A stretch of DNA of 64,000 nt, taken from positions 1 through 64,000 of the forward strand of contig JAIRYJ010000008.1 in assembly GCA_031267825.1 (NCBI GenBank). Direction: 5' to 3'. The translations under genes and the position numbers were made by a program. Under the pieces are notes generated by a model. It ran no database searches. It was not told where the DNA came from and saw only the letters and a list, made by a program, of their open reading frames with translations. This document shows positions 1-64,000 of this stretch, one piece after another; the stretch's first letter is position 1, and every line of letters begins with the position of its first letter. This stretch comes from Bifidobacteriaceae bacterium (lineage in GTDB: Bacteria > Actinomycetota > Actinomycetes > Actinomycetales > WQXJ01).

Positions 1-113
1 ACTCACCCGTTCGCCACTGATCACCCCAAACCAAAGCCCGGAGATCACCGTTCGACTTGCATGTGTTAAGCACGCCGCCAGCGTTCGTCCTGAGCCAGGA
101 TCAAACTCTCCAA
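1..113 (-). rRNA. rrs: 16S ribosomal RNA, 5' end (partial)
   Basis: The reverse complement begins GGAGAGTTTGATCCTGGCTC at about position 113 and continues through the conserved stretch ending GCAAGTCGAACGG, which is the universal bacterial 16S 5' terminus (27F primer region). Only the first ~113 nt are inside the window; the rest of the operon lies to the left. The variable stretch after GTCGAACGG (GTGATCTCCGGGCTTTGG) is actinobacterial in style, but too short to name a genus. Confidence 0.97.
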
Positions 114-325
114 AAAAAAGAAAGAACCCAGCCAACAAAAAAATCAGCCAGTCCCAAAAAAAACTGGCACCAACAAAACATCCATGAACACACTGTTGAG
201 ATATCAAACCACGAACCCGTAGACCAAATCTAAGGCGCCAAACGCTACCTATAAATAGTCCGGGATTGGTGCACCGCCGGTCGGCGGGCTCGGACAACCT
301 TACACAGCCTGACCCGGCCGGTCAA
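114..325 (-). promoter_or_regulatory. rRNA operon promoter and leader
   Basis: Read on the minus strand, a -35 TTGACC (positions 325-320) and a -10 TAAGGT (302-297) are separated by exactly 17 nt, giving a sigma-70-type promoter pointing into the 16S gene. The leader downstream contains the motif GTTTGATATCTCAACAGTG (around 200-220), which resembles the conserved 16S leader element of actinobacteria (TTGAGAACTCAACAGTG). It then has A/T-rich runs just before the mature 5' end. The assignment is from motif match and spacing only. Confidence 0.75.
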
Positions 326-369
326 ATCAACCGCGTTGATTCGTTGAAAGCCTCCGCGTAGGGCTATAC

Positions 370-1262
370 GTTGCCTCATTGATCGGCCTCCGCTTCGGCG
401 TGGCGTGACCTGTCGGGCGGGACGTTGGCGTTACGCCTGATCGCATGGAGCTGACGATGAGCCAACGCAAGGCCGTGACCGGGAAACTCGCCTTGAAGTA
501 CCGCCGGGCGTCGAAGAAGGAGAAGGGCGCGATCCTGGACGAGCTGGTCGGGCTGACCGGCTGGCACCGCGACTGGGCCAGGGTCCGCGAGCTGGTCGGA
601 TACCTGCGCTACGACACCGACGGGGAGGTCGACCTCCTCAACCAGATCTGGGAACTCGACCGGGTGTTCACGAACTACCTGCTACCCCAACACAAACTCG
701 TCTCCAAACAGCGGGTCGGCGCGAGGGTCGTCAAACGCCACGACACCGCCCGCACCCCCCACCAGCGCGCCGCCCAGGCCATCGGGGAACGGAAAATGCC
801 GACCATCCGGATGAACGCCCAGCTCAAGAAGATCCGCCCGGCCCAACTCCAACGCGAGATAACGCATTTGACCGGGCTGCTCCAAGCGGCCGCCGTCACG
901 AAGCGGCCCGCGCTGGCGAAACCGCCCGTCAACCGGGCCTGGAACCAGCGGCCCGCGCCGGCCCGCGGGGCCGCCTGAGCGGTGGCGTCAAAAAGCCGCC
1001 GGGTCGTCGTACCCGCCGTCAAGCGGCGTCCGCCAGTCTGACGCGAGCTGCTCCAAGGCGCCGCGGACGGCGTCGAAGGTCTCGGGGCCGATCTCGGTTC
1101 CGCTCACCCGACCAGCATCCCACAACCCTGCGGGCACCCCACTGGGCGCCCCCACACCCGGACCCCGACACCCCACACGAAGCGTTTCCCCGCAGACCGC
1201 TCACGGAGGTTTTCAATGAGTCAACGAATCAACCCTTCGCGGAGGGTTGACAATGAGGCAAC
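370..1262. mobile_element. Decayed insertion sequence with inverted ends
   Basis: A 12-bp perfect inverted repeat bounds the element: GTTGCCTCATTG at 370-381 and CAATGAGGCAAC at 1251-1262. After a 5-bp mismatch block the match resumes with CCTCCGC on both sides, so the ends are about 24 bp long. A second, diverged copy of the right end (GGTTTTCAATGAGTCAAC) lies just inside at 1208-1224. The interior carries an internally deleted transposase. No convincing target-site duplication is visible. At ~0.9 kb it is about half the size expected for an intact element, so it cannot move by itself. Confidence 0.7.
445..978 (+). pseudogene. Internally deleted integrase-type transposase remnant
   Basis: The reading frame joins two parts of one transposase family. 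The N-terminal helix-turn-helix part (residues ~5-50, SQRKAVTGKLALKYRRASKK ... ILDELVGLTGWHRDWAR) is followed almost directly by the C-terminal part (LLNQIWELDRVFTNYLLPQHKLVSK ... KRHDTARTPHQRA). The catalytic rve/DDE core that should lie between them is missing, so the product cannot be an active transposase. The frame stays open across the junction, as in an in-frame deletion. Family assignment is from remembered signature phrases; the exact IS family is not certain. Confidence 0.7.
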
Positions 1263-1450
1263 AGGGAGGTTCCCGCCAGGGTGTCAGATCTGTTTTGCCA
1301 TGTGGTGCCCCAAACGCCCGCCCCACCACACAAGCGGTGAACGCGGGCCGCGGGGGCGGCATCGTCCATGCCTGAGGGCGACGCCCAAGCCGCTGGTCCC
1401 GCCCGGCAACTAGACGGCAGGGCTGTTAGCCGCAGGTGCGGGCCACCGTG
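979..1450. other. Gene-free stretch containing IS right end
   Basis: No open frame here has a believable start, ribosome site and protein-like composition. The left part is the non-coding tail of the insertion-sequence remnant, including its right terminal repeat. The rest (1263-1450) is a GC-rich spacer that ends at the vsr stop codon and contains one copy of the recurrent GGACGATGCCG motif on the minus strand (about 1355-1368). Confidence 0.6.
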
Positions 1451-1894
1451 TCAAGCACTGGCTGACCGGACAAGAGCTTCCACCTGGTCAGCCACCGACT
1501 CGGCTGACTCGTGCTCCCAGAACCGAACTACCGTCCACCCGGCGCCTGCCAAGCGTTCCGCTGTGTCTTTGTCTCTGCGCATAGTCTCACGGACCTTGGC
1601 TTCCCAGAAGGCCGCGTTCTTGTGTGACGGCCGGTAATGCTCGGCACAACCATGCCAGAAGCAGCCATCGATCAGGACCGCGATCTTCTTCTTTGGAAAG
1701 GCGATGTCAACTGTCCGTCTGGCGTCGGGTAACACCTTGGAAGCGACACGATAGCGGAGCCCGCGGCGGTGCAGTTCACGACGCACCGCCATCTCAGGTT
1801 TGGTGTCCCGGCCCCGATTTCCCTGCATGACTCGGCGCACTGAGTCGCTAACTGGATACCGGGAGGCGGTCTCCGCCGAAGACGAATCCGTCAC
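1451..1894 (-). CDS. vsr: Very short patch repair endonuclease Vsr
   Basis: Vsr nicks DNA 5' of T:G mismatches created when 5-methylcytosine deaminates, limiting mutation at sites of a C5-methyltransferase. Diagnostic motifs are present: MQGNRGRDTKPEMAVRR near the start, the nuclease core VDIAFPKKKIAVLIDGCFWH with the metal-binding Asp and the Cys/His zinc cluster (GCFWHGCAEH), and the final RFWEHE. I chose the GTG at 1894 (147 aa, the usual size). The frame is open further upstream to an ATG at 1978, which would overlap the divergent methyltransferase start as CATG, and beyond it; that extension is poorly protein-like. It is divergent from the methyltransferase it presumably serves. Confidence 0.88.
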   Translation of the reverse strand: MTDSSSAETASRYPVSDSVRRVMQGNRGRDTKPEMAVRRELHRRGLRYRVASKVLPDARRTVDIAFPKKKIAVLIDGCFWHGCAEHYRPSHKNAAFWEAKVRETMRRDKDTAERLAGAGWTVVRFWEHESAESVADQVEALVRSASA

Positions 1895-1976
1895 AGTGAC
1901 AACTCTACGAGCTCGCGGCAGGACACCATGCCGCCTAACTGGCTTTGTGGTTAGAGCCTCCCAGTAGGCTTTCGCC

Positions 1977-3179
1977 ATGAGATCAGTCGAACTATTCGCC
2001 GGCGGCGGAGGGCTCACTTTGGGTACCCATCTGGCGGGTTTCAGCGCAGAGGTCGTCGCGGAATGGGACCAGTGGTGCTGCGACACCTTGTACCGGAACC
2101 AGACCGCCGGGCACCCCCTGGTTCAGGGCGCCGACATCAAGAACGGCGATGTCCGCGACATCGACTGGGCCGCCTACGAAGGAACGATAGATCTTGTCAG
2201 CGGCGGTCCTCCTTGCCAGCCTTTCAGCGGCGGCGGCAAAGGAATGGCGGCCTGCGATCCACGCGACATGTTCCCGGCAACGGCTGAGGTGATTCGCCAG
2301 ATCAGGCCGAAGGCATTCATCGTCGAAAACGTCCGAGGACTGACACGCCCAAAGTTCGCCGACTACTTCTCATACATCCAGCTCCGGTTGGCTCATCCTG
2401 AACTCGCACCGCTGGACGGCGAATCGTGGACGGAACACTTCTCCCGGCTGCAAGCCGAGCACACCTCGGTACGTCAAGACCTGTCTTACAACGTTGTGAC
2501 CACCGTCGTCAATGCCGCCGACTACGGCGTGCCACAGCAGCGCTGGCGAGTCTTTTTAGTTGGTTTCCGGTTCGATGTAGACGCCGAGTGGGCCTTCCCC
2601 GAACCGACTCATTCCGCTCAAATGCTGGCGCACAGCAAGGATGTGACCTCTGAGTACTGGGAACGCCACAAGATCGCCCTGAAGCAGCGCACAGAGCCCG
2701 TCGTCACCCCAAGGTTGTTTGAACTGCCTTCCGCCTCGCGCCCATGGCGAACTGTCCGGGACGCGATCTGTGACCTGCCGGAACCCACCTTGGATGGAAG
2801 CAAGACGGTCCTCAACCACGTTCTGCAAGAAGGAGCCCGGGCCTATCCAGGCCACACCGGCTCAAGCCTGGACCAGCCAGCCAAGGCACTCAAGGCGGGA
2901 GTTCACGGTGTCCCCGGTGGTGAGAACATGCTCCGCCGCAACGATGGCACTGTCCGTTACTTCACGGTCCGAGAGGCGGCCCGGCTCCAGACCTTCCCCG
3001 ACCGGTACACCTTGCACGGGCCGTGGAGCGAAGCGATGCGTCAACTCGGCAACGCTGTGCCAGTGATGCTGGCCCAGATCGTGGCCTCATCGGTGCATGA
3101 ACACCTCGCCCTGGCGAACCTGCGGGCTGAAGTCCTGGCCGCGCCCAGTCAATCGAAACGACTTGGAGCGCAAGCATGA
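1977..3179 (+). CDS. DNA (cytosine-5-)-methyltransferase, type II R-M
   Basis: This is a 400-aa C5-cytosine DNA methyltransferase. Motif I is VELFAGGGGLTLG (residues 4-16). Motif IV is GGPPCQPFSGGG with catalytic Cys80. Motif VI is ENVRGL (117-122). Motif VIII is QQRWRVFLVGF, and motifs IX-X (RYFTVREAARLQTFPD ... QLGNAVP) follow a ~100-residue variable target-recognition region. It protects host DNA from the endonuclease encoded immediately downstream, whose ATG overlaps the end of this gene (ATGA). Eco29kI-type partners recognise CCGCGG, so that site is a reasonable but unproven guess. Its last 76 bp are duplicated at 4720-4795. Confidence 0.95.
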   Translation: MRSVELFAGGGGLTLGTHLAGFSAEVVAEWDQWCCDTLYRNQTAGHPLVQGADIKNGDVRDIDWAAYEGTIDLVSGGPPCQPFSGGGKGMAACDPRDMFPATAEVIRQIRPKAFIVENVRGLTRPKFADYFSYIQLRLAHPELAPLDGESWTEHFSRLQAEHTSVRQDLSYNVVTTVVNAADYGVPQQRWRVFLVGFRFDVDAEWAFPEPTHSAQMLAHSKDVTSEYWERHKIALKQRTEPVVTPRLFELPSASRPWRTVRDAICDLPEPTLDGSKTVLNHVLQEGARAYPGHTGSSLDQPAKALKAGVHGVPGGENMLRRNDGTVRYFTVREAARLQTFPDRYTLHGPWSEAMRQLGNAVPVMLAQIVASSVHEHLALANLRAEVLAAPSQSKRLGAQA

Positions 3180-3784
3180 CAAGCGGGCCGTTTAGCCCAC
3201 TGGCTATGGAAAGCCTCGGCCACAGCATCGTCACCCGCATGATGGAAATGAACGCCATACCATTGGACGACGTTCCTCGATTCGCTGGTGCGGGGCTGTA
3301 CGCCATCTACTACCGTGGGCCGTTCCAGGCTTACTCGCTACTGGCGCAGGCAAACGGCGATCGGTCGGCTGTTCCTATCTACGTCGGCAAGGCAGCGCCG
3401 TCTGGGGCCAGAAAGGGCATTGATGTTGCTCAAACCTCCGCCTCTCACGCCCTCGCAGACCGTGTGCGACAGCACGCGGCGAGCATTCGCGCTGCTCAGA
3501 ACCTAGACATCACGGACTTCGACGCAAGATGGCTTGTGGTCGAGGACATCTGGATACCGCTCGGCGAGTCGGCCTTGATTCGGCAGCACCGTCCGGTTTG
3601 GAACGCGATTGTGGATGGCTTTGGAAATCATGATCCCGGCAAAGGGAGAATCAACGGGACGCGTCCACGGTGGGACACTTTGCACCCTGGGCGTCCCTGG
3701 GCCGACAAGTACCCGCAGCGGGACGAGACATCCGCCGAAATCGAGCAGGAGATTGAGGAATATCTCCGGTCCCGGTTGGCTTAG
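3176..3784 (+). CDS. Eco29kI-family GIY-YIG restriction endonuclease
   Basis: This 202-aa protein has the GIY-YIG nuclease arrangement: GLYAIYY (residues 40-46) and PIYVGKA (67-73), then R96/R98 and H100 in ADRVRQHA, E131 in LGESALIRQ, and N143 in RPVWNAI. These match the tyrosine pair, Arg/His, Glu and Asn of the Eco29kI active site as described for that family. It would cut unmethylated DNA, with CCGCGG as the family-typical target (inference). It overlaps the methyltransferase stop by 4 nt, so the pair is probably translationally coupled. It ends with a short acidic helix, SAEIEQEIEEYLRS. Confidence 0.9.
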   Translation: MTSGPFSPLAMESLGHSIVTRMMEMNAIPLDDVPRFAGAGLYAIYYRGPFQAYSLLAQANGDRSAVPIYVGKAAPSGARKGIDVAQTSASHALADRVRQHAASIRAAQNLDITDFDARWLVVEDIWIPLGESALIRQHRPVWNAIVDGFGNHDPGKGRINGTRPRWDTLHPGRPWADKYPQRDETSAEIEQEIEEYLRSRLA

Positions 3785-4070
3785 CGGAGGTAGCTTTCGG
3801 CACCGCACGTGACCACCTAAGGCCATCCCTGTCAGCCCTCAACCAGCACATTGCGCCTCCAGACAGGCGGCGGTACGGCGCGCTCGGCGTTGAGTGCCAG
3901 TGGACGATGCCGCCGGGTCGGCTCGGGTGCCACCAGCCGGGCGAGGGCCGCTCGTCACAGGCATGCTCCGCTAAGGCCGTAATCGCGAGTTGAGTCGGTA
4001 GTGGGCCCTCGGGCTGGGAGACTAAACTGCGCCCAACCGAGCTGGCCGCAAAATTGTTTAGGAGCATGCC

Positions 4071-4664
4071 ATGGCCGTATTGTGTCCCAATTGCCAGACC
4101 GCCCAAAATGGCGCGTTCTGCTCAGCTTGCGGAACGCGATTATCGCCAGCGCCGCCCACTGCGACCGGCAAGTCACCCAGCGCGTCACCCAGCACATCTC
4201 AAACTAGGCGCCCGGCGTGGTTGACCCCGGTGGGGATCGGCTTGATGGCGGCGGGCGTGATTTGGGTGATCATCTACTACCTGTCGTCAAGCCTGCTGTT
4301 GACACCTTCCTTGGGTACCTTCAACATTGGGGCGGCAATTCTGCTGTTCCTGGTAGGACTGACCGTCAGCCTTGTTCCACGAACTCCTCCGTCGGCTTAC
4401 GGTGCGGGCAACCCAGCTTCCGCGGCGCCCACCGTTCCAGGCCCAACCGCTTCGGCGCATATCAACGGGTTCGCACTCGCCTCCTTTATCGTCGCCTTCA
4501 CCGGAACTGGCGCCCTATTGGCCGTGATCTTCGGGCATATCGCTCGCGTTCAGGTTCACCGCACTGGCGAACGAGGCATCCTGTTCGCCACCGCCGGGCT
4601 GACCATCGGTTGGCTCACTCTAGGCCTGATATTCGTCTTCGCGTTCCTGATTCTTTTGACCTGA
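4071..4664 (+). CDS. Zinc-ribbon DUF4190 membrane protein
   Basis: This 197-aa protein begins with a zinc ribbon (C5-x2-C8 ... C17-x2-C20, in LCPNCQTAQNGAFCSACG). A Pro/Ser/Thr linker leads to hydrophobic segments at about residues 50-65 and 75-100. The C-terminal DUF4190 module reads NGFALASFIVAFTGTGALLA...IFGHIA...GLTIGWL, with two more membrane spans. The start is supported by TAGGAG 7 nt upstream of the ATG. Function is unknown; such proteins are common in actinobacteria. It lies between the restriction gene and a duplicated piece of the methyltransferase gene, so it may have arrived with the R-M locus. Confidence 0.8.
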   Translation: MAVLCPNCQTAQNGAFCSACGTRLSPAPPTATGKSPSASPSTSQTRRPAWLTPVGIGLMAAGVIWVIIYYLSSSLLLTPSLGTFNIGAAILLFLVGLTVSLVPRTPPSAYGAGNPASAAPTVPGPTASAHINGFALASFIVAFTGTGALLAVIFGHIARVQVHRTGERGILFATAGLTIGWLTLGLIFVFAFLILLT

Positions 4665-4719
4665 TTGGCTTGTTTCTGTTGGCTGATGTGGGGAATCGTT
4701 TCTGTGGCCGGTGACCTTA

Positions 4720-4795
4720 TCGGTTCATGAACACCTCACCCTGGCGAACCTTCGAGCCAAGGTCTCGGGCGCGGCCAGTCGATCGAAACGACTTG
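4720..4795 (+). pseudogene. Duplicated 3' end of the C5-methyltransferase gene
   Basis: These 76 bp align without gaps to 3090-3165, the end of the methyltransferase gene, at roughly 80-85% identity. Both contain CATGAACACCTC, CCTGGCGAACC and ATCGAAACGACTTG. It translates as VHEHLTLANLRAKVSGAASR, paralogous to the functional copy. No start or upstream part of a methyltransferase is present. The fragment suggests that a second, diverged methyltransferase once lay here, or that the endonuclease and DUF4190 genes were inserted by recombination between related ends. Confidence 0.75.
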
Positions 4796-4929
4796 TGGGC
4801 CGCTCGTTATAGGCCTGATATCCGTGTACCTATTCAACCTTTAGCTTCCCTGAAGATCGATCCCGGGCCTCGCCGAAAACCCGACCAGCAGCACAAGGGA
4901 CTCAGGTCAGCTAGAGCGAGGTTGAGGAA

Positions 4930-7848
4930 TCAGGTGGGCGGCCGTTCGGTTAGCACCGGCACCAGGTGGCGGTCACCGTAGGCCGCATCCACCCGGCCAA
5001 CTGGGGGCCAATACTTGCTGGCATTGAGCCCAGCCGGGTAGGCGCCCAACTGGCGCGAATAAGGCCTGGCCCAAGCGTCCCCAGTCACAGCCAAGGCGGT
5101 GTGAGGCGCCAAACGGGCCGGCGACTCAGCCAAAAGCCATTCACCAGCCACCACACGGTCAGCCTCGGCCACGATGGCGAGCATCGCATCGCAGAACCGG
5201 TCAAGTTCCGCCAGACTCTCCGACTCGGTTGGTTCAACCATCAAGCTGCCAGCCACTGGGAAAGACATAGTTGGGGCATGAAAACCGTAATCCATCAGTC
5301 GTTTCGCCACATCCTCAGCTGTCAGGCCGCTGCGGGCGGTCAAACCACGCAAATCAAGCAGGCATTCGTGAGCCACAAAGCCGCCCGGCCCACGGTAAAC
5401 AACCGGTAAGGCGTGACGCAGCCGGTGCGCCACATAGTTAGCGGCCGTCACCGCCACATCACTCGCCTGACGCAAGCCCGCACCGCCCATCAGCTTGATG
5501 TAAGTCCAAGAGATCGCCAGCAACAAGGGCGATCCGTAAGGCGCGGCCGAAACCGCCCCACCTCGCGTCGCTAAACCACCCAACGGGTGGCCCGGCAGGA
5601 AAGGCGCCAAATGAGCCCGGACCGCCACCGGCCCGACCCCCGGACCACCACCACCATGCGGCATGGCGAAAGTCTTATGCAAGTTGAGATGCGAAACGTC
5701 ACCACCAAATTGCCCGGCTTTGGCCCAGCCAGTCAACGCGTTGAAATTAGCTCCATCAATGTAAACCTGCGCTCCGGCCTGGTGCGCCAAGTCGCAAACC
5801 GTCTGGACAGACGCCTCATAGACGCCATGAGTTGACGGATAGGTGATCATCAGCGCACCAACCCGTCCGGCATGTTGCTCCAGTTTGGCCCGCAGATCCT
5901 CGAGCGACACATCGCCGTCCTGATCAACATCCACCCCAACAACCTGGTACCCGGCCAAAGCCGCCGACGCGGCATTAGTGCCGTGGGCGCTGACCGGAAT
6001 CAGGCAGATGTCGCGGCCCGGTTCACCCGCCGCCTGGTGGTAGCGCCTGATCGCCAGCAGCCCAGCCAGTTCACCTTGCGAACCGGCGTTAGGCTGAACT
6101 GACAAAGCCTCATAACCGGTCAGTTCCAGCAGGTAATCACCCAATTGGCGGATCAATTCCAAAGTGCCACGGGCGCAATCCCGTGGCACGAAGGGATGCA
6201 AATCACCGAACCCCGGCCAGCTTAAAGCCGCCATCTCACTAGCCGCGTTCAACTTCATGGTGCACGAACCAAGCGGAATCATGCCCCGATCCATGGCGTA
6301 GTCACGGTCCGCCAAGGACTTCAAGTAGCGCATCATCGCCAACTCGGTGCGGTGCTGGCTGAACACGCCATGCGTCAAGAAAGGCGTCCGTCGGGGGGCC
6401 GGGCCGCCGACGCACGATTCGCCTAGTTCGCCCGCGTCACCGCCGGTTACGTCCGCCTGACCGGAAGGCTGGGATCCGGACGATGCCGCCGGGACAATTG
6501 GGTCGGCATCGGCCAGTTGAGTGGCACGCGTCTGAGCCGCCGCGTCACCGCCAAAAGCCGCCACCAAGTGGCGGATGTCCTCGCCGGTGGTGGCTTCATC
6601 GGTCGAAAAATAGACCGTGTCGCCGTCCTGCTGCCAAAGGTGCAGGCCACGGCCGCGTGCCGCCCGCACAATACTGGCCGCCTGGCCCGGGCAGTCAACC
6701 GCCACCGTGTCAAACAGAGGCCCCGGGCGCGGAGCCAAACCGTCAACGCCGTCCAAGACCTGACGCAACGCCAAGGCTTGCGAATGGATCCGTCCGGCTA
6801 TCCGTGCCAAACCATCCGGCCCATGCCAGGCGGCATACATCGCTGCCATCACAGCCATCAAGACTTGAGCGGTGCAGATATTGGAGGTCGCCTTGTCGCG
6901 CCGGATGTGCTGTTCGCGCGTCACCAGGGCGAGCCTGAGGGCGGGTGCACCGGCCGAATCGACGCTTTGGCCGACCAGCCTGCCAGGCATCTGGCGGACG
7001 AAATCCTGGCGCACCGCCATGTAGGCGGCATGCGGCCCGCCGAAACCTAGCGGCTGGCCGAAACGCTGAGTTGAACCTACGCAAATGTCCGCGCCGACTT
7101 CACCAGGCGGTTGAAACAATGTCAGCATCAGCGGATCAGCCGCGACCGCCAATAAGGCTCCAGCCTGGTGGGCTAGCTGGGCTAGTGGAGCCAAGTTGAC
7201 GGCCCGGCCACTAGCGCCCTGATATTGGACATAAAGTCCGGCCGCAGCGGTCATCTTTGAAGGGTCAGGCCGCAGCGGGTCAAACCAGACCAGTTCAATC
7301 CCGAGTGGTTCAGCCCGGGTCTCAAGAACCGCTTTGACCTGCGGAAAAACGTCAACATCAACCGCCAAGCGGGTCTTCTTGCCCCGCCCTACGCGGTGAC
7401 ACAAGGTCATCGCCTCAGCCGCTGCGGTGGCCTCATCAAGCAGCGAAGCGTTAGCCACAGGCAACCCAGTCAAATCAGCCACCATCGTTTGGAAGACAAG
7501 CAACGCTTCTAGCCGCCCCTGTGAGATTTCAGCCTGATACGGCGTGTAAGCGGTATACCAGGACGGGTTCTCCAAAACGCAGCGCTGGATGACCGCCGGA
7601 ACCAAGCTGCGGTAATAACCCAAACCGATCATTGACCGGCCAGGCTGGTTCAGGGCGGCTAGCTGGCGCAACTGGTCTGATGCTTCAGCCTCAGTCAGGG
7701 CGGGCCCCAGTGGCGGTACCGGGGACTGTAAGGCCGGTGGTAAGGCTTGCTCCAGTAGGGGACGGTCAGGGTCAAGACCTAATTCTTGACGGACAGCGGC
7801 TAACGTGTCTGGTCCCAGGCCGATGTGGCGGGCGGCGAATTGGTTCAT
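4930..7848 (-). CDS. gcvP: Glycine dehydrogenase (decarboxylating), P protein
   Basis: This 972-aa P protein of the glycine cleavage system decarboxylates glycine with pyridoxal phosphate and passes the aminomethyl group to the lipoyl arm of GcvH. Both halves of the long fused form are present: FAARHIGLG at the N-terminus and, in the C-terminal half, SLNLHKTFAMPHGGGGPG-type sequence with the PLP lysine at K725. IPLGSCTMKLN and the glycine-rich QPNAGSQGE are also typical. Length fits the single-chain P protein. It is the last gene of gcvT-gcvH-gcvP, 56 nt after gcvH. A 40-residue Gly/Ser/Pro-rich insertion near residue 455-490 looks like a linker between the halves. Confidence 0.97.
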   Translation of the reverse strand: MNQFAARHIGLGPDTLAAVRQELGLDPDRPLLEQALPPALQSPVPPLGPALTEAEASDQLRQLAALNQPGRSMIGLGYYRSLVPAVIQRCVLENPSWYTAYTPYQAEISQGRLEALLVFQTMVADLTGLPVANASLLDEATAAAEAMTLCHRVGRGKKTRLAVDVDVFPQVKAVLETRAEPLGIELVWFDPLRPDPSKMTAAAGLYVQYQGASGRAVNLAPLAQLAHQAGALLAVAADPLMLTLFQPPGEVGADICVGSTQRFGQPLGFGGPHAAYMAVRQDFVRQMPGRLVGQSVDSAGAPALRLALVTREQHIRRDKATSNICTAQVLMAVMAAMYAAWHGPDGLARIAGRIHSQALALRQVLDGVDGLAPRPGPLFDTVAVDCPGQAASIVRAARGRGLHLWQQDGDTVYFSTDEATTGEDIRHLVAAFGGDAAAQTRATQLADADPIVPAASSGSQPSGQADVTGGDAGELGESCVGGPAPRRTPFLTHGVFSQHRTELAMMRYLKSLADRDYAMDRGMIPLGSCTMKLNAASEMAALSWPGFGDLHPFVPRDCARGTLELIRQLGDYLLELTGYEALSVQPNAGSQGELAGLLAIRRYHQAAGEPGRDICLIPVSAHGTNAASAALAGYQVVGVDVDQDGDVSLEDLRAKLEQHAGRVGALMITYPSTHGVYEASVQTVCDLAHQAGAQVYIDGANFNALTGWAKAGQFGGDVSHLNLHKTFAMPHGGGGPGVGPVAVRAHLAPFLPGHPLGGLATRGGAVSAAPYGSPLLLAISWTYIKLMGGAGLRQASDVAVTAANYVAHRLRHALPVVYRGPGGFVAHECLLDLRGLTARSGLTAEDVAKRLMDYGFHAPTMSFPVAGSLMVEPTESESLAELDRFCDAMLAIVAEADRVVAGEWLLAESPARLAPHTALAVTGDAWARPYSRQLGAYPAGLNASKYWPPVGRVDAAYGDRHLVPVLTERPPT

Positions 7849-7904
7849 GATGCTGTTGGCCTGTTCTTGGTTTGAGATATGGTCCGGGTCAGCGCTGGCG
7901 CCAG

Positions 7905-8297
7905 TCAGCCTGGATGATCCTCGATCGCGATCAGCGCCGCGTAGGCTTCAGCATCAAGCAAGCCGCCATGCGTTGTTGGATTAACCTCGAACAACCAACC
8001 CTGGCCGAACGGATCTTGGTTGACGAGTTCCGGAACATCTAGGACGGCGTCGTTCACGGCTGAAACCGTCCCCGAAACTGGCGCGTACAACGGCGAAACT
8101 GACTTAGTTGACTCGATCTCACCGCACTGCGAGCCGGCCTCAACTCCGTCACCGACCGACGGCAAATCAAGGAACGTAACATCACCGAGCGCCAAGGTGG
8201 CGAACTCCGTCACGCCAACCCGGGCGACCGAACCTTCCGGCTGGCGGACCCATTCGTGATCCGCTGTGTAAAAGAGGTCTGCGGGGACATTAGTCAT
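7905..8297 (-). CDS. gcvH: Glycine cleavage system H protein
   Basis: This 130-aa lipoyl carrier shuttles the aminomethyl intermediate between GcvP, GcvT and lipoamide dehydrogenase. It starts NVPADLFYTADHEWVR and carries the lipoylation site GEIESTKSVSPLYAP with the modified lysine at K65, as in the family. Its ATG overlaps the gcvT stop codon by 4 nt, indicating coupled translation. Confidence 0.97.
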   Translation of the reverse strand: MTNVPADLFYTADHEWVRQPEGSVARVGVTEFATLALGDVTFLDLPSVGDGVEAGSQCGEIESTKSVSPLYAPVSGTVSAVNDAVLDVPELVNQDPFGQGWLFEVNPTTHGGLLDAEAYAALIAIEDHPG

Positions 8298-9388
8298 ATC
8301 TTCTCCTTGCTGTAGAAAGGCAGTTTGGTGACAGTAAATTCGGCCATTTGGCCACGGATGGCGACTTGCAGAGCCGTTCCAGGGGCTGGTTCAGGGCCGG
8401 CCAGCGAGGCCAGAGCGATCAGGTAACCGAGTGTTGGTGAAAGCATGCCAGAAGTGATCTGGCCAACCTCCTGGCCGTCCAAAAACACCGGGTAACCCGC
8501 CCGGGCGGCCCGGCGGCCGACTCCCTTCAAGCCAACCAGATGCTTAGTGACTGGACGCCGTGCCAGGGCTGCCTTACCGACAAAATCAGCTTCCTTGGAA
8601 CGCAGGAAAGCGCCTTGGCCGCCCTCGGCCGGGGTTGTGTCACGGTCAAGCTCATGGCCGTACAACGGCATGGCGGCCTCCAGGCGCAACGAATCACGTG
8701 CCGCCAAACCGGCCAGCACCAATCCGAACGGCTGACCCACCCGGATCAGCAAGTCCCACAGTTCAAGGGCCGCTGGGCGTTCACAAGACACCTCGAAACC
8801 AGTTTCACCGGTGTAACCGGTGCGGGCCAAAATCACCTTGTGGCCTGCCAAAGTAGCCTCAGCCGCGCGGTAATATCCCAGGTCAGCGGCCTCTGGTAGG
8901 CCAGCCGCCGCCATCACTTGGGGGGAAGCTGGGCCCTGGACGGCGATCAGCCCGCGGTCCAGTGTTTGATCGGTCATTTCGGCCGCGAAACCGGTCAGGC
9001 GCTGGCTCAGGTTCTCAACCACAGCCTGCCGGTTACCGGCGTTCGCAATGATGAAGAACCGGTCCTGCCCGAGGCGGTAGACGATCAGATCATCAATGAT
9101 GCCGCCATCTGGTGCCAGGATCATCGAATAGGAGGCCCGCCCAATCGGCATAGCCGAATGATTACCCATCAAGGCGTAATTCAGTCCAGCGCCAGCCCCC
9201 GACCCGGTGATGGTTAGCTGCGCCATGTGCGACAAGTCAAACAGCCCGGCCGCCTGGCGCACGGCATGGTGTTCAGCTAGGTCAGAACCGAACCGTAAGG
9301 GCAGCAGCCAGCCACCAAAGTCAGTCAGGCCGGCGCCAGCGGCGCGGTGAGCTTGGTCAAGCGGCGAGAGCAATAGTTCGTTTAGCAC
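8294..9388 (-). CDS. gcvT: Glycine cleavage system T protein (aminomethyltransferase)
   Basis: This 364-aa aminomethyltransferase moves the methylene group from GcvH to tetrahydrofolate, releasing ammonia. The N-terminal LLLSPLDQAHRAAGAGLTDFGGW, FDLSHM, and the later ARTGYTGETGFE and LRLEAAMPLYGHELD are family hallmarks. It is the first gene of the three-gene operon. The upstream region shows no recognisable glycine riboswitch: it is a low-complexity CCCGGCCCAACC repeat. The start was chosen as the first ATG giving full N-terminal homology. Confidence 0.97.
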   Translation of the reverse strand: MLNELLLSPLDQAHRAAGAGLTDFGGWLLPLRFGSDLAEHHAVRQAAGLFDLSHMAQLTITGSGAGAGLNYALMGNHSAMPIGRASYSMILAPDGGIIDDLIVYRLGQDRFFIIANAGNRQAVVENLSQRLTGFAAEMTDQTLDRGLIAVQGPASPQVMAAAGLPEAADLGYYRAAEATLAGHKVILARTGYTGETGFEVSCERPAALELWDLLIRVGQPFGLVLAGLAARDSLRLEAAMPLYGHELDRDTTPAEGGQGAFLRSKEADFVGKAALARRPVTKHLVGLKGVGRRAARAGYPVFLDGQEVGQITSGMLSPTLGYLIALASLAGPEPAPGTALQVAIRGQMAEFTVTKLPFYSKEKI

Positions 9389-9477
9389 GCCTACACGCTA
9401 CCAACCACCACTCGGCGCTAAGGACGGCCCCGCCGGCTGCCATCACTGCCCGCCTACGATCGGTCCGCTACCTGGGC

Positions 9478-9568
9478 GTCAACCCGGCCCAACCAGGCCC
9501 GGCCCAACCCGGCCCAACCAGTCCCAGCCCCGACCCAGCCCGGCCCAACTAGGCCCGGCCCAACCGGC
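9478..9568. repeat. Degenerate CCCGGCCCAACCAGG tandem repeat
   Basis: Short units built from CCCGGCCCAACC, CCAGGCCCGGCCC and CCCAGCC repeat irregularly across ~90 bp between the tyrS stop and the gcvT start. Similar short-unit repeats with different sequences occupy other operon boundaries at 14640-14706, 22991-23120 and 27361-27415. No gene or clear promoter is visible inside. Confidence 0.6.
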
Positions 9569-9570
9569 CG

Positions 9571-10854
9571 TTAGGTATCTAGCCGGACAGCGGCTAGAGT
9601 CTTGCGGCCACGCCGCAGCAAAGCGAAACGGCCATGCATGAAGTCCGCCGCGACCAGCTTGGCCTCCGGGTCAGTCACTTTAACGTTGTTCAAGTAGACC
9701 CCGCCTGAAGCTAAAGTCCGCCGGGCAGCCCCACGCGACCGTTCCAAACCAGAACTCACCAGCGCGCCCACAATGCTCCAGTCAGCCTCACCGGGGCCAA
9801 TCGTGGCCGTTGGCAGGTCCGCCATGGCGGCCGCCAAAGTGGCGCTATCGAGCGACTCAAGCGAGCCGTTCCCGAAAAGCCCGGCGGCGGCATCGGACAC
9901 CTGGCGGGCGGCCTGTTCACCATGTACCAGTGACGTAACATCCCAAGCTAAAGCCCTCTGCGCCGCCCTATCTTGCGGCCGGTCAAGCATCTGACGGTCG
10001 AGCTCAGCCAACTCATCAAGCGGCCGGAAAGTAAAGATTTTGAGGTAGCCCGGAGCGTCAAGGTCATCCTGATTAAGCCAAAACTGGTAAAACGCGTACG
10101 GTGTGGTCATATCAGGGTCGAGCCAGACAGTGCCAGATTCGGTTTTACCGAACTTAGTGCCATCGGCTTTAGTGACCAGCGGCGTGGTGAAAGCATGAGC
10201 CGTCCCGGCGCCAGCTTTCCGGATTAGTTCAACACCGCCCAGCAGATTCCCCCACTGGTCATTACCGCCAGTCTGCAAAGTGCAACCGTAACGCCGGTTC
10301 AGTTCTAAGAAATCCATTGCCTGAAGCACTTGATAAGAAAACTCTGTGAAGGAAATACCTTGTTCGGAGGCGAGCCGCCGGGCGACAGTTTCTTTGGCCA
10401 ACATATTTGATAACCGGAAATGTTTCCCGACTCCGCGCAGCAGATCAATCGCACTCAATTGGCTGGTCCAATCCAAGTTGTTGACCATCCGGGCGGCGTA
10501 AGTGCCGCTGAAATCTAGTAAAGGTTCAATCTGCCGCCTGATCCGTTCAACCCAAGCGGCCACGACTGACGGGTCGTTCAGGGTTCGTTCGCCGGTCATT
10601 TTGGGATCACCAATCAGCCCGGTCGCCCCACCAACCAGAGCCAATGGGAGGTGTCCGGCCCGCTGCAGACGGCGCAAGGCCAGGATTTGGACCAGGTTGC
10701 CAATGTGCAGCGACGGCGCCGACGGATCAAAACCGCAATAGAACGTCACCGGGTCGGCCGCCAAATGTGCTTCCAGCGCACTCAGGCCAGTCGATTGGGC
10801 CACCAGGCCGCGTTGTTCAAGGGACCGCATGATCGGTTCAGTCGTTTTAGGCAC
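9571..10854 (-). CDS. tyrS: Tyrosine-tRNA ligase
   Basis: This 427-aa class I aminoacyl-tRNA synthetase charges tRNA-Tyr. The HIGH-type motif is PSAPSLHIGN (residues ~45-54), the tyrosine-binding region includes QVLQAMDFLELNRRYGC and GGNDQWGN, and the KMSKS equivalent is KFGKTES. A C-terminal S4 RNA-binding domain (LASGGVYLNNVKVTDPEAKL) completes the bacterial TyrS layout. No T-box leader is visible in the 55 nt upstream. Confidence 0.97.
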   Translation of the reverse strand: MPKTTEPIMRSLEQRGLVAQSTGLSALEAHLAADPVTFYCGFDPSAPSLHIGNLVQILALRRLQRAGHLPLALVGGATGLIGDPKMTGERTLNDPSVVAAWVERIRRQIEPLLDFSGTYAARMVNNLDWTSQLSAIDLLRGVGKHFRLSNMLAKETVARRLASEQGISFTEFSYQVLQAMDFLELNRRYGCTLQTGGNDQWGNLLGGVELIRKAGAGTAHAFTTPLVTKADGTKFGKTESGTVWLDPDMTTPYAFYQFWLNQDDLDAPGYLKIFTFRPLDELAELDRQMLDRPQDRAAQRALAWDVTSLVHGEQAARQVSDAAAGLFGNGSLESLDSATLAAAMADLPTATIGPGEADWSIVGALVSSGLERSRGAARRTLASGGVYLNNVKVTDPEAKLVAADFMHGRFALLRRGRKTLAAVRLDT

Positions 10855-10909
10855 GCGCTCTATTGTGGCCTACCGATGGACGATGCCGCCCCACTAGCTT
10901 GTCAGCCCG

Positions 10910-14245
<3,336 letters not shown>

Positions 14246-14254
14246 CAGGGTGGA

Positions 14255-14476
14255 TCAGGCGGAAGCCGCCTTGCGCCTGCCGTAGCGCGCCTCGAAACGG
14301 GCGACCCGGCCGCCGGTGTCCAGAATCTTCTGCTTCCCGGTATAGAACGGATGGCAAGCCGAGCAAACATCAGCGTTAATCACGCCGGAACGTTTAGTCG
14401 AACGTGTCTCGAAGGTGTTTCCGCAAGTGCAGGTCACCGTGGTGGCCCGATATGGCGGATGAATGTCTTTCTTCAT
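14255..14476 (-). CDS. rpmE: 50S ribosomal protein L31
   Basis: This is a 73-aa L31 of the zinc-binding (C+) type, with cysteines at 16, 18, 38 and 41 (VTCTCGNTF ... [14 protein letters not shown]). The C-terminal [12 protein letters not shown] is usual. A strong AGGAGAGAT ribosome site precedes the ATG. It forms a unit with prfA. Confidence 0.96.
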
Positions 14477-14709
14477 GATCTCTCCTTAGTTCTGGTTCCG
14501 GGTCGCCAGCTTGAGCCAACGTGAACCGGAACACCTCAGGTATTGTGCCAGAACACACCAGGGCGCCGCCTTATTCCCTGGCCAGAACTCCGGGTTAACT
14601 TTCGCCCGATGCCGTCCACATCAGTTTCGCTCAACCATTCGTCCCAGCTCAGCTCAGCCCGTCCAGTCGGTCCTAGCTCGGCTCGGCCCGACTCAGCCCG
14701 GCTCAGCGG
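14477..14709. other. rho-rpmE spacer with short tandem repeats
   Basis: This gene-free spacer lies between rho and rpmE. Positions 14640-14706 consist of CAGCTCAGCTCAGCCC / CTCGGCTCGGCCCGACTCAGC repeats. A perfect GATGCCGTCC motif lies at 14608-14617, within the longer phrase CCCGATGCCGTCCACATC. That phrase is nearly repeated in another intergenic region at 25982-25998. Confidence 0.5.
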
Positions 14710-16572
14710 TTAGGGGATGTCCGGCGTGGTTTTGTTGACTTGAAGCAGAAACTCCGCATTAGAACTGGTCTTACGCAGCCTCTCAAGCAGCAATTCGATG
14801 GCTTGTTGCTGATCCAAAGCGCTCAACACCCGGCGCAACTTCCAGTTGATCTTCAATTCGTCTGGCCGGATCAACCATTCTTCGCGCCGAGTGCCAGAAG
14901 CATCAACATCAACCGCCGGATAGATTCGCTTATCGGCCAGGCCACGCGACAACCGTAACTCCATGTTGCCGGTGCCTTTGAATTCCTCAAAGATCACCTC
15001 ATCCATCTTCGAGCCGGTCTCTACCAGGGCGGTCGCCAAAATAGTCAACGAGCCGCCGCCTTCAATGTTGCGTGCCGCGCCAAAGAACTTCTTCGGCGGG
15101 TAGAGGGCGGACGAATCAACACCACCGGACAAAATCCGTCCTGAAGCCGGTGCGGCCAGGTTGTAAGCCCGGCCTAGGCGGGTGATCCCATCAAGCAGGA
15201 TCACCACGTCGTGACCTAGTTCGACCAGTCGTTTGGCCCGCTCAATCGACAATTCGGCAACGATCGTGTGATCCGACGGCGGCCGGTCAAAGGTTGACGA
15301 AATAACCTCACCTTTGACTGAACGTTCAAAGTCGGTGACTTCCTCCGGGCGTTCCTCAACTAACACCACCATCAGGTGAACTTCAGGGTTGTTAGTTGTG
15401 ATGGCGTTGGCGATGGCCTGCATGATCATTGTTTTGCCCGCTTTCGGTGGCGAAACGATCAAACCACGCTGACCTTTACCAATCGGGCTGACCAAGTCAA
15501 TCACCCGGGTTGTGAGGTTCTCCGCGGTGGTCTCCAAACGTAGGCGTTCCTGCGGGTAGAGCGGCGTCAAACTAGCGAACTCTTTACGGCCACGGGCTTC
15601 TTCTGGGCTCATGCCGTTGACTGAATCAAGCCGAGCGAGAGCTTTGTATTTCTGCTGGCGGGGTTGATGTTCACCGTCGCGCGGCTGACGCACGGCGCCA
15701 ACAATGGCGTCACCTTCACGCAGACCAGCTTTGCGGACCTGGCCAAGCGACACGTAAACATCGTTCGGACCAGGCAGATAGCCTGAAGTGCGGACAAAGG
15801 CGTAGTTTTCCATGACGTCAAGGATTCCGGCGACCGGTACAAGGACGTCATCTTCTTGGATTTCGATTTCTTCCATCGTTGAGACGTCACCGCCGCGCTG
15901 GCGGACTTTCCGGTCACGGTAACGTTCACGCCGGCCCCGGCGCCGTCCGGAACGGTCCTCTTCGTCAGACAAACTGGTTTGGCGTGTCTGGCTTTGAGTC
16001 TTACCGGGTGAACCGTTTGAGCCGCGATCAGACCCACCTGAGTCACTAGCTGAGCGTTCACCGCGCCGGTCATCGCCTGTCTCACCGCCCTGGCCGTCTG
16101 GTGGGCCAGCCGCCGCCCCAGCCCGCCGTGGACGCCGTTCGCCTCTGACCGACTCAAGGTCAAGCCTGATCAGGCTGGCCGCCTCAGCCGCCCGGGCGGC
16201 CCGTTCAGCCGGGTTAAGCTCATCTGACCGCCGCGGGCGGCGTGAAGTTTCTGGTTCGTCCTGCCATTGGCTGGATGAATCGTCGTCTGACCGGCCCGGC
16301 CCTGCTCCAGGTTGATCTTTGGCTGGCAAGTTGGAAGCGGTTTTAGTTTTCGCCCGGCCAGATTTCTTAGCTGGAGCGGCGCTCGGCGCGGCCGCCTCCG
16401 GGCTGACCGCTGGGCTTGTCCCGCCCGCCTGGTGGCCACCGCCAATAGCGCTGACCAACTCGGCTTTACGCATACGCGATACGCCTTTGATTCCCATCGA
16501 TGTGGCAATGGCCTGCAGTTCGGCTAGACGCATGGCTGCCAGCGTGGACGGCTTAACGTTTGTGGTTGTCAC
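14710..16572 (-). CDS. rho: Transcription termination factor Rho
   Basis: This 620-aa hexameric RNA helicase ends transcription of untranslated RNA. It has an N-terminal SAP-like Rho_N domain ([17 protein letters not shown]). An Arg/Gly/Ser/Asp-rich insertion of ~170 residues, typical of actinobacterial Rho, precedes the cold-shock-like RNA-binding domain ([20 protein letters not shown]). The ATPase core follows with Walker [11 protein letters not shown], Walker [12 protein letters not shown] and the Q-loop/R-loop segment [16 protein letters not shown]. It is transcribed ahead of rpmE-prfA-argH with a 233-bp gap. Confidence 0.97.
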
Positions 16573-16748
16573 GAATGAACCTTAATCTGTCGGTTGGCGG
16601 ATCCGCTGTATGCGTCACAAAGCGTCAGCAACGGAGATCCAGGATTGAGCGGCGGCTCAGCGCATGTCCTTCAGGCCTGGCAGCCCGCTCAAGCCGAAAT
16701 AGTAGCACCCCGGCCCCTAAACAGGCCAAGACACGGCCGACCGGCTGG

Positions 16749-17483
16749 TTAACCGGTTTCGCCTTGGCGCAACAGCTCCGGCAAACCGTTGACCACCAGA
16801 CCCGCCCCGGCCCGGCGCAAAGCTTCCCGTCCAACACCCCGGTCAACCCCAACTACCAGGCCAAATCCTCCGGCCCGGCCCGCCTCGACACCAGAGATCG
16901 CATCCTCAATGACGACCGCCTGGCTTGGTTCGGTGCCTAAACGTCTAGCGGCGTAAAGATAAGTTTCAGGTGACGGTTTACCGGCCAGGCCCTCAGCCGC
17001 CGCCAGCCAGCCATCAACCACCAGCTCGAACCAGTCAAGCAGACCAGCCACCCGCAAAACAGCCACCGCGTTGTTCGATGATGACACCACCGCTAAGCCT
17101 TTACCGGCAGTTGTCAAAACCTCCAACAGATCAGCCGTGCCAGGATATGGTTCAAGCCGCCCTAAAGCCAGGAGACGCTCAAACTCGGCGTTTTTCAAGT
17201 TGCCGAGCGCCCCAACTGTGCCCTCACCTGGCGCGTCTTGAGGAGATCCGCTCGGTAGGTCAAGGTCGCGTGAAGCCAGCACGCTGGCGACACCTTCAAA
17301 CCGTGGTTTGCCGTCGATATAGCGGAAGTAGTCGTCTTCGCTGTACGGCCGGGTCACGCCGCGTCGGGTAAAAAAGGCGCCGATGACGTCCGCCCAAGCT
17401 TGGCGGTGAATCGCGGCAGTCGGCGTCAACACGCCATCCAGGTCAAATAGCCAGGCTTCAAGTCCTGTCCATGGCAGTTTCAA
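16749..17483 (-). CDS. HAD-family phosphatase, beta-phosphoglucomutase-like
   Basis: This 244-aa haloacid-dehalogenase hydrolase has motif I FDLDGVLTP (nucleophile D14, D16), motif II VVSSSN, motif III lysine in AGKPSPETY, and motif IV VIEDAISGVEAGRAG. The cap domain and the sequence style match beta-phosphoglucomutase and related trehalose/kojibiose utilisation phosphatases. The substrate cannot be decided from sequence. It lies 45 nt after thrB in the same direction and could be read through from the threonine genes. Confidence 0.85.
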   Translation of the reverse strand: MKLPWTGLEAWLFDLDGVLTPTAAIHRQAWADVIGAFFTRRGVTRPYSEDDYFRYIDGKPRFEGVASVLASRDLDLPSGSPQDAPGEGTVGALGNLKNAEFERLLALGRLEPYPGTADLLEVLTTAGKGLAVVSSSNNAVAVLRVAGLLDWFELVVDGWLAAAEGLAGKPSPETYLYAARRLGTEPSQAVVIEDAISGVEAGRAGGFGLVVGVDRGVGREALRRAGAGLVVNGLPELLRQGETG

Positions 17484-17528
17484 AGTGGTCCTGTCTTTTT
17501 CTTGGGCGGCGGGGAGCTGTTCGTCAGC

Positions 17529-18446
17529 CTAAGCCGGTTCCGGCGGCGGGGCGTCAACCCGCGTCACCGTACCACCAGTTGCGGCTATGCCGACGGCGGT
17601 CCAGCGCCAACCGGCCGGTTCTGGGACTTCAGCCGGATCAGTTGTTAGCACCAGCACAGCCGGTCCAGCACCTGAGGTGACAGCGGCGAACCCAGATACG
17701 CGTAACCGGGCCACCAGTCCAGCGGTTTGTGGCATCACATCCGCCCGGTAAGGCTGATGTAGACGGTCCTCAGTCGCCTCCAACAGCAGCGACGGATCAG
17801 ACCCCAAAGCATGAACCAGCAAAGCCGACCGGGCCAAATTGAAAGCCGCGTCACGGAACGGAACCCGTTGCGGCAAAGCCGCCCGCGCCACCGATGTGGC
17901 GACCGACGAATCAGGCACCAGCAGAACCAGGCGAATGTCCGGGTGCAAAGCTAACCGGGCCGCCCGGGGCGGCTCTGATCCTTCGCCAGTCCAAGCGATA
18001 GTCGCCCCACCCAACACAGCCGGGGCGGCGTTATCAGGGTGGCCTTCAAAATCCGCCGCCAAATGAAACACCCGGCCCGCGTTCATAACCGATGGCACCT
18101 GAATCAACCCGCGGGCGATCAAAGCGCCAGTCACCACAGCCGCGGCCGACGATCCCAAACCCTTACCTTGCGGGATGGCGTTCAAACAATCCAGTTCCAA
18201 GCCAACCGGTGGCGCCCCAGCGATCTCCAACGCCCGGTGAGCCGCCCGGATAACCAGATGCCGCTCATCGCGCGGCAAGGTGGCGGCCCCCTCCCCCCGG
18301 ATACGGACCTCACTCGGACCAGGCACCGCCCTGGCGGTGACCTGATCCCACAAGTCCAACGCCAAACCGAGCGAATCGAAGCCGGGCCCCAGATTAGCGC
18401 TCGTCGCGGGCACCCTGACCAGCACCCGGTCGGCAGTGAACCTCAC
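17529..18446 (-). CDS. thrB: Homoserine kinase
   Basis: This 305-aa GHMP-family kinase phosphorylates homoserine on the route to threonine. The N-terminal VRVPATSANLGPGFDSLGLALDL and the ATP-binding loop IPQGKGLGSSAAAV are diagnostic. It follows hom by 5 nt, and together they form the homoserine branch. No thrC is present in the window. Confidence 0.96.
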   Translation of the reverse strand: MRFTADRVLVRVPATSANLGPGFDSLGLALDLWDQVTARAVPGPSEVRIRGEGAATLPRDERHLVIRAAHRALEIAGAPPVGLELDCLNAIPQGKGLGSSAAAVVTGALIARGLIQVPSVMNAGRVFHLAADFEGHPDNAAPAVLGGATIAWTGEGSEPPRAARLALHPDIRLVLLVPDSSVATSVARAALPQRVPFRDAAFNLARSALLVHALGSDPSLLLEATEDRLHQPYRADVMPQTAGLVARLRVSGFAAVTSGAGPAVLVLTTDPAEVPEPAGWRWTAVGIAATGGTVTRVDAPPPEPA

Positions 18447-18451
18447 GGCAC

Positions 18452-19759
18452 CTACTCCCCTTCAACCCGGATCACACCCGCCACGGCGACAACCGTGGCC
18501 TCATCTGACAGGTCAGCTACCACCCGGCCAAGAGCGGTCTCCGGCGCTTTATGTGTCACCACTGTTAAAGTCGCCAAATCAACCCCATTAGCTCCATCCC
18601 CAGCCGTTTGCCGGACCGTCTCAATTGAAACAGCATGACTGGCGAAAACCTTTGACACACCAGCCAGCACACCAGGTTGATCCCGCACCAGCAAACGGAT
18701 CTGCAAACGTGTAACAGCCTGGCCAGCGGGCAGCACCGGTAAACCCAAATAAACCGATTCGCCCGGCCCTAATCCACCAGTCAGGCGGTGACGCGCGACC
18801 GTCACCAAGTCACCTACCACAGCCGACGAAGTCGGACGCCCCCCTGCGCCGCGGCCATAAAACATCAGCTCACCAGCCGCTTCAGCCTCAACATAAATCG
18901 CGTTGAAAACTCCCCGAACTGAAGCCAAAGGATGCTTCCGCGGCACCAAAGCCGGATGAACCCGAACAATCACCCCTTCACTGCCACGCCGTTCAGCGAT
19001 CGCCAACAACTTCACAACATGCCCAGTAGCCCGCGCCGCGACTATGTCATCCAACGTCAGGTGACTGATCCCCTGACGTGAAACAGCGTCAACCGGCACC
19101 CTGGTATGAAAAGCCGAAGAAGCCAAAATGGCGGCCTTCGAAGCCGCGTCAAAGCCTTCAACATCGGCCGTCGGATCAGCCTCGGCATAACCAAGTTCCT
19201 GCGCTTGGCGCAACACCTCAGCGAAACCCAAGCCCTCAGTTGTCATCCGATCCAAGACATAGTTAGTCGTGCCGTTAACGATCCCCAATATGCGGGTGAT
19301 CGTGTCACCAGCCAGCGATTCACGGATCGGGCGCAAGATTGGAATAGCGCCCCCAACCGCCGCCTCAAAATAGATTTCCACCCCGGCCGAACGGGCGGCA
19401 TCGTACAACTCAGGGCCATGCGACCCAAGCAGCGCCTTATTGGCTGTAACGACCGACGCCCCAGCTTCAAAAGCCGCCAAAATCGCGCTACGGGCCGGTT
19501 CAATACCACCAATCAGTTCAACCACAATGTCCGCCTGACGGGCCAAACCGGTCGCGTCATCAGTCAAATAAGCCGGATCAAGCTCCTGCCACAGCCCAGT
19601 TTCAGCTGGATCCTTGACCGCCACGCCAACCAGTTCAAGCGGCGCCCCGGCCCTCCAAGCCAGATCAGAAGCTGATTCTTGCAGCAGGCGGATCACTTGG
19701 CGGCCAACGGTGCCACAACCAAGCACAGCGACACGGATTGGGGCCTGAGATGAACTCAA
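18452..19759 (-). CDS. hom: Homoserine dehydrogenase
   Basis: This 435-aa enzyme reduces aspartate semialdehyde to homoserine with NAD(P)H. The Rossmann motif is VAVLGCGTVGRQV. The catalytic region has ANKALLGSHG, GIVNGTTNYVLDRM and ADPTADVEGFDAASK. A C-terminal ACT domain (LRLLVRDQPGVLAGVSKVFASHAVSIE-type segment, residues ~350-435) suggests feedback control by threonine, as in other actinobacteria. The order lysA-hom-thrB follows the classic actinobacterial cluster. Confidence 0.97.
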   Translation of the reverse strand: MSSSQAPIRVAVLGCGTVGRQVIRLLQESASDLAWRAGAPLELVGVAVKDPAETGLWQELDPAYLTDDATGLARQADIVVELIGGIEPARSAILAAFEAGASVVTANKALLGSHGPELYDAARSAGVEIYFEAAVGGAIPILRPIRESLAGDTITRILGIVNGTTNYVLDRMTTEGLGFAEVLRQAQELGYAEADPTADVEGFDAASKAAILASSAFHTRVPVDAVSRQGISHLTLDDIVAARATGHVVKLLAIAERRGSEGVIVRVHPALVPRKHPLASVRGVFNAIYVEAEAAGELMFYGRGAGGRPTSSAVVGDLVTVARHRLTGGLGPGESVYLGLPVLPAGQAVTRLQIRLLVRDQPGVLAGVSKVFASHAVSIETVRQTAGDGANGVDLATLTVVTHKAPETALGRVVADLSDEATVVAVAGVIRVEGE

Positions 19760-19838
19760 TCGAACTCCTCAAAATCGGGTGGAAAATCTGGCAAACCGCC
19801 ACGATGCCAAACCAACCGGCGCAGCGGCCAATCCAAGC

Positions 19839-21254
19839 CTACGCGCCCGTATCACGAGCCAGCAGATCGGTCATAGTTTCGCGGCGCACCAAAACCTCAA
19901 CCCGCCCATCACGTACAGCCACCACCGGCGGGCGTGGCACCTGGTTGTAGTTTGAGGCCATGGCATGGCAGTAAGCGCCAGTCACCGGCACCGCCAGAAT
20001 GTCACCGGACGTGATATCGGCCGGCAAATACTCATCCTGAACCACAATGTCACCTGATTCACAATGAACACCCACCACCCGGGCAAGGCGCGGAGCGGCC
20101 AGTGACCGGCGCGAAGCTAACGTAGCTGAATATTCGGCACCATAAAGAGCTGTCCGGATATTATCTGACATGCCGCCATCAACTGACACATAAAGCCGAC
20201 TCAACCCGTTAGCTAAACTGACCGGTTTGACCACACCAACGGTGTACAAGGTCAAACCCGACGGCCCGGCGATCGCCCGGCCCGGTTCAACTGTGACATG
20301 CGGTGGTCTAATACCGGCGTCATTACACTCGCTTTCAACCGCGGCCGCCATTCGGCTAGCCAGTTCAGCGGCCGGCAACGGGTCATGACCGGTTGTGTAA
20401 GCCACCCCAAAACCGCCACCCAAACCAAGCTCAGTTAGCGGCTGACCAGTTCCCCGTTCAACTTGGGCGGTCAACCTGACCAGCCGTTGAACAGCTTGTT
20501 GAAAAGCCGCCGTGTCAAAAATCTGCGAACCAATATGTGAATGAACACCTTTCAGTTCAAGCCCAGGAGCGTTCAACGTCCGGTGAACCGCTTCCAAAGC
20601 TGAACCGTCAGCCACCGCCAAACCAAACTTTTGATCCTCATGTGAGGTCGCGATGAACTCGTGAGTGTGAGCTTCAATGCCGATCGAACACCGCAACATC
20701 ACCGCCGGGCGGACGCCCACCTCCGCCGCTAAACGGGCGACCTGATCAATTTCTGGCAGTGAATCAATCACAATCAAACCAACACCGATCCGCAAAGCTT
20801 GACGCAAAGCGTTGTCCGATTTGTTTGAACCATGAAAAGTAATCCGCTCCGGGGCGATCCCTCCCCGCGACACCACTTCCAGTTCACCGCCTGAACAAAC
20901 ATCAACCGACAAGCCATCCTCAGCCAGCCATCTGGCGATCTTTACGCTGATCAGCGCTTTGGCGGCATAGTGGACAGTGGCTCCGCCCAACTGAGCGAAG
21001 GCCCGTTCAAACTCGGTCTTAAACTCGGCTGCCCGGGCCCGGAAATCAACCTCATCAACCACATAAGCCGGCGTCCCAACCTGGCGGACCACTTCACCAA
21101 CCGGCAGGCCACCAACCTGAAGGACGGCATCGTCCAACTTATGGGCCGTCCTGGGCCAAAGTGGCCCCAGCAAAGCGTTGACATCTTGTGGCACCTCCAG
21201 CCAAGAAGGCGCCGGAATCTGGGCGTGAAGCGCGCCAGCCTCATGAGTTGGCAT
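19839..21254 (-). CDS. lysA: Diaminopimelate decarboxylase
   Basis: This 471-aa PLP enzyme makes lysine from meso-diaminopimelate. The PLP lysine lies in HYAAKALISVKI; other hallmarks are DVCSGGELEVV, HSHIGSQIFD, the glycine-rich GLGGGFGVAY, VEPGRAIAGPSG, and the C-terminal SGDILAVPVTGAYCHAMASNYN. It starts 2 nt after the argS stop, so argS and lysA are clearly one transcript, as in corynebacteria and relatives. Confidence 0.97.
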   Translation of the reverse strand: MPTHEAGALHAQIPAPSWLEVPQDVNALLGPLWPRTAHKLDDAVLQVGGLPVGEVVRQVGTPAYVVDEVDFRARAAEFKTEFERAFAQLGGATVHYAAKALISVKIARWLAEDGLSVDVCSGGELEVVSRGGIAPERITFHGSNKSDNALRQALRIGVGLIVIDSLPEIDQVARLAAEVGVRPAVMLRCSIGIEAHTHEFIATSHEDQKFGLAVADGSALEAVHRTLNAPGLELKGVHSHIGSQIFDTAAFQQAVQRLVRLTAQVERGTGQPLTELGLGGGFGVAYTTGHDPLPAAELASRMAAAVESECNDAGIRPPHVTVEPGRAIAGPSGLTLYTVGVVKPVSLANGLSRLYVSVDGGMSDNIRTALYGAEYSATLASRRSLAAPRLARVVGVHCESGDIVVQDEYLPADITSGDILAVPVTGAYCHAMASNYNQVPRPPVVAVRDGRVEVLVRRETMTDLLARDTGA

Positions 21255-21256
21255 GG

Positions 21257-22918
21257 TTACATCCTTTCCGGAGCGTCAACACCAAGCAGGCCCAACCCAT
21301 TCGCCAGAACCTGACCGGTCGCGTCATTCAACCAAAGGCGGGCCCGGTTAGCCTCAGTTATTGGCTCACCAAAACGCGGTATCACCCGGCACTGGTCATA
21401 CCATTTGTGATACGCGCTGGCCAGGTCCTCCAAATAGCGCGCCACCCGGTGCGGTTCACGCAAGTCGCCGGCCCTTTCAATAGTCGCCGGGAAGCTCGCT
21501 ATCAGGCCGAGCAACACCGCCTCCGACGGGTGAACCAATTCAGCGGGATCAAACCCACCATCCCGCTGTATACCAGCCTCAGCCGCGTTGCGGGCCACCG
21601 CCCGGGTCCGGGCATGGGCGTATTGCACGTAATAGACCGGATTATCATTTGATTGCGAAGCCCACAAACCAAGATCAATTTCTAGATTGGAGTCAATTGA
21701 GGAACGCACCAAAGCGTAACGGGCCGCATCCACTCCAATAGATTCCACCAGATCCTCTAATGTGACAACTGTTCCAGCCCGTTTCGACATTTTGACTTTC
21801 TGGCCATCACGAGCCAAGAAAACCATCTGACCGATCAGCACTTCAACCCGGTCAGGATTATCACCCAAAGCGGCGGCGGCCGCCTTCAACCGGGCAATAT
21901 AACCGTGGTGATCAGCTCCAAGCAGATATATCGCAAGATCAGCTCCACGCGCCCGTTTATCCTCAAAATAGGCGATATCACCGGCGATATAGGCTGGCAC
22001 ACCATCTTGTTTGATCACCACCCTGTCACGGTCATCACCGTAAGCGCTTGACTTCAACCACCAGGCACCATCTTGAAGATACAGCTCACCGCTTTCCTTC
22101 AACCGTTCAACCACCCTGCTAACAGCACCTGACTGATGTAACGACTGTTCATGGAAATATACATCAAAATCAACCCTGAACTGGTGCAATGAACGTTTGA
22201 TTTCAGTGAACATGACGGCCGTGCCGTGTTCGCGGAACAATTCAAGCTGGGCCGCCTGACTGAGCCCCGTAATATCAGGGTTTTCCTGGACAATTTGGTC
22301 CGCCAGGTCCTGAATATACCGGCCGCCGTAACCATCTGGCGGTGTATCCAAACCCTGCGCGGCGGCGTAAAGCGACGCCGCGAAGCGGTCAATCTGCGCG
22401 CCGTGGTCATTGAAGTAATACTCCCTGGTGATCCGCGCGCCTTGGCTTTCCAGAATCCGTGCCAAAGTGTCACCAACGGCCGCCCAGCGGGCGCCCGCCA
22501 GATGGACCGGGCCAGTCGGATTAGCCGAAACAAACTCAAGGTTAATCGCCTGGCCCAATTGCCCTGAAGTGCGCCCGTAAGCTGAGCCCGCCAGCACCAC
22601 CTGGCGGGCTAACTCACCGGCGGCGGCCTTGGCCAAGGTCAAATTGATGAAGCCCGGCCCGGCGATCTGGACACTGGCGATAGCTGGGATGCGTTCAAAA
22701 TACGGCACCAACACCTGAGCGAACTGTCGCGGGCTCAGAGCCGCCTGTTTAGCTGTCTTCAAGGCCACATTTGTTGACCAATCGCCATGTTCTGCCTGAT
22801 GGGGCCGTTCCACCAGAACCGTAGTGGGCAGGTCAGCTAGTGCTAAAGGCAGTGCGCCGTCAGCCACGGCCTGGTTCAAGGCATCAGCTAGGGCTTGAGA
22901 AAGTTCCTCAGGAGTCAC
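21257..22918 (-). CDS. argS: Arginine-tRNA ligase
   Basis: This 553-aa class I synthetase charges tRNA-Arg. The HIGH-type motif reads SANPTGPVHLAGARWA, the KMSKS loop is VKMSKRAGTVVTLEDL, and the C-terminal DALR anticodon-binding domain holds NPVYYVQYAHARTRAV. It is the first gene of argS-lysA(-hom-thrB). Its upstream region contains a 40-bp tandem repeat shared with the divergent FadR-type regulator. Confidence 0.97.
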   Translation of the reverse strand: MTPEELSQALADALNQAVADGALPLALADLPTTVLVERPHQAEHGDWSTNVALKTAKQAALSPRQFAQVLVPYFERIPAIASVQIAGPGFINLTLAKAAAGELARQVVLAGSAYGRTSGQLGQAINLEFVSANPTGPVHLAGARWAAVGDTLARILESQGARITREYYFNDHGAQIDRFAASLYAAAQGLDTPPDGYGGRYIQDLADQIVQENPDITGLSQAAQLELFREHGTAVMFTEIKRSLHQFRVDFDVYFHEQSLHQSGAVSRVVERLKESGELYLQDGAWWLKSSAYGDDRDRVVIKQDGVPAYIAGDIAYFEDKRARGADLAIYLLGADHHGYIARLKAAAAALGDNPDRVEVLIGQMVFLARDGQKVKMSKRAGTVVTLEDLVESIGVDAARYALVRSSIDSNLEIDLGLWASQSNDNPVYYVQYAHARTRAVARNAAEAGIQRDGGFDPAELVHPSEAVLLGLIASFPATIERAGDLREPHRVARYLEDLASAYHKWYDQCRVIPRFGEPITEANRARLWLNDATGQVLANGLGLLGVDAPERM

Positions 22919-22990
22919 CGGGCCATGGTACTAGCGGCTCAGCTGAAACTCCTTCCCGACGGCTTTCGCGATCAAGCCGGAATGGGCCGG

Positions 22991-23120
22991 TTTGGGCCGA
23001 GATGTGCCGTCCCGGAATGATACGAACCCGGCCGGGCCGAAGTAAGCCGTCCCGCAACGAGAAGAGCCGAGCCGGGCCGAAGTGAGCCGTCCCGCAACGA
23101 GAAGAGCCGGGCCGGAACCG
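22991..23120. repeat. 40-bp tandem repeat, about three units
   Basis: Units start at 22991, 23031 and 23071 with a partial fourth at 23111. The two central units share GCCGGGCCGAAGT, AGCCGTCCCGCAACGAGA and AGAGCCG with very few differences; the first is diverged. The array lies in the 258-bp space between the divergent argS and FadR-type regulator genes. Whether it affects either promoter is unknown. Confidence 0.75.
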
Positions 23121-23176
23121 AGCCCTTGGGCGGTTAGCCACCACGGTCAGCCTCAGGCATGTGTTTGTATTAAGAG

Positions 23177-23899
23177 GTGGTAGCTGAGGCCGGTACCGAA
23201 CGGCGACCGGGACTGATCGAACAGATCGCCGAGGACATGCGTGAACGCATCGTCTCTGGCGCCTGGCCAGTCGGCAGCCGGGTCCCAACCGAACCTGAAC
23301 TAGCGGCCCTAGTTGGGGCCGGCCGCAACACAGTGCGTGAAGCCGTCCAAGCCCTAGTTCACGCCGGCCTGCTGGAACGCCGCCAAGGCTCCGGCACTTA
23401 CGTGCTGGCCACATCCGAACTACCCAGTGCCATAGAGCGCCAGTTCGCTTGCGCCTCACAACGCGAAGTCTTAGAAGTGCGTCAAGCGCTAGAGATTGTT
23501 TCCGCCTCACTGGCGGCCCAGCGCCGGACACAGCCACAAGTTGAACACCTGCGCCACTTGCTGGCGCAACGCACCACAGCCGTTGACCAAGGCGATCTTG
23601 ACTCCATGGTCAGCGCTGATTTGGCGCTCCACCGCTATATCGCTGAGATGACCGGTAACGCCGTTCTGGCCGAGTTGTACAGCACAGTGCTGTCGGCTGT
23701 GGTGGACAACATCCGGTTCAACTTTCTGCACGTCAACCAGGAAGGCAACTCTCACGAAGACCTCGTTGAGGCGATCGCTCAAGGCGATCCGGCGGCCGCC
23801 GCCCGCCAAATCGAACATTACCTTGGGCAGATGAGCCAATCACTGCGCGGCCAAAAGCCCGCCGAACAAAACGGTTTGACCCCAAACGCGACGTGTTGA
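23177..23899 (+). CDS. FadR-subfamily GntR transcriptional regulator
   Basis: This 240-aa regulator has an N-terminal winged helix (IAEDMRERIVSGAWPVGSRVPTE ... RNTVREAVQALVHAGLLERRQGSGTYV, residues ~18-75). The C-terminal FCD ligand domain is all-helical (VLEVRQALEIVSASLAA ... DLALHRYIAEMTGN ... HEDLVEAIAQGDPAAA), with Asp/His residues consistent with metal-assisted binding of a small carboxylate. The start is a GTG at 23177 with AAGAGG overlapping it, so the exact start is uncertain. The target is unknown; no neighbour obviously belongs to it. Confidence 0.88.
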   Translation: MVAEAGTERRPGLIEQIAEDMRERIVSGAWPVGSRVPTEPELAALVGAGRNTVREAVQALVHAGLLERRQGSGTYVLATSELPSAIERQFACASQREVLEVRQALEIVSASLAAQRRTQPQVEHLRHLLAQRTTAVDQGDLDSMVSADLALHRYIAEMTGNAVLAELYSTVLSAVVDNIRFNFLHVNQEGNSHEDLVEAIAQGDPAAAARQIEHYLGQMSQSLRGQKPAEQNGLTPNATC

Positions 23900-23904
23900 C
23901 CGTC

Positions 23905-23918
23905 GGCCGGCTCCGGCC
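23905..23918 (+). terminator. Short GC hairpin between convergent genes
   Basis: GGCCGG-CT-CCGGCC forms a six-pair hairpin 6 nt after the regulator stop and just before the stop of the convergent small membrane gene. There is no clear T-run, so it is only a possible terminator. Confidence 0.35.
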
Positions 23919-23919
23919 A

Positions 23920-24108
23920 TCAGAGCGGCGTCTTGCGCCGCAACAGGAAAGCCACGAACAAGCCGGTAATGACAAGCCGGACAAAGAAACCAGGCACCTC
24001 GAACCCTTGGGCACCTCCCTGACCTAAGTTGATACAGGCGGATAGCCAGTCAAGCGCGATGAAGAACCCGATCAGCGTCATGACCAGCAAATAGATCCAT
24101 CGCTTCAT
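23920..24108 (-). CDS. Small hydrophobic protein (62 aa)
   Basis: This 62-aa protein has two membrane segments, YLLVMTLIGFFIALDWL (residues ~6-22) and FFVRLVITGLFVAFLL (41-56), and a basic C-terminus. GAGGG sits 7 nt upstream of the ATG, which supports real translation. It follows another small membrane gene by 8 nt. I do not recognise the family. Confidence 0.6.
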   Translation of the reverse strand: MKRWIYLLVMTLIGFFIALDWLSACINLGQGGAQGFEVPGFFVRLVITGLFVAFLLRRKTPL

Positions 24109-24116
24109 TTACACCC

Positions 24117-24302
24117 TCAAGTACCTGGCGCGAATTGATGCCGGTTCCGTCCGGCTGCCCAAAGCGCCGCGCAACCCAGACAAAGCACACCCAAGACGAT
24201 ACCCAAAGTACCCAGATCGTGCACCGCCAAAGCCTCAGTAGAGACCTGAGTCAACTCCCCCATCAGCGCCGTCACGGCGAGTCCGGAACCGCAAGGCACC
24301 AC
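24117..24302 (-). CDS. Possible small membrane protein (61 aa)
   Basis: This frame holds one clear hydrophobic segment, LGIVLGVLCLGCAALWAAG (residues ~33-51), and a weaker one near the N-terminus. It ends 8 nt before the start of the next small membrane gene on the same strand, which favours a two-gene unit. The GTG at 24302 lies only 25 nt from the divergent membrane glycosyltransferase start. A shorter version from an internal ATG at about 24263 is possible. No family is recognised. Confidence 0.4.
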   Translation of the reverse strand: MVPCGSGLAVTALMGELTQVSTEALAVHDLGTLGIVLGVLCLGCAALWAAGRNRHQFAPGT

Positions 24303-24326
24303 CGGGCCGCGTTAGGCTTAGGTCGC

Positions 24327-25934
24327 GTGAACGCCCCAACTGTTTCTCCTTTAGCCGCGCGCCCGCCCGCGCCGACCTTCGGCGCCACATCCAGCGCGAC
24401 CTCCAGCACGGCAAAGATTGCCGGTCGGGTTAGCGCGGTCCAGATCAAATCCGCTGCCGCATATCTGGCGTTACTCGCGGTGACCACAGTAATCGCCGCC
24501 CAAAGCGCCATGGCACCTTGGAGTGAGTTCACACCTAAGACAGCTGATCAAGGCATTTTTTTCTACGAAGGCCAACTGTTGTTGGAAGGCGATGCCCCTT
24601 ATGTGGATTTCTTTGACCATAAAGGGCCGCTGATCTTCCTGGTCAACGCGTTGGGCGGAGTGCTAGGTGGACGGATCGGAGTATGGCCGATCGAGATACT
24701 CGCCTTGTTCTTCGCTGGCATGGCTTGTCTGCGTGCCTTGGCGCCGATATTCGGGCGCTGGCCTGGTTTCCTGGCCGCCGCTTCACTGCTGATCATTTGC
24801 GGGAAGTATCTCGAAGAAGGCAACATGACGGAGGAGTATTGCCTTCCGTTGGCCGTTATCGCGTTCGCTGTTCTGGCCCGCTTCGCCACCTCCCGGCGCA
24901 TCAGCCGTTCATCGTCCCTAATCATGGGCCTGACAGGGACCGGCGCTTTCCTTTTCAGACCGACCGAACTGATATTGTGGGCGGTTTTCTGTCTGGCGAT
25001 CCTGATAGTCCTACTAAGACAGAGACGTTCGCGTGAAGCTCTAGCCGCGACCGGCTGGTTCCTGATTGGCTCGCTCGTGGTGGCCTTGCCGACGGCGGTT
25101 TGGCTGGTTTCGAAGGGCGCCCTGGCGGCAGGCTTCGAGCAGATGATCTTGTTCAACGCTGGATACTCAGGTCGGCGGGGATTGGTTAATGCCATCGTGA
25201 CCGCTGGCCAATTCCTCAACGGTTATGACATCTATCTGGCTGTCACGGCGACCGCCGGGCTGGCGTTATGGCTCCGTCTTGGACGAGGCTGCCCAAAGCT
25301 ACCCCGCTCAGGCCTGATTTGGTTGGCCATCGTCAACTTGATAGCCATGCCCGTAATGTTCGCCATAATTGTCTGGCCTGGCCGGTTCTATCCGCACTAC
25401 ATGATGCAATTCTTACCCTTGTATGTCTTGCCGCTGGGGGCTGTCTGGTACGCCATCATCCGGTTGATCCGTCGGCGCACCTTGCTGACGGCAACCGCCT
25501 CCGGATTAGCGGTTCTCGGCTTGGTTTTAGCTGTCCTGTGGCCGGGTTTTCAGGCTTCCCGCACCTGGGCCGCCTCAGTCTCGGCCGGCAGCACGCCCCC
25601 AGCGTTCGACCAGTTGGTTGATGTTATCCGCCAGAACACGACACCTGACCAGCCGATACAGGTTGGCGGCAGTCAGTCCTGGATCTATCTAGAGGCGGAC
25701 CGGCGCGCCCCGACGCGCTATCACTACATACCGTTCATTGGGCGTGGTTGGGAAGAACTCCGGGCTGAAGGGATGGGTGCCATCAGTGACGCCGAACCAA
25801 AAGTGGTTGTCGATGTGGGCGAGGTTTTGTTGTACGGCGGTTTCGACTTTTCGCCCTACGATATGGTTTTCTCCACCCAAGCGCAGTACCCCACAATGTT
25901 CATGTTCGAGGTTTATGTCCGTCATGAGCCGTAA
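24327..25934 (+). CDS. GT-C-like multi-pass membrane protein, putative glycosyltransferase
   Basis: This ~535-aa integral membrane protein has about ten hydrophobic spans. After the first span comes the luminal-loop pattern TADQGIFFYEGQLLLEGDAPYVDFFDHKGPL. Acidic D(Q/H)G and DHKGP motifs at this place are usual in the GT-C/ArnT/PMT (glycosyltransferase family 39) proteins, which use polyprenyl-phosphate sugars. The soluble C-terminus (VIRQNTTPDQPIQVGG ... YLEADRRAPTRYHYIPF) is also typical. I chose the GTG at 24327 (MNAPTVSPLAARPP); the frame is open further upstream but that part is not protein-like. The acceptor is unknown. Confidence 0.7.
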   Translation: MNAPTVSPLAARPPAPTFGATSSATSSTAKIAGRVSAVQIKSAAAYLALLAVTTVIAAQSAMAPWSEFTPKTADQGIFFYEGQLLLEGDAPYVDFFDHKGPLIFLVNALGGVLGGRIGVWPIEILALFFAGMACLRALAPIFGRWPGFLAAASLLIICGKYLEEGNMTEEYCLPLAVIAFAVLARFATSRRISRSSSLIMGLTGTGAFLFRPTELILWAVFCLAILIVLLRQRRSREALAATGWFLIGSLVVALPTAVWLVSKGALAAGFEQMILFNAGYSGRRGLVNAIVTAGQFLNGYDIYLAVTATAGLALWLRLGRGCPKLPRSGLIWLAIVNLIAMPVMFAIIVWPGRFYPHYMMQFLPLYVLPLGAVWYAIIRLIRRRTLLTATASGLAVLGLVLAVLWPGFQASRTWAASVSAGSTPPAFDQLVDVIRQNTTPDQPIQVGGSQSWIYLEADRRAPTRYHYIPFIGRGWEELRAEGMGAISDAEPKVVVDVGEVLLYGGFDFSPYDMVFSTQAQYPTMFMFEVYVRHEP

Positions 25935-26250
25935 AGGGGTCGGCGGCGGTGCCCGTTTGGTTCCGTTTCGCTCTAAGGTGCCCGATGCCGTCCCACATCG
26001 CCTACTCCAACAGTAAACCCGCGGGTCAGCCGCCTGTCGCTGTTTCGCCTGGCACTGGTCGGTCCACTTTCCACTACAGAAACCGGTCAAAGTCGGCTAT
26101 TTTCGGCAACTTTGACCGATTACTGTCCCCATGGCTCTCACCTCGAAGCGCCGCTCCCAACGGCCAACTAGTAAACCCGCGGGTCACGGCATGGCGTTAC
26201 CGCCAGTGGAAAAGTTGGCTGTCGGATTTGGGCACGCATTGGACCCACTG
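25935..26250. other. Gene-free stretch with dispersed repeat unit
   Basis: No gene is supported. The segment carries the motif CCCGATGCCGTCCCACATC at 25981-25999 and, from 26012 to 26186, one full copy of the 157-bp repeat family that is tandemly arrayed at 60 kb. Confidence 0.6.
26012..26186 (-). repeat. Diverged single copy of the 157-bp repeat family
   Basis: Direct copies of AGTAAACCCGCGGGTCA at 26012-26028 and 26170-26186 bound one unit of 158 bp. On the minus strand it parallels the units at 60148-60585, including TGGCCG, GCGCTTC, GTAATCGGTCAAAGT, ACTTTGACCGG and TAGTGGAAAGTGG. Its core inverted repeat CGGTCAAAGT-N15-ACTTTGACCG lies at 26084-26118. Confidence 0.75.
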
Positions 26251-26323
26251 TGCCCTCGACAGGATTCGAACCTGCGACCTTCCGCTCCGGAGGCGGACGC
26301 TCTATCCCCTGAGCTACGAGGGC
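26251..26323 (-). tRNA. tRNA-Arg(CCG)
   Basis: The reverse complement runs GCCCTCGTAGCTCAGGGG to GTTCGAATCCTGTCGAGGGC plus A. The acceptor stem GCCCTCG/CGAGGGC pairs fully, the T-arm is GGTTCGAATCC, and the anticodon loop CTCCGGA gives CCG (arginine). No CCA is encoded. Just upstream, at 26361-26384, CGCGGTCAC-N6-GTGACCGCG forms a 9-bp inverted repeat of unknown role. Confidence 0.95.
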
Positions 26324-26537
26324 TTCGGAGGCCGCCGTAGGGCGGGCCCCGGCCGGGCCGCGCGGTCACGTGGTGGTGACCGCGAAGACGCGCTGGATAA
26401 GCCTGGCATTGGGCCGAGGTTCGTGGTTTTCACCACGCGCCACGGCCTTAATGACCGGCCATCCACTGTACCAGCGCTAACCCGTCAAGTCCGCCGCCAA
26501 CCAGCTAACCAACAGACCGCACGGAGTTGGCCCCCAG

Positions 26538-27131
26538 TTACCGAGCCTCCTTGCGGGCCTGCTTGCGGGCCCGCTTGCCGGCCCGGACCATCTCTCCCCA
26601 GCTTGTTGGGTGGGCCGGCCAATCCTTCGGCAAAAGCGCTGCTTCTATCAGCGGGCCAACCCAGATCAATTGTCCTTTGGTCCGCAGTTCACGGACCAGT
26701 TCATCAATCGCCGCCTCAACAAATGGGGCCAGCGAGTTAGGGCCGCGTTCCAGTTGAATCCCCGGCATGGCGATGGCCAGTTCTGATTCGTGCGCGGTAC
26801 GGCCCGTCCGGGCAACCGCCAGCACGTCATCGCGGACAGAACTGGCCGAATCACGCCTCGGGATGAGGTGGGACAGCAACAGCGCAGGAACGTCCGGGGC
26901 ACCAGAATCAGCCAGGGAACGCCAATTGAAACCCAGTTTGAGCTTGCCACCGGACACCGCCCACAGAACAGTTCCGTGCGCTGCCACAGAGTCAGGCAGA
27001 GCGATTGGAAATCGAGGCGGGTTAGCTATGCCATGCCTGGCCAACACCGCCGCTGCGGTTTCAACCGCTTGGTTTGGTTTCAGCTGGACCAGCATCTGGA
27101 TGGCCGGTTGCTTGGGTCCACCGCCCAGCAT
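26538..27131 (-). CDS. Hypothetical protein (197 aa)
   Basis: I do not recognise this protein. It has globular composition with regular hydrophobic spacing (MLVQLKPNQAVETAAAVLARHG ... PFVEAAIDELVRELRTKGQLIWVGPLIEAALLP) and a strongly basic tail, RAGKRARKQARKEAR. The ATG is preceded by GGAGAAG at 9 nt, which supports it. It is followed on the same strand by tRNA-Arg. It has no signal peptide or membrane span. The basic tail suggests nucleic-acid or ribosome contact, but that is only a guess. Confidence 0.6.
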   Translation of the reverse strand: MLGGGPKQPAIQMLVQLKPNQAVETAAAVLARHGIANPPRFPIALPDSVAAHGTVLWAVSGGKLKLGFNWRSLADSGAPDVPALLLSHLIPRRDSASSVRDDVLAVARTGRTAHESELAIAMPGIQLERGPNSLAPFVEAAIDELVRELRTKGQLIWVGPLIEAALLPKDWPAHPTSWGEMVRAGKRARKQARKEAR

Positions 27132-27195
27132 CTGTCACTTCTCCGATCGCTCCGCGGACTGATGGCCCGCTCTGAGGGTCTTACATCCGGCGCTC

Positions 27196-27215
27196 CGGCC
27201 GCCTTTTGGCGGCCG
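27196..27215 (-). terminator. GC-rich hairpin downstream of the GH36 gene
   Basis: CGGCCGCC-TTTT-GGCGGCCG is a perfect 8-bp stem with a 4-base loop, located between the alpha-galactosidase stop and the next minus-strand gene. There is no strong T-run after it on the minus strand, so it may work as a pause or attenuator rather than a full terminator. Confidence 0.5.
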
Positions 27216-27360
27216 ACGGTGAGCTAAGGCCGCACTAGCGGCGTTGACGGGCGTTGCGAAGTCCACGGTCCGCTCCTTCCGGAGGTTTGCCAAGGCAGGC
27301 CATGAATGGCTGTTCGGCGATTGGCTTGGCTCAGTGTATCGCCCAGCCAGATTCACTGAC

Positions 27361-27415
27361 CTGAGCTGAGCTGTCCTGAACTGAGCTGTCCTGAGCTGAG
27401 CTGAGGCGAGCCCGG
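27361..27415. repeat. CTGAGCTGTC short tandem repeats
   Basis: About 55 bp are made of CTGAGCTGAGCTGTCCTGA units immediately downstream of the alpha-galactosidase stop. It resembles the repeats at other operon ends in this window, with a different unit. The rest of the 27132-27422 spacer holds no supported gene. Confidence 0.6.
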
Positions 27416-27422
27416 GTTTAGG

Positions 27423-29831
27423 TCAGATCCGCCGAACATCCAATACCAGCGCTTGAAGTGGCGCCAGCATTGGCAGAGCCAACCCGGAACGCACCAGTAC
27501 GGAACCGGGCAGATCAAACCCGCCAGCCTCAGCCGCCGTCAACCACGGCGCGGACATCAACTCCTGGATCAATGGACGGCCAACCTCATAACGCGGCCTG
27601 ATGCGGTAGTCCACGGTGGCGTCCAGCCCAGGGAAAACGATCTTCCCAGGCATAGAACCAGCCGAGGACGTCAGCCGCGTCCAAACGAAAAGCCCTTGGG
27701 CGGCATCGGGCAAGACAACCCCGTCCAACGCCACAGCCGCCTCCGGCCAATCGGCGTGAACCACCTGACCGGCCGAAATCAGCCCTCGGAACTCCTTATA
27801 CAGCGCGGCCCAACGGCTAATCTGGTCCAACTCTTCAGGACTACAAGCCGTCAAATCCCATTCGATGCCGGCCTGGCCAATCAGAGCTGAAGCCAACCGG
27901 AAAGACAAATCTGTGACACGGCCGGTGGTGTGTGACCGGGCGGCGCCAACATGAACCCCAAGCATCTCCGGTGGCACCAGCAAACTTGATGCCCGGACGA
28001 TCGGTTGGCGTTCGGCCGGGTCATTGCAGTCAGTCGTCCAGACCCGCTGCGTCCGGGCCAGTACACCAAGGTCAATCCGTCCACCGCCACCAGCGCATGA
28101 TTCGATCTCAAGATGGCTGAACCGCTCACGCAAAGCGTCCAGCAAAGCGTAGAAGGCGACGGTCTGGGCGTGGACGGCTGGGCGTTCCAAGTTCCGGCCC
28201 GCACCCATTCCAGCATCCGGGTCCGCGGCCTGGCGGCCGACGGCTTCTAGCAGGTCACGGTTATGGTCCCATTTGATGTAATCCACCTGGTAGCGCCCAA
28301 CCAGCGCGCTGATCGATTGCAAAATGTAAGCGAAAGCCTCCGGCCGGGCGATGTTCAGGACCCACTGGTGCCGCGAACGCGGCAAGTCACCGTCAGATGG
28401 CCCCAGAATCCAATCCGGATGCTCTTGCGCCAGGCGCGAGCCGGGGCTAACCATTTCCGGTTCGAACCATAGACCGAAACTCATGTTGTGCTGGCGCACC
28501 AGTTTGACCAGCGGATCTAGGCCATCAGGCCAAGTCTCGGGATCAACTTGCCAATCCCCCAGGGCGGCTTTGTCTGAGGTACGGCCACGGAACCAGCCGT
28601 CATCTAAGACCACCCGTTCCACCCCGACTTGGGCGGCCCGTTTGACTAGTTCGCTCAGGCGACCCATGTCATGGTCAAAATAGACCGCTTCCCAGGTGTT
28701 GAGTAGCAGCGGCCGGGGTCCCGTTGGGTAGGCGGCACCAGCCCGGACATGACTATGAAAGCGTTGCCCGATGCCGTCCATGCCAGTTCCGGAATAAGCG
28801 AACAAGACCGTTGGAGCGCGGTAGGTCTGGCCCGCTGCTAGCCTGACTTCGCCTGGCCGCAGTAGCTCGCCACCGGCCAGCACGGCGCCCGCCCCGGCGG
28901 CTCCTTCTGGTAGGCGTTGGGCCAGCCAACGCTGGTCGCCACTCCAGGCGACATGCATCGCCCAGACTTGACCATGGCGGAAACCGAATCCGGCTTCGCC
29001 GGCCATCATCAGGTAGGGCGAATCGTGGCCTGGGCGGCCGCGACGGACCTCGCGATCGATCACTTCATGGCACAGTTCGCGGCCTTGGATTTGGCGTTCA
29101 CGGGCCCATTTACCGGTGAAATCGGCCACTTCGGTGGCGATTGGCGGCACTGGCATGAAAGCCAGCAAGTGGCTCAGGTCGTAAACATCGCTTGGGCTAG
29201 ATGTGGCGGATGCCGGGTCGGCCGGGGCCGCGGAGTCCGCCGGGGATGCCGGGTCTACCGTGGACGCGGGGTCAGCCGGGCGGGTCACCGCCCAGGTCAC
29301 CAGGACCAAACCGGCGGCGGTTAGTTCGAACCGGCCGGTCAAATCAAGGCCAGTCACCGGGTCGGCCAAATCCATCTCAACCACACCACCGCCTAACTCC
29401 GTGACCAGCCGTTCGGCACGGCCAGCGGGTGTCATAACGCCCCGCCTGGAAACCACTGGTTCGATGTCTCGGCCGACCACCAAACCGGTCCCTGACGGGG
29501 AGACTTGTGGGTCGGCATCGGCCAGCGAATACTTGACCTGACGTAAGACCGGCCGGGGCGCCGACGCGCCACCCGCCAAGTGACCCGCCAAACCTGGCAC
29601 ACCCGCCCAGCCGTCCCGCTCCAACGGCAAAACAGTCAGCAGCCGCAGGCCATTGATCGACCCGTTGACCTGCGCTGGGACACTCGCCAAAGTCAGCGCC
29701 GCCAAACCGGCCAGGCTCAATTCCCCCAGGTCCGGGCCCCAATGAACCACCCGGGGAAGGCCCGGGCCGATCGCGAAAACTAGCGACACCCCAGCGGCCC
29801 GCAGATGGACAGCGGCAACGTCAGACGACAT
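27423..29831 (-). CDS. Alpha-galactosidase (GH36)
   Basis: This 802-aa glycoside hydrolase removes terminal alpha-1,6-galactose from oligosaccharides such as melibiose, raffinose or galactomannan fragments. An N-terminal beta-sandwich is followed by the catalytic barrel with LLNTWEAVYFDHD, VLDDGWF, GLWFEPEMV, and the nucleophile D522 in YIKWDHNRD. The acid/base region is WTTDCNDPAERQ. No signal peptide is seen, so it is probably cytoplasmic. AGGAGGTTGTCC precedes the ATG. A perfect 16-bp palindrome 19 nt upstream looks like an operator. An MFS carrier and an esterase lie upstream on the same strand. Confidence 0.93.
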   Translation of the reverse strand: MSSDVAAVHLRAAGVSLVFAIGPGLPRVVHWGPDLGELSLAGLAALTLASVPAQVNGSINGLRLLTVLPLERDGWAGVPGLAGHLAGGASAPRPVLRQVKYSLADADPQVSPSGTGLVVGRDIEPVVSRRGVMTPAGRAERLVTELGGGVVEMDLADPVTGLDLTGRFELTAAGLVLVTWAVTRPADPASTVDPASPADSAAPADPASATSSPSDVYDLSHLLAFMPVPPIATEVADFTGKWARERQIQGRELCHEVIDREVRRGRPGHDSPYLMMAGEAGFGFRHGQVWAMHVAWSGDQRWLAQRLPEGAAGAGAVLAGGELLRPGEVRLAAGQTYRAPTVLFAYSGTGMDGIGQRFHSHVRAGAAYPTGPRPLLLNTWEAVYFDHDMGRLSELVKRAAQVGVERVVLDDGWFRGRTSDKAALGDWQVDPETWPDGLDPLVKLVRQHNMSFGLWFEPEMVSPGSRLAQEHPDWILGPSDGDLPRSRHQWVLNIARPEAFAYILQSISALVGRYQVDYIKWDHNRDLLEAVGRQAADPDAGMGAGRNLERPAVHAQTVAFYALLDALRERFSHLEIESCAGGGGRIDLGVLARTQRVWTTDCNDPAERQPIVRASSLLVPPEMLGVHVGAARSHTTGRVTDLSFRLASALIGQAGIEWDLTACSPEELDQISRWAALYKEFRGLISAGQVVHADWPEAAVALDGVVLPDAAQGLFVWTRLTSSAGSMPGKIVFPGLDATVDYRIRPRYEVGRPLIQELMSAPWLTAAEAGGFDLPGSVLVRSGLALPMLAPLQALVLDVRRI

Positions 29832-29849
29832 CGGACAACCTCCTGGACT

Positions 29850-29865
29850 GCTTTGACTTCAAAGC
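29850..29865 (-). promoter_or_regulatory. Candidate operator of the alpha-galactosidase gene
   Basis: On the minus strand GCTTTGA-AG-TCAAAGC is a perfect 7-bp inverted repeat with a 2-base centre. It lies just upstream of the ribosome site of the GH36 gene, where a repressor would block transcription. The half-site GCTTTGA recurs at 37813-37819 before the sugar ABC genes, but without a good second half. Confidence 0.5.
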
Positions 29866-29942
29866 AACAGGCTAGCGCGGCCTAGACCGCCTCCGGCGCC
29901 CGGCGGACCTAACCCGATGTCAGATAGTTTGACGTCGAAACA

Positions 29943-31241
29943 CTAGCGGGCGGAACGGATCGGTTTGATGCATATGGCGGAACCAATTGACAAGACAATC
30001 CCAACAATGAAGACCCACATATAGGAACCAGTAACAGTCAATATGGCACCCACCAGTCCAGGCGCAAGCACAGCGGCAACAGTGTTCGCCAGGTTCGCTA
30101 TACCAAGGTCGCGCCCGCCTTCCTGCTTGTTAGGTAACACATCAACCACCAGCGCCTGATCAACCGAGATGAGCAGCCCGTAGGACAAACCAAGCAAAGC
30201 GGCCCAAATGTAATAAGAAGTGACTGTCGGGCTGAACAGGAACGGCACAAAACTCAGCGCCATCGTGCCAGAGGCAAGATAGACAAAAGGCTTACGCCGG
30301 CCAAGCTTGTCGGACAAGATGCCGGCCGCGACAGCACTGGCCGAACCCAGCACACCGAGGAACACACCAAACAACGCCATCGCGGTGCCGGCCGCCTCAG
30401 TGGTGGTGCCAACGTAATCTGTCAGCAGATATAGCTGGTAGAGGAACAGCGAATAGATCGCCAACATGATTAGGAACCTGCCAGCCAGCGCCAAGTAGAG
30501 GTCTTTGCTGCGCGGTGGGCGCAGTGAACGGAAGGCCTCGGCGATCCCGCCGCGCCGCTTTTCAGCCGAACTGACCGGTTTTTCCTTAGCCCCGAAGAAC
30601 AGCACAACACCGGCGATAGCGATTGGCCAAGCTCCAATCAGCAGACCCCGTTGGGCGTTTGCCAGCAGAGCGGCCACAATAAAGCCGTTCGCCACCAAGG
30701 CCGCCATTTGCCCCATGCCCGCGATCATCGAGGCCCGAGCCATCGCGTTCTGGGCGATCCTGTCAGGCAGGATGGCCGCCATTGGAGCGGTGAAAGCGGA
30801 GATAGCGGTGGTGCCAACCAGCCAAAGGGCCAGCAAGGCGGGGAAAGAATTGGTCAAGGCGATGGCCGCGATGCAGCTGGCTGAAACCAGTCCCCCACCC
30901 AGAATCCAAGGGTTACGCCGCCCGAAACGCGAGGTGGTGCGGTCGCTCAAAGCGCCGAACACCACCGAGCCGATCATCTGGGTGAATGATCCAAGCAACG
31001 AAATCATTGAATAGTGCGCCACTTTCGTTACCGGATCCCATTCAGCCAAGATCTGCTGGATGAGGGTCTGGTTAACCGAAGCGGTAACCAGGAAACCCAT
31101 ACTGCCAAGGAACAGAATGGGGCCAATCTTGCGCAGTGGAACGGCCAGCGCTCCGCTGACGGTCAGGAGGTGGCTGGCCTTGGCCGCACCGGTTTGGTCC
31201 GCACCGGTTGGATTGGCTGCTGGCTCGATTGCGTTAGACAC
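29943..31241 (-). CDS. MFS transporter, probable sugar carrier
   Basis: This 432-aa protein has twelve hydrophobic spans in two six-helix halves. Loop motifs typical of the major facilitator superfamily and its GPH-like sugar:cation members include GALSDRTTSRFGRRNPWILGG (between TM2 and TM3) and GILSDKLGRRKPFVYLASG in the second half. It follows the esterase by 29 nt and precedes the alpha-galactosidase, so it probably brings in a glycoside processed by these enzymes. The substrate is inferred from context only. Confidence 0.85.
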   Translation of the reverse strand: MSNAIEPAANPTGADQTGAAKASHLLTVSGALAVPLRKIGPILFLGSMGFLVTASVNQTLIQQILAEWDPVTKVAHYSMISLLGSFTQMIGSVVFGALSDRTTSRFGRRNPWILGGGLVSASCIAAIALTNSFPALLALWLVGTTAISAFTAPMAAILPDRIAQNAMARASMIAGMGQMAALVANGFIVAALLANAQRGLLIGAWPIAIAGVVLFFGAKEKPVSSAEKRRGGIAEAFRSLRPPRSKDLYLALAGRFLIMLAIYSLFLYQLYLLTDYVGTTTEAAGTAMALFGVFLGVLGSASAVAAGILSDKLGRRKPFVYLASGTMALSFVPFLFSPTVTSYYIWAALLGLSYGLLISVDQALVVDVLPNKQEGGRDLGIANLANTVAAVLAPGLVGAILTVTGSYMWVFIVGIVLSIGSAICIKPIRSAR

Positions 31242-31270
31242 GGTTCTTCGTCTCCTTTTGCTGGCTGGTA

Positions 31271-32857
31271 TCAGGCCTGGCCTGTCCCGGGCGGACCGGG
31301 TTGCCCGGACGGACCGGACGGTGCGTCGGCCCGGGCCGACCCACCGACTGAGACCGACCCACCCAATACGGCCTGATCGAACGGGTCAAGAACGTTTTCC
31401 GATACGGCGTCAAAACGCCGACAAACCGGGTCGCTGGTCTGGTAGGCGGGCCAAGGCGGGACGCCAGTCTTGGCGAAAGCCAACCAGGCCGAGCGCAACT
31501 CAGGACTCAGCCCGCCGGGCGGCGAATCACCCAAAACAACCCGAGCACCGGGCTGATCCTGGGCCCCGAAAACAAACGGCACCTCAAGCGCGTGGCAAGC
31601 ACCGAGGCGCCCCTCATAGGCCGGCGAGTCCCAAGCGAACTGGTAAACATAACTTGGTCTGGCCCCAGCCTGGTTACGGGCCTCGACCAGCGCTAACGTT
31701 GGCCGACGGTACATCCAATCAGTCATCATGGCATTCCAGACCGCTCCCCAATTGGTCCCCTCAGGCCCCGCGCCGTAAGCCCCCAAGGCTTGCGGTTCCA
31801 GCCCGCGCAGGCCGGCCAAGCCTTCGACCAGAGACTGGTCAGCCAGGTCAGCTAGCCCGGACGGGATGGTGAACAGGTTGAACTCGTCAGTGTTGTAGCC
31901 GATCAGCAGCTCGATCCCGTTACCCAGCCCGGCAGCGGCGGCTTCGATTGGGCCAGCGGGCAGCAGGTCGCCGTCGATCAGCGGAGCGAACGGCAAGTAG
32001 TTCAGGGCCACAGAACCCCAGGCGGTCGGGTCTGGGTTGGCCAGGACAGAGGCGGCCATGGCGGCTTCGATGGCCATCAGTTCGCTGGACGATGCCGTCC
32101 CAAGATAACGCGCCAAAGTCAAGTCGTCGCCTTGGGGGGCTCCCAAGCCGAGCGCTAAACGCTGAGCCACAAGGGCGGCATCGTCCTGGGAGAGTAGCGC
32201 CTCCGGGTTGGACGATTGAACTATCGCGCGCTGGAACAACCCTTGAGCCTGCGGGGCCGCCAACATGATGCAAACCGCGACCGCCCCAGCCGATTGTCCC
32301 CACAACGTGACGCGGTCCGGGTCACCACCGAAGGCAGCGATGTTGTCACGCACCCATTCGAGGGCGGCGACAATATCCCTCAACCCAAGGTTGGGCACAA
32401 CCCCAACGCTCGGCTGGTTCAGTGGGCTGAAACCGTAGACACCTAGGCGGTAGTTGACTGTCACCACAACAGCGCCGTCGGCCGCCAGAGGCGAACCCTC
32501 GTACCACGGGAAAGCGTTCGAGCCGGCGGTGAATGAGCCGCCGTGGATGTAGACCATGACAGGCCGGTGCCCGTCGAGGGAGCTGGTGAAAATGTTCAGG
32601 TTGAGGCAGCCGGCTGGGCCGGGCGGGACGATCACCTGCGGGATGATCGGGTCAGAATCGGGCGGCTGGGGTGCGCTTGGTCCGTAGCTTTGGGCTAAGA
32701 ATGGCTCCGTCCAGGTGGGTGGTGGTGTTGGCGCGGCATAGGGATTGCCTTGCGGGTTGGCTTGGTAGGGGATGCCCAGGAAGGCGACTGTTTCGTTGGG
32801 TCTGACCAGGCCGCGGACCTCACCGGACCTGGTTCGGGTGATGGGGCTAGTTGCCAT
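31271..32857 (-). CDS. Type-B carboxylesterase
   Basis: This ~528-aa alpha/beta hydrolase has the nucleophile elbow GQSAGAVAV, the oxyanion-hole segment VMVYIHGGSFTAGS, CLNLNIF, and a late catalytic histidine in ACHALEVPFVFG. It belongs to the carboxylesterase/cholinesterase family. I chose the ATG at 32857 because GGAGGT sits 9 nt upstream; a longer frame begins at 32902 but overlaps the operator region. There is no export signal. With the MFS carrier it may remove acyl groups from imported glycosides (inference). Divergent from a TetR-type regulator. Confidence 0.88.
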   Translation of the reverse strand: MATSPITRTRSGEVRGLVRPNETVAFLGIPYQANPQGNPYAAPTPPPTWTEPFLAQSYGPSAPQPPDSDPIIPQVIVPPGPAGCLNLNIFTSSLDGHRPVMVYIHGGSFTAGSNAFPWYEGSPLAADGAVVVTVNYRLGVYGFSPLNQPSVGVVPNLGLRDIVAALEWVRDNIAAFGGDPDRVTLWGQSAGAVAVCIMLAAPQAQGLFQRAIVQSSNPEALLSQDDAALVAQRLALGLGAPQGDDLTLARYLGTASSSELMAIEAAMAASVLANPDPTAWGSVALNYLPFAPLIDGDLLPAGPIEAAAAGLGNGIELLIGYNTDEFNLFTIPSGLADLADQSLVEGLAGLRGLEPQALGAYGAGPEGTNWGAVWNAMMTDWMYRRPTLALVEARNQAGARPSYVYQFAWDSPAYEGRLGACHALEVPFVFGAQDQPGARVVLGDSPPGGLSPELRSAWLAFAKTGVPPWPAYQTSDPVCRRFDAVSENVLDPFDQAVLGGSVSVGGSARADAPSGPSGQPGPPGTGQA

Positions 32858-32906
32858 AACTGTTGACCTCCAGATCAGGTGCTCCGGCTCGTCCCGGAAC
32901 ATTTAG

Positions 32907-32940
32907 TTGCAGCCTAGTGCAATCTTGCAGCCTCATGCAA
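32907..32940. promoter_or_regulatory. Paired operators between tetR-type and esterase genes
   Basis: Two 16-bp sites stand 2 bp apart: TTGCAGCCTAGTGCAA (32907-32922) and TTGCAGCCTCATGCAA (32925-32940). Each is the inverted repeat TTGCA-N6-TGCAA. They lie in the 166-bp gap between the divergent regulator and esterase genes, as expected for binding by two dimers of the adjacent TetR-family protein. Confidence 0.75.
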
Positions 32941-33023
32941 CCTTTTTGTTGGGCGGGTGTTGGCGTGTCCCGGCTTACGGCCAACTCAGTCGTCAGACCC
33001 GAACTGGCGGGTAGAGTGACGGA

Positions 33024-33623
33024 ATGGCCGAATCCTTGCGCGAACGCAATAAGTCGCGCACCAGACGGACCATCATCCGCGCTGGGCTGCGCCTAATCGC
33101 CGAGCGCGGCTTCGATGGCGCCACCATCCCCCTGATCGCTAAAACCGCTGCTGTCTCGCCCCGGACAGTCAGCTACTACTTCCCGGTCAAAGCTGACATC
33201 GCAATGGGGCCAATCAGCACAATCATCGACCGGCTCGAGGCATCATTGGCTTCCCGCGCCGCCGGAACTGGTGCATTAGAAGCGATCGCCACCTGGCTAG
33301 CCAACGAGGTCGCCATCGGCGATGAAACCGGTGACGACCTTGTACGCCGGGCGATCGCTCGTGAACCACTGCTCCAAGTGCGCCACCAAAACCACCTCGA
33401 TCGCGCCAAGCGGTTGATGACTGAAGCCTTGGCGGCCGATTTTGGCCTGCCCGCAGCGGCCCTTGAACCGCGCATCGCTGGCGCCGCGGCCATCGCCGTG
33501 GTGCTTGAGTTGTGGACCGAGGAACACATCGCGGCAACAGCCGACTTCCTACCGCGCGCTCTGGCGGCGCTGGCCGCCGCTAACACCTCACTCAACGCCA
33601 GTCGGCCGCACCCCAAGCCGTGA
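33024..33623 (+). CDS. TetR-family transcriptional regulator
   Basis: This 199-aa regulator has an N-terminal TetR helix-turn-helix (residues ~10-55: RRTIIRAGLRLIAERGFDGATIPLIAKTAAVSPRTVSYYFPVKADI) followed by a helical ligand domain rich in Ala. It is divergent from the esterase-MFS genes and probably controls them and itself through the paired TTGCA-N6-TGCAA sites. Confidence 0.88.
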   Translation: MAESLRERNKSRTRRTIIRAGLRLIAERGFDGATIPLIAKTAAVSPRTVSYYFPVKADIAMGPISTIIDRLEASLASRAAGTGALEAIATWLANEVAIGDETGDDLVRRAIAREPLLQVRHQNHLDRAKRLMTEALAADFGLPAAALEPRIAGAAAIAVVLELWTEEHIAATADFLPRALAALAAANTSLNASRPHPKP

Positions 33624-33776
33624 GCGACGGGCGCACATCCCACCCATAACTGGTCGGCCCCGTCGCCTTCACCAACCCGGCGGTAAACCCGCAGGTCAAC
33701 GGACTGACGGTGTTGAGACGTTGCCTGGCCGGCCGACCTGGGAACGTCCTGAGGTTAGGTGGCTAAGACGTGGGGC

Positions 33777-33796
33777 GGCATCGTCCAAACGATGCC
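33777..33796. terminator. Hairpin built from two inverted GATGCC motifs
   Basis: GGCATCGT-CCAA-ACGATGCC is a perfect 8-bp stem with a 4-base loop in the spacer between the regulator and glnS. It is formed by two copies of the window's recurrent GATGCC motif in opposite orientation. No T-run follows it, so the terminator role is tentative. Confidence 0.45.
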
Positions 33797-33865
33797 CACC
33801 CAATTGCCGGACGCGCCAACCGTTACCGGACCAGGCTGCCAACAGGCGCGTGGTAGTTTGGGCCG

Positions 33866-35569
33866 ATGACCATTGGAGGCACCGTTGGCGCCGGGGATTT
33901 TATCGCCGATGCCGTCCGCCAGGACAACGCTGAAGGCACATTTTCCGGACGAGTTCAGACCCGTTTCCCACCAGAACCGAACGGTTACCTGCACATCGGC
34001 CACGCCAAAGCCATCACAGCTGATTTTGGTATAGCTGAACGGTTCGGCGGCATCTGCAACCTGCGTTTCGATGACACCAACCCAGACACTGAAGATGACG
34101 AGTTTGCCCAGTCGATCCTGGATGACATCGCCTGGCTGGGATTCACCCCAGCGAACGTCTGCCACGCCTCTGACTATTTTGACCAGCTTTACCTCTGGGC
34201 TGAAGACCTGATCACAGCCGGTTTGGCTTACGTCGATGAGCAAGACGCCGCCACCATTTCAGTTCAGCGGGGCGCCTTTGGCCGTCCCGGAGTTGACAGC
34301 CCCTACCGCGACCGGCCCAAGGGCGAATCACTTGACCTGTTCCGACGCATGAAAGCGGGCGAGTTCCCGGATGGTGCCATGGTGTTGCGCGCCAAGATCG
34401 ACATGCGGGCGGACAATATGCAGTTACGCGATCCGGTGATGTACCGCATCCGGCGCGGCCACCATTTCCGCACCAAAGACCAGTGGGTCATCTACCCGAC
34501 TTACGATTGGGCTCACGGCCAGTCGGATGCAGTCGAAGGGGTGACTCATTCAATGTGCACCCTCGAATTTGAGGACCATCGGCCACTTTACGACTGGTAT
34601 TTGAACCACCTCGAGTTGCCTTTCGACCAGCCACGGCAGTATGAGTTCGCTCGTCTGGAATTGACCCACACGATCACTTCGAAGCGCCGTTTGGCTCAGC
34701 TTGTGGCCGAGGGTCGGGTTGACGGCTGGGATGACCCACGGATGCCGACTCTGCGGGGTTTGCGTCGGCGCGGCTACCCGGCGGCGGCGATCAGGAACTT
34801 TTGCGCTTCGATCGGCGTGTCGAAAACCAACTCACGCCATGCCATCGAAGAACTAGAACACCACGTCAGGATCGAATTGAACCGGCTGGCGTTGCGCCGG
34901 ATGGCGGTTTTGCGGCCGTTGCGGTTGGTGATCGACAACTGGCCGGTCAATCCTGATGGCACAGCGGTGGTTGATTGGGTTGAGGTGGCCAACAATCCAG
35001 AAAACCAGGACGATGGCGTCCGTCAGGTTCCGTTCTCCGGCGTGTTATTGATCGAACAAGACGACTTCCGTGAAGAAGCTCCCCCTAAGTACTATCGGCT
35101 GACCCCGGGACGTGAGGTGCGGTTGCGCGGCGCCTATTTGGTGACAGCGACTGATCAGATCATCAAAGATCAGGCTGGCCAGGTAGTGGAGGTTCACGCG
35201 GTTTACGATCCGGCGACCCGCTTCGGCCGGGCGCCAGATGGCCGCCGAATCAAATCGACCCTGCATTGGGTTTCGGCGGCTCACGCGCTAGACGCCACCG
35301 TCAACTTGTACAACCATCTGTTCGCCACTGAAGTGCCAGGTCAAGCGACCGGCGATCCGTTGGATGACCTGGACCCTAAGTCCCGCGAACAGCTAACGGG
35401 CTGCAAAGTGGAGCCAGCCTTGAAGGATGACCGTCCTGGTGCCGCCGTTCAGTTTGAACGCCTTGGATACTTCGCGCCTGATCCGGACAAACCGATGCTT
35501 TTCCACCGGACTGTTGGTTTGAGGGACGAGTGGGCCAAACTCCAGGCCCGGGCCAATCCTGGCGCCTGA
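33866..35569 (+). CDS. glnS: Glutamine-tRNA ligase
   Basis: This 567-aa class I synthetase charges tRNA-Gln directly. The HIGH motif is PPEPNGYLHIGHAKAI, and the KMSKS-like loop is TITSKRRLAQLV. RFDDTNPDTEDDEFA and the C-terminal beta-barrel anticodon-binding domains are GlnRS-specific, separating it from GluRS. Many actinobacteria make Gln-tRNA with GatCAB instead, so a GlnRS next to a normal gltX at 57.7 kb and a tRNA-Gln(CTG) at 57.5 kb is informative about the lineage. Confidence 0.95.
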   Translation: MTIGGTVGAGDFIADAVRQDNAEGTFSGRVQTRFPPEPNGYLHIGHAKAITADFGIAERFGGICNLRFDDTNPDTEDDEFAQSILDDIAWLGFTPANVCHASDYFDQLYLWAEDLITAGLAYVDEQDAATISVQRGAFGRPGVDSPYRDRPKGESLDLFRRMKAGEFPDGAMVLRAKIDMRADNMQLRDPVMYRIRRGHHFRTKDQWVIYPTYDWAHGQSDAVEGVTHSMCTLEFEDHRPLYDWYLNHLELPFDQPRQYEFARLELTHTITSKRRLAQLVAEGRVDGWDDPRMPTLRGLRRRGYPAAAIRNFCASIGVSKTNSRHAIEELEHHVRIELNRLALRRMAVLRPLRLVIDNWPVNPDGTAVVDWVEVANNPENQDDGVRQVPFSGVLLIEQDDFREEAPPKYYRLTPGREVRLRGAYLVTATDQIIKDQAGQVVEVHAVYDPATRFGRAPDGRRIKSTLHWVSAAHALDATVNLYNHLFATEVPGQATGDPLDDLDPKSREQLTGCKVEPALKDDRPGAAVQFERLGYFAPDPDKPMLFHRTVGLRDEWAKLQARANPGA

Positions 35570-35608
35570 GGGTTCTGGAGGTTCTGGAGGCCTAGGGGTA
35601 TGGGGGTT

Positions 35609-36844
35609 CTAGCGGGAATGGACGCTTTGGGCGACCAGGGGACCATGCCCGGGGGCGACTGAGCCTTGCAGCACCAGCGCCGCCCCGCCAATGGCGACTG
35701 AGTCACGTGGGTTGTTGGACAAATCCACCCGCACGGCGTGGATTGACCGGGCGAAGGCGGATGCGGCCAGCCGACGGCGAATCTCTTGGACATAGAGTGA
35801 ACCAGCGACAGCGAACCCCGGCCCGGCAAGCACCAGCGTGTCTATGTCCCACAAATTGACTAATGTCAACGCACTGTCCGCCAGGCCGACGGCTGAGACG
35901 TCTAGCAGGGCGCGCGCTTCCCGGTCCCCCAATATGGCGGCCCGCGCCAAGATGTCGAAGGTTCTTGCGGTGGTTTCATCTGGCCGCAGGCCCATGCGGG
36001 CGACCAGCTCACTGTCCCCCCAAGCCTGGTTCACGACAGCGGCCGGGGTGACGTAAAGGTTGACGCAGCCACGGTTGCCGCAAGGACATGGCGGGCCGTC
36101 AGGACTCATCGGCACATGGCCTATCTGACCGGCGTTGGAACTGGCGCCGCGGAACAACGCACCATCTAGCACCAACCCGGCGCTGAGTTCGGTCCCTAGG
36201 TAGAGGCAGCCGAAGGTCCGTTCACGGGAGACTTGGCGGACCCAGAACTCACCTACCGCCGCCGCGTCCGCATTGGCCGCGACCAGGACGGGAAGGCTCA
36301 GGCGTTGTTCTAATTCGGTTCTTAAACTGGCCGGGGATCCTGGTTGGCTGGCCTGGAGTGATGGTAGGAGGCCATGTTGGACGTCGGCCGGGCCACGGCC
36401 CGCTACTGTCACCCCGGCGATCGAACCGGCTGGCAGGCCGAGCATATCGATTGTCCTGTGGCACAGTTCAGCTAGCTGCGAGATCGGTGGTTCGCGGCTC
36501 GTCCCGCCTTCCAAACCGGCTAGTTGGCGCCCCACGATGCCGCCCCGCGTGTTGGTGACCGCGCAGGTAACAGCGTCCATCCCGACATGGAGTCCAACCC
36601 CATAAGCGACTGAGGAATTGATCGCCAGCAGGACTCTTGGTTTAGCTCCGGTGGCGACAGTCGCGCCGGTTTCACGAATCACACCGTCCGTGATCAACCC
36701 TCTGACAATGTTAGAGATGGCGGGCTGTGTCAGGCCGGTGGCTTCGACCAGTTCGACCCGGCTGATCGGACCGGACGAACGAACAATGTCCACCACCAGC
36801 GCCCGGCTTCCCGGCCCCGATTGCAAGGTTTCGCGCCGGGCCAC
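35609..36844 (-). CDS. ROK-family transcriptional regulator
   Basis: This ~411-aa NagC/XylR-type repressor has an N-terminal winged helix (VDIVRSSGPISRVELVEATGLTQPAISNIVRGLI) and a C-terminal ROK sugar-kinase-like domain. The zinc-binding CPCGNRGCVNLYV motif and GVTVAGRGPADVQHG are present. I chose the GTG at 36844 because GGAG stands 6 nt upstream; the frame is open to 36949 (with an ATG at 36919), which would overlap the divergent LacI-like gene. It probably responds to a sugar or sugar phosphate and may control the divergent importer genes. Confidence 0.85.
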   Translation of the reverse strand: MARRETLQSGPGSRALVVDIVRSSGPISRVELVEATGLTQPAISNIVRGLITDGVIRETGATVATGAKPRVLLAINSSVAYGVGLHVGMDAVTCAVTNTRGGIVGRQLAGLEGGTSREPPISQLAELCHRTIDMLGLPAGSIAGVTVAGRGPADVQHGLLPSLQASQPGSPASLRTELEQRLSLPVLVAANADAAAVGEFWVRQVSRERTFGCLYLGTELSAGLVLDGALFRGASSNAGQIGHVPMSPDGPPCPCGNRGCVNLYVTPAAVVNQAWGDSELVARMGLRPDETTARTFDILARAAILGDREARALLDVSAVGLADSALTLVNLWDIDTLVLAGPGFAVAGSLYVQEIRRRLAASAFARSIHAVRVDLSNNPRDSVAIGGAALVLQGSVAPGHGPLVAQSVHSR

Positions 36845-36921
36845 GGCTAACTCCAATCGATCGCTGGGATAGTGTTGACGGACACCATCATAAGGAGGCG
36901 CGGCGGACGGATGGCACATTG

Positions 36922-37785
36922 ATGAGCCCAAGCGGCGCGAATCTGACACGATCGCCGGAAAAACTGCCAGTTGGTTTGGCTTTAGTCCGTGATGCTGAGG
37001 TGTTGGGTGCGGAGCCGTTCTTCCCAGAGTTCATCGCCGGAATGGAACAAGTCTTGGTGCCGCTCGGCATCTCAGTGTTATTGCAGCTTGTGGCAACCAT
37101 AGGCCAGGCCAGTGAACGGATCCAGGCTTGGGTCCGAGACGGTCAGGTCCAAGCTGTGATTCTGATTGACCTGCTGCCAGGCGATGAGCGGATCGCGTTG
37201 ATCAAAGAACTCGCCATCCCCGCCATCGCGATCTCCGATCCGGAGACGGCTGACGGCCTGCCCGCGCTTTGGCTGCAAGATGAGGTCGCGATGCGTGATC
37301 TGGTCGGTGTTCTGGCCGCCACCGGCCACGCCTGCCTGGGACATGTCAGCGGACCACCTGAAATGGCCCACACCATCCTGCGCCGCCGCGAGTTCGCCGC
37401 CGCGGCGGCCGAATTGGGTTTACGAACCGCCGTCTTTGAGGGTGATTACTCGTGGGCGGCTGGCGTCCGGGCGATCGAGGATCTGGCAACGCTCGATGAC
37501 CGGCCAACAGCCTTGGTGTTCGATAACGACGTCATGGCGCTGGGCGCCTTGCGGGCCGCTGGCCAGGCTGGAATCGCCGTACCGCAGGATCTTTCGCTAA
37601 TCGCCTGGGACGATTCGGCTCAATGCCAACTGGCCTCGCCGCCACTTAGCGCCGTCAGCCACGATGTCCAAGCCGCCGGCGCCTTGGCGGCTGACACGCT
37701 ACTGGGCGTCCTGGCAGGTCAAGATGCCACCGTGGTGCGGGCGCCACCGGCTCGGCTAGTGCCGCGCGGTTCAAGCAATACATAA
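36922..37785 (+). CDS. LacI-type sensor domain protein lacking HTH
   Basis: This ~287-aa protein is the periplasmic-binding-like core of a LacI-family regulator: VGLALVRDAEVLGAEPFFPEFIAGMEQ ... GHACLGHVSGP ... DRPTALVFDNDVMALGALRAAGQAGIAVPQDLSLIAWDD ... LSAVSHDV. The usual N-terminal ~55-residue helix-turn-helix and hinge are missing, and no in-frame upstream sequence encodes them. AAGGAGG at 36892-36898 is followed by a three-codon frame ATG GCA CAT TGA, whose stop overlaps the ATG at 36922 (TGATG). It is followed by the sugar ABC genes. It may act as a co-sensor or be a decayed repressor. Confidence 0.75.
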   Translation: MSPSGANLTRSPEKLPVGLALVRDAEVLGAEPFFPEFIAGMEQVLVPLGISVLLQLVATIGQASERIQAWVRDGQVQAVILIDLLPGDERIALIKELAIPAIAISDPETADGLPALWLQDEVAMRDLVGVLAATGHACLGHVSGPPEMAHTILRRREFAAAAAELGLRTAVFEGDYSWAAGVRAIEDLATLDDRPTALVFDNDVMALGALRAAGQAGIAVPQDLSLIAWDDSAQCQLASPPLSAVSHDVQAAGALAADTLLGVLAGQDATVVRAPPARLVPRGSSNT

Positions 37786-37882
37786 ATTACTAATGAACCT
37801 ATTGACAAGCGGGCTTTGACCTGTCAGGCTCACTGATGGAGGACACCAATCACACCTCCTGAAACGAGCAAAGGAGCCCCCT
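37786..37882 (+). promoter_or_regulatory. Promoter region of the sugar ABC operon
   Basis: A consensus -35 TTGACA at 37802-37807 is followed after 17 nt by a weak -10, CAGGCT (37825-37830). AAAGGAG precedes the GTG start of the solute-binding protein. Candidate regulatory half-site GCTTTGA lies between the boxes (37813-37819). The poor -10 suggests dependence on an activator or on relief of repression. Confidence 0.45.
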
Positions 37883-39199
37883 GTGCACATCAAGTCCATC
37901 AGGCGAACCGCGCCCCTGGCGTCACTCGCCGCTCTCACACTCGCCCTTGGCGCCTGCTCCGGCGGAACCGGCGGTAATGACGGCTCCGGCGGCGGCCCAA
38001 CGGAAGACAACACGCTCAGCGTTGTCACCCGGTGGGCCTCCGGCAGTCCCGAAGCGGAATCCCAACAACGCGTTTTCGATGCCTTCACCAAAGCGACTGG
38101 CATCGAACTCGAAATCACTGAAGGCCTGGAAACCATTGATGACCAGGTCGAAACCATGGTCGCCGGCGGCCAAGCCCCAGACCTAGTCATAGTCAACCTG
38201 TTCGATAAGACACTCGGCTGGTTAGAAGCCGGTGTCACCGTGGACGCGGACCAATACCTCCAGCAATGGGGCTTGGCGGACAAAATGAAGGCTGACGCAC
38301 TGAATGAATGGCGTGTCGACGGTGAACCGAGTGGCGCGCTGCAAGGCTTGCCATACTCCGGTTTCTCCTGGCCGGTCTGGTACAACACTGACCTTCTTGA
38401 GAAGGCTGGCGTCAGTTCTGTTCCGGCCACGACCGATGAACTAATATCCGCCGCCCGAAAATTGCGCGCCGCCGGAACCGGACCGGTTGTGGTTGGCGGC
38501 AGCGACTGGACCGGGCAGAAACTCTTCTACCAAATCGCACAGTCATACGCCGATGCCGACACGATGAAAAACGTCATGCAAAACGGCGGCTACTGCGATT
38601 CCGAGCCCGTCATGCGCGGCATCAACTTGTTCACCGAACTGCGTGACGCTGGAGTCTTTGTTGACAATGTGGCCGGCCTGAACGCCGACGACATGTACGC
38701 CACCTACTATTCGGAGAAAGCCGCCATCATGTCAGCCGGTTCTTGGGCCTATGCCGGTGCTGTTGACGCCGGGACGGGCGTCGAAGACCGCACCGAACTC
38801 GGCGGTTTCGCAACCCCCAGCGGAGGTGTCTTCAATAAGCCGACCTCACTTCAAGGGTTCACTGGCGTTGGTTTCATGATCACCGCCCAAGGTGCCGCCT
38901 CCGGCCGGATTGACCTGGTACGCCAACTAGTCCAGGCGTTCTACGAGGATCAGAATGTTGGTGACTTCATCACGACCGCCTCGATCCTGCCGCCAGTCAA
39001 CGGTGATTTCACCTCCTACGCCACCAACCCGCTGCTCGCCCAAGCCCTTGGTTTGGACAGTGTTGTCAGCTACGCCGTTATGCCAGACGTTTGGATTGGT
39101 TCGGCTTCCGACCCGATCATCGCTGTACTGACCGGAGCTTATGGTTCGGCCACGCCAGCCGAAATCTGCTCCGGCCTCGACACAGCGACCAAGAGCTAG
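37883..39199 (+). CDS. Sugar ABC transporter substrate-binding lipoprotein
   Basis: This 438-aa extracellular binding protein (MalE/family 1 type) has a signal peptide with the lipobox LGAC, lipid-anchored Cys25, then a Gly/Ser-rich linker. The mature part has VVTRWASGSPEAESQQRVFDAFTKATGIELE, GLPYSGFSWPVWYNTDLLEKAG and SAGSWAYAG, typical for oligosaccharide binding. It starts with GTG after AAAGGAG. It is the first gene of binding protein, two permeases and beta-mannosidase; no ATPase gene is present, so a shared MsmK-type ATPase elsewhere is likely. Confidence 0.92.
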   Translation: MHIKSIRRTAPLASLAALTLALGACSGGTGGNDGSGGGPTEDNTLSVVTRWASGSPEAESQQRVFDAFTKATGIELEITEGLETIDDQVETMVAGGQAPDLVIVNLFDKTLGWLEAGVTVDADQYLQQWGLADKMKADALNEWRVDGEPSGALQGLPYSGFSWPVWYNTDLLEKAGVSSVPATTDELISAARKLRAAGTGPVVVGGSDWTGQKLFYQIAQSYADADTMKNVMQNGGYCDSEPVMRGINLFTELRDAGVFVDNVAGLNADDMYATYYSEKAAIMSAGSWAYAGAVDAGTGVEDRTELGGFATPSGGVFNKPTSLQGFTGVGFMITAQGAASGRIDLVRQLVQAFYEDQNVGDFITTASILPPVNGDFTSYATNPLLAQALGLDSVVSYAVMPDVWIGSASDPIIAVLTGAYGSATPAEICSGLDTATKS

Positions 39200-39263
39200 C
39201 TTCCTTCTAAGTGTGGTGGGGCCGTTCCCCCGGCGGCCCCACCCAAACTCACACCAAGGCGCC

Positions 39264-40283
39264 ATGAGTACTCAAGTCAGTCCCGGCAGCGCAGCAAGCG
39301 GCGCATCAAGCACCGCTCCGGGCAACCCGTCCGCCGGGCGAACCAGCATCAAGAATCCCGCTAACCCGGCAGCCAAGCCGAAGGCCAAGCCCGCACCCAA
39401 AGGCAAAGCCCATCTGCGCTCGCGCCGAATCCTTTGGCTGACGGCGCCATCGCTCATATGGTTCGCGGTTTTCTCCGTTGGCCCGCTATTGGCGATGTTC
39501 GGCATCGCCACCCTACGCTGGAAAGGGCTGATCTACCAGCCAGTCTTCGTCGGGTTTGAGAACGTTGGCCGAGTCTTCAGTGACCCGGTTTTCCACTCCG
39601 CCATCATCAACTCAGCGATTCAAGTCGGTGTCGCCGTCCCGCTGATGATCCCGTTGGCTTTCATGCTCGGCTACCACCTCAACTCCCGACCACGCGGGCA
39701 CCGCCTCCTATCAATCTTGTATTTCTCGCCCGGCCTGATCTCAATATCTATCACCGGCATGATCTTCTACGGTGTGCTCTCCCCGAACGGCGGCGTCAAC
39801 GGTTTCCTTGACCTGATTGGGCTCGATTCGCTGATCCGGCCCTGGCTGGCTGATCCAGCCACAGCCCTGGCCAGCTTGATCGCGATTGATTTGTGGCGCG
39901 GTGTTGGCTGGACCGCGGTCCTATTCGCCGCCCGGCTTTCAAGCCTGCCCGGAGAAGTCATCGAAGCGGCCCAATTGGACGGCGCCGGCAAACTGCGAAC
40001 CATGTGGCAAGTGGCCTTCCCAATGATCAAGGATTACGCCAAAACCCTCACCACGCTGCAGTTCTTGTGGACCGCTTTCACGTCCGCCGCTTTGATCCTG
40101 CTCTTGACACGCGGCGGGCCCGGCACGGCCACAACCACCTTGTCCTACTTGGTTTACGCCAAGGCCTTCTCCCAACAAGACCTCGGCTATTCGCAGGTTG
40201 TTGGAGTTTTCCTGCTCATAATTGGGATAGCTGGCATGGCTCTAATCGGCTTCATCTTGCGTGACAAGGAGGACCGGCCATGA
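39264..40283 (+). CDS. Sugar ABC transporter permease, MalF type
   Basis: This ~339-aa permease has an unusually long Ala/Pro/Lys-rich cytoplasmic N-terminus (residues 1-50) before six membrane spans. The ATPase-contact EAA loop reads EVIEAAQLDGAGKLRTMWQVAFP. The ATG at 39264 is preceded by AAGG; the frame stays open upstream into the binding-protein gene without good support. It overlaps the next permease by 4 nt. Confidence 0.92.
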   Translation: MSTQVSPGSAASGASSTAPGNPSAGRTSIKNPANPAAKPKAKPAPKGKAHLRSRRILWLTAPSLIWFAVFSVGPLLAMFGIATLRWKGLIYQPVFVGFENVGRVFSDPVFHSAIINSAIQVGVAVPLMIPLAFMLGYHLNSRPRGHRLLSILYFSPGLISISITGMIFYGVLSPNGGVNGFLDLIGLDSLIRPWLADPATALASLIAIDLWRGVGWTAVLFAARLSSLPGEVIEAAQLDGAGKLRTMWQVAFPMIKDYAKTLTTLQFLWTAFTSAALILLLTRGGPGTATTTLSYLVYAKAFSQQDLGYSQVVGVFLLIIGIAGMALIGFILRDKEDRP

Positions 40284-41149
40284 ACGCCTCTAACCGCCGG
40301 GCCGCCCAATCCAAGCGGGCTCGCGGACCTAAAGTCCGGCGCGGTCCGCTGGCTTCAGTCTTGTCGTGGATCTACGCGGCCCTACTGGCCGCCCCGATCT
40401 ACTATCTGCTGGTCTCCGCCCTGAAGACCAACATCGAGATTTTCACCCGCCCATTCGCCGCGCCAGCCCGTTGGCTGTGGCAAAACTTCGCCACCGCCTG
40501 GAACTCGGCCGGCTTGGGTCAAGCGTTACTCAACTCGGTGCTGATCTGCGCGGTCGGCATCGTCCTGACGCTTTTCTTGGCGGTGCCAGCTTCCTACGCG
40601 CTGGCTCGGAGCGATAGCCGCCCGGCACGGATCATCAGCCGGGCGTTCGCCGCTGGTTTCCTGATACCACCGTTCGCGGCCCTCATCCCAACTGTGATCC
40701 TGGCGATCCGGATGGGTTTGTTCTTCACCCGCGAGTTCCAAATGCTCTATTTGCCGGCCTCGGCGCTGCCCCTGTCAGTCCTGCTGCTGACCCAGTTCAT
40801 GCGGACGGTACCAGGTGAACTGGTCGAATCGGCGGCGCTGGACGGGGCGGGCCATTGGCACACACTGACCAAAGTGTTCATCCCGATCGCCCGACCTGGG
40901 ATTGTCAGCGTGATGATCCTGCAACTGTTGACCTTCTGGAACGAATATCTTTTCTCCTTGACGATCACCGGCACAGGCCGGGAAGTCCGGACTGTTCAAG
41001 TCGCGTTGCCCACCTTGGTGTCCGATTCAACCAACTATGGGGTGCTGGCGGCGGGCACTGTGCTGACATTGCTGCCGGTCTACATTGTTTATTCGGTGAT
41101 GTCGAAGCGGATGCAAGAAGCACTGGTCGCCGGGGCGGTCAAAGGATGA
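40280..41149 (+). CDS. Sugar ABC transporter permease, MalG type
   Basis: This 289-aa permease has six spans and the EAA loop [23 protein letters not shown]. It pairs with the upstream MalF-type subunit. Its stop overlaps the beta-mannosidase ATG (ATGA), so uptake and hydrolysis are translationally coupled. Confidence 0.93.
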
Positions 41150-43725
41150 CGCGGCCCAAGACGGCCGCGGCGGCCGCGACGGCCAAGGCAGCCAAACCAG
41201 CCAAGACAGCCAAGACAGTTCTTGACTTAGCCGGCCAATGGGAGCTGATCTGGCTGGGCGGGCCGCCCTCAACGCCGGCCGCCGCCAAAACCGGCCCGAT
41301 CCCCGCCACCGTGCCGGGCGAGATCCACAGTGCCTTGCTGGCCGCCGGAATCCTGCCAGAACTGGAAGTCGGCTGGGGCGAACAAGCCCAAGTCTGGGCC
41401 GGACGGTCACGCTGGATCTACCGACGCGAATTCGACTGGACCCCAGTGCCAGGCGCACGGACCGAGTTGGTAGCCGACGGCCTCGACACAGTAGCCCAAG
41501 TCACCATCAACGGTCAGGCAGTCGGCCAAGCCTGTGACCAGCATCTGGTTTACCGCTGGGATGTGGCAGGCGTCCTCAAAGCGGGCCGCAACAGCATCGA
41601 AATCCAGTTCGAATCGGCTTGGGATGCCGCCCTGCGGGCCGAACGCGAATTCGGGCCACTACCAAGCCCCTACAGCGAACCGTACGCTCACCTGCGTAAA
41701 AGCGCCGCCAACTTTGGTTGGGACTGGGGTCCGCACTTCGTCACAGCGGGAATCTGGCGCGGCATCCGGCTCGAAGCGCACTTCGGGCGGATCGAACAGG
41801 TTTGCCCTTTGATCGAACTAGACGCCGGTACCGGCCAAGCCCGCATCGAAGTCCGTGTCCGGATCGACGCGGCACCTGACGTCCGGCTGCGGGCCCACCT
41901 GTTCGGCCCGTCCGGCGAACCAGCCGGCCACGGTACCGCCGTACCCCGGGACTGTGAGGGCGGCATCGTACTTCTACTTGAGCAGCCCGAACTGTGGTGG
42001 CCGCACGGTTTGGGCGCCCAGCCGCTTTACACGCTGCGAACCGAACTGGCGGGCCAAACTGGTTCGCTGGACGTGTCGGTGGTCCGGCTTGGGATCCGCT
42101 CGGTGACGGTTACAGAACCGCCCGATGCCGCCGGTGCGAGTTGGCGCATCACCGTCAATGGCGCTCCGGTCAAGATCCGGGGTTACAACTGGATCCCGGA
42201 CGATACGCTGCCAAGCCGTGAAACCCGCCAAGCTGAACGGGTAGCGCAAGCCAAACTCGGTGGCGCCAACCTGTTACGTATCTGGGGTGGCGGGCATTTC
42301 GCCTCTGAGGCTCTACTTGACGCCTGCGATGAGGCTGGTCTGCTGGTTTGGCATGATTTTCTGTTCGCCTGTTCGGCCTATTCGGAGGATCCTAAGACCG
42401 AAGCGTTGATCGTCGCTGAAGCTGAACAAGCTGTCGCCCGGATGTGTTCCCATCCGTCCCTAGCGTTGTGGTGCGGCGGCAACGAGACGGTTTTAGGGCT
42501 ACATCACTGGGGTTGGGCGGACCAGATCGGACAGAACGGCTGGGGTGGGCGTTACTATTTTGACCTCCTGCCAAGGATTGTCGCCCGGCTTGATCCGACC
42601 CGGCCTTATCTGCCGAACGCACCTTGGTCTGGTTCAGTTGAATCCGATCCGGAATCGGATGCGCGCGGTCCGACTAGTTTGTGGGATGAGTGGAATCTGC
42701 TTGATTACGCCCACTACCGGGACCACGATCCGGCTTTCGTAGCCGAGATGGGCTGGTGTGCCCCACCGGCTTGGACTACTTTGCGGACCGCCTTAGATGG
42801 CGCTGAACCTGACCCGTACGCGCCACTGACCAGTCATTTCATGCGAGCGATTGACGGCATGCATAAGCTCAGCCGGGGCCTTCAACCACATTTTCCCGTT
42901 CCGTTGGATGGTTCCGCTTGGCATTTCGCCACCCAGTTAGTCCAGGCCCGGGCGGTCAGCGCCGGTGTGGAGTGGTTGCGTTCGCGTGAACGGTGCGGCG
43001 GTTTGCTGATTTGGCAGTTGAACGACTGCTGGCCTGCCATCAGCTGGTCGGCTGTTGACTACGCCGGTCTTGAGAAACCACTTTGGTACGCCCTGCGGGA
43101 CGCCTTCGCTGATGTCTTAGTTACTATTCAGCCTTTAGTGCCGGGTGGTCCGGTGGACCCAGGTGGGGGTGGTGGACTCGAACTGGTTTTGGTGAATGAC
43201 AGTTTGGTGTCGCGGCTTGAGTTGATCAGGTTGCGCCGGATCAGTTTTGATGGGTCGGTCTTGGCCGCCGCCGAGTTCCGCCTTGAGGCACCGGGCGGGC
43301 GGTTCGCCCGGTTGGTACTGCCCCACCAGTTCGCCGTCCCAGATGACCCGGCTGGGGAGTTCTTGCTGGCTGACTGGTCTGGTGGGCGCCAGGTTTGGTC
43401 TCACCGGCCGGACCGTTTGACGTCTCTAGGGGCGGCCAGGTTTGGGCTTGACGCCAGGCTCGATTCGGGGGGCCTGCTGGTTGAGGCCCGGGCTGAAACG
43501 GTGATCAAGGATCTTTGTTTGTTCCCTGACCGGTTAGCTGATGAGCTGGGCGTGCCAGCGGCGGTGCTGCGGGTGGACCGGATGCTTGCCACGGCGTTAC
43601 CGGGTGAATTGGTCCAGTTCCGGGTCACCCGGCGTGATGGTGAACCGTTAGACAGTGTGCCTTCTGGTGTGTCGTTGCGGGCGGCCGGCTGGTGCGCCAA
43701 CGATCTGCTTCAGCCAATGCCCTGA
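41146..43725 (+). CDS. Beta-mannosidase (GH2)
   Basis: This ~859-aa glycoside hydrolase family 2 enzyme cleaves terminal beta-mannose. An Ala/Lys-rich start leads into the N-terminal jelly roll (LAGQWELIW ... WIYRREFDW ... [19 protein letters not shown]). The barrel has [23 protein letters not shown], acid/base E447 in [10 protein letters not shown], and nucleophile E534 in [28 protein letters not shown] is also specific to mannosidases. No signal peptide is seen, so it acts on imported mannosides. The C-terminus (CANDLL) looks complete, although a broken ATPase gene begins right at its stop. Confidence 0.93.
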
Positions 43726-43993
43726 CCCGTCACTAGCGGCGGCCGCTTTAGGGGTGACAACAGATCGGTTACGCCAAGATCTGAATACCGCAGGGTTCCT
43801 ATTCGAAACGCTCTGTTTACGTGATCTGGCCGTATTCGCCGATTCGAGTGGCGCCTCCGTTTACCACTACCGGGACGAATCAGGCCTCGAAGCCGACGCG
43901 ATCATCTCTCACCCGGACGGACGCTGGGCCGCCGTCGAAGTCAGACTTGGCTACGAACCAGGTGTACACGGCTCCGGCCAGGCTAACGCCTGA
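43721..43993 (+). pseudogene. DUF4143 ATPase, C-terminal fragment
   Basis: From about 43721 the frame reads [36 protein letters not shown] ... YHYRDESGLEADAIISHPDGRWAAVEVRLGYEPG. This is the end of a DUF4143 AAA-type ATPase, including the restriction-endonuclease-like E/D...D...ExK-type tail. The P-loop and most of the gene are missing, and no start exists. It begins within the last codons of the beta-mannosidase gene. A separate N-terminal fragment of the same family lies at 56127-56236, beyond the defence island. Confidence 0.8.
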
Positions 43994-44110
43994 ACCTCCG
44001 GCGCTCGTCAGTTTGATCGTCCTGGCCGAGGTGCTGTGTGAGGTGGGTAGCACGGTGCTGGTTCGGGCCCGTCACGCCACCAGGGTTCGGGCCAGTGCGG
44101 TCGTCTTGGG

Positions 44111-44166
44111 AGCTAGATTTTGTGTCCGATGCCATCCCTCGACTACCGCTGATAACGCGTTTCACC
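44111..44166. repeat. Island-edge repeat, copy 1 (diverged)
   Basis: Fifty-six bases align without gaps to 56410-56465 at roughly 75-80% identity, sharing TGTCCGATGCC and GACTACCG. It lies in the gene-free gap between the DUF4143 fragment and the DUF3644 gene, so related sequences stand at both edges of the defence island. Confidence 0.65.
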
Positions 44167-44198
44167 AGCACCTTTTGCTCCTTGTCCAGGACCGCCGG

Positions 44199-44681
44199 TC
44201 AGGCATCCGCCCGTGCCATTTTCCGCTCATCGGTGTCCCGCACTTCGTCAAGCAGTGCGGTGTTGGCAGCCCACATGGTCTCTCGGCGCTCATATCTGGC
44301 GAAGGCCTCCCCTGTGGAAAGCGCGTCGACCATCCGATCAACAAGCTTTGGCGTATAGACGAATTGACCAAAAGCCGGAGAGTAGACCGCGAATCCGTCC
44401 GAACCGGTCATCGCGCGCATATCTCCGCCCTTCTCTGGGCCGATCTGCCACATCTGCCTCAGTTTGGTGAAATTGTTGACGCCGAACCTGAAGGGGATTC
44501 TCGCCTCGACGGCGGCCGCAGCGGCCTTCGGCAGCATCAGGTTCTGCCACGCAAGATGAATATGAACAATGAAATCAGTGAAGCTCCGCCGGTCACCGGG
44601 CCGGTTGTAGAAGTCAACCGCTACAAGAGCTTGGCGGCGGGCTTCGTCCAGAGTGTGTCTCCACGCCGGGGGTCTGGGCAC
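44199..44681 (-). CDS. DUF3644-like protein of the defence island
   Basis: This 160-aa protein contains ARRQALVAVDFYNRPGDRRS and FIVHIHLAWQNLMLPKAAAAA, the pattern (Ala-rich helix, YNxP, Arg, then AWxxLxxA) I associate with DUF3644, a helical domain linked to the HEPN group and found in defence islands. At 160 aa it is shorter than many members, so it may be truncated. It begins with GTG, 25 nt after the DUF499 gene, and is the last gene of the operon. Function unknown. Confidence 0.55.
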   Translation of the reverse strand: MPRPPAWRHTLDEARRQALVAVDFYNRPGDRRSFTDFIVHIHLAWQNLMLPKAAAAAVEARIPFRFGVNNFTKLRQMWQIGPEKGGDMRAMTGSDGFAVYSPAFGQFVYTPKLVDRMVDALSTGEAFARYERRETMWAANTALLDEVRDTDERKMARADA

Positions 44682-44705
44682 GATCGGCTGCCTATCCGTC
44701 GAGAC

Positions 44706-47700
44706 TTAGTCGGTGGCGAAGCCGAGGCTGGATTGGTCGAACTTCAGCGTGCGGGCGTTTTCGCTGATGGTGCGGACTTCCGCCTCGGTGAAGCCTTTGG
44801 GTCGCCTAGCTTGAATGTCGATGATGATGTCCAGTTCAGTGTCGGCACCGGCCAGGCGGTCCAAGATTTCACGTTGAACGTTGCCCATGTCGCGGGCGTA
44901 GCGCGTCGGGTCAAGGCGGACCTGGCCGAAGAAGCGGACGCGTGGGAATTCAACCTCGGCCGCGACTTCGACTGGTACACCCGGCAGCACGATGTCGACC
45001 GGCAGGGTTGTGCCGCCAGCGCCTAGTTCACTGCCGTCGGTTCCAGGTGACGTGTCTGGCGGGTCGGCGCCAGGTATCGGTTCAGGTTCAGCGACGTGCT
45101 CAGCTTCGAACTGTGCCATGGCGACAGCCCAGTCCACCAGGAGTGTCTGGTCTGTCACATGGACGGCCGCGACGTTGGGGTTTGGCGGAATAATCAGGCC
45201 ACGGTATCGCTGGCCGGCTTGGTCGTAGCCGCTGGCAATGGCGAAGCGTTCGTCGCCTACCAGCAGCGCGCCCGCCGCGTCACGGACAGCTTGGTCTAAT
45301 ACGGCCCGGCGGGTCAGGCGTGGCAGGTAGGGGTAACGGGTGAAGTAGCTCCAGACTTCTCCCACCGAAATATGGGCGCCCTGCCAGGCCGGCCTCAAAA
45401 CGCCGTTGAGTTCGGCGCCAAGATAGGTTGGGCCGAGGTCGGGGAACAATTGGCGCAGACGGTTGACCAGGCGGTCAGACACCCGCTGGGCGAGCGACTT
45501 TCCTGTTGAGTCTGGGACACGTTCGGTAACCAACTCGAAAGGTCGGGTCGGATCTGGTTGGGACGGATACAAGCACCAGACGAACGTGTCGCGCAACCGA
45601 TCGTTGGCGACTTGGTTGTTCCGTGCGACTGAATCGTCGGCTTGCCGTTTCTGCTGGGCTGTCAGGTTCATCTGCTCGCACTGAGATTGGACCAGCTTCC
45701 AACCCAGGTACGCGCGTACGCTGGATTCGAGTGACTCCAGAGCGTCCCGGTCAGCCACCAGGAAGATCAGGGAGTTGCGATGAGTTCTCTGGGCCGAGCC
45801 ACGGGTCTCCAACGCCTGGCGGACCGACTGGTGCGTGCCTGATTCGGAGCCGTCACCCCTGAGCACCGAGTGACGGGGATGGACAATGACGAGCCGGGTC
45901 TCCTCAAGGTCCGGGATGTCACCTGATGATTCCGGCGCGATGTGAACCCGGTCAAATTCACCCCGGGAGCGCTCCTCTGACCGCAGCCGGGTGACTATCT
46001 CGTTCCAGACGGTGTCTGGGTCTTCGCGTAGCCGTTCAGCGTAATCGGAGGCGGTTTTCGTGACGGATGCTTGGGTGTCGAACCAGTAGTGACCCGAGTC
46101 GGCGTAGAAGTAGGTTGACTCCTGTTCCATCGCGTCCAACGCGGCGCCGAAGTTCCCTAGCGCGTCGCCGGGGACGGCGGTGCCAAGCCAGACGTACTGC
46201 TTGTCCAAACCTTTGCGGGCTGATCGCGACCGGGGCGCCGCACCCATGAAGACTGTCCGGGCTATCCGGCGCGTGACGTGCCGAGAGCCGAGGGAAGATT
46301 TGGTGTTGTCGATCCGGGCGGCGGTCGCCTGTGGGCCGTCAATATCGCCGTCGATGATTGGCCTCCACGAATCCTCTAAGTACTGCGTCAGGTCCGTGTT
46401 GACAGTGGTCGCCGCCAACGGCACATTACCCGGCAGGATCAGCGGCGATGTGTCTCCCTCAGCCCACAGTTCGTGGACGACGGATGAGATCAGCTTCAGC
46501 ACGCCACGAGTCCGCTGGAAACGTTCCAGCGCCGACCAATCCTCATATAGCCGGTCGAGTAGTTCAGGATGCAGCGGATAGGAAGCCTTGATACGAGCCT
46601 CATAAGAGGTTCCCGGCTGAGAAACATGACGCGGGAATTGCGACTGGTTTTCCCGGTACATCGTCACGAACTTACGGGCCGTCGCCGCGATTGACGCCAG
46701 CCCATCAGCGCCTGGTGTCTGGAACAGACGGCGGCGAACAATCTCGAACGATTCGTCCTTGCTCGAAGGCCGCCACTGGTCGGCTTTGCGGCGAATCACA
46801 TTCTGCAGTCGGCGCAGCGCCTCGTGGCCGTTGGTGCCGCCGATTTCGATGTCGTTGCCTTTTCTTTCACCCGAATCTGAGGCCGGGATAGACACCACCA
46901 GCATTGTGCCGGGCACCGATTCGACCGTCTCGGTCAAGGTTTGGGCGAAGGTGAACTGAGTGTCGAACGATCCGCCTGGTAGGCCGTCTTTACCCACCAG
47001 GTCACGGGCGTAAGCCACCCACTCGTCGATCAGGATCAGCGCCGGGCCGTATTTCTCCAGCAGGGTCTGAAGTGCGCTGCCAGGGTTCGTCCCGGCGGCA
47101 TCATCGGCCGCCACCAGCGCGAAACCTTCCTTACCGCCAAGCTGCCAAGCCAATTCGCCCCACACGGTGCGCACCTCAGTGCCGTCGTCTTTTACTGACG
47201 CCGACCCGGCTTTCATCCGGTTACCAACTATGGCGACCCGGCGAACCGGCGTTCCCCTCAGGCCTGCGGCACCGGCTTTGACGATCAGTTCTTGGAGTTC
47301 CTGCGGGAAAGACGTCACCGGGGTGTCGCCGAACAGGTGGTACAGCGCCAGCATCGAGTGGGTCTTGCCGCCGCCAAAGTTTGTCTGGAGGTTGACTATT
47401 GGACTGGCTGATCCGTCGCCAACTATGCGGGTCAGCGCCCGATTCAGCAGGTCACGTAGACCTTCGGTCAGGAAGGTGCGGTTGAAGAACTCCACCGGAT
47501 CGGCGTATTCCGGCGCGGTGGCCAGTCCCTGCGCCACTTGATGCAGGTCGGCGGCGAATTCCGCGGCCGTGAATTGACCCTGGGCCACATCATTGTGCGG
47601 TTGGATAACCTCACGCCATGGTTTCATGCCCAACGTGCCCGGCACCGAAATGGCTCCGATCGCTGGTCGGCGTGTCTGCTGCCGGGCCTGTTCCGAGACC

Positions 47701-48128
47701 ACGGTGGCTTGTAGATCGAGGCGCAGTTTGCGGACATCTTCAGCTGAATCTGGGGCGTTGACGGCCAGCAACAGCCGTTCCATCGTGTCCAAGGCTCTAA
47801 TCGTGTCATCCGAGGAAAACGGTTCGGAATGCGCCCACAGGTTCCTAGTTTCACGCAGTTCTGAGGCGTAAGCCTGTTGCGGACGCGACAGGATCGAAGC
47901 GAATTCCCGGCCGAACTCGGTGATGGCGCGCAGCAAGATCAGAGCGTCATTCTTGGAGTAGGTCTTGGGGGGTGTGCCGTGTCTTAGGGCGTCGCGTGCC
48001 GCCCACAACTCATTCCAGTCGGATTGGTTACCGAAGACCTGCCGCATTACATCGTCTACCGGGTCGGTCAGTCCTTCAACTAGAAGGTCGAATCCTTTGC
48101 CAACTCGGTCTCGGTTATTCATAGCCAT
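44706..48128 (-). CDS. HEPN-DUF499 AAA+ ATPase
   Basis: This ~1140-aa protein has an N-terminal Swt1-like HEPN domain (residues ~10-125) with the putative RNase motif R95-NLWA-H100 in ETRNLWAHSEPF. The DUF499 ATPase follows, with Walker A NFGGGKTHSM (K255), ALILIDEWVAYARDL as Walker B, and the long helical DUF499 C-terminal part. I chose the ATG at 48128 (GGGAG upstream); a longer frame to 48197 would overlap the methyltransferase end. DUF499 ATPases travel with DUF1156 methyltransferases in predicted defence clusters; here the two are neighbours. Confidence 0.88.
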   Translation of the reverse strand: MAMNNRDRVGKGFDLLVEGLTDPVDDVMRQVFGNQSDWNELWAARDALRHGTPPKTYSKNDALILLRAITEFGREFASILSRPQQAYASELRETRNLWAHSEPFSSDDTIRALDTMERLLLAVNAPDSAEDVRKLRLDLQATVVSEQARQQTRRPAIGAISVPGTLGMKPWREVIQPHNDVAQGQFTAAEFAADLHQVAQGLATAPEYADPVEFFNRTFLTEGLRDLLNRALTRIVGDGSASPIVNLQTNFGGGKTHSMLALYHLFGDTPVTSFPQELQELIVKAGAAGLRGTPVRRVAIVGNRMKAGSASVKDDGTEVRTVWGELAWQLGGKEGFALVAADDAAGTNPGSALQTLLEKYGPALILIDEWVAYARDLVGKDGLPGGSFDTQFTFAQTLTETVESVPGTMLVVSIPASDSGERKGNDIEIGGTNGHEALRRLQNVIRRKADQWRPSSKDESFEIVRRRLFQTPGADGLASIAATARKFVTMYRENQSQFPRHVSQPGTSYEARIKASYPLHPELLDRLYEDWSALERFQRTRGVLKLISSVVHELWAEGDTSPLILPGNVPLAATTVNTDLTQYLEDSWRPIIDGDIDGPQATAARIDNTKSSLGSRHVTRRIARTVFMGAAPRSRSARKGLDKQYVWLGTAVPGDALGNFGAALDAMEQESTYFYADSGHYWFDTQASVTKTASDYAERLREDPDTVWNEIVTRLRSEERSRGEFDRVHIAPESSGDIPDLEETRLVIVHPRHSVLRGDGSESGTHQSVRQALETRGSAQRTHRNSLIFLVADRDALESLESSVRAYLGWKLVQSQCEQMNLTAQQKRQADDSVARNNQVANDRLRDTFVWCLYPSQPDPTRPFELVTERVPDSTGKSLAQRVSDRLVNRLRQLFPDLGPTYLGAELNGVLRPAWQGAHISVGEVWSYFTRYPYLPRLTRRAVLDQAVRDAAGALLVGDERFAIASGYDQAGQRYRGLIIPPNPNVAAVHVTDQTLLVDWAVAMAQFEAEHVAEPEPIPGADPPDTSPGTDGSELGAGGTTLPVDIVLPGVPVEVAAEVEFPRVRFFGQVRLDPTRYARDMGNVQREILDRLAGADTELDIIIDIQARRPKGFTEAEVRTISENARTLKFDQSSLGFATD

Positions 48129-48177
48129 CGGTGGCTCCCGCCGTTCACAAGACCAGCTTGCCGCATCAAGGTGACGT

Positions 48178-51006
48178 TCACAGGCTATTTGGTCCAAAGT
48201 CGAGTGTGAGTTGTTCAGAACGTGGCACGGCGGCCTGTTTGCGGGCTTGCGTGGTCAAATCACTCCAGGACGTGACCAAGCCGTTGAACAGCAACGCGTC
48301 ACCAGCGTCGCCTTTCTTTTCGGCGTAGTGGAACAGCATCACGCCGAGTTCTTTCACGCCGTCAAGTGACACCTTGGATCCGACGGCAGGGAGCAGCGCC
48401 GCGACTTGATACGCGCCTTGTTTACCCATGACGGCCGCTAGGCGCACCAGCGCCTCCCACAAGCTGACCCGTTCGTCCTTCTCAACGTCCCATTCGCCGT
48501 TCAGTTCGCGGGGTGAAAGCAGGCGGGCTTTGCCTCCTTTAGCTTCGAAGATCCCGCCACGTTCCAGCGCCCCTACCGAAGTGTCACTCGAACGGGAGAG
48601 TTGATCCGCGATGCCCGATGCCGCCGTCCCCCACCCGTACTGCCGGTACCATTTGGCAGCGAAGCGAGTATCAGGGTCGAAGTCGGCTTCTTGCTCGTCG
48701 ATCACCTCGTCGAGGGTTTGGTTGATCAGCAGCAAAGCGTCACGCACCGACATGTCTGAGCCGTCCGCCTCCCGTACCCGCGAATAGCGCGAGAAGATCG
48801 ACATGCCAGGCCCAATCGCCGCCTGAGCCAAATCCACCGGTGCGATATCGCTGCGAACCATGGCCCGCAGCGCACCAGGCAACTCCAACCGCAACAAGTC
48901 AAGGAACCGTCGCGCCGTAATCGCGCAGGCCTCCTCGGGTCGCGGCCGACAAGCCAAGACAATCGACGACGCCAAAGCGTTAGATTTCAAGTCACGCATG
49001 CGTCCAGGACGTTCACTGCGCACCGGCCAAGTGGCGGTAATCTCCCAGCCCGCGCTGACCAGGCCGTCCAACAGCGTGTGCCAGCCGGTCGATGCCGTGC
49101 CATCAGTTCCAGCATCTTGTTGTTTATAGGCGTAGTAAACAGTCATGGGCACGTCCCAGGTGGCCGTCTCCCGGATCCGCGCGAACACTTGGTTGAATCC
49201 ATCGACAAAGAACCTCTCGGCGCCGACCTTGTCTCCATGACGGTAAGGGTTCGCGACAAGTTCGGCGGCTTTGGGCACCAACATGGTCGAAAACAGCCTG
49301 GGTAACACGTCCTCAAGCGAACGCCGCAGCCACACATAGAAGAAGTCCGATAGATCTGAATACCCGATGTTGTCGTAGTACGGAGGGTCGGTCGACACCG
49401 CGATACCGGGGTAGGACTGGGCATCCGCATCGACTTGATAAGCCATCCCCTGCGAAGCGGCAGGCAGTCGCTCCAAAACGCGCGCTACCCAGTCGACCTG
49501 GCCGAGAATGTTTCCCCCCGCAACCGCGAGAGGGTTGGTTTCCACGTAATCCCAGATCATTGAGATTGCTTGGCGAGTGAACATGTGGGCAGCGAATTCC
49601 CCCTTCGGAACCCAAGAGCACATAGCGTTGCACAGGTCGGCAACTCGGTCGACGGCCATGCCCAGGTATGTGGCGACAGCGTCTGCGTAGGCGGCGGCGT
49701 CCGTGCCGCCGCCTACCAGTTGAGTGCCTTCCGGCGAGCCAGAGTCAAGGGCGTCTCGCAGAGCCTGCTGGCGGGCCTCAGGCACCAGGTCGCAGAATGT
49801 GGTCATCGCCACCAACTGCCGATTCGTGAACAAGTCAGCCCAATGGGTCATGCCATAATTCTGGACCCGGAATCCGAGCGCCGCCTCAGGCAGCTCCTGG
49901 TCAGGGACGTGATCTGGGCGGGGCACCGCTGCTGTCGTGGCCTGATCCGCTGTCGGGCTGAGGTACAGACGTTCGCGTTCGCCCTCAGCCACGACGGCGA
50001 TCATATGCGCGCCCATGCGTCCCGCCCGGGCCTCCTGGCGGATGTACTCCAGGCTGATGGGGGTCCCATCGGCGATCGAAATGGCTCCCGTCCGGCTGAC
50101 TGTACCGTCAGCAGCGCCAACCGGCCCGGCGGCATCGTACATCACCTGGTAGCGGACCTGGCCGTCAACGACTTCGGCGCTAACCCAGGCTTCCTTACCC
50201 TTCTTCTTGCCCAACCACCACGAACTGACCAACGGGACCTCGATCGGGTTGGCCGGGTTGGGCGACCGCACCGTCCGCGCCCAAATCCAGGCGATCACCC
50301 TGTGCTCCTTGCCGTCCGGCCCCTTGACCTTGGGATACAGGTGGCCGATGCGCCGATAAGCCTCGTCACGCATCCATTGGCCGTAGTAGCGCACATCCTC
50401 GGCCAGGCCCTCAGCTCGCTGCCAACCGCCCACGCGATCCTCCGCGCCAGGATGAACCGGTGGGCGGCCGGCGAACTTGGGCGGGATCTCAATCAGCGCC
50501 TTATTGATCAGCACAGCGACCGGATTCAAGTCAGAAGCGTGCGCCTCCAATCCCAGACGCTGGGCCTCCAGCGGAATGGTGCCACCACCGGCGAACGGGT
50601 CCAGCACGGCCGGTAGTTCGCCGCCGTTGGACTTCTTGATCTCCTCTTGGGCCATGGCAAATAACCGCTGACCGCTGACCGTGCGGCCCTGGCTCGGCAG
50701 AGCGATACCCTGAGCGCCAGGAGCGGTGTTCTCCCACTTCACCAGCGCCTCAATCAATTCGTGCAGCCGGGCACGCTCCGCGTCCTGGGCCTCCTGGGTT
50801 GGGAACTCCTCTGGACGCGCCGAAGGATCATCCACAAGCTGGGCGAAAAGAACGGCGCGGGCGGTGGCCAGCGGACGCCGCGCCCACCACAAGTGCAGGG
50901 TTGAAGGATGCCCATGGCGAATCGACTTCTCCCGGGCCGATTCGGCGTTGATCGTCTCCAGCGGCAACCCAACCTCGATCAGCTTCTTCTTGCGCTGCTC
51001 AGACAT
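48178..51006 (-). CDS. DUF1156 DNA methyltransferase
   Basis: This 942-aa predicted adenine-specific (N6/N4 amino) DNA methyltransferase opens with KKLIEVGLPLETINAESAREKSIRHGHPSTLHLWWARRPLA, the DUF1156 signature. AdoMet motif I is D136-PFAGGGTIPLEA and catalytic motif IV is D540-PPYYDNIGYSDLSDF. It presumably marks host DNA so the helicase/ATPase partners spare it (inference from DISARM/BREX-like logic). The ATG has AGGAGG 6 nt upstream. The repeated hairpin array separates it from the DUF3800 gene, so it may have its own promoter. Confidence 0.92.
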   Translation of the reverse strand: MSEQRKKKLIEVGLPLETINAESAREKSIRHGHPSTLHLWWARRPLATARAVLFAQLVDDPSARPEEFPTQEAQDAERARLHELIEALVKWENTAPGAQGIALPSQGRTVSGQRLFAMAQEEIKKSNGGELPAVLDPFAGGGTIPLEAQRLGLEAHASDLNPVAVLINKALIEIPPKFAGRPPVHPGAEDRVGGWQRAEGLAEDVRYYGQWMRDEAYRRIGHLYPKVKGPDGKEHRVIAWIWARTVRSPNPANPIEVPLVSSWWLGKKKGKEAWVSAEVVDGQVRYQVMYDAAGPVGAADGTVSRTGAISIADGTPISLEYIRQEARAGRMGAHMIAVVAEGERERLYLSPTADQATTAAVPRPDHVPDQELPEAALGFRVQNYGMTHWADLFTNRQLVAMTTFCDLVPEARQQALRDALDSGSPEGTQLVGGGTDAAAYADAVATYLGMAVDRVADLCNAMCSWVPKGEFAAHMFTRQAISMIWDYVETNPLAVAGGNILGQVDWVARVLERLPAASQGMAYQVDADAQSYPGIAVSTDPPYYDNIGYSDLSDFFYVWLRRSLEDVLPRLFSTMLVPKAAELVANPYRHGDKVGAERFFVDGFNQVFARIRETATWDVPMTVYYAYKQQDAGTDGTASTGWHTLLDGLVSAGWEITATWPVRSERPGRMRDLKSNALASSIVLACRPRPEEACAITARRFLDLLRLELPGALRAMVRSDIAPVDLAQAAIGPGMSIFSRYSRVREADGSDMSVRDALLLINQTLDEVIDEQEADFDPDTRFAAKWYRQYGWGTAASGIADQLSRSSDTSVGALERGGIFEAKGGKARLLSPRELNGEWDVEKDERVSLWEALVRLAAVMGKQGAYQVAALLPAVGSKVSLDGVKELGVMLFHYAEKKGDAGDALLFNGLVTSWSDLTTQARKQAAVPRSEQLTLDFGPNSL

Positions 51007-51078
51007 ACGTCCTCCTACTCTTGACCGCCTGGGCCGATCCGCCGGACGGCCCGGCTATCCCCGCGTTAGTCTGGCTGC

Positions 51079-51345
51079 ACACGTAAATCCCTCGTCGCAG
51101 GGGCTCCGCATGGTTCCCCAGAAAGGCGGCGAGGGTTGTGGACCTTCGCGAGACCCAGACGTCTGGGCTACACTGCTGGAACACGTAATTCCCCTGCCGG
51201 GAGGCTCCGTAGTGTTCCACAACAAGAATGGCAAGGGTTGTTGACACTGGCGTTAGCCCAGGCACTTGGGCTACACTGGTGGGACACGTAAATCCCTCGT
51301 CGCAGGGGCTCCGCATGGTTCCCCGGAAAGGCGGCGAGGGTCGTG
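51079..51345 (-). repeat. Tandem ~102-bp hairpin repeats inside the defence operon
   Basis: Units begin (plus strand ACACGTAA) at 51079, 51181 and 51284. Units 1 and 3 are nearly identical over 60 bp; unit 2 is diverged. On the minus strand each contains a long hairpin, CCCTCGCCGC ... GCGACGAGGG, in units 1 and 3, with an inner GGGG/CCCC stem. In unit 2 it is CCCTTGCC ... GGCAGGGG, where base changes on one arm are matched on the other. A second hairpin, AGCCCA-N6-TGGGCT or CCCAGACGTCTGGG, follows in the two complete units. The pattern suggests a conserved RNA or single-strand DNA structure. Confidence 0.8.
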
Positions 51346-51351
51346 TTCTTT

Positions 51352-51990
51352 CTAGGCGACATCGACCACCCTCAGATCCAAGGAACGGACCAGGCTGGAG
51401 AACGTGGCGTCGCCGTGTTCAAACTCGTGGAAGAAGCTCCACGACAAGAAGTCGGCCGCCTGGAGGCCCTTATCTGCGCTGGGCCGCAAAATGTCGACCT
51501 GCGGGTCCAGTCCTCTGGCGTCTGCTGCGGCCGCCACATCAGCGCGGAAGTGCTCGTTCAACAAGCGGTTTGTCTCCCTGCGGGAGGCGACTAGCCGAAC
51601 TGCCCCAGCTTCTTCAGATGTAGCGACGTTTGTCAGTTCGGCCACGGCCAAGTTGGCCAAACGAATATAGATGGCGTGCTGGTCTGCCCCGCTCGCGGCA
51701 GCCTGCTGCTTGTTGAGACGCAACACAACGACTTGACCGTCCAGCCGGGCTAGACGGGTCAGGAGGCGGCGAACCGTCGCGGCATCCTCTCTCACCGCGT
51801 GCAAGACGCCGTGGCGAGCCTTTACCTGGGCCTTCGGCATGCTTCGGAAAACTGCCTTGACAGCTTTCTGGACTGCGCGAGGGTCAAGCGTGGCGAACCC
51901 CGTCATGAGGAAGTGCCGCGATGTCTTGGCCTTGGTGAAATCGAAGCCCAGGTCGCCTGATTCGTCCAGATACACGGTGGTGGTGGTCAT
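51352..51990 (-). CDS. DUF3800 protein of the defence island
   Basis: This ~212-aa protein starts TTTTVYLDESGDLGFDF, the DUF3800 signature with an acidic DES/G/D cluster resembling an RNase H-like fold, and ends QAADFLSWSFFHEFEHGD, whose acidic residues would complete a metal site. A nuclease role has been suggested for the family but is not proven. The ATG at 51990 overlaps the helicase stop as ATGA, so it is translationally coupled to it; a longer frame to 52026 exists but is less likely. Confidence 0.85.
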   Translation of the reverse strand: MTTTTVYLDESGDLGFDFTKAKTSRHFLMTGFATLDPRAVQKAVKAVFRSMPKAQVKARHGVLHAVREDAATVRRLLTRLARLDGQVVVLRLNKQQAAASGADQHAIYIRLANLAVAELTNVATSEEAGAVRLVASRRETNRLLNEHFRADVAAAADARGLDPQVDILRPSADKGLQAADFLSWSFFHEFEHGDATFSSLVRSLDLRVVDVA

Positions 51991-54900
51991 CGGGGCGGAC
52001 CACCCCGGGGCCAATGGGCGGCCCACTTCTCGCCAAACCTTGCCGTGGTTGCGTCCGCGGGCAGGTGATCCAGGCTGCCTGTGACGTAGCGCAACTCGTC
52101 CTTGGCGGGGTCATCAGGGTCAACCGCCACCAGTGCTAGTCGGTGGCGGTCACCCTGGTTTTGGGCGGTGGCGACCTCACGGTTCGTGATCTCGAATTCA
52201 CGAGCGCCCTTCAGGTAACCCTTAACCTCAATGTAGAAAACCCGGCCATCCTGGTCAGTGGAACGGATATCGTAACCGGGATTGTAGTGGTCCATCTCCT
52301 CTGGGAAGCGCCCGAGCGCACGCTCAGCGGCCATCACCAGATCGACGGCACGGCGTTCCGATTCCTCGGTTTCGCGGATGTCCTCAAGCTTCGCGCCAGG
52401 AAGCGGAGATTGTTCGCCGGGCCCCAGAAGCGGCGCCGGTGTGAGCTGAGCCAGCAGGCGGCTTGGGATGACCAAAGCTTGGCCCCGGATGTGGGCCGGA
52501 AGTTCGACCAACTGGGTGGCCTGGTCTAGTTCAGCCAACCGACGCTCCAGGCGCAGTTCGCATTGCCGTGCTTTGGCCAGGGCCATCTCAGGGCTCCTCC
52601 TCAGCGGCTTGCCCTGACGTTGAAGCTCAACCAGCCGGTTATACTCGCCGTCCCAGTAATTAACCTCGGCGTTGAGCCGCTGAACCACTTGAGGGCGGAC
52701 CCTCGCGGCGCCGGCCGTGATCCTCGTAACTAGTTCTTGTTTGCGTGGCTGGAGGCCGTGGCGGTAAGCCCAAAGCTTGATGACGGCATCGTTCTCCGCC
52801 CTAACCCAAGGCTCCTGAACCACCTTGGCGATGGCCGCCGACTCACCCACATCCGGGGCGTCATAGTCAAGGTATGGCGGAGCCAGCGTGACAGCGGCGT
52901 GGCCGTCCGGATCCAACTCCACGTAATCGAAGTGGCGCGACACCGTCAGGTGACCGGGCGTCTCAATCCGCTGCTCAAGCGCGAACAGCATCGACGGCCG
53001 GCTGGTTTGAGTCTCGCGGCGGTCAACGAATACCGTGCCCTGCGACAAGACATCCGCTAAGTCCTCAATGGTCAAATCAATCACAGCCCGCAACAGCGGG
53101 TGACCAGGAGCCAACAGGGCCGCGTCCGCCGGATACGCCCAACTATCGGTCTGAGAAGGACGGACATGCTTGGTCTCGAACGTGACGCGCTCATATTCTT
53201 CCGGCAGCGGTTTCCAACGGTTGACGCGGCGGGCCTGATCCCGGACGCGTTTAGGGACGCGGCTGATCTGATACCGGCCCGTCTCACGCTGACGGATCAT
53301 CCCTCCAAGGCCACGAAAAGCCGGAATGAACAGACCCCTTATGTAGCCAGGTTGGAGCTTGCGTTCACGCGCCTTCTCCATCTGGCGACGCACCTCTTCC
53401 AGGTCCAACCCAGGGAACATCTCGGGATGCAAAGCCCGTTCCCGCAGAATTTCCTCCAGGCCGTCGGCATAGCTAGCGTCGATAGTCTGGTTGAGTCTGG
53501 CGCGAACCTCAGGCCGGTCCCCATACAGGATCGCCTCCATCACCAAGTCCTTGAGCGAGTGCCCCCGGAACGCGTCGCGATCTCCCAGCACATTGAATAG
53601 GTTGCCGTTGTAAGCCTTGCCCTGCTCGGTGATCTTGTCCAAGAGCCGCCTCAAGACCGCACCCTCGCGGGTGTCCTCCGCCACCAGGTTCCAAAGCTGG
53701 CAGACCTCGCGTTGACCAATACGGTGGATGCGCCCGAAACGCTGTTCAATGCGATTCGGGTTCCACGGCAGGTCGTAATTCACCATCAGATGTGCCCGCT
53801 GGAGGTTCAAGCCTTCTCCGGCGGCATCGGTGGCGAGTAACACGATCACGTTCGGGTTGTCCGTAAACCGCTCGCGCGCTAGTTTGCGGTCCTCCCGGCT
53901 GGTGCCGCCGTGGATAGTGACGATGGCGTGATCCCCGACCACCGCTCCGATCCTGTCAGACAGGTAGCCCAGCGTGTCGCGGTGCTCAGTGAAGATGATG
54001 ATCTTATGCGGACTGCCGGTGGCGTCGCTGGTTAGAACCTCGTCTTGGAGGATCGCCCGGAGTTGCACCCATTTTTCGTCCGTGTCCTGGTTCCGGACCT
54101 GGCGGGCGGTGGCGACAAGGCCATCAAGCACACCAATCTCAACACGCAGTTCCTCGACCGTCCGCGCCGCCGTGGCCAAGTCGACGACCTGTTCGACCTG
54201 CTCCTCCAAGCGGGCCTGGTCGTCTTCGGTGATGTCGTCATAAAGGTCGTCGAAGTCATCCGGATCGAAGCTGGGCATGGTTGGGTTGTCCTGGGCGGCA
54301 AGGCTCCTCCCAGCTAACGCGGCCCGGTCGGTCCCGGAAAAGGCGGCCCGATCCGTCCCGGAAAAGGCGGCCCGGTCCGCGGCGCGAACCATGTCCCTGA
54401 GGCGGTCCTGGAGCCGGGCTTGGCGGCGCTCCAGTGAACGCAGGATCGCTTCCGGGCTGGATGCCAACCGGCGTTGCAGAACGGTCAGCGCGAAACCGAT
54501 GTTGTTGCCGCGTTTCTTCTCGCCTGCGGCCGTGATCTGGTCAGCCTTCCCCATCTCGGTTCGGACATACGCGGTGACCTGCTCGTACAGCTCACGCTCA
54601 GCGCTGGACAAGTCGTACGCGACGGTATAAGCCCTGCGCTCCGGGAACAGTGGCTTACCGTCAAAGGTCAACATCTCTTCCTTGGTACGGCGAATCATCA
54701 GGCCCCCGGTGTCTGTTTGGTGGACACCTTGGCGGAATTGTCCCTCGAAGCGGTCTGGGTCCAACAGCGACATGAATACCTGGAAGTCCTCTTCCTTGCC
54801 CGCATGCGGTGTGGCCGTCATCAACAAGTAGTTCTGGGCCGTGTCAGACAGTATCCGGCCCAACTGGAAGCGCTTAGTCTCCTTCAGTTCTTGTCCCCAA

Positions 54901-55619
54901 TAGTGGGCCGACATCCGGTGAGCTTCATCAACAACGGCAAGATCCCAGGTCACATCCCGAAGCTGCTCCTGGAGGTCCTCGTCACGGGACAATTGGTCCA
55001 TCCTGGCGATCAGATAAGGATGCTCCAAGAACACATTGCGCCCAGCGGCGTCAACGACCATTTGGCGGGAGAAGACCTCAAACCAGAGGTCGAACTTCGA
55101 AGCTAGTTCCTCCCGCCACTGTTCCACCAGGCCGCCCGGGGCTACGATGATCGCCCGCTCGCAATCGGAACGCAAGATCAGTTCTTTCAGGTACAAACCC
55201 GCCATGATCGTCTTACCCGCACCCGGATCGTCCGCCAGGAGGTAACGCAGTGGAACCTTAGGCAGAAGCTCCGAATAGACCGCCTCTATCTGGTGTGGCA
55301 GAGGTTCCACATCCGAAGAGTTGACCGCGGCCATTGGGTCATACAGGGCGGCGTACTTGATCCGCAACGCCTCGGCCGCCAGCCGAAATTGACTAGCGTC
55401 TCCATCAAACCCTGGTCCCGTTACTGTCGCCAACCTCAAGGACTCCGCCTGTTCGGCGGACACATATCGCTGGTCGAGGCGGTCTTGCCCGTCGTAGAAC
55501 ACGACGTGCGTGACGTCCACATCCAAAGGCCTAGCCGAAACGATGGTTGCGACCTGGCCTGGGACCAGTCCCTGGACACGCGCGCCGGGTTTCAGCGCAT
55601 CAAAATCGACCTCAGCCAA
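51987..55619 (-). CDS. SNF2-type helicase with DUF3883 domain
   Basis: This 1210-aa superfamily 2 helicase has Walker A DDPGAGKTIMAGL (K136), Walker B VVDEAHRM (D231), SAT-type MTATPHAGKEED, and the C-terminal lobe FTEHRDTLGYLSDRIG ... LLATDAAGEGLNLQRAHLMVNYDLPWNPNRIEQRFGRIHRIGQ. A C-terminal DUF3883 domain (GYDIRSTDQDGRVFYIEVKGYLKG, nuclease-like E-x-K) ends it. The start is a TTG with GAAGGA 9 nt upstream. A linker near residue 410-440 contains a tandem DRAAFSGT repeat. It is the leading large gene of the island. Confidence 0.92.
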   Translation of the reverse strand: MAEVDFDALKPGARVQGLVPGQVATIVSARPLDVDVTHVVFYDGQDRLDQRYVSAEQAESLRLATVTGPGFDGDASQFRLAAEALRIKYAALYDPMAAVNSSDVEPLPHQIEAVYSELLPKVPLRYLLADDPGAGKTIMAGLYLKELILRSDCERAIIVAPGGLVEQWREELASKFDLWFEVFSRQMVVDAAGRNVFLEHPYLIARMDQLSRDEDLQEQLRDVTWDLAVVDEAHRMSAHYWGQELKETKRFQLGRILSDTAQNYLLMTATPHAGKEEDFQVFMSLLDPDRFEGQFRQGVHQTDTGGLMIRRTKEEMLTFDGKPLFPERRAYTVAYDLSSAERELYEQVTAYVRTEMGKADQITAAGEKKRGNNIGFALTVLQRRLASSPEAILRSLERRQARLQDRLRDMVRAADRAAFSGTDRAAFSGTDRAALAGRSLAAQDNPTMPSFDPDDFDDLYDDITEDDQARLEEQVEQVVDLATAARTVEELRVEIGVLDGLVATARQVRNQDTDEKWVQLRAILQDEVLTSDATGSPHKIIIFTEHRDTLGYLSDRIGAVVGDHAIVTIHGGTSREDRKLARERFTDNPNVIVLLATDAAGEGLNLQRAHLMVNYDLPWNPNRIEQRFGRIHRIGQREVCQLWNLVAEDTREGAVLRRLLDKITEQGKAYNGNLFNVLGDRDAFRGHSLKDLVMEAILYGDRPEVRARLNQTIDASYADGLEEILRERALHPEMFPGLDLEEVRRQMEKARERKLQPGYIRGLFIPAFRGLGGMIRQRETGRYQISRVPKRVRDQARRVNRWKPLPEEYERVTFETKHVRPSQTDSWAYPADAALLAPGHPLLRAVIDLTIEDLADVLSQGTVFVDRRETQTSRPSMLFALEQRIETPGHLTVSRHFDYVELDPDGHAAVTLAPPYLDYDAPDVGESAAIAKVVQEPWVRAENDAVIKLWAYRHGLQPRKQELVTRITAGAARVRPQVVQRLNAEVNYWDGEYNRLVELQRQGKPLRRSPEMALAKARQCELRLERRLAELDQATQLVELPAHIRGQALVIPSRLLAQLTPAPLLGPGEQSPLPGAKLEDIRETEESERRAVDLVMAAERALGRFPEEMDHYNPGYDIRSTDQDGRVFYIEVKGYLKGAREFEITNREVATAQNQGDRHRLALVAVDPDDPAKDELRYVTGSLDHLPADATTARFGEKWAAHWPRGGPPR

Positions 55620-55655
55620 CAGTTCATCCTTCCCGAATCAAGCGGATAGAGCAGC

Positions 55656-55844
55656 TTACAACCACGCCGTCCCAGCCTTGGCCCGTAGCTGGACCACGCC
55701 ACCACCATCCCGGCGGTAGACAATCATTTCGCCACACTCTTCAGGCATCTTCCGCTGCATCTTTTGTCCGATCCGTTCGGTCAGGTCGGTCTTCCCCGTC
55801 ACGGCTGGCAGCTTATCGGTAGCCTCTCGGCGGATAGCGCCCAC
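55656..55844 (-). CDS. Possible small protein upstream of the helicase
   Basis: This 62-aa frame lies 36 nt upstream of the helicase on the same strand. Its C-terminal half (MQRKMPEECGEMIVYRRDGGGVVQLRAK) looks protein-like, with an alternating beta pattern. The GTG start has no strong ribosome site. I recognise no family, and it might be spurious; its position as first frame of the island operon is the main reason to list it. Confidence 0.3.
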   Translation of the reverse strand: MGAIRREATDKLPAVTGKTDLTERIGQKMQRKMPEECGEMIVYRRDGGGVVQLRAKAGTAWL

Positions 55845-56126
55845 TCGCTTGAGTGATCGCTCACATCCCCGCTGCGTCGACTAGAACCGCCCTGAAAACA
55901 GGGCAAGTCACCCCAGTATACGAGGTCCACCAGCAATAACGTCGGTGAGTCCAGGTCGCTCCCAGCCCTGGACTAGGACCGCCAAAACGCGACGCTGGGA
56001 GCCGGACGGACGGCATCGGGCAAACCAGCGACCTCCCGCGGAATAGACGGCGAAACAGCGAAACATACCCCCCGAAACGGCCAGACGGACCCCACGAAAC
56101 GGCGAAACCTCGACGATGCCGGCTGT
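55845..56126. other. Island upstream spacer with CGAAAC repeats
   Basis: This gene-free spacer contains CGAAACAGCGAAAC (56051-56064), CGAAAC (56073) and CGAAACGGCGAAAC (56095-56108), direct repeats in front of the DUF4143 remnant. They look like operator half-sites. A perfect GATGCCGTCC motif (minus strand) lies at 56008-56017. No RNA gene is evident. Confidence 0.5.
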
Positions 56127-56236
56127 GTGATCAACGGGTTCGTGCGGCGTTTCCTGGCTCCATCGGTGATGGCTGGGCTGGGCTATGCCAGGGTTGTGGT
56201 CCTTGAGGGTGCACGGCAGGTTGGCAAATCGACCCC
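56127..56236 (+). pseudogene. DUF4143 ATPase, N-terminal fragment
   Basis: From the GTG at 56127 the frame reads INGFVRRFLAPSVMAGLGYARVVVLEGARQVGKST, the N-terminus and Walker A (GARQVGKST) of a DUF4143-type ATPase. Directly after the P-loop the similarity stops, and sequence of an unrelated gene on the other strand begins. Only ~36 codons of a normally ~400-codon gene remain. Confidence 0.75.
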
Positions 56237-56384
56237 CACACCAAGCAACTCAGTCAACTCAAGGCACGCCCCACCAAGGTCGAAGCCTGTCGTGCCAGGT
56301 TCCACGTCGACCAACAGATCGACGTCACTACCGACGTTGTCCTCGCCACGCGCGACCGAGCCGAAAACACGCGGACCCGACAGA
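56237..56384 (-). pseudogene. MNT-type nucleotidyltransferase fragment
   Basis: On the minus strand this segment encodes RVFGSVARGEDNVGSDVDLL then VDVEPGTTGFDLGGACLELTELLGVGVDL. That is the GS-x2-RG-x6-SDxD active-site core of minimal nucleotidyltransferases (MntA/antitoxin type). Neither a start nor the C-terminal part is present. It is cut by the ATPase fragment on one side and the 52-bp direct repeat on the other. Its HEPN toxin partner is not nearby. Confidence 0.7.
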
Positions 56385-56390
56385 TTCGAG

Positions 56391-56442
56391 CGACGCCACC
56401 GCCCCGATAGCCTGACTTGGTGTCCGATGCCGTCCGTTGACT
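56391..56442. repeat. Left direct repeat flanking the toxin-antitoxin cassette
   Basis: Fifty-two bases match 57331-57382 with four differences, both including CACCGCCC and GCCTGACTTGGTGTCCGATG. The spacing between the copies is exactly 940 bp. A few bases before it, ATTCGA, resemble the T-arm sequence of tRNA-Glu seen in the right copy. Confidence 0.85.
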
Positions 56443-56552
56443 ACCGTTGGAAACCCGTGTTACCCCGCACTTTCGCCGTTTCCTGCCGTCAGCCAGTCCC
56501 GACCGTTCGCGATCTCCGCCTGTCATTACCTGGGTCATTGGGCGGCGAGTTA

Positions 56553-56632
56553 TTGGATAGGCAACCAGGCCGTTGGATGAGCCGCCACATTGTTGGACAG
56601 CTGATCTGTATGTTGGATTTACCGATCCAACA
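56553..56632 (+). promoter_or_regulatory. 20-bp-phased TTGGAY sites before the antitoxin gene
   Basis: TTGGAT, TTGGAT, TTGGAC and TTGGAT start at 56553, 56573, 56593 and 56613, exactly 20 bp apart. The last forms TGTTGGAT-N6-ATCCAACA, a perfect 8-bp inverted repeat (56611-56632). The array ends 37 bp before the antitoxin ATG, the usual place for cooperative autorepression by an antitoxin or antitoxin-toxin complex. Confidence 0.65.
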
Positions 56633-56669
56633 TAGGCCGTGACAAACCCCAAATGGTAGGCTTCTCGCC

Positions 56670-56939
56670 ATGAATCCGGCCACGGAAAGACTCAGCTCGC
56701 CGCATCACCGGGTGCGGGTCTCGACCAACGGCCGGATTGTCTTACCCCAGCCGGTCAGACAGGCGCGGGGCTGGCGAGACGGCGATGAGCTGCTCCTTAT
56801 CGAAACGGCCGAAGGGATGATGATCGGCAAGCCTGCGGAAGTGCTCCACGCCATCCAAGCCCGTTTCCGAGGGCCCACTTCGGTGACTGACGAATTGATC
56901 GCCGAACGCCGCGCCCAAGCCGCCCAGGACGCGGCCTAG
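56670..56939 (+). CDS. AbrB/VapB-type antitoxin
   Basis: This 89-aa protein has a SpoVT/AbrB swapped-hairpin DNA-binding domain (residues ~13-50: HRVRVSTNGRIVLPQPVRQARGWRDGDELLLIE) and a toxin-binding tail (VTDELIAERRAQAAQDAA). It should neutralise the downstream PIN toxin and repress the operon. The final base of its TAG stop is the first base of the toxin GTG start. Confidence 0.88.
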   Translation: MNPATERLSSPHHRVRVSTNGRIVLPQPVRQARGWRDGDELLLIETAEGMMIGKPAEVLHAIQARFRGPTSVTDELIAERRAQAAQDAA

Positions 56940-57319
56940 TGACAGGCGAACACGCCTCCGTGCTGGACGCGTCAGCTGTCATAACCTTGATCTTCGCGGA
57001 GACCGGCCACGAAGCGGTGGCTGAAGTTGTCCTCGCGGGACACGCTGTCATTGGCGCCGCCAACTGGGCTGAGGTAGCCCAGAAGACCAGCCAGAAGGGC
57101 AAGGACTGGCCCGCCGCAAAGGGTTTCCTTCAGGCTCAGGTGCGGGTGGAGCCCGTGACGTTAGCGGACGCCGAGATGGCGGCCGCGTATTGGGCGGACC
57201 ACAAGACACTGTCATTGGGCGACCGGCTTTGTCTGGCCCTCGCGGACCGCCTAGAACTTCCGGCTTTGACGGCGGATTCCGCCTGGGAGGGCATTGGGCG
57301 CGCCAAGCTGATTCGCTGA
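56939..57319 (+). CDS. PIN-domain toxin, VapC type
   Basis: This 126-aa PIN ribonuclease has acidic residues D10 (SVLDASAV), E45 (NWAEV), D95 (LSLGDRLCLALA) and D113 (TADSAW), the expected metal-binding set. VapC toxins cut tRNA or rRNA to stop translation. It starts with GTG overlapping the antitoxin stop. Its own stop codon falls at the edge of the tRNA-Glu-like repeat, as though the cassette were inserted there. Confidence 0.9.
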   Translation: MTGEHASVLDASAVITLIFAETGHEAVAEVVLAGHAVIGAANWAEVAQKTSQKGKDWPAAKGFLQAQVRVEPVTLADAEMAAAYWADHKTLSLGDRLCLALADRLELPALTADSAWEGIGRAKLIR

Positions 57320-57382
57320 CCGAATTCGAACCGGCGCCACCGCCCTGAGAGCCTGACTTGGTGTCCGATGCCGTCCGTTGAC
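57318..57382. repeat. Right flanking repeat with tRNA-Glu 3' copy (att-like)
   Basis: Positions 57331-57382 repeat 56391-56442. The first part, 57318-57351, also matches 57406-57439 inside tRNA-Glu with three differences in 34 bp (GACCG, ATTCGAACCGGCGC, ACCGCC, TGAGAG). That covers the T-arm to the anticodon loop, the region tyrosine recombinases usually use as attachment sites. Confidence 0.8.
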
Positions 57383-57398
57383 AAGCGCTTCCACAAAG

Positions 57399-57471
57399 TA
57401 GCTCCGACCGGATTCGAACCGGCGCTACCGCCTTGAGAGGGCGGCGTGCTAGGCCACTACACAACGGAGCC
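57399..57471 (-). tRNA. tRNA-Glu(CTC)
   Basis: The minus strand reads GGCTCCGTTGTGTAGTGGCC to GGTTCGAATCCGGTCGGAGCTA. The acceptor pairs GGCTCCG/CGGAGCT, the anticodon stem is CCGCC/GGCGG with loop CTCTCAA, giving CTC. No CCA is encoded. A partial copy of its 3' part stands 88 bp away. Confidence 0.96.
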
Positions 57472-57502
57472 ATAATCGCTGGTCAGCTAGGGTCTGACCG
57501 AG

Positions 57503-57574
57503 CTGGGGTACCAGGACTCGAACCTGGACTAAATGAACCAGAATCACTCGTGCTGCCAATTACACCATACCCCA
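57503..57574 (-). tRNA. tRNA-Gln(CTG)
   Basis: The minus strand reads TGGGGTATGGTGTAATTGGC to GGTTCGAGTCCTGGTACCCCAG. The acceptor TGGGGTA/TACCCCA pairs fully and the anticodon loop TTCTGGT gives CTG. It is cotranscribed with tRNA-Glu 31 nt downstream. It is a substrate of the GlnRS encoded at 33.9 kb. Confidence 0.96.
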
Positions 57575-57662
57575 AGGCGATTTTCCGACCCTGGACGGCC
57601 GCTGCCAGCGAAACGCCCACCAGCACCTAAACGTCCATGACCGGCCTGCTACGTTACCTGAG

Positions 57663-59156
57663 CTACCCCAGTTCAGGCAAAAGCCGTAGCCGTTCGATCC
57701 GCCGCAGGCAAGCCTGACCGCCAAGCAGTTCCATAGCCTCAAATAGCGGCGGCGAAGCCCGCCGCCCAGTCACCGCCACCCGCAGCGGCGTGAAAGCGTC
57801 ACGCGGTTTCAGTCCTAAGCCGTCAATCAGCGCCGCGCGCAAAACCTCCGAGATACCCGGCGTGTCCCATCCGTCAAGGCCGCGCAGTGCCGCCGCTGAA
57901 GCGTCCAAGACGCCACCAGCATCAGAACCCAACTGTCCTAAAGCGGCCGGCTCAATCGCCACCGCGTCATCCGCCACGAACAAGAAACCGAGCATCGCCG
58001 GCGCCTCGCCTAACAGTGTCAAACGTTGGCGGACCAGTGGCACAGCGGCACTCAACCGGGTTTGTTCAGCCTCAGTCAGATCATCCCAGCTAGCGGCGCT
58101 CAACAGTTCAAAAGCGTACAAATAGGCCACCAAGCGACGAGCGTATTGATCAGTTGGCAAAGCCCGCAGGTGGGCTGCATTAATCGCTTCAGCTTTCTTC
58201 AGATCAAACCGGGCCGGATTCGGGTTGACATCACTAATCTCAAAAGCTTCAACCAATTCAGCCGCACTGAAAATATCCCGATCTGGGGCGATCGACCAGC
58301 CCAGCAACGCCAAATAGTTGACCATACCTTCGGCTAAGAAACCACGGTCACGGTGATGAAACAAACTCGATTGAGGGTCACGCTTCGATAGTTTCTTGTT
58401 GCCTTCCCCCATAACATAAGGCAGGTGACCGAACCGTGGGACGGCATCGGACAATCCAAGTGAAACCAAAGCCCGATGTAACACGACTTGACGCGGCGTC
58501 GAGGACAACAAATCCTCACCTCGTAAAACGTCTGTGATGCGCATGGTGGCGTCATCAAACGGGTTGGTCAAGGTGTACAACGGAGCCCCGTTGGCCCGCA
58601 CAATAACGAAGTCCGGGACTGATCCGGCTTTGAAAGTGACACTGCCGCGCACCATGTCATCGAAGGTGATGTCCTCGTCCGGCATCCTAAAACGAAGCAC
58701 CGGTCGGCGTCCTTCAGCCCGGTAGGTGGCTAGTTGAGCGGCCGATGTTTGGCGATCAAAACCGTCATATCCCTGCTGGGCGGGCATCCCTCCGGCTAGG
58801 TTGCGGGCTTCTATTTCAGCCGGTGTGCTGAAAGATTCGTAAGCTAAACCGGCCTCAACTAGCTGCCGGGCGGCCTGGGCGTAACGGTCCAGGCGCTCCG
58901 ATTGACGGTATGGCCCATATGGGCCACCCACTTCGACACCTTCATCCCAGTCCAGGCCGAGCCAGTTCAAGGCGTCAAGTAGTTGCAGATAGGACTCTTC
59001 AGAGTCGCGCGCCGCGTCAGTGTCTTCGATCCGGAAAACGAACGTTCCGCCGGTGTGCCGGGCGTAAGCCCAGTTGAACAGCGCGGTTCGGATCATGCCA
59101 ACATGCGGCGTACCAGTTGGTGAGGGACAGAATCGGACGCGGACAGCGGACTTCAT
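57663..59156 (-). CDS. gltX: Glutamate-tRNA ligase
   Basis: This 497-aa class I synthetase charges tRNA-Glu. The HIGH-type motif is [20 protein letters not shown], followed by [16 protein letters not shown], and the KMSKS loop is [14 protein letters not shown]. Its length matches bacterial GluRS. It lies just upstream (in transcription) of tRNA-Gln and tRNA-Glu. Confidence 0.97.
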
Positions 59157-59214
59157 GATCGGTCCAACCTAGCCGGCGGCGGGTTTGGGTGGTTGGCTGG
59201 TTCGCTTCGGCTCA

Positions 59215-60009
59215 TCAGCGCATCACCACCGGGTTGGTGATTGCGCCAAGTCCGCTGACTTCGCAGGTCACACGTTGGCCTGGTTCAGCGGGTGCGGCTC
59301 CCGCTGGGGTTCCAGTCAGGATTATGTCCCCGGGTAGCAGAGTTGTAACGGACGATGCCGTCGCCACGAGTTCAGCTATTCCCAAGACCATGTCACGGGT
59401 TAGCCCGTCTTGGCATGGCTGACCGTCGATCCAGGACCGTACCGCTAGGCCGGTTGACTGGGCGGCTGACTGGTCAGTTAGCAGGTCGAAGCTAGTTTCT
59501 ATCCATGGGCCGAGCGGTGTGAAAGTGTCGCGGCCTTTACCGAAGAAGCCGCGCGGGTCATGTGTCGGATCAGCGAACCGGTAGCCAACATCGTTCGCCA
59601 CGGTGTAACCCAAGATCACTTTGTGGGCGTCACCGAGTGGCACATCTTTAGCTATCCGGCCAATCACTAAAGCCAGTTCGGCTTCAATATAGGCTGGCGC
59701 GCCAACTTCACGGTCCAGCACAATCGGGTCACCTGGGCCGGCCACTGAGGTGTTCGGTTTGAAGAACCAGATAACTTGTGGGTTCGGTTCGGCTGGTGCG
59801 CGGTAGTTGCCGGCCACACCGATCACTTTGGAGCGCGGTATGACTGGGGCTAGCAGCCGGACGTCATCTATTGGATATGTCAGGCCGGTTGGTGTGACTT
59901 CGCTGTAAAACGGGTCACCACCAACCGCATGGATCACTTCTTCGCCTTCTTCGCCTTGGACAACGCCGTAGCTGGGGGTTTCGTCAACTGTGAAACGCGC
60001 GATTCGCAT
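59215..60009 (-). CDS. Fumarylacetoacetate hydrolase family protein
   Basis: This 264-aa enzyme has an N-terminal FAH domain and the catalytic core: IGVAGNYRAP, metal-binding glutamates in AYIEAELALVIG, GYTVANDVGYRF, GKGRDTFTPLGPWI and ILTGTPAGAAP. The family includes C-C bond hydrolases, oxaloacetate decarboxylases and isomerases; this substrate cannot be told. In actinobacteria it often neighbours gltX, as here (58 nt). Confidence 0.9.
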   Translation of the reverse strand: MRIARFTVDETPSYGVVQGEEGEEVIHAVGGDPFYSEVTPTGLTYPIDDVRLLAPVIPRSKVIGVAGNYRAPAEPNPQVIWFFKPNTSVAGPGDPIVLDREVGAPAYIEAELALVIGRIAKDVPLGDAHKVILGYTVANDVGYRFADPTHDPRGFFGKGRDTFTPLGPWIETSFDLLTDQSAAQSTGLAVRSWIDGQPCQDGLTRDMVLGIAELVATASSVTTLLPGDIILTGTPAGAAPAEPGQRVTCEVSGLGAITNPVVMR

Positions 60010-60060
60010 GCCTTCTAGTCTGCCTCACAGCGCGACGCTTGGTGGGGACGCGGAAAACGA

Positions 60061-60103
60061 CCCCAGTGGGGTCAGAACCAGCCACTGGGGTCATTTCCTG
60101 TGG
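60061..60103. repeat. Hairpin-forming repeat left of the 157-bp array
   Basis: CCCCAGTGG-N12-CCACTGGGG is a perfect 9-bp inverted repeat. About 41 bp including CCACTGGGGTCATTT recur at 60587-60628 on the other side of the satellite array. It also lies just upstream of the FAH-family gene. Confidence 0.7.
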
Positions 60104-60147
60104 GCCTGCCTGGCCCCTTCAAACAGGCCTACAACACTGTCAACACC

Positions 60148-60585
60148 CTGACCTGTGGTTTTACCAAACGGCCGCTGGGAGCGCCTCTTCAGGGTGAGGC
60201 CAGGATGACGGTAATCGGTCAAAGTTATCCAAAATGGCTGACTTTGACCGGTTTCCGTAGTGGAAAGTGGGCTGACCGGTGTCGGTGGAATCAGGGCCAG
60301 TCGCCTGACCTGTGGTTTTACCAAACGGCCGCTAGAGGTGGCGCTTCAAGGTGAGGCCAGGATGACGGTAATCGGTCAAAGTTACCCAAAATGGCTGACT
60401 TTGACCGGATTCCGTAGTGGAAAGTAGGCCGACCGGTGTCGGTGGAATCAGGGCCAGTCGCCTGACCTGTGGTTTTACCAAACGGCCGCTAGAGGCGGCG
60501 CTTCAAGGTGAGGCCAGGATGACGGTAATCGGTCAAAGTTACCCAAAATGGCTGACTTTGACCGGATTCCATAGTGCAAAGTGGG
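60148..60585. repeat. Tandem array of 157-bp repeats (2.8 units)
   Basis: Units start at 60148, 60305 and 60462, exactly 157 bp apart; the third is cut at about 60585. Each begins CTGACCTGTGGTTTTACC and contains the inverted repeat CGGTCAAAGT-N15-ACTTTGACCG (60216-60250, 60373-60407, 60530-60564). Units 2 and 3 differ at only a few positions. A diverged single copy is at 26012-26186 in the opposite orientation. Short open frames crossing the array are by-products of the repeat. Confidence 0.9.
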
Positions 60586-60586
60586 T

Positions 60587-60628
60587 GCAGTGGGGTCAAG
60601 ACCAGCCACTGGGGTCATTTTCCGTGGC
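60587..60628. repeat. Hairpin-forming repeat right of the 157-bp array
   Basis: This is the second copy of the ~41-bp flanking repeat (GCAGTGGGGTCAAGACCAGC, then CACTGGGGTCATTTTCCGTG), retaining a CAGTGG/CCACTG stem. The remaining spacer up to 60851 shows no gene; it contains two strong hairpins described separately. Confidence 0.7.
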
Positions 60629-60724
60629 GATATTGAAGACATCTGGTGGGATCCGCCCAGATGTGGCCGGATCCAGTTGGTCGGCCTTAGCCAAAGGCGA
60701 GTCTTGGTTACCGAGTGAAGCCGC

Positions 60725-60754
60725 CTGGGAGCCTGCCGTACAACAGGCTCCCAG
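60725..60754. terminator. Strong 11-bp hairpin
   Basis: CTGGGAGCCTG-N8-CAGGCTCCCAG is a perfect 11-bp stem in the gene-free space downstream of the methyltransferase gene. It lacks a T-run. It may serve as a second-line terminator or a structural barrier. Confidence 0.55.
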
Positions 60755-60831
60755 AGCCATATGCGATGCCCTATTCCCGCGTCTTCGCTGGTGAGAGCTT
60801 CGCACCCACTACCTGCGACTTGGGGAGCCGA

Positions 60832-60849
60832 GGGTGTTGTTCAACACCC
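60832..60849 (-). terminator. Hairpin directly after the methyltransferase stop
   Basis: GGGTGTTG-TT-CAACACCC is a perfect 8-bp stem beginning 2 nt after the stop codon of the minus-strand methyltransferase gene. Its position favours a transcription terminator, though there is no clear U-tract. Confidence 0.6.
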
Positions 60850-60851
60850 GC

Positions 60852-61721
60852 CTAGCACTGGACTATCGCCTCAAGGTGCGGCATAACAAAAGTCGCGCCC
60901 GGCAGCCTGGACCATTCGATTAAACCTTGAGCGGTTGCTCTGAGGAGGGCTGGTTGAGCTACACCGACCTCCTCGGCCCGTTCCATGAATCGCTCATCTA
61001 CCAGCCGTTCGGCCCAACTGGCGGCGATCTGGCTGACTGGCTCCAAACCTGGATAAGTCCAAAGCGAACCACTGATGATTGGTTCTGTTTGGCCTGAAAC
61101 CCCCGGCCCACCAGAACTAGCCGAACCAGCCGAGCCAGCCGTGCGAGCCGGACCAGCCGAACCAGCCAAGCCAGCTAGATTCAACCAGGACAGCAGCCGA
61201 CGTCCGCCGCACAAATCTGTCTGACCGGCCGCCGCCACCGTTAAGAGAGTGTCACGCCAGGTTTCCCAAGCCCGCGATGCCGGGTACCAGAAGGCCGCCC
61301 CAAAGTCTCCTTCCCGCAACGAGATCAGTCCGCCTGGCGCCACCACCCTGGCCGCTTGGCGTAAGGCCGCCACCGGGTCAGTCAGATGATGCAGCACTTG
61401 ATGAATGTGTACCAAGTCAAAACTGCCCGCCGCGAACGGCAGATCGTAAATATCGGCCACCTGATAGCGCAGGTTAGTTGGGCGTGACGGATCATCTTGG
61501 GCGGCTTGGATAGCCTCAGCCGACAAGTCGATGCCCGTAACCTGGCCTGGAGCGACCCGCCGGGCCAGGTCTTTGGTCAGTGCTCCCCCAGCCGAACCAG
61601 CGTCAAGGACTCGTAAACCGGGCCGCAAATATGGCTCCAGATGGGCAGCCGAATTGACCACGTTACGCCCGGCATGGGCTTGAGAAACGGCCTGGCCGTG
61701 GCCGTGCAGGTAATAATCCAT
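60852..61721 (-). CDS. Class I SAM-dependent methyltransferase
   Basis: This 289-aa Methyltransf_11-type enzyme has AdoMet motif I LRVLDAGSAGGALTKDL, acidic motif II TGIDLSAEAI, and post-motifs FDLVHIHQVLHHLTDPVAALRQAARVVAPGGLISLREGD. The sequence resembles UbiE/small-molecule methyltransferases. A low-complexity Gly/Ala/Ser insertion (AGLAGSAGPARTAGSAG) interrupts the C-terminal half at residues ~195-215 and is probably a flexible loop. It is divergent from the DUF3516 helicase, with only 24 nt between starts. The substrate is unknown. Confidence 0.88.
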   Translation of the reverse strand: MDYYLHGHGQAVSQAHAGRNVVNSAAHLEPYLRPGLRVLDAGSAGGALTKDLARRVAPGQVTGIDLSAEAIQAAQDDPSRPTNLRYQVADIYDLPFAAGSFDLVHIHQVLHHLTDPVAALRQAARVVAPGGLISLREGDFGAAFWYPASRAWETWRDTLLTVAAAGQTDLCGGRRLLSWLNLAGLAGSAGPARTAGSAGSASSGGPGVSGQTEPIISGSLWTYPGLEPVSQIAASWAERLVDERFMERAEEVGVAQPALLRATAQGLIEWSRLPGATFVMPHLEAIVQC

Positions 61722-61745
61722 GGCCGTCAGCCTAATCTGGTTAAC

Positions 61746-63854
61746 GTGCTGCCAGAATCGATTCTCGAACCGGACCTGACCGGTCCACCGGCGGCCGCCA
61801 CCGAGGAGGCGCTTTACGCTTTCATTGAATGGGCTGGCGCCGCCGGGCTACCGCCCTACTGGTACCAGGAGGACGCTCTGGTGGCATTAGCGGCCGGCCA
61901 GCATGTCATTTTGGGTACGCCAACAGGTTCTGGCAAGTCTTTGGTGGCGGCTGGCGGGCTCGCCATGGGGCTTGCTCAAGGCCAGCGCACGGTTTACACC
62001 GCACCAGTCAAAGCCCTGGTGAGTGAGAAGTTCTTTGATCTGATGGAACTCTTCGGGCCTAGCCGGGTTGGTTTGATGACAGGTGATGCGGCGGTCAATC
62101 CGGCCGCCCCAGTGATTTGCTGCACAGCTGAGGTTCTAGCTAATCAGGCGCTCCGTCTGGGCCCTGAGACGCCTTACGGCACGGTGGTGATGGACGAGTT
62201 CCACTATTACTCCGATCCGGAGCGTGGCTGGGCTTGGCAAGTGCCGCTCCTGACAATGCCGTCAGCCCAGTTCTTGTTGATGAGCGCCACCTTGGGTGAT
62301 GTCAGGTTCTTTCAGGATGACATTGAACGCCGCACCGGACGGCCAGTCGCCGCCATAGTGGATGCTCCACGGCCGGTGCCTTTGGATTACCGTTACGAGT
62401 TGTTACGCCTGCCAGAACTCATCACCGGGCTGGTTAAAGACGGCTTGACACCGGCTTATGTGGTGCGTTTCACCCAGCGTGAAGCGGTTGAACTAGCTGG
62501 GATTTTGGGGTCCCTGACGATCACCACCCCGGATCAGAGGGCGGCCTTGCGGGACAGTATTGGTGACTTCCGTTTCGGGGCTGGATTTGGCCCGGTCTTG
62601 AGTAAATTACTACGCCACGGTGTCGGCCTGCATCATGCCGGGATGCTGCCAAAATACCGTCGGCTGGTTGAGCGTTTAGCTGGTGAAGGTCTGCTTAGCG
62701 TTATCAGCGGTACAGACACCTTGGGAGTTGGCATCAACATGCCGATCAAAACGGTTGTTCTAACGTCGTTGGTTAAGTTTGATGGCAGGCGGTCGCGGCG
62801 GCTGAACGCTCGCGAGTTTCACCAAATAGCCGGGCGGGCGGGGCGGGCCGGTTTCGACGATGCCGGCCATGTAGTTGTTCAAGCCCCCGAGCATGCCATC
62901 GAACAAGCCCGCGCGGCCGCTAAGACAGCTGCCACCGGACGTAAACCCCGTCCGTCCGTCAGCCGGCCAAAAGGTCAAGTGTCCTGGTCGCAGGACACTT
63001 TCGACAAACTGGTTGGGTCGCCACCGGAGCCGTTAGTTTCCCGGATGCGGGTGACTCACGCCATGATGTTGCAGCTCTTCGCCCGCCCAGACGATCCAAT
63101 CGGGGCGATCTTTGATTTGCTTGAAGACAACCACGAACCGCCACGGCCGCGTAATCAACTGATCCGTTCAGCTTGCCGGATTTATCATTCCTTGCGGGCC
63201 GGTGGTTTTGTTGAACACCAACCCGGCCGGGCCGCTTTAGCTATCGCCCTGCCAGACGATTTCTCTTTGAGTCAGCCGTTGACGCCTTTCGCTTTGGCGG
63301 CCTGTGAACTGTTAGATCCGGCTAGCCCGGATTACGCCTTCGACTTGGTTTCTGTTTTTGAGGCGACCTTGGAGCCGCCCAGGGCGATCCTGGCGGCTCA
63401 AGAGAAAACCGCCAAGACGGTCGCTTTGGCTGAAATGAAAGCCGACGGCTGGGAATACTTGGAACGAATGAACGCGCTTGATCAGGTGACTTACCCTAAA
63501 CCACTGGAAGAGATGCTGACTGAGGCGCTGGCTGTTTACGCCCAAAAGCATCCTTGGGTGGCTCCTTACGAGTTGACCCCTAAATCGATTGTGCGTGAAA
63601 TGTGCCAACAGGATCAGACTTTCAACCAGTTCATTTCACGTTACGGTTTGGCCCGTTCGGAAGGCAGCTTGTTGCGCTATCTGACTGACGCTTGGCACGC
63701 CTTGACGCGATCAGCGCCGGCCGAGGCTCGTCCCGCTTTGGCCGGTATAACGAACTGGTTGGGTGATGTGATTAGCGGTGTTGATTCATCGTTGATGGAC
63801 GAATGGGAGGAGTTGAACTCGCTTGAGCAGGCGCCAAGTCAGCCGGCCGGGTAG
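61746..63854 (+). CDS. DEAD/DEAH-box helicase with DUF3516
   Basis: This ~702-aa superfamily 2 helicase has Walker A GTPTGSGKS (residues 57-65), Walker B MDEFHYYSDPERGWAW, motif III SATLGD, motif V GTDTLGVGINMPIKTVV and motif VI FHQIAGRAGRAGFD. The DUF3516 domain forms the C-terminal half. This Ski2/DOB1-like actinobacterial helicase is probably RNA-directed. I chose the GTG at 61746 (VLPESILEPDL); the longer frame from 61641 would overlap the divergent methyltransferase gene. Confidence 0.9.
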   Translation: MLPESILEPDLTGPPAAATEEALYAFIEWAGAAGLPPYWYQEDALVALAAGQHVILGTPTGSGKSLVAAGGLAMGLAQGQRTVYTAPVKALVSEKFFDLMELFGPSRVGLMTGDAAVNPAAPVICCTAEVLANQALRLGPETPYGTVVMDEFHYYSDPERGWAWQVPLLTMPSAQFLLMSATLGDVRFFQDDIERRTGRPVAAIVDAPRPVPLDYRYELLRLPELITGLVKDGLTPAYVVRFTQREAVELAGILGSLTITTPDQRAALRDSIGDFRFGAGFGPVLSKLLRHGVGLHHAGMLPKYRRLVERLAGEGLLSVISGTDTLGVGINMPIKTVVLTSLVKFDGRRSRRLNAREFHQIAGRAGRAGFDDAGHVVVQAPEHAIEQARAAAKTAATGRKPRPSVSRPKGQVSWSQDTFDKLVGSPPEPLVSRMRVTHAMMLQLFARPDDPIGAIFDLLEDNHEPPRPRNQLIRSACRIYHSLRAGGFVEHQPGRAALAIALPDDFSLSQPLTPFALAACELLDPASPDYAFDLVSVFEATLEPPRAILAAQEKTAKTVALAEMKADGWEYLERMNALDQVTYPKPLEEMLTEALAVYAQKHPWVAPYELTPKSIVREMCQQDQTFNQFISRYGLARSEGSLLRYLTDAWHALTRSAPAEARPALAGITNWLGDVISGVDSSLMDEWEELNSLEQAPSQPAG

Positions 63855-64000
63855 CCCGAGCCGCAACCAACCAAGCGGCGGTGAACCAAACCCTGGGGAC
63901 GGAAACGTCCACCCGAGTAACCCGAGCCGCAAACAGCCCGCCAGCCACAAACCGACCCGCCAAGCTGGGACCCCGGCTCTGCGGGTTCTAGCCGAATCTG
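63855..64000. other. Terminal spacer, no gene
   Basis: The last ~145 bases follow the helicase stop. They contain two copies of ACCCGAGCCGCAA-like sequence (around 63854 and 63919) and no supported coding region or RNA. Confidence 0.5.

Follow-up and report, generated by a model that had tools for sequence, protein, structure and literature searches.

What does a short tandem array of hairpin-forming repeats do inside a bacterial defence operon: is it an RNA, on which strand is it read, and which protein does it serve? These questions are raised by a locus in the window, by which we mean the whole stretch of 64,000 nucleotides analysed here from a Bifidobacteriaceae bacterium. The motif ACACGTAA begins there at positions 51079, 51181 and 51284, with a period of 102-103 bp, and the array so formed sits between a DUF3800 gene (51352-52026, minus strand) and the DUF1156 gene hmaB (48178-51006, minus strand). 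An original prediction, made from the letters alone, had placed three units of about 102 bp here and had noted stems that in the middle unit differ in sequence yet still pair; the units and the claimed stems are all present. Over 77 nt, the first and third units (51079 and 51284) share 90% identity, which marks them as a recent duplication, such that the two count almost as one; judged by its sequence, the window by itself holds only two independent versions of the unit. Moreover, the energy of folding is no better than that of shuffled sequences (z -0.20 for the minus strand, -0.97 for the plus strand). Single-sequence folding is therefore uninformative, and the case rests on comparative evidence.

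The operon that hosts the array is a complete Hma system, with hmaA (SNF2-type helicase, 51987-55619; PADLOC HmaA, 1249 bits), hmaB (DUF1156 adenine methylase; PADLOC HmaB, 1108 bits, and Pfam DUF1156) and hmaC (Swt1-HEPN plus DUF499 ATPase, 44706-48197; PADLOC HmaC, 848 bits, and Pfam) together in the window, all on the minus strand. The Hma system was proposed in one study (PMC8565338) and is treated as BREX-related in another (PMC12839542), which cites an experiment in support of a phage-defence role for HmaA. Nothing similar to DUF3800 and its RNA is present in most hma loci. The slot between hmaA and hmaB is empty, with a gap of about 40-120 nt, at two of the loci (L014, L016) and in plasmids of Paenarthrobacter, Arthrobacter, Microbacterium and Rhodococcus; it holds a DUF1016/YhcG nuclease at L013, and an Abi_2 gene with motifs ahead of it at L017 (210-1512), L018 (4308-5449) and L119 (3366-4510), the last from a genome (G011) of the same genus as the window. 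Ahead of Abi_2 lie CGGCCCTCTACC...GGCCGGTC motifs, two in L119, two in L017 and one in L018. Those of L017 and L018 score below the Rfam gathering thresholds, and it is position and shape that point to their kinship with abiF RNA; the motifs are probably unlisted actinobacterial abiF-type RNAs. Since in relatives the slot is empty, or filled by AbiF with RNA motifs, or by DUF1016, DUF3800 and the array are best described as an optional protein-RNA cargo module of the hmaA-hmaB slot. On a Microbacterium plasmid (L137, 8265-10041), an IS3-family transposase interrupts hmaB.

How far does the unit extend beyond the window? The original prediction had named related loci and a covariance model as the places to look. 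Among 80 hmaB loci fetched as a comparison set, two carry the unit: L015, where DUF3800 is followed by two units, and L012, with one unit ahead of hmaB. A covariance model (R1) built from the six copies of the window, L015 and L012 returned no unit from the 80 loci beyond those used to build it; in the whole genome of L012 (G297) it found one further unit, outside the training set (E 4.8e-11), on another contig (L127) after hmaA and DUF3800. A search of the family of G297 yielded two more single units, in G748 (E 1.8e-16) and G818 (E 4.1e-12), making three found blind by the six-copy model. The unit is known from five actinobacterial genomes, in nine copies in all. The gene order hmaA-DUF3800-units-hmaB is present in three of these genomes (the window, L015 and G297), and the distance from the DUF3800 stop codon to the unit is near constant (CTAGA junction). 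By eye, an IS30-like transposase is divided over two contig ends of G297 (L127, 1-140; L012, 1-120), one with its N-terminal and the other with its C-terminal part, from which we infer one operon, hmaA-DUF3800-unit-(IS)-unit-hmaB-hmaC, that the insertion appears to split inside the RNA array. The DUF3800-proximal units have conserved apical loops of the GGYUCCGYAYGGUUCC type. The hmaB-proximal units of L015 (834-1029) and L012 (133-220) share a loop type unlike that of the DUF3800-proximal units; with two types of loop, the array seems to have had two types of unit before the duplication in the window.

No units beyond those named turned up in 395 genomes of the class, 99 relatives and 392 genomes of another order, under stricter filters and with few candidates scored per genome, such that some copies may be missed; plasmid and phage collections held no DNA match to the array. 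The unit is rare and patchy. Weak model matches in three genomes were set aside as chance (a leader-like stretch ahead of a phosphate-binding-type gene in G038, a terminator-like hairpin behind a pilin-like gene in G037, and a match with a long insertion in G022), as were exact-motif matches in viral contigs, apparently in coding sequence.

With nine units in hand, the claim that pairing is under selection could be put to shuffles and to column slides. Across the nine units, 12-15 cells are changed on both sides against shuffled means of 4.0-4.5, none of 500 shuffles reaching as high, and in the model-fitted alignment double changes fall in 10 of 17 pairs (15 cells; shuffled mean 4.5); such tests are inflated by relatedness, and these same sequences supplied part of the structure, so the weight lies on the slides and the blind finds. 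With a MAFFT alignment in plus-strand reading, pairing holds in 92.0% of cells overall and in 97.5% of those of the main stem, five of whose nine pairs have changed at both positions. A shift of the partner by 1-3 columns lowers the paired cells from 92% to 41-53%. Retained pairing despite sequence change, first suspected from the window, is thus borne out by double changes above shuffled levels and by the collapse of pairing under slides.

The original prediction had read the units as a small structured RNA of the minus strand. The RNA remains the best reading, but the strand does not: plus pairs better, and carries the promoter-like boxes and U-rich tails. Models R1 and R2 were likewise built on the minus strand, and the switch to plus was prompted by wobble counts, -10 boxes and the orientation of DUF3800-IX, a known sRNA family. 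If minus were correct, the RNA would form part of a polycistronic hma mRNA processed into hairpin units, a reading in keeping with the co-directional genes and with covariation that is visible on the minus strand too; moreover, 4 of 152 cells (G-U) fit minus only. Set against these are nine cells that fit plus only (140 of the 152 cells are paired on the plus strand, as against 135 on the minus strand), and in four units C-A mismatches on the minus strand become U-G pairs on plus. Raw folding energy also favours plus in eight of the nine units, and the alifold energy is -46.6 for plus and -40.0 for minus, with mixed shuffle z-scores. The boxes and tails make sense on plus only, and the Rfam families DUF3800-V and -IX have the orientation contrary to a minus-strand RNA, which we regard as improbable.

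All nine units carry TAnnnT on the plus strand, 7-8 nt ahead of the invariant CACGT, a placement expected by chance in 0.8-4.6% of cases per unit (shuffled upstream sequence). The motif looks like a -10 box and is suitably spaced for transcription to begin at the A or C of ACACG. The nine units share no conserved or recognisable -35 element, and a consensus scan found no sigma-70 site. Units adjoining DUF3800 have U-rich tails behind the stem on the plus strand (TTGTGTTTTTCTAG, TTGTGTGTTTCTAG, TCGTGTTCTTTCTA and TTGTGTTCTGTCTA), the final bases of which are complementary to the stop codon of DUF3800, and inner units have no strong U tail. Pairing counts, -10 boxes, tails and the orientation of known DUF3800 sRNAs together favour an RNA that is probably transcribed from the plus strand, convergent with the operon.

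Read in this direction, the window holds three putative sRNA genes. The DUF3800-proximal unit A (51284-51354; covariance model R3, 87.4 bits) has its -10 box TACACT at 51272-51277, 7 nt ahead of CACGT, its main stem at 51293-51340 (plus-strand pairing in 92% of cells over the nine units) and its tail TCGTGTTCTTTCTA at 51341-51354, which continues into the bases that complement the stop codon of DUF3800. The middle unit B (51181-51246; 79.4 bits), with a diverged stem that keeps its pairing, and the hmaB-proximal unit C (51079-51145; 80.9 bits), a near copy of A, have boxes from the same TAnnnT scan, TACACT at 51169-51174 and TAGTCT at 51067-51072, respectively. The predicted RNAs would start at about 51079, 51181 and 51284 and measure some 65-75 nt, in place of the species of about 100 nt first envisaged. 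The second hairpin claimed for the complete units is not supported as part of the RNA: both of its dyads are in the sequence, but they cover -35/-10 regions and are unconserved in relatives. AGCCCA-N6-TGGGCT (51255-51272) lies in that region of unit A and the perfect dyad CCCAGACGTCTGGG (51154-51167) in that of unit B; each might be an operator, a possibility to be set beside the finding that neither sequence nor spacing is conserved at the other unit-bearing loci.

Tandem dyads could also suggest that the array acts as DNA, its hairpins being binding or cleavage sites for DUF3800 or for a mobile element with no functional RNA, and the IS30-like element that interrupts the array in G297 could be taken the same way. 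However, a genome-wide search found the array at a single place in its own genome, without further copies, which also rules out a dispersed repeat of the REP or MITE kind, and the G-U pairs and the strand-specific asymmetry of promoter and tail indicate RNA; a purely DNA-level element is thus highly improbable. Nor is the array a CRISPR array, as entire units in the window are homologous and structured, with no spacer pattern.

Is there any precedent for such an element? The original prediction knew of none, and here it fell short, as DUF3800-associated sRNAs are an already described kind, of which Rfam DUF3800-V and -IX are examples. The DUF3800 motifs were reportedly first described by Weinberg in 2017. 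DUF3800-I and -IX are mentioned for Rfam 15 (PMC11701678). Four Rfam sRNA matches were met in passing at other DUF3800 loci. DUF3800-IX (RF02968) lies at L143 (1098-1166, minus), 13 nt past a plus-strand DUF3800 gene (locus 471-1166), and at L118 (plus strand, 1099-1167; 36.1 bits, a little under the 36.8 cut-off), where it abuts the end of a DUF3800 gene on the minus strand (locus 1099-1797). DUF3800-V (RF02964) lies at L134 (minus strand, 3643-3741), where it overlaps DUF3800 (plus strand, 2992-3660) at its end and has TATAAT just ahead of it and a U run behind, and at L146 (minus strand, 2708-2806), where it abuts DUF3800 (plus strand, 2040-2708). In all four loci the RNA is directly 3' of the DUF3800 gene, on the opposite strand and convergent with it, and the window array has the same geometry, its strand being deduced from sequence. 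As in the window units, these short structured RNAs end near or in the 3' end of DUF3800; DUF3800-V ends in a run of U, and the apical CCGUAUGG hairpin of DUF3800-IX resembles CCGCAUGG of the window units. Unlike the window units, both have other internal loops and another closing motif, and at the four loci they are single, whereas the window units are tandem and inside an Hma operon. A cmscan of the window, L012, L015, L127, L132 and L133 found no Rfam 15 DUF3800 family at the units even at a permissive E value, with positive controls matched at L134, L143 and L146; DUF3800-I (RF02969) was absent from 246 genomes of the phylum, but from the controls too, such that its absence carries no weight. 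With no Rfam family matching, the units form a new family within the DUF3800-sRNA kind, to which they belong as a conserved, covarying structured RNA adjoining DUF3800 in the three genomes with the shared gene order. The family itself, the repetition in tandem with a promoter-like box for every unit, and the location within Hma are undescribed in Rfam 15 and the open-access literature searched. Together, the window array and DUF3800 look like a known but unexplained kind of nuclease-plus-small-RNA pair.

The original prediction had assigned the RNA to the defence system at large; its partner is probably the DUF3800 cargo gene and not the Hma core, given that hma loci without DUF3800 are also without the array and that two units stand as orphans away from every detected hma locus. 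The same facts bear on whether the array needs a protein partner at all. Placed exactly between DUF3800 and hmaB, convergent and with promoter-like boxes, it could be a cis-acting regulator, its plus-strand transcription and hairpins limiting read-through from DUF3800 to hmaB or serving as an antisense terminator. Such a role sits poorly with the absence of the array from hma loci that lack DUF3800, with orphan units away from hma, and with DUF3800-IX and -V sRNAs of the same geometry outside the Hma operon, and we think it very unlikely. An array of convergent sRNA genes partnered with DUF3800, by comparison of these loci, is the likely reading.

What kind of protein is DUF3800? Its gene (Pfam PF12686) probably starts at the ATG at 51987, overlapping the hmaA stop codon, which suggests translational coupling. 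An AF2 model (pLDDT 78) has RNase HII as its best structural match (Foldseek E 2.6e-5), with an alignment of Z 13.5, 2.8 A and 166 residues, well above unrelated rows. No ToxN-type chain is among the matches listed for the model, an absence that alone leaves a ToxN/AbiQ fold possible. Two other DUF3800 proteins are 41 and 48% identical to that of the window, and LDESGDLGFD and a late GLQA-D are invariant across them, DESGD lying in the first strand. We take the DE pair of that strand to correspond to the position of the DEAG motif of RNase HII. DUF3800 is accordingly predicted, from the model, to be an RNase H-type nuclease.

How might the RNAs act on such a protein? We propose that three tandem genes on the plus strand, convergent with the operon, would each produce a structured sRNA of about 65-75 nt from its own -10 promoter, starting at about 51079, 51181 and 51284. 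Each RNA would form a long hairpin with interruptions, in which CAC/GUG closes around the loop GUAAUU/UU, and in the DUF3800-proximal unit a U-rich, terminator-like tail would bring the RNA to its end exactly at the stop codon of DUF3800. The sRNAs would bind DUF3800 and keep the nuclease inactive, as do the RNA antitoxins of type III or AbiF systems, with tandem promoters and three copies supplying RNA in excess over the operon-expressed protein; were the short-lived RNA to run out, for example because a phage shuts off transcription in the host, the nuclease would be released. The conserved structured unit, its close link with DUF3800, the promoter-like and tail features of the plus strand, the RNase HII fold of the model and the behaviour as cargo are what the comparisons show; the production of three short RNAs, their binding to DUF3800, inhibition, and release on failing RNA supply are the inferred parts. 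As a whole, a plus-strand sRNA array and DUF3800 as a cargo module with the sRNAs holding the nuclease inactive is the account we favour on balance. Its weakest step is the antitoxin step, and the inhibitory role, drawn by analogy, is tentative and may well not hold.

The analogy has clear bounds. Type III toxin-antitoxin systems (ToxIN, AbiQ, TenpIN, CptIN) likewise have tandem structured RNA repeats beside a nuclease-like protein, but their antitoxin arrays are 5' of the toxin on the same strand, whereas in the window the array follows DUF3800 on its 3' side and is read towards the gene; its units are also longer, each with its own promoter-like box, and for its protein the model predicts an RNase HII fold, where theirs has the ToxN fold. 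AbiF and its motifs similarly form a module of protein and repeated RNA, one that occupies the same hmaA-hmaB slot in L119, L017 and L018, and in Clostridioides difficile AbiF is neutralised by a non-coding RNA with two abiF motifs, which acts as the antitoxin (PMC12373285). Unlike the window array, however, abiF RNA is 5' of its gene and on the same strand, and Abi_2 is unrelated to DUF3800, the neighbour of the array.

Alternatively, the convergent sRNAs could be guides or activating cofactors of DUF3800, used to recognise phage nucleic acid or to assemble an active complex. The predicted RNase HII fold with its invariant DESGD first strand would suit such a role, DUF3800 proteins adjoin Cas12a2 systems (PMC10910872), and the apical loops vary between units around a constant closing motif. 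However, the units have no variable spacer-like segment, and the conserved apical loops of the DUF3800-proximal units are ill-suited to a programmable guide, such that this role seems unlikely. More speculative still would be to cast DUF3800 as an RNA-dependent immune effector, a nuclease of the RNase HII fold that carries one of several RNAs of about 70 nt, themselves promoter-driven, and that Hma systems have captured as a plug-in module in which tandem units are alternative specificities; we give this rather little credence. DUF3800-associated RNAs have been catalogued for years without an assigned function, and the window locus offers a testable frame for them: a uniform geometry, in which a convergent sRNA gene with its own -10 box ends at the DUF3800 stop; a partner with a predicted RNase HII fold; and a new family in tandem, in a defence-operon slot that alternates with AbiF and its RNA, a shown toxin/RNA-antitoxin pair. 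Were the RNA-DUF3800 pairing true, it would add a new fold to the RNA-controlled defence nucleases, and the convergent layout of DUF3800-V and -IX at L143, L118, L134 and L146 is possibly general.

A counter-point to the partnership comes from the orphan units of G748 (L132) and G818 (L133), which persist where DUF3800 is undetected, although these assemblies may be incomplete and L133 looks decayed. At L133 (594-980), a DUF1016 remnant (E 4e-10) and bases of a DUF3800 3' end are followed by an intact unit with compensatory stem changes of its own; by eye, about 36 of the 41 bases directly before the unit are like the 3' end of the G297 DUF3800 gene, which speaks for linkage of the unit to DUF3800. 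At L132, the single unit (7744-7829) lies about 115 bp from a tRNA-Val(cac) gene, and could be what is left of an integrated island, or an antidote RNA that acts by itself.
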